Origin: a virus
Length of the DNA stretch: 24,836 bases
Virus record (IMG/VR): IMGVR_UViG_3300028794_000034
Location: 1-24,836 of that record
Direction: 5' to 3' (one strand)
Numbering within the stretch: position 1 is the stretch's first letter; each line of letters starts with the position of its first letter. Positions 1 to 24,836 of the stretch are shown here, piece after piece. Below the pieces are notes generated by a model, which saw nothing but the letters and a program-made list of their open reading frames with translations, made no database searches and was not told the origin of the DNA. Both the position numbers and the translations under genes were made by a program.

Positions 1-133
1 CTTCAGTAAGTCGATCATTGTTGAACTGCCAAACTTCCTCACGTCCGACCTTCAGGCCTGCGGCCTGAATGTCGTCAGAGTCAAGGTACTGAAACTCTGC
101 GGTGTCCATGCCATCGCACTTCGGAGTAATCAT
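1..133 (-). CDS. Hypothetical protein, N-terminal part (cut by window edge)
   Basis: A leftward gene starts at an ATG at 131-133 and runs off the left edge, so only 44 residues are visible. It begins MITPKCDGMDTAEFQYLDSD. The start is chosen because a GGAGAG ribosome binding site sits six bases upstream (about 141-146 on the plus strand), as for other leftward genes here. The visible part is acidic and polar with no recognisable domain. It is preceded by a GC-rich hairpin (151-172) and a promoter candidate flanked by palindromes (198-341), so it is probably the first gene of a regulated leftward transcript. Function unknown. Confidence 0.6.
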   Translation of the reverse strand, partial: MITPKCDGMDTAEFQYLDSDDIQAAGLKVGREEVWQFNNDRLTE

Positions 134-150
134 TTTCTTCTCTCCGCTAC

Positions 151-172
151 GGAAGGCCCTGCCGGGCCTTCC
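151..172 (-). other. GC-rich hairpin in the 5' leader of the leftward gene at the left edge
   Basis: GGAAGGCCC and GGGCCTTCC form a perfect 9-bp stem with a TGCC loop. It lies just upstream of the ribosome binding site of the gene starting at 133. There is no U-tract, so a leader structure or processing site is more likely than a terminator. Confidence 0.6.
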
Positions 173-197
173 TAGAGTGTCTAACATCTTTAATACT

Positions 198-228
198 CTA
201 GAAGCACTCCCTAGGGTCGTGCTTCTAG
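198..228. repeat. CTAG palindromic repeat, copy 1
   Basis: A 31-bp element identical to 311-341. The arms CTAGAAGCAC and GTGCTTCTAG are perfect 10-bp inverted repeats around an 11-bp centre containing the palindrome CCCTAGGG. It lies downstream of the promoter candidate 254-281, inside the transcribed leader. The symmetry suggests a dimeric DNA-binding protein site, but an RNA hairpin is also possible. Confidence 0.75.
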
Positions 229-253
229 TGCTGTGTTGTTGTTCTTAGAAGCT

Positions 254-281
254 AGTGTACACACTTCCTAGAGTGTGTCAA
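254..281 (-). promoter_or_regulatory. Leftward sigma70-type promoter candidate
   Basis: On the minus strand a perfect -35 box TTGACA (plus 276-281) is followed after 16 bases by TACACT (plus 254-259), giving a start near 247. It would serve the gene beginning at 133. The motif CCTAGAGTGT occurs at 267-276, touching the -35 box, at 284-293 just upstream, and at 171-180. The 31-bp palindromes flank the promoter. This is a typical arrangement for repression, which is inference. Confidence 0.45.
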
Positions 282-310
282 GTCCTAGAGTGTTTTACTT
301 CTCTAGAACC

Positions 311-341
311 CTAGAAGCACTCCCTAGGGTCGTGCTTCTAG
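311..341. repeat. CTAG palindromic repeat, copy 2
   Basis: Identical over 31 bp to 198-228, with a 113-bp offset. It lies upstream of the -35 box of the leftward promoter candidate. Between and around the two copies are further CTAG sites, 11 in all between 172 and 341. That is striking because CTAG is generally rare in bacterial and many phage genomes. Confidence 0.75.
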
Positions 342-385
342 AAGCTGTTTAGAACCTGTTGAACGACTCTGGTTTCAGTTTAGCA

Positions 386-405
386 CACGCTGTCAAATCA
401 GCGTG
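386..405 (-). other. Hairpin downstream of the zinc-binding protein gene
   Basis: CACGCTG and CAGCGTG form a 7-bp stem with a 6-base loop, just after the stop codon of the leftward gene 416-670. There is no clear U-tract, so termination is uncertain. A TTGACA on the minus strand overlaps the loop (391-396) with CAGAGT 19 bases further on, an over-spaced promoter match that I do not rely on. Confidence 0.4.
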
Positions 406-415
406 CACCCTGCAT

Positions 416-670
416 CTAACCTACCTTCACGTTGCCTCTCGACTGCCACCCCTTGCGGGCTGCCGAACGCACCTTCACTGCGGTAGGCATCACGTCGGCG
501 GCTCCCCTTGCCTCTGGGAGGGCCGTTGTACGGCCCTCTGACAGCCTCCGAGCTAGCTCTTGGGACTTGCATCCTGGATGCATCCACAGGCCGCACAGCG
601 GCTCTATAGAGCCTCCCTTGGGGATGGCCTCTTCACACACCGAACACGTGGTGTCGTATCTAGCCTTCAC
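416..670 (-). CDS. Small zinc-binding (treble-clef or zinc-ribbon-like) protein
   Basis: An 84-residue protein starting with GTG at 668-670, chosen because GGAG lies six bases upstream on the minus strand. The N-terminal half has C9-x2-C12, C26 and H31-x2-C34, with the text WMHPGC. This matches small phage zinc-finger proteins in which a CxxC pair and an HxxC pair bind one zinc. The C-terminal half is basic and Arg/Lys/Ala-rich, which would suit nucleic-acid binding (inference). It stands alone, leftward, divergent from the metallophosphoesterase gene. Reading frames on the other strand here lack ribosome binding sites and zinc motifs. The coding call is good; the exact function is unknown. 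Confidence 0.7.
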   Translation of the reverse strand: MKARYDTTCSVCEEAIPKGGSIEPLCGLWMHPGCKSQELARRLSEGRTTALPEARGAADVMPTAVKVRSAARKGWQSRGNVKVG

Positions 671-705
671 TCGGGACTCCTCTCTAAAAATTCTTGATAG
701 TGTGT

Positions 706-719
706 GTGACCTGAGTCAC
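706..719. promoter_or_regulatory. Operator-like inverted repeat between divergent genes
   Basis: GTGAC and GTCAC are inverted around a 4-base centre (CTGA). It sits between the zinc-protein gene (leftward) and the metallophosphoesterase gene (rightward), about 30 bp upstream of the rightward -10 candidate. It could bind a regulator of either gene. Short, so chance is possible. Confidence 0.3.
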
Positions 720-741
720 TTCACACTCCCTACACATCTCG

Positions 742-750
742 TGGTATCAT
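742..750 (+). promoter_or_regulatory. Extended -10 promoter candidate for the metallophosphoesterase/sigma operon
   Basis: TGG-TATCAT forms an extended -10 box (TGn plus 745-750), with a weak TTCACA about 19 bp upstream. The start would be near 757, about 20 nt before the ATG at 779. A GGGAG ribosome site lies just before that ATG. Confidence 0.4.
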
Positions 751-778
751 TGGGATCTACCGACAGACGAGGGAGACG

Positions 779-1540
779 ATGAAGACTACGCTACTGGTTC
801 CAGATATTCAATGGCCTTACCATGATCAGCTCATGCTTGACAAGCTGATCAAGGTGGCCAAGGAACTCCAGCCTGACGCCATCGTTCAGATCGGTGATGG
901 TATCGACTTCGACACCATCAGTCAGTGGTCTGTCGGTACCGCCAAGGCTTACGCACCTACCCTCCAGAAGCACATAGACGGCTACCGTAAGGGCTTTCTA
1001 GAGGCTATGGCTACCGTGGCTCCCAAGGCCAAGAAGATCTGGCTGGAGGGCAACCACGACTCTCGTCTCCGATCGTTCGTCGCCAAGTACGCACCAGCAC
1101 TTTCGGTGCTGGATGCCCTGTCGATGGACAGCCTGTTCGACCTCAAGTCGTCCGGCTGGACCTACGAAAAGGGCCCTGTTCGGATCGGGACCAATGTCTA
1201 CGCGATCCATGGTCACGAGAGTGGCGGCTATGCCGCCACGCTCTCGGCTTGGGACACAAAATTTTCCAAGCGTTACGGTTCAGACAAATCGTTCGTGTTT
1301 GGACATACCCACCAGCCCGGCATCCTCTCTCGGGCGTTCGGGTACAGCGGTAAGGTGAGCCCTCGGTTCACGTTAAACGTTGGGTCGATCATGGACTCAG
1401 TTCAGGCCACCTACGTCAAGGATGGCAGCGTGAGCTGGACCCAGAGTTTCGGCCTTCTCTACGATGACGGCAAGCGCGTCTATCCAGAATTGATCCTCGC
1501 TACTGACCGGGGCTTCATGCTCCACGGACGGAAGATTTGA
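779..1540 (+). CDS. Calcineurin-like metallophosphoesterase
   Basis: A 253-residue enzyme with the ordered motifs of the metallophosphoesterase superfamily: D9-x-Q11 (motif I), GDG with D40, GNHD at 91-94, HGH at 144-146 and GHTH at 175-178. These residues normally hold two metal ions and hydrolyse phosphoesters; phage relatives act on nucleotides, nucleic acids or phosphoproteins. The substrate cannot be read from sequence. Motif I is DxQ instead of the usual DxH, which replaces one metal ligand, though H15 lies nearby. The ATG has GGGAG just upstream. The next gene starts two bases after the stop, so the two are one operon, ended by the hairpin at 2235-2256. Confidence 0.9.
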   Translation: MKTTLLVPDIQWPYHDQLMLDKLIKVAKELQPDAIVQIGDGIDFDTISQWSVGTAKAYAPTLQKHIDGYRKGFLEAMATVAPKAKKIWLEGNHDSRLRSFVAKYAPALSVLDALSMDSLFDLKSSGWTYEKGPVRIGTNVYAIHGHESGGYAATLSAWDTKFSKRYGSDKSFVFGHTHQPGILSRAFGYSGKVSPRFTLNVGSIMDSVQATYVKDGSVSWTQSFGLLYDDGKRVYPELILATDRGFMLHGRKI

Positions 1541-1541
1541 G

Positions 1542-2213
1542 ATGTTGAACCACGAAGCTGTTGAGCCGCTTGTCAAGAAGTCTGTTGCCGTTGTCGCTGC
1601 GTCGTTCCCGTCTCACCACTCCGCTGAAGATGCAGAGCAAGCCCTGTGGATGTGGGTCTACGAGAAGCAGAACACCGTCAAGGGCATGATGATCGATGGC
1701 GCCGAAGGATCTCTGGTGTCTCTTATGAAGAAAGTTGTGGTGACTCACTACATGGCGGAGGATGCAACGGCGTATGGCTACCACAAGGAAGACACGTTCA
1801 TCTACTCCGCCGAGATGGTAGAGACGCTGCTTCAGTCAGTGTTCAATTACACCGACTGGCAGTCGTTCGGTCTCCACGGCGATGGTCAGCCCAAGGCCAA
1901 GTCACAGACCAACATGACCGGCGACATGATCGCTATGCTCTCGGACTGCAAGGCTGCTTACGACACTATGAACACAGCCCAGCGACAGATGATTTTCCTG
2001 TCCTACTACGGCGGCTACACCTCCGAGATGCTCGCAGACGAGCTGGGAATCACCTCAGAGGCAGCCAAGAAGCGTCTCAGCCGGGCCGTACAGGCCCTGC
2101 GTAAGCGCATGGGCACCAAGCCCCTAAGCGACTTCCGTAAGGGCTTTGAGGGGCGACGCGTGGCGTCGACCGCAGAGGCTAACTACACCGTAGAGCGTGA
2201 CTATCAGGGTTGA
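1542..2213 (+). CDS. RNA polymerase sigma factor-like protein (ECF-type region 4)
   Basis: A 223-residue protein. Residues about 141-190 form a sigma region 4 helix-turn-helix: NTAQRQMIFLSYYGGYTSEM, then LADELGI, then SEAAKKRLSRAVQALRKRM. Near the N-terminus, SAEDAEQALWMWVYE (27-41) resembles the region 2 segment that contacts RNA polymerase. The middle (70-140) is divergent and long. It probably redirects host RNA polymerase to phage promoters; a regulator with only a sigma-like DNA-binding end is the alternative. It is coupled to the metallophosphoesterase gene (start two bases after its stop) and followed by a strong terminator. Being separate from the late operon, it is a natural candidate late-gene switch (inference). 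Confidence 0.75.
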   Translation: MLNHEAVEPLVKKSVAVVAASFPSHHSAEDAEQALWMWVYEKQNTVKGMMIDGAEGSLVSLMKKVVVTHYMAEDATAYGYHKEDTFIYSAEMVETLLQSVFNYTDWQSFGLHGDGQPKAKSQTNMTGDMIAMLSDCKAAYDTMNTAQRQMIFLSYYGGYTSEMLADELGITSEAAKKRLSRAVQALRKRMGTKPLSDFRKGFEGRRVASTAEANYTVERDYQG

Positions 2214-2234
2214 TCGAACCGAGAAGACGCACCA

Positions 2235-2260
2235 GGCGGGCCCCAAAGGGCCCGCCCTTT
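2235..2260 (+). terminator. Rho-independent-type terminator, possibly bidirectional
   Basis: GGCGGGCCC and GGGCCCGCC form a perfect 9-bp stem with a CAAA loop (2235-2256), followed by CTTTCTC. It lies between convergent genes: the rightward operon ending at 2213 and the leftward operon ending at 2266. It may stop both transcripts. Confidence 0.75.
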
Positions 2261-2265
2261 CTCGT

Positions 2266-2583
2266 TCAGGCCTTCTCCATCATGTCTTCATCCATGACGG
2301 TGTGGAACCCCTTGATAATCAGGACTACCCACCAGGGTCCCCTCTGGCTATCGAAGGGTCCAGCGGCGATGGTCCCGACTAGGCCATCGCCGCTGGCCAA
2401 ATCGCCAATCTCGAACTTGGGCACTGATGAGATCTGGTCGGGGCCGTAGGTCTGATGGGTCCCGTTGGCAAAGCCAACGAGATACATCGGTCCGCCGTAG
2501 GGAGTCTCGTACGGCCCGAACGCGATGCGTCCAGGCGTTCCGTCGTAAACTTGGATCTCGTCTCCGACCTTGAAATCACTCAT
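2266..2583 (-). CDS. Hypothetical protein with two SH3-like/KOW-like repeats
   Basis: 105 residues from the ATG at 2581-2583; longer upstream starts have no suitable ribosome site and would extend into the preceding gene. The protein is an internal duplication. Residues 4-50 (FKVGDEI, GTPGRIAFGP, GGPMYLV) are echoed by about 60-97 (FEIGDL, GLVGTIAAGP, RGPWWVV). The hydrophobic-GD-x-V-G-I pattern is typical of small beta-barrel KOW/SH3 folds that bind RNA, protein or peptide. It is the last gene of the leftward operon, overlaps the end of the upstream gene by 8 bp and is followed by the hairpin at 2235-2256. Specific function unknown. Confidence 0.7.
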   Translation of the reverse strand: MSDFKVGDEIQVYDGTPGRIAFGPYETPYGGPMYLVGFANGTHQTYGPDQISSVPKFEIGDLASGDGLVGTIAAGPFDSQRGPWWVVLIIKGFHTVMDEDMMEKA

Positions 2584-2731
2584 CTTCGGCCTTCTCCTCC
2601 AGCTCGTCAATGATCTCGTCGATCCATGCGTACTGCTTCACCACCTCATCGGCGAAGTAGTTTCGCTGAATGCGGTAGACCTGCGCCGTGATGGCAAGAG
2701 CCACCACCGCAACGGCAAGGACGATAGTCAT
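2576..2731 (-). CDS. Small single-pass membrane protein
   Basis: A 51-residue protein starting at 2729-2731 (ATG), with GGAAGG upstream. Residues 2-18 are a hydrophobic helix (TIVLAVAVVALAITAQV) followed by a basic and aromatic stretch and an acidic C-terminus (DELEEKAEDE). The likely topology is N-out, C-in. Its start overlaps the upstream stop by four bases (ATGA) and its end overlaps the next start by eight, so translation is coupled. Roles such as a membrane-acting early protein or superinfection factor are conceivable, but nothing in the sequence decides. A lysis role is not suggested by its position. Confidence 0.65.
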   Translation of the reverse strand: MTIVLAVAVVALAITAQVYRIQRNYFADEVVKQYAWIDEIIDELEEKAEDE

Positions 2732-3234
2732 GATGCCTTCCGGTAGTACTTGGCTAGGTTGTCGTTTGAGTCCGCCTGGATGACGCCGGTCTCTACGTTC
2801 TGCATGAGCACGCACTTATCGTGCGTGGCTACAACTCGGAATCGCTCACGTCTCTGAGAGAGCGTGAGAACGTCTCCCACGTTCCAGTCTGGGTTGGCCC
2901 CAGGGGCGCCTGCTTTGGCGTTCGTAGGCTCTGTGTAGGCCCATAGTGGGTCGTCTACAGAGCCGAACCACCCGTAGCGGGTGCCGCTAGCTACCAACCA
3001 CACTCGATTGCCGTCAGACCAGGCCACATGGTGCACCTTGCCGGACAGTGGGGACTTGAACGCCACACCCTCATGAAGGGGCGGGGTAGAAGCCTTGAGC
3101 CCGGCAGACAGCAGCTGGTGATAGCCGTCCACGATCGTGGTGGCTAGTTGCTTGAGTGTCTGCCCCTCGGAGTCGTCGGCGCCTAGTAGAGCTTCGATAG
3201 CGTCGACCTGTTGAGCCTTTGTGGGTACGGCCAT
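2728..3234 (-). CDS. Hypothetical protein, C-terminal SH3-like domain
   Basis: 168 residues from the ATG at 3232-3234, preceded by GGAGAGATT, the initiation box shared across this operon; further upstream in-frame starts lack it. The N-terminal part (1-60) is predicted helical. Residues about 65-100 are Trp-rich beta-like (HHVAWSDGNRVWLVASGTRYGWFG), and 120-155 (DWNVGDVLTLSQRRERFRVVA) has the GD-V-L pattern of small barrels. No known family is recognised. It overlaps the membrane protein gene by four bases, and a long structured leader (3250-3356) precedes it. Confidence 0.65.
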   Translation of the reverse strand: MAVPTKAQQVDAIEALLGADDSEGQTLKQLATTIVDGYHQLLSAGLKASTPPLHEGVAFKSPLSGKVHHVAWSDGNRVWLVASGTRYGWFGSVDDPLWAYTEPTNAKAGAPGANPDWNVGDVLTLSQRRERFRVVATHDKCVLMQNVETGVIQADSNDNLAKYYRKAS

Positions 3235-3249
3235 AATCTCTCCCTCATT

Positions 3250-3356
3250 CCGCTGCTGCGGAGAGGAGTGCACAGAGGGAAGAACGCATCCCACTCGAAC
3301 AAGTCCGAGTTGTGTGGGGGATGGGCGCCTACTTATGTTTCGGCACCTCTGTGCAC
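3250..3356 (-). other. Structured 5' leader with long-range stem
   Basis: GTGCACAGAGG (3268-3278) and CCTCTGTGCAC (3346-3356) are an exact 11-bp inverted repeat enclosing 67 bases. Inside are further possible pairings: ACTCG with CGAGT, and CATCCC with GGGATG. Next to it toward the gene, CCGC-TGCT-GCGG forms a small hairpin (3250-3261). It fills the gap between the genes 3393-3722 and 2728-3234. I infer an RNA structure that controls or processes the message. Confidence 0.5.
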
Positions 3357-3365
3357 CCTTCACCG

Positions 3366-3385
3366 CGCTGGGCTGTTGCCCAGCG
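3366..3385 (-). other. Intergenic hairpin after the 109-residue protein gene
   Basis: CGCTGGGC and GCCCAGCG form an 8-bp stem with a 4-base loop, directly after the stop codon of the gene ending at 3393. There is no U-run, so a processing or stabilising structure is as likely as termination. Confidence 0.5.
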
Positions 3386-3392
3386 ACGGGAT

Positions 3393-3722
3393 TTACAGCT
3401 GGATCAATCCGTTCTTGACCGCTTCGACGACCATATCATGCGCAGACTGGACGTTCCAGAATTCGTCGTGAATCTGTCGCCACAGATGGCCGTCTCCTAG
3501 TCCAGCTTGCACATAATCCGAGACCGTGCCGTCCTGAACGTGGAGGACGACGATTTCAAAGTCCTCCACCTCTGTCTCGGGATTCATGTCGGTCACCACG
3601 GCCACGTCATCCAGGTACGTGATGATCTGGGCAACGGCCCACTCTTCATTGATGTAGACGGAATCCACTCGACTGCACATGCCGCAGGTCGGTTCGTTGC
3701 AGTTTTCTGGGATGTCGGTCAC
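3393..3722 (-). CDS. Hypothetical Cys-containing acidic protein
   Basis: 109 residues from a GTG at 3720-3722, chosen because GGAGAGATT lies directly upstream as in the neighbouring genes. The N-terminus carries C8, C13 and C16 (NCNEPTCGMC), a possible metal-binding cluster lacking an obvious fourth ligand. The rest is acidic with alternating strand-like (VAQIITYLDDVAVV, DFEIVVLHV) and helix-like (HDMVVEAVKNGLIQL) segments. No family recognised. It is within the leftward small-gene operon, between the helix-turn-helix gene and a structured intergenic element. Confidence 0.6.
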   Translation of the reverse strand: MTDIPENCNEPTCGMCSRVDSVYINEEWAVAQIITYLDDVAVVTDMNPETEVEDFEIVVLHVQDGTVSDYVQAGLGDGHLWRQIHDEFWNVQSAHDMVVEAVKNGLIQL

Positions 3723-3755
3723 AATCTCTCCCCTTTTGGGATTGTTTTTGTCCCG

Positions 3756-3980
3756 CTACTTGTCGTCGGACGCTTTTGCGTCCGCGTAACCCAGGAACTC
3801 AAGCAATCTAGCGTGCTTGAAGGACAGGGCCGCCTGGATGTCGTCTCGCCAATAGGCTTCACGAGTATCTACGGCAACGCCTTGAAGTTCCTTGACCACG
3901 CCATGAGCTGTCTGGGGTGCGATGCCCAGCTCTCTGGCCAGTTGAGCGACCGTTACTAGATCGCGTTGATTGGTCACCAT
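3756..3980 (-). CDS. Small helix-turn-helix DNA-binding protein
   Basis: 74 residues from the ATG at 3978-3980. A GTG one codon later has the same spacing to GGAG as the operon's usual start, so initiation could be at either. Residues about 8-37 (LVTVAQLARELGIAPQTAHG followed by VVKELQGV) form a clear helix-turn-helix of the kind in excisionases and small winged-helix regulators. The rest, EAYWRDDIQAALSFKHARLL, is helical. It may regulate this operon or the palindromic sites elsewhere in the window (inference). A family A RNA element precedes it. Confidence 0.7.
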   Translation of the reverse strand: MVTNQRDLVTVAQLARELGIAPQTAHGVVKELQGVAVDTREAYWRDDIQAALSFKHARLLEFLGYADAKASDDK

Positions 3981-3992
3981 CTCTCCTCCCGG

Positions 3993-4047
3993 CTGTGATG
4001 CCGCCAATACCGCCCTCCCGAAGGAGGGCGACAAAGGGTGGTCACAG
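3993..4047 (-). repeat. Intergenic structured RNA element, family A copy 1
   Basis: Read on the minus strand: CTGTGA, CCACC, a hairpin with 8-bp stem (CGCCCTCC with GGAGGGCG) and TTCG loop, then GGCGG, a two-base bulge and TCACAG. The ends pair (CTGTGA/TCACAG, CCACC/GGCGG). The 5' arm includes the UGA stop of the upstream gene. It sits between the genes 4042-4242 and 3756-3980, directly before the ribosome site. Copies at 4651-4703 and 5662-5716 keep the outer parts and change the inner stem. Confidence 0.75.
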
Positions 4048-4242
4048 ACTGTCTTCCACCTTGCACTGACATACCGAGTAGACCGAACGGTCTACGTCGG
4101 GCCAATCACTCTGACTTGCCTCGCGGGCCAGGATGGCCCTGTCTGCCGATTCTGCGGTCGGGTAGCACTTGTACATACGCCGGGGCGCTAAGTCTCCGTT
4201 GAGCTTATGGGGGCGGCTGTAGACGATGAACACGGTGCTCAT
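4042..4242 (-). CDS. Hypothetical small protein (66 residues)
   Basis: It starts at the ATG at 4240-4242, which overlaps the stop codon of the upstream gene (TGATG), so translation is coupled. The sequence begins MSTVFIVYSRPHK and contains a helical PTAESADRAILAREA segment. The pattern of a beta strand, a Tyr/Cys pair and an amphipathic helix is compatible with a small alpha/beta fold, but I recognise no family. Its UGA stop lies inside the outer stem of RNA element A1. Function unknown. Confidence 0.6.
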   Translation of the reverse strand: MSTVFIVYSRPHKLNGDLAPRRMYKCYPTAESADRAILAREASQSDWPDVDRSVYSVCQCKVEDSL

Positions 4243-4622
4243 CAGAACTCGCCCTCGGCAAGCTCGCAGCCGTCGTGCTCTCCGCTAGTCAGCACGGCCC
4301 AATAGGACAGGTCTGGTCCCTCAGGCGGAGAGAAGTTGAACAGAACGTCCCCCCCATTCTCCATGCTGTACGCCGCGTCTCCGTTTGAGATCCTGTTGAT
4401 CGCAGCGGCGACGTTGTAACCGACGTCGCACCAGTCACAGCAGTCCGAGCCCTTGAGCCACTGACTCTCATTCTCCGCCTCGCAGAGTTCGAAGTAGTGG
4501 TCTGCCGCGTCCTGAAGGTCGAACCTGAGGGCGCCAAGAGCGTCATCGATCGTGTCGGTGCAGTAGATGTCTCCCTCAGGGAGGTATCCCGGCATGTTGC
4601 TACCGACGTGAATGTGAGACAT
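4242..4622 (-). CDS. Hypothetical acidic Cys-rich protein
   Basis: 126 residues from the ATG at 4620-4622, with the operon-standard GGAGAGATC immediately upstream; an in-frame ATG eight codons earlier lacks this. The protein is strongly acidic. Notable segments are DTIDDALGALRFDLQDAADH, a Cys-rich patch (DCCDWC), which could bind metal, and a Trp/Tyr-containing C-terminal part. No family recognised. It is followed by a coupled 66-residue gene and preceded by RNA element A2. Confidence 0.65.
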   Translation of the reverse strand: MSHIHVGSNMPGYLPEGDIYCTDTIDDALGALRFDLQDAADHYFELCEAENESQWLKGSDCCDWCDVGYNVAAAINRISNGDAAYSMENGGDVLFNFSPPEGPDLSYWAVLTSGEHDGCELAEGEF

Positions 4623-4650
4623 GATCTCTCCTCGTTCTGGTACCACTAGG

Positions 4651-4703
4651 CTGTGATACCGCCAAAACGCAGGGCCGGAGCCCTGCGCTAAGGGTGGTCA
4701 CAG
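4651..4703 (-). repeat. Intergenic structured RNA element, family A copy 2
   Basis: It has the same outer frame as copy 1 (CTGTGACCACC at the 5' side, GGCGGTATCACAG at the 3' side on the minus strand). The inner stem differs: CGCAGGGC pairs with GCCCTGCG around TCCG. Both arms have changed relative to copies 1 and 3 while pairing is kept, which supports an RNA structure. It lies between the 35-residue protein gene (stop at 4705) and the start at 4622. Confidence 0.75.
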
Positions 4704-4704
4704 A

Positions 4705-4812
4705 CTAGCTGCCTGCTGCCCCGGCTCGGACCGCATCGCCACCGTAGTATCGGTAGCTTCTGGCATGGTAGTGCTTGAGCCGGTGCTTCGCGAATTTGAC
4801 CGTTTGAGTCAT
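4705..4812 (-). CDS. Micro-protein, basic (35 residues)
   Basis: MTQTVKFAKHRLKHYHARSY then RYYGGDAVRAGAAGS. The ATG at 4810-4812 overlaps the stop of the upstream membrane protein gene as ATGA, a usual coupling signal, and there is no other start. The product is rich in Lys, Arg, His and Tyr, so it could bind nucleic acid or membrane surfaces. Being so short it could be a chance frame, but the exact overlap, plus the RNA element placed just after its stop, supports it. Confidence 0.5.
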   Translation of the reverse strand: MTQTVKFAKHRLKHYHARSYRYYGGDAVRAGAAGS

Positions 4813-4949
4813 CGCCGTCCAGCCACCTTGTCGGAGATGAACGAGACGCCCTTGAGCGACAAGGTCGCCACGGTCATGATGACCTTTGCTGCCAGCCCTA
4901 GCACCAAGAGGAGTAGGACCAGGAATAGTGCCAGGATGATGATGTTCAT
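4809..4949 (-). CDS. Small membrane protein (46 residues)
   Basis: It starts at the ATG at 4947-4949 with GAGGAGA upstream. Residues 2-27 are almost entirely Ile, Leu, Val and Ala (NIIILALFLVLLLLVLGLAA, then KVIM), a clear transmembrane helix. The remainder is mildly basic (SLKGVSFISDKVAGRR). It is the middle gene of a cluster of three tiny coupled genes (27, 46 and 35 residues). A membrane role is supported; anything more specific is not. Confidence 0.65.
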   Translation of the reverse strand: MNIIILALFLVLLLLVLGLAAKVIMTVATLSLKGVSFISDKVAGRR

Positions 4950-4958
4950 ACCGTCTCC

Positions 4959-5042
4959 TCAGTGAAAGAACGGGTTTATCACGAACGCTGCGAACAGGAT
5001 GATGAACAGTACTAACGCGATGAAGAATCCATCTTTGAACAT
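4959..5042 (-). CDS. Micro-membrane protein (27 residues)
   Basis: MFKDGFFIALVLFIILFAAF then VINPFFH. The ATG at 5040-5042 is preceded by GGGAGGCAAC, a strong ribosome binding site at normal spacing. Nearly the whole protein is one hydrophobic, Phe-rich helix. The next gene starts ten bases after the stop, with its ribosome site GAGGAG overlapping the stop. The strong ribosome site and conserved operon order support translation. Confidence 0.6.
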   Translation of the reverse strand: MFKDGFFIALVLFIILFAAFVINPFFH

Positions 5043-5054
5043 GTTGCCTCCCGA

Positions 5055-5077
5055 ACCCTAGTCGTTTCTTCTAGGGT
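5055..5077 (-). other. Intergenic hairpin before the 27-residue gene
   Basis: ACCCTAG and CTAGGGT form a 7-bp stem with a 9-base loop. It lies between the gene ending at 5097 and the start at 5042, just upstream of the ribosome site. Like other gaps in this operon it is a leader structure, but of its own sequence type. Confidence 0.45.
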
Positions 5078-5096
5078 ATCAGTGATCATGCTATCT

Positions 5097-5372
5097 TCAC
5101 AGATTCTTTTCATTCTGGTAGTACGCCACGTCTGCGGCCATCCGAGCGAGAGTGTGAAGCATGTTGTAAGCCTCTCGCCTGGTCATTCCGAGGTATCCGC
5201 TAACCGTTCCGGGGGCAATCGTTCCGTCATTCATGTAGAGACGGAACGCAACACCGTTGACCTTGTTACCCGTTTGCATCCAGAAGTCGCCGGTGATGCC
5301 GCTGGACGCCAATGTGCGAACGTAGTTCTGTACGGCGCTGTCAAGGTCTTTTGTGGTGATCGTGTTGGCCAT
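5097..5372 (-). CDS. Hypothetical protein (91 residues)
   Basis: The start ATG (5370-5372) has GGGAGAGATC directly upstream, the operon-standard box. The sequence runs MANTITTKDLDSAVQNYVRT, a beta-like middle (GVAFRLYMNDGTIAPGTV) and a helical end (TRREAYNMLHTLARMAADVA). The C-terminal part could be a helix-turn-helix (GTVSGYLGMTRREAYNMLHT), but the match is weak. RNA element B1 precedes the gene. No function assigned. Confidence 0.65.
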   Translation of the reverse strand: MANTITTKDLDSAVQNYVRTLASSGITGDFWMQTGNKVNGVAFRLYMNDGTIAPGTVSGYLGMTRREAYNMLHTLARMAADVAYYQNEKNL

Positions 5373-5387
5373 GATCTCTCCCAGGTT

Positions 5388-5450
5388 GTACTTGTCGGTC
5401 CGAGTAGACCGATAGAACCTAGGTGCTAGACCTAGGTTCGACTGTCACTC
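5388..5450 (-). repeat. Intergenic structured RNA element, family B copy 1
   Basis: On the minus strand: GAGTGACAGTC, then a perfect 10-bp hairpin (GAACCTAGGT with ACCTAGGTTC, loop CTAGC), then a second hairpin TCGGTC-TACTCG-GACCGA, then CAAGTAC. Conserved flanks (GAGTGACAGTC, TACTC, GGACCGACAAGTAC) are shared with 6654-6723 and partly with 6209-6277, while the first hairpin is unrelated in sequence. It sits between genes 5459-5632 and 5097-5372. Confidence 0.7.
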
Positions 5451-5458
5451 GGCTGGAG

Positions 5459-5632
5459 TTAGTCTGAGATGTACCGAGCGATGATCTTTCTGGCCCGCAC
5501 ATCTACCAACCTCTTCTTATATCCGTTGCCGATATTCAGGCCACGGTAGTAAAAGGCCGCTTGCTCGTGAGTTTCCAGGGTGTAGCGGGTGGCGTATGAA
5601 CCTTTACGTCGGCCAACTTGTACTTCGTACAT
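5459..5632 (-). CDS. Hypothetical small basic protein (57 residues)
   Basis: The ATG at 5630-5632 has the exact GGAGAGATC box. The protein begins MYEVQVGRRKGSYATRYTLE and continues with a helix (THEQAAFYYRGLNI) and a basic end (GYKKRLVDVRARKIIARYI). It is Tyr/Arg-rich with a strand-strand-helix-strand order, compatible with a small RNA- or DNA-binding fold, which is inference only. It lies between RNA elements A3 (upstream) and B1 (downstream). Confidence 0.6.
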   Translation of the reverse strand: MYEVQVGRRKGSYATRYTLETHEQAAFYYRGLNIGNGYKKRLVDVRARKIIARYISD

Positions 5633-5661
5633 GATCTCTCCTATGGCTCGGTATCACTAGG

Positions 5662-5716
5662 CTGCGATGCCGCCAATACCGCCCTCCCGAAGGAGGGCGA
5701 CAAAGGGTGGTCACAG
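5662..5716 (-). repeat. Intergenic structured RNA element, family A copy 3
   Basis: Nearly identical to copy 1: inner stem CGCCCTCC/GGAGGGCG with TTCG loop (5680-5699), CCACC paired with GGCGG. The outer stem is CTGTGA with TCGCAG, where one pair is a G-U wobble. It directly follows the stop of the gene ending at 5718 and precedes the ribosome site of 5459-5632. Confidence 0.75.
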
Positions 5717-5717
5717 A

Positions 5718-6197
5718 TCAGTTGAGCATGTCCGTCGGAGGAATCCAGCTCTCTTCGGCGGTCCAGCCGTTCGAACCCAGGAATTTGCGGGTGAAGTGGA
5801 CCGCGTAGCGGTAGCTCCACGGGTCGTTGTAGGGTTCGTCACTTTCTGAAGCGTAGAACGTGCCATCGCCGTTGTCCTCGTAGGCGCCGAGCCACTCAAG
5901 GACGTCCTGGACCTCTTCGGCCAGGGTCTCTGTGTCGCTCTCGTCTACATTCACTACCGGCCGAACGTCGTTGCGTGAGTCGTGAAGGACATACCGACTC
6001 CAAGAGCGGTCAATCCAGCCGCTCTCCTCCATGGGATCTTCTAGGCGGATCGTGTCCGACGCGGCGTCATAGTCGGAATCATCCGACCATTCTTCGCGTA
6101 CTTCCTCTTCCGTCTGCTGCGACATCTTTGCGTACTCTTCAACCGTTGCCTCCCACTTAACGCGGGTGCAAGTGATGTGAGCGAAGATGTTAGCCAT
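5718..6197 (-). CDS. Hypothetical acidic protein (159 residues)
   Basis: It starts at the ATG at 6195-6197 with the exact GGAGAGATC box; the open frame extends further upstream but without such a site. It opens MANIFAHITCTRVKWEATVE, then a very acidic stretch (about residues 28-60, EEEVREEWSDDSDYDAASD), and ends in an aromatic-rich part (SYRYAVHFTRKFLGSNGW). Strongly acidic early phage proteins can mimic DNA or bind host proteins, but no specific family is recognised. Flanked by RNA elements B2 and A3. Confidence 0.65.
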   Translation of the reverse strand: MANIFAHITCTRVKWEATVEEYAKMSQQTEEEVREEWSDDSDYDAASDTIRLEDPMEESGWIDRSWSRYVLHDSRNDVRPVVNVDESDTETLAEEVQDVLEWLGAYEDNGDGTFYASESDEPYNDPWSYRYAVHFTRKFLGSNGWTAEESWIPPTDMLN

Positions 6198-6208
6198 GAT
6201 CTCTCCTA

Positions 6209-6277
6209 CTGTCGAAACCGGCCTGAGTAGCCGAGCCAACCACCGGACCCGAAGGGCCGGGAGCTGGACTGTCACTC
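6209..6277 (-). repeat. Intergenic structured RNA element, family B copy 2
   Basis: On the minus strand: GAGTGACAGTC, CAGCTC, a hairpin CCGGCCC-TTCG-GGTCCGG, then CGGC-TACTCAG-GCCG. The last hairpin keeps the loop TACTCAG of copy 3, but its stem is one pair shorter on both sides compared with CGGTC/GACCG, a compensatory change. The stop codon of the upstream gene (6276-6278) overlaps the first bases of the element. Confidence 0.7.
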
Positions 6278-6641
6278 AGTGCTCTGCACAGATGTGAATG
6301 TAAGCGCCCTTCACTGCTTCGCCCCACGAAACTCCTTTGTCCTGGAGTTCTTGCACTCGGTTGAGCATATCGCCAACCTGTTCGGACGCGCCGAACGCCG
6401 TGGCGGTCTTGTGAGCGCTCTCGCCCTCGTACTGGACCAATTCCGACAGCGTGACGCCATGGGCGTACAGAACGTGTCCGACGATGCAGCTCGGCGCATT
6501 CTTAGCTTGATCGACATAAGAGCACATCACGTCAACCGCCGCATCCTCGCCACCGGGAGTGACGTAGGTGTAATCGGGACCCATCAGGTCGATGGCACTC
6601 TGGAGTGCTTCGATCGTCGACGTACGGGTGATCTTGATCAT
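6276..6641 (-). CDS. Hypothetical helical protein (121 residues)
   Basis: The ATG at 6639-6641 is preceded by GGAGAGCAAC. The protein is predicted mostly alpha-helical (TSTIEALQSAIDLMG, AAVDVMCSYVDQAKNA, VGDMLNRVQELQDKG) and ends in KGAYIHICAEH. The segment CIVGHVLYAHGVTLSEL is a conserved-looking core. No domain recognised. Its stop touches RNA element B2, and its leader is B3. Confidence 0.65.
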   Translation of the reverse strand: MIKITRTSTIEALQSAIDLMGPDYTYVTPGGEDAAVDVMCSYVDQAKNAPSCIVGHVLYAHGVTLSELVQYEGESAHKTATAFGASEQVGDMLNRVQELQDKGVSWGEAVKGAYIHICAEH

Positions 6642-6653
6642 GTTGCTCTCCTA

Positions 6654-6723
6654 GTACTTGTCGGTCCTGAGTAGACCGAGCCAACCGCCGGACCCTACGG
6701 GGCCGGGAGCTGGACTGTCACTC
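6654..6723 (-). repeat. Intergenic structured RNA element, family B copy 3
   Basis: On the minus strand: GAGTGACAGTC, CAGCTC, a stem of CCGG and CCC arms around CGTA, GGTTGGC, then TCGGTC-TACTCAG-GACCGA, then CAAGTAC. Most of it matches copy 2, and the 3' half matches copy 1. It begins at the stop of the gene ending at 6722 and ends just before the ribosome site of 6276-6641. Confidence 0.7.
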
Positions 6724-6979
6724 AGGCGTTGTGGTGGACCAAGGTGGTGGCTTGACCGAACGCGTCGAACGCGTCCATCGTGAATCGCTTGCCCCCAGTC
6801 CAGAATGCGACGTTCTTACCGCCGACCGCAGCGAGGGTGATGCGTTGCCGCACCAGCGCGCCGACCGCGTTCGTAAGAGTAGTGATCATTTCCTGGCCCA
6901 CGTGCTCGGCCATCATGTCCACGATCTCTTCGGAAGACTTAGCCAGGTGAGTGGGAACGGCCGTTGCCTTGTAGGTCAT
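6722..6979 (-). CDS. Hypothetical protein (85 residues), first gene of the leftward operon
   Basis: The ATG at 6977-6979 has the exact GGAGAGATC box. The sequence is MTYKATAVPTHLAKSSEEIV, a long helical region (DMMAEHVGQEMITTLTNAVG) and a Gly/aromatic end (GKNVAFWTGGKRFTMDAFDA). No family recognised. It is the first gene after a leader of about 600 nt with several promoters and RNA structures, so it is probably among the most strongly expressed early proteins (inference). Confidence 0.65.
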   Translation of the reverse strand: MTYKATAVPTHLAKSSEEIVDMMAEHVGQEMITTLTNAVGALVRQRITLAAVGGKNVAFWTGGKRFTMDAFDAFGQATTLVHHNA

Positions 6980-6997
6980 GATCTCTCCTAGAGACGA

Positions 6998-7018
6998 GAA
7001 CCGACCTAGCGTCGGTTC
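6998..7018 (-). other. Hairpin directly before the first gene of the leftward operon
   Basis: GAACCGAC and GTCGGTTC form a perfect 8-bp stem with a CTAGC loop on the plus strand. It is close to the ribosome site of the gene starting at 6979. The position matches the hairpins placed before other genes in this operon. Confidence 0.55.
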
Positions 7019-7061
7019 CCAGAGCGGAGAAGGGAAGGGAATGCCTGCCCCTCACCACTCT

Positions 7062-7099
7062 CTAGCCTGCCTAACGGCGCTACCCACTAGGCGGGCTAG
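7062..7099 (-). other. Imperfect stem-loop in leader
   Basis: CTAGCC-x-GCCTA pairs with TAGGC-x-GGCTAG: 11 pairs with one mismatch around a 14-base loop. No U-run follows on the minus strand, so it is not a standard terminator. Confidence 0.5.
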
Positions 7100-7156
7100 A
7101 AAGGAGAGTAAGTCCAGAAGCGACCGACCACGTTCGGTACACGCCTTAAGCTCGTT

Positions 7157-7240
7157 CGACTTCACTCGGTTCCCGCGTTCGGCGTTCGCATTCTCAGTGC
7201 TTGCAGCATAGGAGACGCCTAGCGGCGGGGAGTGAAGTCG
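7157..7240 (-). other. Long-range stem in leader
   Basis: CGACTTCACTC (7157-7167) and GAGTGAAGTCG (7230-7240) are an exact 11-bp inverted repeat. CCCGC and GCGGG just inside extend it, with a 4-base bulge. It encloses a GC-rich interior with further self-complementarity. This suggests a folded RNA domain rather than a coding region. Confidence 0.5.
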
Positions 7241-7318
7241 TGAGCGGCAGGGGAGCACCTAGCGGCTGTAAGCCGCGCTCTGGACTGCCCCGGACTGGTC
7301 ACGGGGGCTTTGGGCTCT

Positions 7319-7331
7319 CTGTTCAGTTTTC
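7319..7331 (-). promoter_or_regulatory. boxA-like antitermination or processing sequence
   Basis: On the minus strand the text CCTTGAAAACTGAACAG resembles the GAGAACTCAA(C/T)AG segment that I recall from actinobacterial rRNA leaders near boxA; two of 13 positions differ. It lies in the transcribed leader downstream of the promoter candidates. A role in Nus-dependent antitermination through the long leader is inferred. Confidence 0.35.
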
Positions 7332-7397
7332 AAGGATCAAGCACTCCGTTTGGCTGGCTTCCAACCTAGGGGCCTTTCAGCCCCGCCTCCCTGCGCT

Positions 7398-7444
7398 TCT
7401 TGCTGGGCTTTACTCTCTCAGATTCTTGCGAGTCTGTCAAGCCC
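7398..7444 (-). repeat. 47-bp direct repeat, copy 1, with promoter-like core
   Basis: Identical to 7473-7519 (75-bp offset). On the minus strand it contains TTGACA (7435-7440), a 17-base spacer and GAGAGT (7412-7417), close to the Streptomyces TAGRRT -10. It also has GGGCTT/AAGCCC ends and an inner stem AGATTC-TTGC-GAGTCT with one G-U pair. It may be a duplicated promoter, an RNA stem-loop or both. Confidence 0.6.
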
Positions 7445-7472
7445 TTGTCTTTCTGGTGTTTCTGTCTTGCGG

Positions 7473-7519
7473 TCTTGCTGGGCTTTACTCTCTCAGATTC
7501 TTGCGAGTCTGTCAAGCCC
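7473..7519 (-). repeat. 47-bp direct repeat, copy 2, with promoter-like core
   Basis: Exact copy of 7398-7444, with TTGACA at 7510-7515 and GAGAGT at 7487-7492 on the minus strand. The 28 bases separating the copies are unrelated. Confidence 0.6.
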
Positions 7520-7611
7520 GTGTGCTTGAGCGAGGTTTCCGCGTTCCCGGTCTTGTTTTAGGCCCTAAGGCGTTCTCGACTGGTTGCCGCTGTTCCTTGC
7601 TGCTGGATACG

Positions 7612-7640
7612 AACTTAGGTGTCGCCAAAGAACTTGTCAA
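7612..7640 (-). promoter_or_regulatory. Leftward sigma70-type promoter
   Basis: On the minus strand TTGACA (7635-7640), exactly 17 bases, then TAAGTT (7612-7617), with a start near 7604. It faces the leftward small-gene operon and lies downstream of the terminator of the preceding unit. It is among the better promoter matches in the window. Confidence 0.55.
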
Positions 7641-7671
7641 GCCAGGCAGGAAGATTCCTTGAAAGTCTCTA

Positions 7672-7689
7672 GGCGGCCCGTAGGCCGCC
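7672..7689. other. GC hairpin upstream of the leftward promoter
   Basis: GGCGGCC and GGCCGCC form a perfect 7-bp stem around CGTA. It sits between the terminator 7782-7807 and the promoter 7612-7640. It could be a second terminator or a protein-binding site. Confidence 0.4.
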
Positions 7690-7781
7690 CGCAGCAGCCA
7701 GGTAGTCCCCTAGCACCATCTGAGAGCGTCAGGCCCTTAGAACGGCGTTCTAGGGCTCTGTCGGGGTACATGAGGGCATGG

Positions 7782-7807
7782 AAAAGGCCGCCCCCAAAGG
7801 GGCGGCC
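7782..7807 (-). terminator. Rho-independent terminator of the two-gene leftward unit
   Basis: On the minus strand GGCCGCCCC and GGGGCGGCC form a perfect 9-bp stem with a TTTG loop (7786-7807), followed by TTTTCC. It lies 22 bp after the stop of the gene ending at 7830, in the correct orientation. Confidence 0.8.
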
Positions 7808-7829
7808 GTGGCGGAGAGGGGAGAGGCTG

Positions 7830-8477
7830 CTAACCGAATGTCACCATGCCCATCGCAGCCACCTGTAGCACTTGGTCTGCCGTATCGGCGTCAAAGTCTG
7901 TGGCGTCGGGGCCGATCTCAAGGAGGAGTCGGCACTCATCGATCGCGGTCTGAGTAGCGCCGTAGGCGTCTTCCCGGATGACCTTGACGGTTTCGATGAT
8001 CCGGTCATGGTCGATCACGAAGTTGAACCCGTCTACCGTGCCGGTGAGCATCCAAGAGCCATCGACTCGGTACTTGAGCGCTACATCCTCCCACCATGAG
8101 TAGCTGAGAGCGCCTGAGCCCACGAAGATGTCTTCCGTGTCCTGCTGAGTGATCACAATCTCCCCTTTGGTGATTTCAATGTCGTTTTCGGGGTACGCCT
8201 CAGCAAGCGCGTCTTCGAGCGAAAGGTTCCACTCGTCCTCGTGGCGCCTACCAGCGCAGACGAAACAGCCCTTGACGTTCTCTCCGTGAGCCGCCTCGTT
8301 GTCGCAGGGGTAGGCGTCTCGGACGCTGGATCGAATGCTTGCGACCACCTGATCAACGCGCTCTGAGGTGAGCTCGCGGGGGCAGTAGGTGCAAGCATCC
8401 TCGGTCATGGATTCATGCGAACTGGCATCCATGTGCTCTCCGCAACGAACGCTTCCGTCGTACAGCCGAACGTTCAC
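7830..8477 (-). CDS. Hypothetical protein with zinc-binding Cys clusters
   Basis: 215 residues from a GTG at 8475-8477, chosen because AGGAGTGATC precedes it with the same spacing as GGAGAGATC-ATG elsewhere; the longer frame starting at 8507 has no such site. The N-terminal third contains C12 with H15, C29-x2-C32 (CTYC), C58 and C71-x2-C74 (CFVC), so one or two zinc sites are likely. The C-terminal two thirds (LNSLEDA-type acidic helix, strands EITKGEIVITQ, and ALKYRVDGSWMLTGTVDGFN) look like a separate alpha/beta domain. No family recognised. It is second in a two-gene unit and ends in the terminator 7782-7807. Confidence 0.65.
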   Translation of the reverse strand: MNVRLYDGSVRCGEHMDASSHESMTEDACTYCPRELTSERVDQVVASIRSSVRDAYPCDNEAAHGENVKGCFVCAGRRHEDEWNLSLEDALAEAYPENDIEITKGEIVITQQDTEDIFVGSGALSYSWWEDVALKYRVDGSWMLTGTVDGFNFVIDHDRIIETVKVIREDAYGATQTAIDECRLLLEIGPDATDFDADTADQVLQVAAMGMVTFG

Positions 8478-8533
8478 GATCACTCCTAGCGAGGGAATCT
8501 GCCTCATCAGGCCCGGGAGATAATCCCCGGACG

Positions 8534-8553
8534 ACGCTCCCCAGAGGGAGCGT
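8534..8553 (-). other. Intergenic hairpin between the two genes of the leftward unit
   Basis: ACGCTCCC and GGGAGCGT arms form an 8-bp stem with a 4-base loop, just after the stop at 8559. It is placed like the structured elements between genes of the neighbouring operon, but differs in sequence. Confidence 0.5.
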
Positions 8554-8558
8554 TTCGG

Positions 8559-8717
8559 CTACAGCGAGAACGAGCGGGTATCGCCGATCAGGTGAAAGTC
8601 GGGGGCATCCTGCCCCGCCAAGGTGGCGGAGTTGATCAGAACCTCGGTCCAGCTCCCGTGGTCGTTCACGATCGTGCCGGTGAGGATGTAGGCGCCGTAC
8701 GGGATCTTGGTTTCCAT
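8559..8717 (-). CDS. Hypothetical small protein (52 residues)
   Basis: METKIPYGAYILTGTIVNDH, then GSWTEVLINSATLAGQDAPD and FHLIGDTRSFSL. The ATG at 8715-8717 has GGGAGCGATC directly upstream, the local initiation box. The alternating pattern (YILTGTIV, WTEVLINSA) suggests a small beta-sheet protein. It is first in the unit, 30 nt downstream of a promoter candidate. A longer frame on the same strand crosses it in another register and lacks a ribosome site. Confidence 0.6.
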   Translation of the reverse strand: METKIPYGAYILTGTIVNDHGSWTEVLINSATLAGQDAPDFHLIGDTRSFSL

Positions 8718-8755
8718 GATCGCTCCCTGTTTCGCGTTGGTCGGTGACGTGGACG

Positions 8756-8784
8756 ACTTTCCTCTGGTCCGCTGGTCTTGTCAA
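8756..8784 (-). promoter_or_regulatory. Leftward promoter candidate for the two-gene unit
   Basis: On the minus strand TTGACA (8779-8784), 17 bases, GAAAGT (8756-8761), with a start near 8749. The -35 box is perfect and the -10 weak, like the GAGAGT of the 47-bp repeats. The distance to the ATG at 8717 is suitable. Confidence 0.4.
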
Positions 8785-8819
8785 GTAAAGGTTTGGCAAA
8801 GTCAATCGGCCGGCTTGTT

Positions 8820-9240
8820 GGCAGACATATCGGACACGCTGGGGCATAGCAGGGCGTATCGGACATCTCTCGCATGTGCGACATGCGTAACGCGTGGTGT
8901 ATAGAGGGGAGCGTAGGACATGTCGGGACGTAGGGGGGCAGGCTAGGGCATATCGGACATGGCGGGCATAGGGGTATATGACAGTCCAATCCCCCCATAG
9001 ACACGCATCTGCGGCTGTATGCGCCCATATCACACGCATCTGCGTACATATCTCCACATAACCTACACATACACACATAGTCGGACATGTCCAGCCCTGC
9101 CATGCATACACATACGTTGGGCTGCATAGGTATACATGTACATCAGAGCGCAGCAGTGCTCACATGAGCGGGACAGATCAGACATGTCCTACATGTACCA
9201 GCATGTACACACATGTCACGCTGTGTCACCATATACCTGC
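8820..9240. repeat. Dense short repeats: TATCGGACA, GACATGTC/ACATGT, ACACGCATCTGCG
   Basis: TATCGGACA occurs near 8827, 8857 and 8951, and TCGGACATG also near 9081. ACATGT palindromes occur near 8918, 9084, 9134, 9183, 9190 and 9211; the site at 9083 is a 10-bp palindrome GGACATGTCC. ACACGCATCTGCG is repeated exactly at 9001-9013 and 9032-9044. The plus strand is G-rich before about 8985 and C/A-rich after it, a sharp skew switch. Confidence 0.6.
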
Positions 9241-9294
9241 GCAAGCTAGGACAAAGACCCCAGGGTTGTTGAATCCCGGACGAGTGTGTGTGTG

Positions 9295-9323
9295 TGAGAC
9301 CCACTAAAAATTTGTCATAGAAT
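9295..9323 (+). promoter_or_regulatory. Rightward promoter candidate for the late operon
   Basis: TAGAAT (9318-9323) is a perfect actinobacterial -10 box, with 17 bases to a weak TGAGAC (9295-9300). Start near 9330, leaving about 390 nt of leader before the terminase ATG. If the phage sigma-like factor (1542-2213) drives late genes, a different -35 is expected, and this match may be fortuitous. Confidence 0.35.
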
Positions 9324-9565
9324 CATGCACGGACAGTGACGACAGGACGTCTCACGATACACACAGAGTTACATTTGGTAAAGAGTTGGTAAAGACTGAG
9401 TACCCCCCCGTCTGGCCGGACGCCTCAACCGCGCTACTCTACTAATGACACTGTGACACAGTCTGGAGTTGGCAGGGGCCGGGGCGGTCGCCCCAGCGAG
9501 CGGCCCTGCCCAGTGGTCAGAAGCGTGTCAAGCTTGTCACCTACTAATAAGCTCTGGCACTCTCA

Positions 9566-9587
9566 GCAACCGCCTGAGGGCGGTTGC
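9566..9587 (+). other. Hairpin in late leader
   Basis: GCAACCGCC and GGCGGTTGC form a perfect 9-bp stem around TGAG. There is no T-run after it. It lies 130 bp before the terminase start. Confidence 0.5.
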
Positions 9588-9652
9588 GTACAGTGACTCA
9601 TTAACCAACGAACCTCGTACCTCGGTACTTACCCTCCGCCTTCTTTTATGTA

Positions 9653-9672
9653 CCGCAGCCCCTCGGCTGCGG
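9653..9672 (+). other. Hairpin just before the terminase gene
   Basis: CCGCAGCC and GGCTGCGG form a perfect 8-bp stem around CCTC, ending 46 bp before the terminase ATG. Confidence 0.5.
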
Positions 9673-9718
9673 AGAGCTGGAGACTTTAATAAGGACGGGA
9701 TACCCAAGGAAGGACACC

Positions 9719-11674
9719 ATGGCCAAGGTCTACGTGGACGAAGACGGGAAGGTCTACGAGTCCGAAGCCAAGCTTCGGAAGAGGCCAGGGCGGAAGACGA
9801 ACAGGAGTACCCAACAGAAGAAGGACACGATCCTTGCTTACGTCAAGGACGGCTTGACCGTAGCTGAAGCTTGCAGAGACCTAGGCATCCACGTCAAGAC
9901 TCTCGCTTACTACAAGAAGTCGGATCAGCAGTTCAGAGCTGACTACGACCGGATCAAGCTGATGTCCACCACAGACGGCTCCAAGGAAGCTCGGGAAGGT
10001 ATGCCTGCCTTCCCTGAGTTCTGCGAGGACTACCTAGACACCAAGCTCTTCTGGCACCAGCTCCAGTGGTACGACATCCTAGAAGGACGAGAGCCCAGGG
10101 ACCTTCACCCGAACCAGGTGTACGTTAAGGGCGACCCTGGCATGGTGATCGTTAATACCCCCCCCGAGCACTCGAAGTCCACGACGATCACCACGAACTA
10201 CGTGACCTACCGAGTCTGCCAGGACCCGAACATCCGAATCATCATCGTCTCTCAGACTCAGGAGATGGCCAAGCGATTCTTGCGAGCGGTGAAGGACCGC
10301 CTCGCTGGAGCGAACCAAGCGTACAAGAAGCTTCAGATCGACTTCGGTCCTGAAGGAGGGTTTGATGCGAACTCTGCCTCATGGACGGCTGACTCGATCT
10401 ACGTCAACTCCGAGACCCGAGACTCTGGTGAGGCCACTCCTACCGTTCAGGCGCTCGGCATGAACGGACAGATCTACGGCAACCGAGCAGACCTCATCAT
10501 CCTTGACGACACCGTGACAGGAAAGAACGCCCATGAGTTCGCGAAGCAGATCGACTGGATTCAGCGAGAGGTCATCAACCGCCTTTCTTACCCCGGAGGA
10601 ACTCTTCTCCTTGTGGGTACACGGCTTGCTCCCGTTGAGCTGTACTCCGAGATCCAAAAGCCAGAGTGGTACGGGCAGGACGAACAGTCTCCATGGACCT
10701 ACCTCACCCAGCCTGCCGTGCTTGAGTTCGCCGAAGACCCAGACGACTGGCATGTTCTCGCACCCTTCACCAACAGGCCTCCAGTATCGCTTGGAGCAAG
10801 AAAGCTGGTGGAGGTCAACGAGGACGGGCTCTACCCCTGGCACTCAGGAAAGTCTCTAGCTCGAAGGCGAGCTACCAGCTCGCCTCAGAACTGGTCCATG
10901 GTCTACCAGCAAGAACAGGTGGTAGAGGATGCGATCTTCCCGACCGACAAGGTCGTGGCTTCGATCGATGGCATGAGAGCGGCAGGAGCTATGCAGGGCG
11001 GCGCCCCCGGGCACCGCGCTCACGGCATGGATGGTCTGTACATCATCGGAGGATTCGACCCGGCTATTACAGGGCACTCCGCAGCGATCATCCTTGGAGT
11101 GGACCGCATGACCGGAGTGCGCTGGGTTCTGGATGTATGGACCCGAGCCAACTGCAAGCCCGATGACCTGTTCGACAAGATCAAGGAGTGGACCGTTAAG
11201 TACCATGTAAACGAATGGGTCATCGAGAAGAACGCGATGAACTTGATGGTGACGCAAAACCGGGACCTTCGAAACTTCCTTGGCAGTCGCGGTTCGCTCC
11301 TGCGCGAGCACTTCACCGGCAACAACAAGAACGACATCGACTTTGGCGTCGCCAGCATGAGCATGTTGTTCGACGGGTCCAAAGAGGACAAGGGTCTGAT
11401 CAGGCTTCCGTCTCGATCTCAGGCCGAAGGAGTCAAGGCGTTCGTAGAGCAGCTCTGCACCTGGTTCCCCCAGTCCAAGGCTAAGCAGGACTGCGTAATG
11501 GCCCTGTGGTTCGCGGAGACCAAAGCACGCGAGTTGGTCAACGGGATCGAGTCGGTGTTCCACGTCAACAACGAATACCAGTCCGCACGAGACAAGCAAC
11601 GATCTGTGGTCATCGATCTGGACTACATGGGTGCTGCCTCAGCAGGAGGCAGCTCAAACGAGTGGTGGAGTTAG
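9719..11674 (+). CDS. terL: Terminase large subunit with N-terminal helix-turn-helix
   Basis: A 651-residue packaging motor. Residues 32-80 form a helix-turn-helix (DGLTVAEACRDLGIHVKTLA) like that of small terminase subunits. The ATPase follows: Walker A-like TPPEHSKST (147-155), Walker B LIILDD (259-264) and coupling motif LLLVGT (296-301). The C-terminal RNase H-like nuclease has acidic residues D447 (GGFDPAITG), E503 (VIEKNAMN) and D591 (DCVMALW). It cuts and pumps DNA into the capsid through the portal. The ATG follows AAGGA at normal spacing. It is the first gene of the late operon; the endolysin gene follows after two bases. No separate small-subunit gene is visible nearby. Confidence 0.93.
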   Translation: MAKVYVDEDGKVYESEAKLRKRPGRKTNRSTQQKKDTILAYVKDGLTVAEACRDLGIHVKTLAYYKKSDQQFRADYDRIKLMSTTDGSKEAREGMPAFPEFCEDYLDTKLFWHQLQWYDILEGREPRDLHPNQVYVKGDPGMVIVNTPPEHSKSTTITTNYVTYRVCQDPNIRIIIVSQTQEMAKRFLRAVKDRLAGANQAYKKLQIDFGPEGGFDANSASWTADSIYVNSETRDSGEATPTVQALGMNGQIYGNRADLIILDDTVTGKNAHEFAKQIDWIQREVINRLSYPGGTLLLVGTRLAPVELYSEIQKPEWYGQDEQSPWTYLTQPAVLEFAEDPDDWHVLAPFTNRPPVSLGARKLVEVNEDGLYPWHSGKSLARRRATSSPQNWSMVYQQEQVVEDAIFPTDKVVASIDGMRAAGAMQGGAPGHRAHGMDGLYIIGGFDPAITGHSAAIILGVDRMTGVRWVLDVWTRANCKPDDLFDKIKEWTVKYHVNEWVIEKNAMNLMVTQNRDLRNFLGSRGSLLREHFTGNNKNDIDFGVASMSMLFDGSKEDKGLIRLPSRSQAEGVKAFVEQLCTWFPQSKAKQDCVMALWFAETKARELVNGIESVFHVNNEYQSARDKQRSVVIDLDYMGAASAGGSSNEWWS

Positions 11675-11676
11675 AT

Positions 11677-12447
11677 ATGAAGTGGGTTTCACGATCGGAA
11701 CTGGGCTGGCCCGCCAGCGCCGCACCGGACCAGGCGACAGCACTAGGCGTCAAGGTCCATTACGAAGGGTCTCCGGTCTCTAACGCTACGCACGCTGATT
11801 GCGTGGCGGAGGTCAAGCAGATCCGTAGCGCACACCTCGCTAACAAGGTGGAGAACTACTCGGACATCGCGTACAACCTTCTCGTCTGCCAGCACGGCTA
11901 CGTGTTCGAAGGACGAGGCAAGCACAAGCGAACCGGAGCCAACGGCAACCAGGATCTCAACCGAGCGCACTACGCGGTCTGTGGACTTCTTGGAAACGTG
12001 GGTGACATCAAGCCCACCCCGGAGATGATCCAGGGAATCCGAGACGCTATCGCTTACATGCGTGCCAACGGCGCTGGTAGCGAGATCAAGGGTCACCGTG
12101 ACGGCTACGCTACTGCGTGCCCCGGGGAGCCGCTGTACGCGCTCGTCAAGAGCGGTGCACTGGCGCCTATCAAGGCTGTTCCTAAGCCCGCTCCGGTGTA
12201 CGCGCCCTTCCCGGGCGCGACGTTCTTCAAGTTCGGAAAGAAGTCTCCGGTGATCGCTGCCATGCACAAGCGGCTCGTCGCAGAAGGCTGCAACAAGTAT
12301 CGGTCTAGTTCGAACCCCGACGTATGGGGCTCCGGAGACGTAGCTTCTTACGCTGCGTTCCAGCGCAAGCTTGGATACTCTGGCCGGTCCGCCGATGGCG
12401 TCCCCGGCGCTACGTCATGGAGCAAGCTGAAGGTCCCGAAGTCCTAA
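11677..12447 (+). CDS. Endolysin: N-acetylmuramoyl-L-alanine amidase with peptidoglycan-binding domain
   Basis: 256 residues from the ATG at 11677, two bases after the terminase stop, with GGAG upstream; an earlier in-frame start lies inside the terminase gene and is rejected. Residues 25-155 are an Amidase_2/PGRP-type domain: zinc ligands H28, H140 and C148 and the motif SDIAYNLLV with FEGRG. It cuts the bond between MurNAc and L-alanine. Residues 180-255 are a binding domain of actinophage endolysins (FPGATFFKFGKKSPVIAAMH, then WGSGDVASYAAFQRKLGYSG, ADGVPGATSW, LKVP). There is no signal peptide, so it needs a holin or similar, not seen here. Confidence 0.9.
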   Translation: MKWVSRSELGWPASAAPDQATALGVKVHYEGSPVSNATHADCVAEVKQIRSAHLANKVENYSDIAYNLLVCQHGYVFEGRGKHKRTGANGNQDLNRAHYAVCGLLGNVGDIKPTPEMIQGIRDAIAYMRANGAGSEIKGHRDGYATACPGEPLYALVKSGALAPIKAVPKPAPVYAPFPGATFFKFGKKSPVIAAMHKRLVAEGCNKYRSSSNPDVWGSGDVASYAAFQRKLGYSGRSADGVPGATSWSKLKVPKS

Positions 12448-12467
12448 CAACAAGGAGGTAGCCAACG

Positions 12468-14297
12468 ATGCTGTCACTCGACGAACTTCAATCAAAGGTC
12501 GAAAGCCTGCGTCGGGCTAGCGCCGATCGAGATCAAAGGATGAGGGACGTCCATGACGTGCGATCCGGCGACATCGAAAACGTCGTCCCGGGCAGTATGC
12601 CCGACGCATGGCCTAAGCCTATCGTCGCGAACCTGATCGACACTAGCGCTCGCGACGTAGCTGAAGTGATGGGCACGATGCCCAGCGTTAACTGCACTAC
12701 GAGCATCATCACCTCGGCTAAGTCCAAAGGGTTCTCGGCTAAGAAGACGAAGGTCGCGAACTACTACATCAAGGAGTCCGGCCTCCTCGCTGGTAAGCAG
12801 GTCCAGCTAGCCGACCACTACGTTACGTACGGCATGGCGATCTACGTGATCGAACCTAACTTCGAAACGAAGATGCCTTACATCAGGGTTGAGTCCCCGA
12901 TGGGCGTCTATCCAGAGATGGACCTGTTCGGTAGGCTCAAGTCGTACAGCAAGGTCTGGCGCGAAGAGGCGATCCACCTCGTGTCCAAGTTCCCCCATCT
13001 CCTTCGAGTCCTCCAGTCCAACGAGACTGGCGGGCAGGAAAGTATGGGCTGGGCAGAGCGAGAGATCGAAGTCGTCAAGTACATCGACAAAGACCAGATC
13101 ATCATGTATCTGCCTCAGCATGGCAATCAGATCGTAGATCACATGCCGAACGTTCTTGGCAAGATCTTCGTAGCTATCGGCAGGCGTCCTGGGTTCGACC
13201 ACGAGATTCGTGGATCGTTCGATGACGCTATCTGGGTCCAGCTCGCCAAGGCGCGCATGGCGCTCCTTGGATTGGAAGCTACAGAGAAGACCGTGAGGGC
13301 GCCGCTCGCGGTGCCTCGCGACGTGCAGAAGATGACGTTCGGAGATGACGCGATCATCCGCACCGACTCTCCGGAGAAGATCCGGCGTATCGGCGTCGAC
13401 GTCCCTTCTGCTGCCTTCCAAGAGGGGCAGATGCTAGAGCAAGAACTCAGGACTGGAACTCGCAGCCCTGAAGCCCGCTCTGGAAACATGGATGCTTCGG
13501 TGATTACCGGTCGTGGAGTCCAGGCCCTGATGGGTGGATTCAACACGGTCGTCACTACAGGTCAGACCGTTATTGGCGAGACCTTGCGTACCGCGCTTGA
13601 GATGTGCTTCGAGATGGATCAGAAGCTTTGGCCTACCGACAAGAAGACCGTGCGAGGCACGGTCCAGGGAACGCCGTTCGAGGAGACCTACGTTCCCCGC
13701 CGAGACATCAACGGCGACTACACGATCGACGTAACCTACGGGTTCGCCGCTGGACAGGACCCCGCACGAGCGATCGTTGGACTTCTCCAGCTTCGTGGAG
13801 ACCAGCTCATCTCACGAGACTTCTTCCAGCGTCAGCTGCCTATGAGCATCGACGTCGTTGAGATGCAAGCCCAGATCGACAACGAACAGTTCACCGACGC
13901 GCTCAAGCAGGGCATCTCCAGCTACATGCAGGCGATCCTTCCAATGGCTGAACAGGGCCAGGGCGGCGATCCGATGGAAGCTCTCGCCAAGGTTGCCAAG
14001 CTCATCGAACTACGCGAGAAGGGTGACCCGGTACACAGCGCAGTACTCAAGGCGTTCAAGCCCAAGGAGCAGCCCCAGGGCGCCCCAGAGGGGGCGCCTG
14101 AAGACCAGATGGCAGCCCTCTTGGGTGGAGGTGCCGGGACTCCCCCCGGAGGTCCTGAGCAAGGCGCTCAGGGCCCTACAGCTACAGGCGCGTCAACAGC
14201 TCCGCAAGGTAGAGACCTTCAGTCTCTCCTGAGCGGATTGTCCAGCTCTGGACAAGCCCAGGCGTCGGTAAGGACAGTCCGTCAGGCGCCTGTTTAA
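12468..14297 (+). CDS. Portal protein
   Basis: 609 residues after a strong AAGGAGG site. The sequence has the make-up of a portal: an early helical part with KPIVANLIDTSARDVAEVMG and TMPS, a central alpha/beta wing, and a helical region around 300-390 (DDAIWVQLAKARMALLGLEA). A low-complexity Gly/Pro/Gln tail (about 520-609) follows. Portals form the 12-fold ring at the capsid vertex through which the terminase moves DNA. Position after terminase and endolysin, before the large virion proteins, agrees. No textbook single motif exists, so the call rests on the pattern, length and context. Confidence 0.78.
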   Translation: MLSLDELQSKVESLRRASADRDQRMRDVHDVRSGDIENVVPGSMPDAWPKPIVANLIDTSARDVAEVMGTMPSVNCTTSIITSAKSKGFSAKKTKVANYYIKESGLLAGKQVQLADHYVTYGMAIYVIEPNFETKMPYIRVESPMGVYPEMDLFGRLKSYSKVWREEAIHLVSKFPHLLRVLQSNETGGQESMGWAEREIEVVKYIDKDQIIMYLPQHGNQIVDHMPNVLGKIFVAIGRRPGFDHEIRGSFDDAIWVQLAKARMALLGLEATEKTVRAPLAVPRDVQKMTFGDDAIIRTDSPEKIRRIGVDVPSAAFQEGQMLEQELRTGTRSPEARSGNMDASVITGRGVQALMGGFNTVVTTGQTVIGETLRTALEMCFEMDQKLWPTDKKTVRGTVQGTPFEETYVPRRDINGDYTIDVTYGFAAGQDPARAIVGLLQLRGDQLISRDFFQRQLPMSIDVVEMQAQIDNEQFTDALKQGISSYMQAILPMAEQGQGGDPMEALAKVAKLIELREKGDPVHSAVLKAFKPKEQPQGAPEGAPEDQMAALLGGGAGTPPGGPEQGAQGPTATGASTAPQGRDLQSLLSGLSSSGQAQASVRTVRQAPV

Positions 14298-14315
14298 AAA
14301 TCACTAGGAGGAACA

Positions 14316-14534
14316 ATGGCAGACGATTCAGGTCTCTTCCCTCAGCACCCTCGCTCTGGCGACTGGGAGACCCTCAAGGGCCAGGCTCTCGCTCCGCATC
14401 TTCAGATGCCGCTGGAGTCTTCGGCTATGGGCGACTCTCGCCACCAGACCAACGCCATGCCGTCCCAGATGTGGGACTCCAACGTTGTCGTCATGACCGG
14501 CCAGACCGGTGGCGGCGGGGCTATGGCGAAGTAG
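14316..14534 (+). CDS. Hypothetical small protein after portal
   Basis: 72 residues after a TAGGAGGAACA site. It begins MADDSGLFPQHPRSGDWETL and ends VVVMTGQTGGGGAMAK, with a Met/Ser/Gln-rich middle. No domain recognised. Its place between the portal and a second small gene suggests a head or connector accessory, which is a guess. It is followed by a GC hairpin (14548-14568). Confidence 0.65.
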   Translation: MADDSGLFPQHPRSGDWETLKGQALAPHLQMPLESSAMGDSRHQTNAMPSQMWDSNVVVMTGQTGGGGAMAK

Positions 14535-14547
14535 GTTTCGAAGGGAC

Positions 14548-14568
14548 GGGGGCGGAAGCCCCGCCCCC
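14548..14568 (+). other. GC hairpin within the late operon
   Basis: GGGGGCGG and CCGCCCCC form an 8-bp stem with a 5-base loop, followed by TCTCTC. It lies between the genes ending at 14534 and starting at 14586. It may attenuate or stabilise the message. Confidence 0.5.
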
Positions 14569-14585
14569 CTCTCTGAAGGAGAACA

Positions 14586-15014
14586 ATGGGTACTCCAGTA
14601 TCAGGCCCCGGCAAGTTCAGCGAACGAACCGACAAGGCTGTGAGCGCGGCAAACTCCACGCTCCCTAATGCGCAGTATGGCGAGAACCAGGATTACCAAG
14701 ACCAGAAGTCCGGAGCCAAGATGGCTTCTGGTGGAGCACCCAGTCCAGACATGAGCGCTCTCGGCGCCCCTGATCCACAGCAAGCCATGCCCGACGTCAC
14801 GGGACTTGGCGAACCCAGTAATCAGCCAGACACTCCGGTAACTGATGGCGCCGAGCTTGGCGCTGGCGCTGGCATGGAAGCTCTCGGGACTCCTAGTCAG
14901 ACCAGCAGCGACTACATGGCTGCTTACCTTCCCGCTCTCATTTTCATGGCTAACCAGCCTGGTTCCAGCGACTCTGCCCGCAACCTCGTGAGGCAGATCC
15001 AGTCAACGATGTAG
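14586..15014 (+). CDS. Hypothetical low-complexity structural-type protein
   Basis: 142 residues after AAGGAGAACA. The body is Gly, Pro, Ser, Asp and Gln-rich (GGAPSPDMSALGAPDPQQAM), so likely disordered, with a helical C-terminus (SDYMAAYLPALIFMANQ, then ARNLVRQIQSTM). This is compatible with a scaffold-like or portal-associated role; no family recognised. It sits directly before the giant virion-type protein. Confidence 0.65.
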   Translation: MGTPVSGPGKFSERTDKAVSAANSTLPNAQYGENQDYQDQKSGAKMASGGAPSPDMSALGAPDPQQAMPDVTGLGEPSNQPDTPVTDGAELGAGAGMEALGTPSQTSSDYMAAYLPALIFMANQPGSSDSARNLVRQIQSTM

Positions 15015-15023
15015 GAGATTTAC

Positions 15024-18000
15024 ATGTCAAAGTGGTGGGAGAATTCCGTTGGGGCTGCGGGGCAGGCCCTGTACCAAGACCCTACGATGGCGCTTCAGGT
15101 TGCCACTCTCAATGACAATCTCCTCAAGGCTCAGGCCCAGCAGCAAGAGACGAAGAACCAGGCCACCTCAGATTCCGGCGGTTTCATGGGCTGGCTGTCT
15201 CATACGATCAGCAGCGCAGATGGAGCCCTCTCCAATGTTCCCGGATGGGGCGAGGCCAAGAAGGTTGGCAAGGTTGCTTGGTGGCCGGTAGACAAAACGG
15301 CAAGTGGAGCCCACTGGCTCTACTCGAACGCGATCTCTCAGCCGATCGCTACGGCCTTCTTGGTTTCTGGCCAGGCGGAGCAGAAGGGCTATGACCAGTT
15401 CCTTAAGGGGAGTACGTGGAGTAAGCAGTACGGGGAGGCAGAACACATCTCTCCAGCTCAGGCCTACATGAACGCCTCGGCAGCTGAAGCTGCTACCGGC
15501 AAGGGGATTGCCGTTCCTTCTCTTATGGGAACTAAGTTCACCAAAGCAGAGAGCGACCAGATCAATCGACAGTACGATCGCTTTGCAGTTGATACCGACT
15601 ACTGGCGCAACAAGGTCGGCTGGAAGTACACGGCTGGCACCGGAGCACTTGACTTCTTCTTCAACGTCGCTGGTGATCCTACGGCTCCTGTTGTCGGTGG
15701 AGTTGCCGGTGCGGTCAAGGGTGCTCGTTCGCTTCAGTTCGTTGATGATGGCGCTGGCCTTGTCCGCACTAGGGGCGCGGCTCTCGACATCCTGAGCCCG
15801 AAGGCTCCGCAGACCATTGGCGAAGCGGTGGCTAGCAAGAACATGAACAAGTTCTTCGATTGGTCTGAGGGCAAGTCTGCTGCCGAGATCGCAGCTCATC
15901 CCATCTGGGGCAGGGGGCGTAGGGTCAACCCGTTTGCCAACCAGTACGGACAGATCCTGTCCAAAGCTGAGCGCGACGAGATGCCTGTCATGCTTCGGTT
16001 CGCTGCTGGCGACAGCTCTGCCGCTGGTCAACTCTCCGCCAAGGGAACAGAGACTCTTGCCAACCTCGGCAAGGTCTCCGAGAGTCGTGCGTTGGTTAAC
16101 TCCGTTCGACTCAACCCCGATACGGCTGGCTACTTCGTAGCTCGTGAAGCTGGAAAGACCGCAGAAGAGGCAACTCCTCTCGCCAAGGGTCGACTTCTTG
16201 AGGCTCCATTCCCCAGACCTACTACGCCTGGTCCCCGCCAGGCGGGCTGGGATGCTACGTATGGTCAGGTAGAAGCTCAGGCTGGACTAGCGCGCACCGC
16301 TGTGCGCGAGGCTGGACTTAAGCCGCCAGCCGCTATTAGACCAGCGAGCAAGAACGAGCTGAAGATGGCCAACGATTGGCTTACCGCCAAGCGGGCTCTT
16401 GCTGAATCTGAAGTCGCTGCGATGCAGTCCAAGACTGGCTACTACGGTTCGATCCTTGGAGACAACCTCGGCAGGTCTGTTGAAGACTTCTCTCCGGGTG
16501 AAGCCAACCTGTTCGGCACGATGAAGCAGATGTATCGCATGGGTCCTGCGGCCTTGCGCGATGCAGAAGCATCGGCCGGTCGGAAGATTGCAGCTAAGAC
16601 GGGTGCGGCTTCTGATACTCGAAGTGGTGGCCTCGTTACTCGAACTCTTCGACGTGGCTTTTACGACACGCCTAAGCGTGTCGTTCAGTCTTTCGGAGAC
16701 AAACTCCCTGAAGGGCGGATCGACCACAACGACATCGATGCACCTACTCGGGTGATGGAGATGTTGAAGCGAGTTCCAGGGCTTCAGTCCGATCAGCGGA
16801 TCTCGATGCTGAACGACTACACCAGTGCTGGCGACAAGGTCTCCAGGGCCAAGGCCCTCGAAACCATCCAGACCAACGCCATCCTTCACATGGCCAACCG
16901 AGTCCACGGACTAGACCCTGAGACTTCTAGGCTTATCGCTCAGATGACAAAGGATGGGATCGACTCTACGATCGCTGGCCTCGTTGGCAAGTCGCCGACC
17001 AAGCAGGCGTTCTCTTCTGCGGTCAACCCTCAGACCGGGCGGATGGTAGACAAGGTCGATGACGATGGTGCGTGGATTCTTGCACCCCTTGCTAAGACCC
17101 AACTCAGTGCGACGGACACGCTGCTGCCGGTTGATGAGATCAACACTATGTTGGCTCGCCACTCCGGAGTGCTTCAGGCTGTAAAGCAAGCTGGCGGAAC
17201 GTCGGCTGATGCGCTCGCTTCGTTCGGCGACATGTTCAACAACGTTTGGAAGGCTTCAACGCTCCTTCGTCCTGGCTATGTACCTCGCATGATCTCTGAT
17301 GAGCTGCTGCTTGCTGCTATCAAGTTTGGCGGCATGTCAAGGCTTGTTGGAGATAGCGTCAAGGGTGGTCAGAACTTCGTTAGGAACCGTGCTCAGCAGG
17401 TCGGCGCTATCGCTGGTAAGGGCTCTTACGTTCCATCGAGTGGAGCTGGCATTGAGTCTAGCCATGCGATCGTGAAGATTGCAGATCCCGACGTAGCTGC
17501 CGCAGCTCTAGCGCGTGGCGACAAGGTAGAAAAGGTCAGGGTCAATAAGGCGCTGCCTCTCGTGCGCAACGTCATCGACGAAGAGCAGGAGGGTCTTGCT
17601 CAGGTCAACAAGGACATCGCTAAGTTCACGGTCAAGCGAGACAGGGCCATTGCTAGCGACAAGAGCGACCTGGCAGATGTGCTGTCCGATAAGATCACTT
17701 TGCTTGAGGGCAAAGCAGCCGATCATCAGAACGTGATCAGCGAACACGTCGACTATGCCAACGAGATCCTTCGGGTGGCTAAGTTGTCCACTGGCAAGCG
17801 GCTCGGCGAAAGCACGTTCGAAGCGTTCGGCCAGAAGGTTCCTCAGGCATTCAGCCGTGATTGGGAGAACTCGATTCCGCGAGATCAGATCACCTCTGAT
17901 GGTGCGTTTGCTGCAATGGTGGGTCGCCGTGAGGCGATCCATACCGGACGGGCCATCAAGACCGGCTCATGGGACTACGTCACTCCTGATCGACCCGAGC

Positions 18001-20177
18001 ACATGCAGTCCTGGCTGGACGCATTGAACAAGCAGTTCCGACAGGACCCGGTGTTCAAGCTGGTTGCTGGTGGCGACAACTCTGCTGCCAACCAGTGGCT
18101 CAGGACTCCCGCTGGCGCCAATCACCTCAGGGACTTGGGCATCAGGGGACGAGACCCCAAGAAGCTCGTACAGGACATCAGGCATACGCTTGATAAGTAT
18201 CTTCCTGAGGGCACCGGCCTTCGCGCCAAGATGGCGCAAGGCGAAGAGATCACCGCGTCCGACCTTCGTGGAGCTATCAACAAGGACGACTTCCCGTCGG
18301 TCCACGGCGAAGAGGTCAAGTACCTGACTGGGATCTTCCACAAAGAGACCGCTGGTCACTACGTTGACGAGGCGATTCAGAAGGGCTTCAAGTGGTTGGG
18401 TACGCTGCCTTCGGACATTTTGTCCAGGCAGCCTACATACGTCCACCTGCAAGAGTCTCGGATGAAAGACCTGATGGCTCAGGAGATCAGCTACCGCAAG
18501 GGAGCTGGCAAGGGCACACATCTCGATGCTGACGTGCTGGAGAACATCAGGAACAAGTCTGACAAGCTAGCTCGTAACGACCTGAAGAAGATCATGTACG
18601 ACCCGCAGCAGACGAGCGCCACCCAGGCGCTCAGGTGGGTCTACCCGTTCCTCTCCGCCCACACCGATGGGCTTGCTCGTTGGGGTGGAATGCTCGCTGA
18701 AGATCCGAAGCAGATCACCAAGATTGCCAAGGTCTACAACGCTCCTGTTGCCGCCAACCTGGTCACCGACCAGCAAGGCAACCCGGTGGACATGGAAGGG
18801 AATGTAACGGTCAAGGACCCCGAGACCGGTAAGGACGTTAAGAAGTTCGTCGGTCTGGAGAGTCGAGTCTTGCATCTTCGGATGCCGTGGACCGCGTACA
18901 AAAAGGGCGGGAACTCAGCAGGAACCCCCATTTCGCTGAGCGCGATCAACACGATTCTGCCTGGTGACCCTTGGTTCAACCCCGGCTCCGGTCCTCTGGT
19001 CCAGGTGGCTGGCTCCGAACTGGCGAAGTCAAACCCGAACGTCGGTGACTTCCTCCAGTGGTCCAAGGTTCTCCCGATCGGGCCTACCGGCCTGATCGAG
19101 TCGATGACGCCTAAGTACATGAGGTCTGTGTATGACGCGTTCACCGCCGATGACCCGAACAACGTCAAGTACCAGCAGGCGTACCTCAGCGTCTACAACA
19201 AGAGCGTTGCCGAGTTCCATGAAGGCAAGATCGACAAGGTAGATCCGAAGCAGGTAGAGAAGGAAGCCAAGAATTTCATGTGGATTCAGGCTCTTACCGC
19301 ATGGGGCTCTCCTGCGCAGACTCAGGCGACCCCGCTCACGGGGACGCCGTACCAATTCTACGTGGACCAGTACAAACAAATGCAACAGACCGACCCGGCA
19401 GGCGCTCAGGACGCGTTTCTCTCTAAGTATGGAGCGGACTACTTCCAGTTCACTTCATCTATGTCTAAGAGCATGGGCATCTCGTCAACGATCTCGGCAG
19501 AGTCTCAGGCCCAGAAGTACAAGGACCTGATCGCAGCCGATCCCGACATGGCTTCGTTCATCGTCGGTGACGTCTACAACGGTGGTCCGTTCAGCTCTTC
19601 TGTCTACCAGAAGCAGATGGACGAGATGATCGGTGGCCAGGCGGTTCGTTCGAAGACGTCAGCCCAGGATGCGATCAATCAGAACCTGGTTGATCTCGGG
19701 TGGAACAAGTACATGCAGGCCAAGGGTGCGCTTGACTCTACGCTCATCCGAGCGGGATTCACCTCCTACACCCAGAAGGGCGCAGAGGGTATCAATGAGG
19801 CCAAGCAGAAGTCCACGGCCTACCTCATAAGCAGCAACCCCGAGTGGGGCAAGGCGTTCAGCACTACAGACCGAGGCATCGTCCCTCGTCGCATCCAGTC
19901 GTTTACGCAGCTCGTCAAGGACGAGAAGTTGAGCAGCGACCCGATGCGTCAGGACATCCCAGCTCTGAAGGAGTACTTGCAGATGCGAGAGCAGATGAAG
20001 TCGATACTCGCTTCTCGTGGGCTAACCCAGCTAAGTCGAGATGCATCAGGCGCGCCCTCCGGGCAAGCCGCTGATATCGGTGCGGCCTGGGACCAGATGA
20101 CGATGTCGTTCATCAATAGCAACCTGTCGTTCGCTCAGCTCTACAACCGGTACCTTTCCAACGATGATCTTCAGTAA
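15024..20177 (+). CDS. Giant virion-associated protein (1717 residues)
   Basis: The longest gene in the window, starting at an ATG after TAGGAGATTTAC. It begins MSKWWENSVGAAGQALYQDP, is largely helical, and has a coiled-coil-rich zone around residues 847-913 (EEQEGLAQVNKDIAKFTVKR). A hydrophobic, Gly/Ala-rich stretch near 200-235 (GALDFFFNVAGDPTAPVVGG) and a late aromatic-proline patch near 1200-1220 (ALRWVYPFLSAHTDGLARWG) resemble large proteins injected with phage DNA. No catalytic domain is recognised. The length, position between portal and cell-wall hydrolases, and composition suggest an internal or ejected virion protein; a tape-measure role is the alternative. Confidence 0.7.
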   Translation: MSKWWENSVGAAGQALYQDPTMALQVATLNDNLLKAQAQQQETKNQATSDSGGFMGWLSHTISSADGALSNVPGWGEAKKVGKVAWWPVDKTASGAHWLYSNAISQPIATAFLVSGQAEQKGYDQFLKGSTWSKQYGEAEHISPAQAYMNASAAEAATGKGIAVPSLMGTKFTKAESDQINRQYDRFAVDTDYWRNKVGWKYTAGTGALDFFFNVAGDPTAPVVGGVAGAVKGARSLQFVDDGAGLVRTRGAALDILSPKAPQTIGEAVASKNMNKFFDWSEGKSAAEIAAHPIWGRGRRVNPFANQYGQILSKAERDEMPVMLRFAAGDSSAAGQLSAKGTETLANLGKVSESRALVNSVRLNPDTAGYFVAREAGKTAEEATPLAKGRLLEAPFPRPTTPGPRQAGWDATYGQVEAQAGLARTAVREAGLKPPAAIRPASKNELKMANDWLTAKRALAESEVAAMQSKTGYYGSILGDNLGRSVEDFSPGEANLFGTMKQMYRMGPAALRDAEASAGRKIAAKTGAASDTRSGGLVTRTLRRGFYDTPKRVVQSFGDKLPEGRIDHNDIDAPTRVMEMLKRVPGLQSDQRISMLNDYTSAGDKVSRAKALETIQTNAILHMANRVHGLDPETSRLIAQMTKDGIDSTIAGLVGKSPTKQAFSSAVNPQTGRMVDKVDDDGAWILAPLAKTQLSATDTLLPVDEINTMLARHSGVLQAVKQAGGTSADALASFGDMFNNVWKASTLLRPGYVPRMISDELLLAAIKFGGMSRLVGDSVKGGQNFVRNRAQQVGAIAGKGSYVPSSGAGIESSHAIVKIADPDVAAAALARGDKVEKVRVNKALPLVRNVIDEEQEGLAQVNKDIAKFTVKRDRAIASDKSDLADVLSDKITLLEGKAADHQNVISEHVDYANEILRVAKLSTGKRLGESTFEAFGQKVPQAFSRDWENSIPRDQITSDGAFAAMVGRREAIHTGRAIKTGSWDYVTPDRPEHMQSWLDALNKQFRQDPVFKLVAGGDNSAANQWLRTPAGANHLRDLGIRGRDPKKLVQDIRHTLDKYLPEGTGLRAKMAQGEEITASDLRGAINKDDFPSVHGEEVKYLTGIFHKETAGHYVDEAIQKGFKWLGTLPSDILSRQPTYVHLQESRMKDLMAQEISYRKGAGKGTHLDADVLENIRNKSDKLARNDLKKIMYDPQQTSATQALRWVYPFLSAHTDGLARWGGMLAEDPKQITKIAKVYNAPVAANLVTDQQGNPVDMEGNVTVKDPETGKDVKKFVGLESRVLHLRMPWTAYKKGGNSAGTPISLSAINTILPGDPWFNPGSGPLVQVAGSELAKSNPNVGDFLQWSKVLPIGPTGLIESMTPKYMRSVYDAFTADDPNNVKYQQAYLSVYNKSVAEFHEGKIDKVDPKQVEKEAKNFMWIQALTAWGSPAQTQATPLTGTPYQFYVDQYKQMQQTDPAGAQDAFLSKYGADYFQFTSSMSKSMGISSTISAESQAQKYKDLIAADPDMASFIVGDVYNGGPFSSSVYQKQMDEMIGGQAVRSKTSAQDAINQNLVDLGWNKYMQAKGALDSTLIRAGFTSYTQKGAEGINEAKQKSTAYLISSNPEWGKAFSTTDRGIVPRRIQSFTQLVKDEKLSSDPMRQDIPALKEYLQMREQMKSILASRGLTQLSRDASGAPSGQAADIGAAWDQMTMSFINSNLSFAQLYNRYLSNDDLQ

Positions 20178-20186
20178 GGAGGAGTT

Positions 20187-21158
20187 GTGACCTACCCCAT
20201 CGGGCCTTCGCCCATTTCGCCTAAGATCAACACTTCACCTTCGGCTAACGACACCTTCGCTGGAGCGGGTATCGATCTCCAAAAGCTCATGCAGAGCCCA
20301 GGTGGCGCCTCGCTATCGGGGCAGCTATCACCAAACAGCCCAATCTACTTCGGACACAGCAAGGGCCAGGCGACCATCAAGGGCAAGAAGAATGCCCAGC
20401 CTGGCCCTTACGCTCCGGGGTATGCAACTCCCTTCTCGGGTGGGTACAAGCTCACTAGCGATACCAGCCAGCCAGCAGGCGACATCAACAAGTCCTACGC
20501 AGATGCTCAGCAGATGCCTCTGTCGTGGGACCAAGCCACCCTGTCTAAGTTCGTAAACACCGGCATCCTCTACAAGATCAAGGGCTTCGGTCCCGATATG
20601 GGGATGCCGGAAATCATGTCCGCTTGGGATGATCAGCTTCAGGCTGCCCACGCCTTCAGCCAGGGAAGCGGCAAGAAGTGGTCCCCTTGGGATGTCATGA
20701 ACTCTTACAACTCCAAGCCCGGTCAGTTCGGTGAGATCAAGCAGGGCGACTGGATGGTTGATGCGGCCACAGGAGCGAAGGTCAAGTACGTCGGTCCAAG
20801 GTCTACAACCCAGACCAACAAGCGCATCGATCTTTCCTCCGCTGAAGATGTCCAGGCGATCACGACCAACGCCCTGACTCAGCTTCTTGGTCGGGCGCCT
20901 AGCGACAAAGAGGTTGCTCAGTACAAGGCGACTCTCAACGGGTACGAGCGAGAGCATCCACAGGTAACCACTACAACCCAGCAGATCGACGCTCAGGGCG
21001 TAGCCGGTGATACGAGTACTACGAGTTCAGGCGGCGTCACCGACGCCGCTCGGCAGGCGCTCATCACCGACAAGACAGTAGGCACTCCGGAATACAACAA
21101 GTACCAGGCTGGAACGACCTACTTCAACGCCTTGCTGCAAATGATCGGCGGTGGCTAA
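20187..21158 (+). CDS. Hypothetical virion-type protein (323 residues)
   Basis: The start is a GTG (20187-20189) behind AAGGAGGAGTT. The N-terminal half is Pro/Ser/Gly-rich. A helical segment near 216-255 (SAEDVQAITTNALTQLLGRA then PSDKEVAQYKATLNGYERE) has the LLGRxPSDxE pattern seen in other actinophage virion proteins. The end overlaps the next start by one base, so it is coupled to the NlpC/P60 gene. Function not known; probably structural. Confidence 0.68.
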   Translation: MTYPIGPSPISPKINTSPSANDTFAGAGIDLQKLMQSPGGASLSGQLSPNSPIYFGHSKGQATIKGKKNAQPGPYAPGYATPFSGGYKLTSDTSQPAGDINKSYADAQQMPLSWDQATLSKFVNTGILYKIKGFGPDMGMPEIMSAWDDQLQAAHAFSQGSGKKWSPWDVMNSYNSKPGQFGEIKQGDWMVDAATGAKVKYVGPRSTTQTNKRIDLSSAEDVQAITTNALTQLLGRAPSDKEVAQYKATLNGYEREHPQVTTTTQQIDAQGVAGDTSTTSSGGVTDAARQALITDKTVGTPEYNKYQAGTTYFNALLQMIGGG

Positions 21159-22474
21159 TGGCTGTAGCTGGAGCCGACCTGGTCAACTACCTGAAGCAGT
21201 ACATCGGAACGCCGTATCAGTGGGGTGGAAACAGCCTCTCTAAGGGGATCGACTGTTCGGGTCTTGTCCAGCAGGGCTTGAAGCACTTCGGCATCGACGT
21301 TGCTAGAACTACGTATGACCAGATCGGCCAGGGCCAGGCGATCTCGATGTCTGGCCTTCGAGTGGGAGACCTGGTCTTCTTCGATACAGACAAGAGCACG
21401 CCCGGTCCTGACCACGTAGGCATCTACACTGGCGACGGCAAGATGATCGAAGCTCCTCGTACTGGCAAGAACGTTCAGATCACCGACATCTCATCTGGCT
21501 ACTATCTAGATCGCTTCATGGGAGCCCGCCGCATAAGCGGCGTGCAAGCCGGTGGTCAATCGTCTAGCGACCATGCTGCTCCAGCGGAGATCAAGATGAC
21601 TCCACAAGAGTTGGCCGCATCTTATGGCTGGGCCTTCGGGTTTCTCAATGGCAACAAAGACCTGAAGGGCGTGTTCGATCAAGCAGTCAAGGGCTCATGG
21701 AGTCCCGAACGATTCCAGGCTGCGATCAGAGATACCACCTGGTTCAAGAACACGTCTAGTACTGCTAGACAAGCTGCGATCACGCAGAAGACAGACCCGG
21801 CGACCTGGAATGCTCAGGTCAATGCTGCGACCATTCAGGTCCAGCAGATCGCAGCGAAGGTCGGTGCTGCCGTTCCAGCGAGCAAGCTCAAGAGCATCGC
21901 AGAAACCGTAGTGAAGACCGGCATGGACGAAGATGGCCTGCGCAATACGCTTGGCCAGTACGTGAACTTCACCAAGAACGGCACGCTGAATGGCGAAGCC
22001 GGGATGCATGAGTTCACGATGCGCCAGTTCGCAGCCAACAACGGTGTCAGCCTAAGTGATCAGACGATCAAGAATCAGGCTCAGATGGTCGTGCGCAAGC
22101 TAGCGACCACTCAGGACTTTGAGTCTCAGATCAGAGATCAGGCGAAGTCGATGTTCCCTAGCTATGCAGCCCAGCTTGACGCTGGGCTGAGCATGAAGGA
22201 CGTGGCCGGACCGTACATGCAGATGATGTCTAACGAGCTTGAGCTACCGGCTGCTTCGATTCAGATCAGCGATCCGATGATCAAGAATGCGCTGAATGGA
22301 ATGGACTCCAAGGGAACTCCTACCGGACTTGACCTCACCGATTTCCAGGCTTCACTTCGCAACGATCCTCGCTGGGCTAAGACCTCTGTCGCGCAAAACA
22401 GCGTGATGAACATCGGCAACAAGGTTCTGTCGGACATGGGTCTTATCGCTCCGCCGCCTCCAAGCGGCGGCTGA
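21158..22474 (+). CDS. NlpC/P60 cysteine peptidase fused to a virion module
   Basis: 438 residues. Residues 4-128 are an NlpC/P60 domain: nucleophile C33 in GIDCSGLVQQ, general base H86 in DHVGIY, and DLVFF at 71-75. The usual third catalytic position (MIHAPRTG in many relatives) reads MIEAPRTG, so Glu at 98 replaces His. Such enzymes cleave peptide cross-links in peptidoglycan. Residues 147-432 are a helical module shared with the next protein. It is probably virion-borne, opening the wall for DNA entry rather than lysis (inference). The gene starts at the last base of the upstream gene. Confidence 0.85.
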   Translation: MAVAGADLVNYLKQYIGTPYQWGGNSLSKGIDCSGLVQQGLKHFGIDVARTTYDQIGQGQAISMSGLRVGDLVFFDTDKSTPGPDHVGIYTGDGKMIEAPRTGKNVQITDISSGYYLDRFMGARRISGVQAGGQSSSDHAAPAEIKMTPQELAASYGWAFGFLNGNKDLKGVFDQAVKGSWSPERFQAAIRDTTWFKNTSSTARQAAITQKTDPATWNAQVNAATIQVQQIAAKVGAAVPASKLKSIAETVVKTGMDEDGLRNTLGQYVNFTKNGTLNGEAGMHEFTMRQFAANNGVSLSDQTIKNQAQMVVRKLATTQDFESQIRDQAKSMFPSYAAQLDAGLSMKDVAGPYMQMMSNELELPAASIQISDPMIKNALNGMDSKGTPTGLDLTDFQASLRNDPRWAKTSVAQNSVMNIGNKVLSDMGLIAPPPPSGG

Positions 22475-22495
22475 GTCTAGAGAGGAGATGGCGCC

Positions 22496-23839
22496 ATGTC
22501 ACAGCCAACGTTCGAGCAGTTCTTCTCGGCAATCTCCGAGCAAGAATCTGGTGGACGATACTCGGCTCTAGGCGTGGTGACCAGAAGCGGTGACCGGGCC
22601 TACGGAAAATATCAGGTGATGGGCTCGAACATCCCATCGTGGACCGCTAAATACTACGGCAAGAGACTCACCCCAAGCCAATACCTGAACAGCCCAGCAG
22701 CGCAGGAAGCTACGGCTAGAGGGGTTCTCCAGTCTTACTACAACAAGTACGGCGCTCGCGGCGCCGCATCGGCGTGGTACTCGGGAAGTCCGAACCTAGA
22801 CCAGTCAACAAGTTCTCAGTACGGTGGCCCATCGATCAAGAGCTACGTGGACTCGGTCGTCAGCAAGGCATACCGATACCCGTCAAGCGGAGGTGGAAGC
22901 GGTGGTTCTAGAAACACAACGACAACGACGACTCACGTCGGCACCGGCGCAGCCGGTTCCGCACCCAAGCCCATGACTGCCGCAGAGACTGCCGAGAGCT
23001 TTGGGTTCGTGCAGTCTTTGATCAACTCCAACGCCGACCTGAAGAAGGTGTTCGGCCAGGCACTCAAGGGCCAGTGGACTCCACAGAGGTTCCAGGCAGC
23101 GCTTCGGGACACCGGATGGTTTAAGCATCACGACGCCAAAGAACGAGACTTCCTGATAAAGCAGTACGGAGATCCGGCGTCAGCGAAGCAAGACCTGAGT
23201 CAAGCTTACGTACACGCTCGTCAGCTAGCCAACTCTCTCGGTATGCAAGAGACCGCCAGCAACAAGGCGAAGCTGAACACATGGGCGTACAACATCGCCG
23301 CTCACGGATGGAACGACGATCAGCTTCGGTACGACATGGGTAAGTACGTGTTCTTCAACAACGACATCCACCAAGGTGAGGGCGGGGCTGATATAGACAA
23401 GCTCCAAGCGTTCACCTACTCGATGGGCGTGAAGATGGCTGACAGCTGGTACACCAATGCGGCTCGCGCCATCATCCGAGGAGGCGCCACTCAGCAGGAC
23501 TACGAAGACCAGGTCAGGCGGCAAGCGAAGTCGCTGTTCCCTCAGTGGTCCAAGCAATTGGACTCTGGCCAGACAGTAGCCGACATCGCCTCACCTTACA
23601 TGCAGTCGATGTCTCAGATCCTTGAAGTGCCCGCTGGTTCGGTCAACCTCTTCGATCCCGCGATCAAGAAGGCGCTTCAGGCAAAGGACCCCAACACAGG
23701 AGCCAACACGGTTACACCTATCTGGCAGTTCGAGAACACGCTCAGAAGCGATCCTCGCTGGAAGGGCACCAAGAACGCTCAGGATTCAATGATGCAGACA
23801 GCACATCAGGTGCTGGCTGACTTCGGACTCAAGACTTAG
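22496..23839 (+). CDS. Transglycosylase-like virion protein
   Basis: 447 residues after GAGAGGAGATGGC. The N-terminal domain (about 5-125) is of the lysozyme/SLT-like kind: catalytic Glu in SEQESGGRY (E17, with E15 nearby), then GKYQVMGSNIPSW. A Gly/Ser/Thr linker (130-155) joins it to residues 160-445, a helical module clearly homologous to that of the preceding protein (for example AESFGFVQSLINSNADLKKV, RFQAALRDTGWFK and LRSDPRW). It presumably cuts glycan strands during entry. Transglycosylase and muramidase cannot be told apart from sequence. Confidence 0.82.
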   Translation: MSQPTFEQFFSAISEQESGGRYSALGVVTRSGDRAYGKYQVMGSNIPSWTAKYYGKRLTPSQYLNSPAAQEATARGVLQSYYNKYGARGAASAWYSGSPNLDQSTSSQYGGPSIKSYVDSVVSKAYRYPSSGGGSGGSRNTTTTTTHVGTGAAGSAPKPMTAAETAESFGFVQSLINSNADLKKVFGQALKGQWTPQRFQAALRDTGWFKHHDAKERDFLIKQYGDPASAKQDLSQAYVHARQLANSLGMQETASNKAKLNTWAYNIAAHGWNDDQLRYDMGKYVFFNNDIHQGEGGADIDKLQAFTYSMGVKMADSWYTNAARAIIRGGATQQDYEDQVRRQAKSLFPQWSKQLDSGQTVADIASPYMQSMSQILEVPAGSVNLFDPAIKKALQAKDPNTGANTVTPIWQFENTLRSDPRWKGTKNAQDSMMQTAHQVLADFGLKT

Positions 23840-23853
23840 CAAGGGAGGAAAGC

Positions 23854-24836
23854 ATGGCGGTATCTACGCCTCCGGCCGGTTCGGGGCTTCAGGGCTGGGT
23901 CGACTTGTACAAAGGCCAGGCCTCCCGAGCTATGTCCACTTACAACGCAGCGAAGAAAGAAGCGGATCGCCAGATGGCGATCTACCGAAAGCCAGGCGCT
24001 AGCGCTGCGACTAGGGCCGCAGCTACTACAGCTCGGAACAAGCAGCTCACGATCATGACTGCTCAGACCAAGGCTCGTGGAGCGGCCCTCACCAACCAGT
24101 CCAACACGCAGAACAAGATCTACGTCCAGACCGGACAATACGACAAGCTTCTTACGGGCACACAGCGAGACGCATTCATGGCTGTTCAGTCCCTATTCAA
24201 GGCTTACGGTCTCGACTCTTTGGCGGGCAAGATCTACGACTACACCAAGAACGGCTATTCGCCGGATACGGTTTCGATCCTGCTGCAAGACACGCCAGAG
24301 TACAAGGCGAGGTTCATCGGCAACGCAGCTCGGATCAAGGCTGGCCTTCCAGTCCTTTCTCCCGCCGAGTACTTGTCAACCGAGTCTTCGTACAAGCAGA
24401 TCATGCAGTCGGCTGGTATGCCGATCGGATTCTACGATCAGCCCAGCGACTTCGCTTCTTGGATCGGCAAGGACGTCAGCCCGACCGAGATTCAGTCTCG
24501 GGTGGACATCGCTACGCAAGCGACCACGCTTGCGAATCCCGACTATAAACGCGCTCTGAATCAGATGGGGATCTCGGACAGCACGATCACCGCCCACTTC
24601 CTAGACCAGAGCAAGGCTCTTCCTTTCCTCCAGAAAGAGGCCGCTACGGCGGCCATCGGAGCACAGGCCCTACATCAGGGCTTGACGTTCGATACGTCCT
24701 ACGCGGCCAACCTGGCCACGTCTGGCGTTACGTCTCAGCAGGCCCAGCAGGGCTACTCCCAGATCGCAGCAGAGCTTCCAGGAATGTCGGATCTCGGCAA
24801 CATCTACGGAGAGCAGTGGGGCCAGAGGCAGGCAGA
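23854..24836 (+). CDS. Virion-type protein, N-terminal part (cut by window edge)
   Basis: The ATG at 23854 follows GGGAGGAAAGC. The first 327 residues are open to the right edge, so the protein continues beyond. Residues 15-80 are Ala/Lys/Gln-rich and helical, a likely coiled coil. About 100-250 contains a segment (YSPDTVSILLQDTPEYKARF, then SPAEYLSTESSYKQIM) that echoes the module of the two preceding proteins (RFQAALRDTGWFK). It is probably a further virion or tail protein in the same row. Confidence 0.7.
   Translation, partial: MAVSTPPAGSGLQGWVDLYKGQASRAMSTYNAAKKEADRQMAIYRKPGASAATRAAATTARNKQLTIMTAQTKARGAALTNQSNTQNKIYVQTGQYDKLLTGTQRDAFMAVQSLFKAYGLDSLAGKIYDYTKNGYSPDTVSILLQDTPEYKARFIGNAARIKAGLPVLSPAEYLSTESSYKQIMQSAGMPIGFYDQPSDFASWIGKDVSPTEIQSRVDIATQATTLANPDYKRALNQMGISDSTITAHFLDQSKALPFLQKEAATAAIGAQALHQGLTFDTSYAANLATSGVTSQQAQQGYSQIAAELPGMSDLGNIYGEQWGQRQA

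What the first reader, a model, noticed from the sequence alone, without database searches (positions are those of the whole stretch)
3993..5716. Family A: a repeated intergenic RNA structure with covarying stem between small early genes
Three copies (3993-4047, 4651-4703, 5662-5716), all on the minus strand, sit between a stop codon and the next ribosome site. The outer parts CTGTGACCACC and GGCGG-x-x-TCACAG are kept and can pair. The inner stem is CGCCCTCC/GGAGGGCG with TTCG in two copies and CGCAGGGC/GCCCTGCG with TCCG in the third. Both arms changed while pairing and tetraloop type were kept, which is evidence of selection on RNA shape. They could process the polycistronic message, insulate genes, or bind a phage protein. 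In copies 1 and 3 the 5' arm could also pair with the downstream GGAGGAGAG-type ribosome site, a possible translation switch.
Basis: seen in the sequence. Interest (0 to 1): 0.75.

Follow-up and report, generated by a model that had tools for sequence, protein, structure and literature searches.

The report
Phage gene-junction RNA hairpins with swapped ribozymes
In a subfamily of phages related to known Streptomyces phages, many gaps between small early genes carry the same kind of RNA hairpin, kept by paired mutations and sometimes replaced by a self-cutting RNA, which suggests that the phage uses these gaps to cut or seal its long messages into single-gene pieces.

Summary
The three family A copies are real RNA hairpins. 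A covariance model built only from other phages finds exactly these three in the window (E 5e-16 to 1e-12). Across 16 homologues 17 of 20 pairs changed on both sides. The stop codon of the gene before usually lies in or beside the 5' arm. A second, unreported helix (P3) just before the ribosome site is also selected; it encloses or sequesters the 3' arm, so P1 and P3 compete or form a pseudoknot. Known self-cleaving ribozymes sit at equivalent junctions: Hammerhead II in the window (8493-8560), and in a relative a Pistol at the junction orthologous to a family B hairpin. Best reading: interchangeable cut-and-seal sites that separate polycistronic early mRNA, probably through RNase III, leaving hairpins at the new ends. 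Cleavage is inferred, not shown. Pairing of the 5' arm with the ribosome site is not supported. The hairpins are in no Rfam family; SAS/ESAS of cluster K mycobacteriophages is the closest layout, but is reported to lack RNA covariation.

The parts
3993..4047 (-). Family A copy 1: P1+P2 hairpin between gene 4242-4042 (its UGA stop lies in the 5' arm) and gene 3980-3756
   Evidence: E 4.6e-16 with a model that excludes the window
3990..4003 (-). P3 of copy 1: CGGC[AUCACA]GCCG, alternative/pseudoknot partner around the 3' arm of P1
   Evidence: sequence; population test
4651..4703 (-). Family A copy 2: P1+P2 hairpin with exchanged inner stem, upstream of gene 4622-4242
   Evidence: z -5.6; E 1.1e-12
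4639..4660 (-). P3 of copy 2: GGUAUCAC[AGCCUA]GUGGUACC, 8 bp, sequesters the P1 3' arm
   Evidence: sequence; fragment fold -11.6 kcal/mol
5662..5716 (-). Family A copy 3: P1+P2 hairpin between gene 6197-5718 and gene 5632-5459
   Evidence: E 6.3e-15
5650..5671 (-). P3 of copy 3: GGCAUCGC[AGCCUA]GUGAUACC, 7 of 8 pairs
   Evidence: sequence; fragment fold -11.9 kcal/mol
5400..5452 (-). Family B copy 3: same architecture, upstream of gene 5372-5097; a Pistol ribozyme holds this place in L067
   Evidence: (z -4.7)
5395..5412 (-). P3 of family B copy 3: UCGGUCU[ACUC]GGACCGA
6223..6279 (-). Family B copy 1: between gene 6641-6276 and gene 6197-5718
6219..6233 (-). P3 of family B copy 1: CGGC[UACUCAG]GCCG
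   Evidence: sequence; in the minimum-energy fold of the junction
6667..6725 (-). Family B copy 2: between gene 6979-6722 and gene 6641-6276
6661..6679 (-). P3 of family B copy 2: UCGGUC[UACUCAG]GACCGA
   Evidence: sequence
8493..8560 (-). Hammerhead ribozyme type II with intact core (GAAAC, CUGAUGA, GUC) between gene 8717-8559 and gene 8477-7830; expected cut between 8533 and 8532, leaving a hairpin at both new ends
   Evidence: Rfam RF02276, 58.2 bits against gathering 37; cut position from established hammerhead anatomy

Best explanation
Each element is an intercistronic cut-and-seal site of a polycistronic early phage message. It starts at the stop codon of the upstream gene and ends 5-22 nt before the next ribosome site. 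In the closed state P1 and P2 stack into one imperfect duplex of about 22 bp. I propose that this duplex (or the linker between P2 and P3) is cut, most likely by host RNase III as at the R sites of phage T7. After the cut P2 caps the 3' end of the upstream message, and P3, which competes with P1 for the same strand, folds as a 5' cap on the downstream message just before its ribosome site. A ribosome terminating at the stop codon covers the 5' arm of P1 and would push the element into the P2+P3 state, so cutting could also depend on translation. At some junctions the phage uses a self-cleaving ribozyme instead (hammerhead, Pistol). Shown: the RNA folds under selection, strand, position, P3, interchange of types and of a Pistol ribozyme at an orthologous junction. 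Inferred: cleavage, the enzyme, the capping role, any translation dependence.
For: Covariation: type A 20-pair hairpin 98.1% paired against 67.5 +- 1.8, 17 of 20 pairs changed on both sides, covariation 0.803 against 0.191; type C 97.8% against 74.5, 0.615 against 0.162. Elements located by core alone, without asking for stems: the 2-bp inner helix is fully compensated in 8 dinucleotide versions, type C 27 on the early strand and 0 on the other. Model hits: 68 of 68 and 70 of 70 on the early-gene strand. Stop codon within -9..+6 of the 5' arm in 54 of the 59 elements where an upstream gene could be called. P3: best helix 4.84 against 3.70 +- 0.11 when downstream flanks are re-dealt; post-P2 fragment -8.0 against -5.2 +- 0.23 kcal/mol. 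Closed hairpin median 22 bp, IQR 20-23. Ribozymes in the same niche: Hammerhead II in the window; Pistol in L067 at the junction orthologous to window family B copy 3, where other relatives carry hairpins. A, B and C types also replace one another upstream of the orthologues of gene 6641-6276. The seven stop-to-start gaps of about 60-90 nt counted in the window's early region carry A, B or the hammerhead.
Against: No RNA ends, expression data or enzyme assay exist here. Only one hammerhead and one Pistol were seen, so interchange with ribozymes rests on few cases. After Pistol cleavage the downstream message would have no 5' hairpin, which weakens the capping part. RNase III recognition cannot be tested by sequence; conserved CCA/GGCA and UU/UU or GAG/UUG positions in types A and C are not needed by RNase III. 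The 22-bp length partly reflects the thresholds of my scan (control hairpins 19 bp). Several junctions carry other structures or none.
Confidence: 0.48

Rival explanations
1. Translation-sensing RNA switch: the ribosome that terminates at the stop codon inside or beside the P1 5' arm decides between P1 and P3 and so tunes reinitiation or Rho-dependent polarity at the next gene, without any cut.
For: Stop codon in or beside the 5' arm in 54 of 59 testable elements; P3 conserved as a competitor of P1; the closed state is on average 6.4 kcal/mol more stable than the state with the 5' arm and left core blocked; architecture kept while core sequence changes.
Against: Neither state buries the Shine-Dalgarno sequence in the elements examined, so no direct output is visible. 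Does not explain why self-cleaving ribozymes occupy equivalent junctions.
Confidence: 0.2
2. Transcription terminator or attenuator without a U tail, as reported for early genes of phage phiC31.
For: Strong hairpins just after stop codons; U-less terminators are described for Streptomyces and the phiC31 paper is cited for this (PMC8355165).
Against: No U run follows the family A or B hairpins in the window. The elements come in series inside one operon with no room for a promoter before the next ribosome site, so strong termination would silence the downstream genes. phiC31 itself has no model hit. A terminator does not need P3.
Confidence: 0.1
3. A new class of self-cleaving ribozyme: P1, P2 and P3 form a pseudoknot that cuts itself.
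For: Known ribozymes occupy the same niche; P1 and P3 can coexist on paper as a hairpin-loop pseudoknot; the Pistol class was found by such neighbourhood (PMC4604425).
Against: No invariant unpaired core is shared by types A, B, C and those of Manuel/FlowerPower, whereas Pistol for example keeps 10 highly conserved nucleotides (PMC4604425).
Confidence: 0.08
4. DNA-level or recombination element (gene-cassette boundary), or binding site of a sequence-specific protein.
For: Elements travel with exchangeable small genes, like SAS/ESAS in cluster K mycobacteriophages (PMC3203893).
Against: Compensatory changes in several helices are not expected for DNA sites; core sequence is not shared between types that replace each other at the same junction.
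Confidence: 0.09

Closest known systems
SAS/ESAS repeats of cluster K mycobacteriophages (Pope 2011, PMC3203893)
   Same: Repeated inverted repeats directly upstream of a conserved ribosome-site sequence, nearly all in one orientation, in the non-structural half of an actinophage genome; early genes here share an AGGAGAGA..ATG-type start context.
   Different: The authors report little support for RNA hairpins in mRNA; here compensation is very strong, and there are an extra helix P3 and ribozyme replacements.
RNase III R sites between early genes of phage T7 (from general knowledge)
   Same: Hairpins with internal loops between small early genes of one polycistronic message; about 20 bp.
   Different: Host group, sequence, alternative helix P3, stop codon at the 5' arm, ribozyme replacements; cleavage not tested here.
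phiC31 early-region terminators without poly-U (Ingham 1995, as cited in PMC8355165)
   Same: Strong intergenic hairpins in early genes of a Streptomyces phage.
   Different: phiC31 junctions inspected show other structures, several of them long perfect repeats, and no model hit.
Hammerhead type II and Pistol self-cleaving ribozymes in phage intergenic regions
   Same: Occupy the same stop-to-start junctions in these phages; the hammerhead also leaves a hairpin at both new ends.
   Different: The hairpins lack both conserved cores and match no Rfam family.
Pistol pseudoknot topology
   Same: A hairpin loop paired to a distant strand.
   Different: In Pistol the hairpin comes first and the partner strand later; here the order is reversed, and the core differs.

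Membership tests
Any Rfam 15 family | Score above the gathering threshold | tested here: not met
   Only Hammerhead_II in the window, no family at any hairpin; relatives only Pistol and tRNAs
SAS/ESAS | Repeats directly upstream of a conserved ribosome-site sequence, one orientation, non-structural genes | tested here: met
SAS/ESAS | Inverted repeats with little support for an RNA hairpin | tested here: not met
   Strong compensation here against the description
SAS/ESAS | 13-bp sequence GGGATAGGAGCCC at the start | tested here: not met
   Start contexts read AGGAGAGATCATG or similar
RNase III processing site (T7 R type) | Imperfect duplex of about two turns between co-directional early genes | tested here: met
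   median 22 bp, IQR 20-23; junction position
RNase III processing site (T7 R type) | Cleavage by RNase III | not testable with these tools
   needs RNA ends in wild type and an rnc mutant
Intrinsic terminator | GC hairpin followed by a U run | tested here: not met
   No U run after the family A or B hairpins in the window
Hammerhead type II (window 8493-8560 only) | Core GAAAC / CUGAUGA / GUC with three stems, score above threshold | tested here: met
   58.2 bits, alignment
Pistol (L067 5524-5589 only) | Rfam score and loop-junction pseudoknot | tested here: met
   43.4 bits; loop CUCAGGG can pair with CCCUGAG
Self-cleaving ribozyme (the hairpins) | Cleavage without protein | not testable with these tools
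   needs in vitro transcription
Self-cleaving ribozyme (the hairpins) | Invariant catalytic core shared by all members | tested here: not met
   Types A, B, C and isolate types share architecture, not core letters

The most novel reading that the evidence does not exclude
The P1-P2-P3 element is a pseudoknotted, architecture-conserved self-cleaving RNA (a new ribozyme class) that, with hammerhead and Pistol, dices the early message of a whole phage subfamily at its gene junctions, with cleavage gated by the ribosome at the stop codon.
Probability: 0.07. Interest if true: 0.95.

Novelty: new variant of a known kind. Interest (0 to 1): 0.7.

Why it matters
The biological role of self-cleaving ribozymes in prokaryotes and their phages is still called open in the literature read here (PMC6155905). 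These phages put a ribozyme and a covarying hairpin at the same orthologous gene junction, and lab isolates (Manuel, FlowerPower, Abafar and others) carry related hairpins. That makes the question testable: if hairpin and ribozyme do the same job, that job is probably message cutting. It would also define a large unlisted RNA family and an alternative-pairing design placed at stop codons.

Tried and rejected
Near BLAST with the window found only structural genes in GenBank phages and distant BLAST with the element only chance matches: sequence diverges too fast. Loose DNA patterns flooded with chance hits; only L067 was a true homologue there. The one scan of host genomes gave no convincing copy. 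The ribosome-site pairing switch was tested and rejected. Reading the hairpins as known ribozymes was rejected (Rfam with lax threshold). A match of family B's UGACAGUCC to a hairpin-ribozyme substrate was considered (from memory) and dropped: not conserved in other copies. P3 at one fixed register shows no covariation in types A and C; it is near-invariant in C and shifts register in A, so the evidence for P3 comes from the re-dealt-flank tests. Paper searches found no description of these elements; the library lacks most subscription papers.

Full report
The window is a 24.8-kb viral record whose terminase and portal genes are related to the Streptomyces phages of the Beephvirinae, such as Manuel, FlowerPower and Abafar. 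The early genes are small and transcribed leftward from about 8.7 to 2.7 kb.

Observation. The three copies are as described. A structural scan of the window, one relative (L067) and the terminase-linked loci (L307-L369) found 148 hairpins of this form between a stop codon and a ribosome site on the early strand, against 34 on the other strand (some of the 148 are chance). Homologues fall into types. Type A (the finding): stem, CCAN, a 2-bp helix XY, UU, inner stem, UU, Y'X', N, GGCA, stem. Type C: CCANN, XY, GAG, inner stem, UUG, Y'X', N, CGGCA. Family B of the window has the same layout with another core. A covariance model of type A made without window sequence finds exactly the three copies; a model of type C finds the same three. 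Over 45 relatives and control records (765 kb) all 68 and 70 hits lie on the early strand, with members in the isolates Manuel, FlowerPower, Abafar, Stella and Zeigle, and none in phiC31. The two hit lists overlap.

Is it RNA? Yes. In 16 type A sequences 98.1% of pair cells are paired against 67.5% shuffled, and 17 of 20 pairs changed on both sides; sliding the partners by one column drops pairing to about 35%. Type C behaves the same. When type C elements are located by their core letters only, the XY helix is compensated in eight different versions.

Directly after the inner stem a second hairpin, P3, can form. Its loop or arm holds the 3' arm of the outer stem P1. Re-dealing the downstream flanks among elements lowers the best P3 helix from 4.84 to 3.70 +- 0.11 and weakens the fragment energy from -8.0 to -5.2 +- 0.23 kcal/mol. 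In the window, copy 2 has an 8-bp P3 (GGUAUCAC/GUGGUACC). P1 and P3 may be alternatives, or may coexist as a pseudoknot with a shortened P1; a check that allows short helices finds coexistence possible in all 72 elements tried, so the data do not decide.

Position. The upstream stop codon lies within -9..+6 of the 5' arm in 54 of 59 elements where the upstream gene could be called. The 3' arm ends about 5-22 nt before the Shine-Dalgarno sequence. The inner arm shows no special complementarity to its ribosome site.

Ribozymes in the same place. Rfam finds one Hammerhead II in the window, at the junction 8559 to 8477, and one Pistol in L067; none of the other related records searched has either. 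The Pistol sits upstream of the orthologue (31% identity, E 5e-11) of window gene 5372-5097, whose own junction carries family B copy 3; other relatives carry hairpins there, L316 one of type C. Upstream of the orthologues of gene 6641-6276 the window has type B, L310 type A, and L314 and L332 type C. So types, and in one case a ribozyme, replace one another at the same gene junction.

Mechanism. The shared property of all these parts is a folded RNA at a gene junction, and for two of them self-cleavage is established for the class. I therefore favour message cutting, with P2 and P3 left as caps, and host RNase III as the cutter of the hairpins. Capping fits the expected products of the hammerhead (a hairpin on both sides, from its anatomy) but not those of the Pistol downstream. 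The strongest rival is a switch set by the terminating ribosome. Terminator function is weak because no U run follows, the sites stand in series, and no room for promoters is left. A new ribozyme class is possible but unlikely without a shared core.

Limits. There are no expression data. The window is a fragment. The structural scan selects for P1 and P2, so only P3, XY, strand, and the model test that left the window out are free of that bias. Loci are related, so shuffles overstate significance; sliding controls keep relatedness but favour the tested register. Control records and both models cover types A and C, not B. The orthologue table rests on weak protein similarity in places.

Noticed in passing
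window 8493-8560 minus: Type II hammerhead ribozyme with intact core at the first junction of the leftward early operon; none in 38 related records searched.
   Followed up: yes
L067 5524-5589 minus: Pistol ribozyme at a junction whose orthologue in the window carries a family B hairpin.
   Followed up: yes
window about 3245-3390 minus; L314 4571, L332 4369, L370 38774 (minus): A second conserved RNA: invariant CCGAAACAUAAGUAGG inside a long stem whose arms differ by compensated changes (GUGCACAGAGG/CCUCUGUGCAC; GAUGUACGG/CCGUACAUC; GAUGCACAGGG/CCUGUGCAUC). Not in Rfam.
   Followed up: partly
window 170-228 and 283-341: 59-nt direct repeat (88%), each copy containing a CTAGAAGCAC..GTGCTTCTAG palindrome.
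   Followed up: no
window 7398-7448 and 7473-7523: 51-nt direct repeat (98%) in an apparently non-coding stretch of about 850 nt between early genes.
   Followed up: no
window 8830-9240: Divergent intergenic region full of short repeats of GGACATGTC-like and ACACGCATCTGCG words; possible control region or origin.
   Followed up: no
L310 4651-4736 minus: Variant element with an extra perfect hairpin (ACCGUUCAG/CUGAACGGU) inserted before the P1 3' arm.
   Followed up: no
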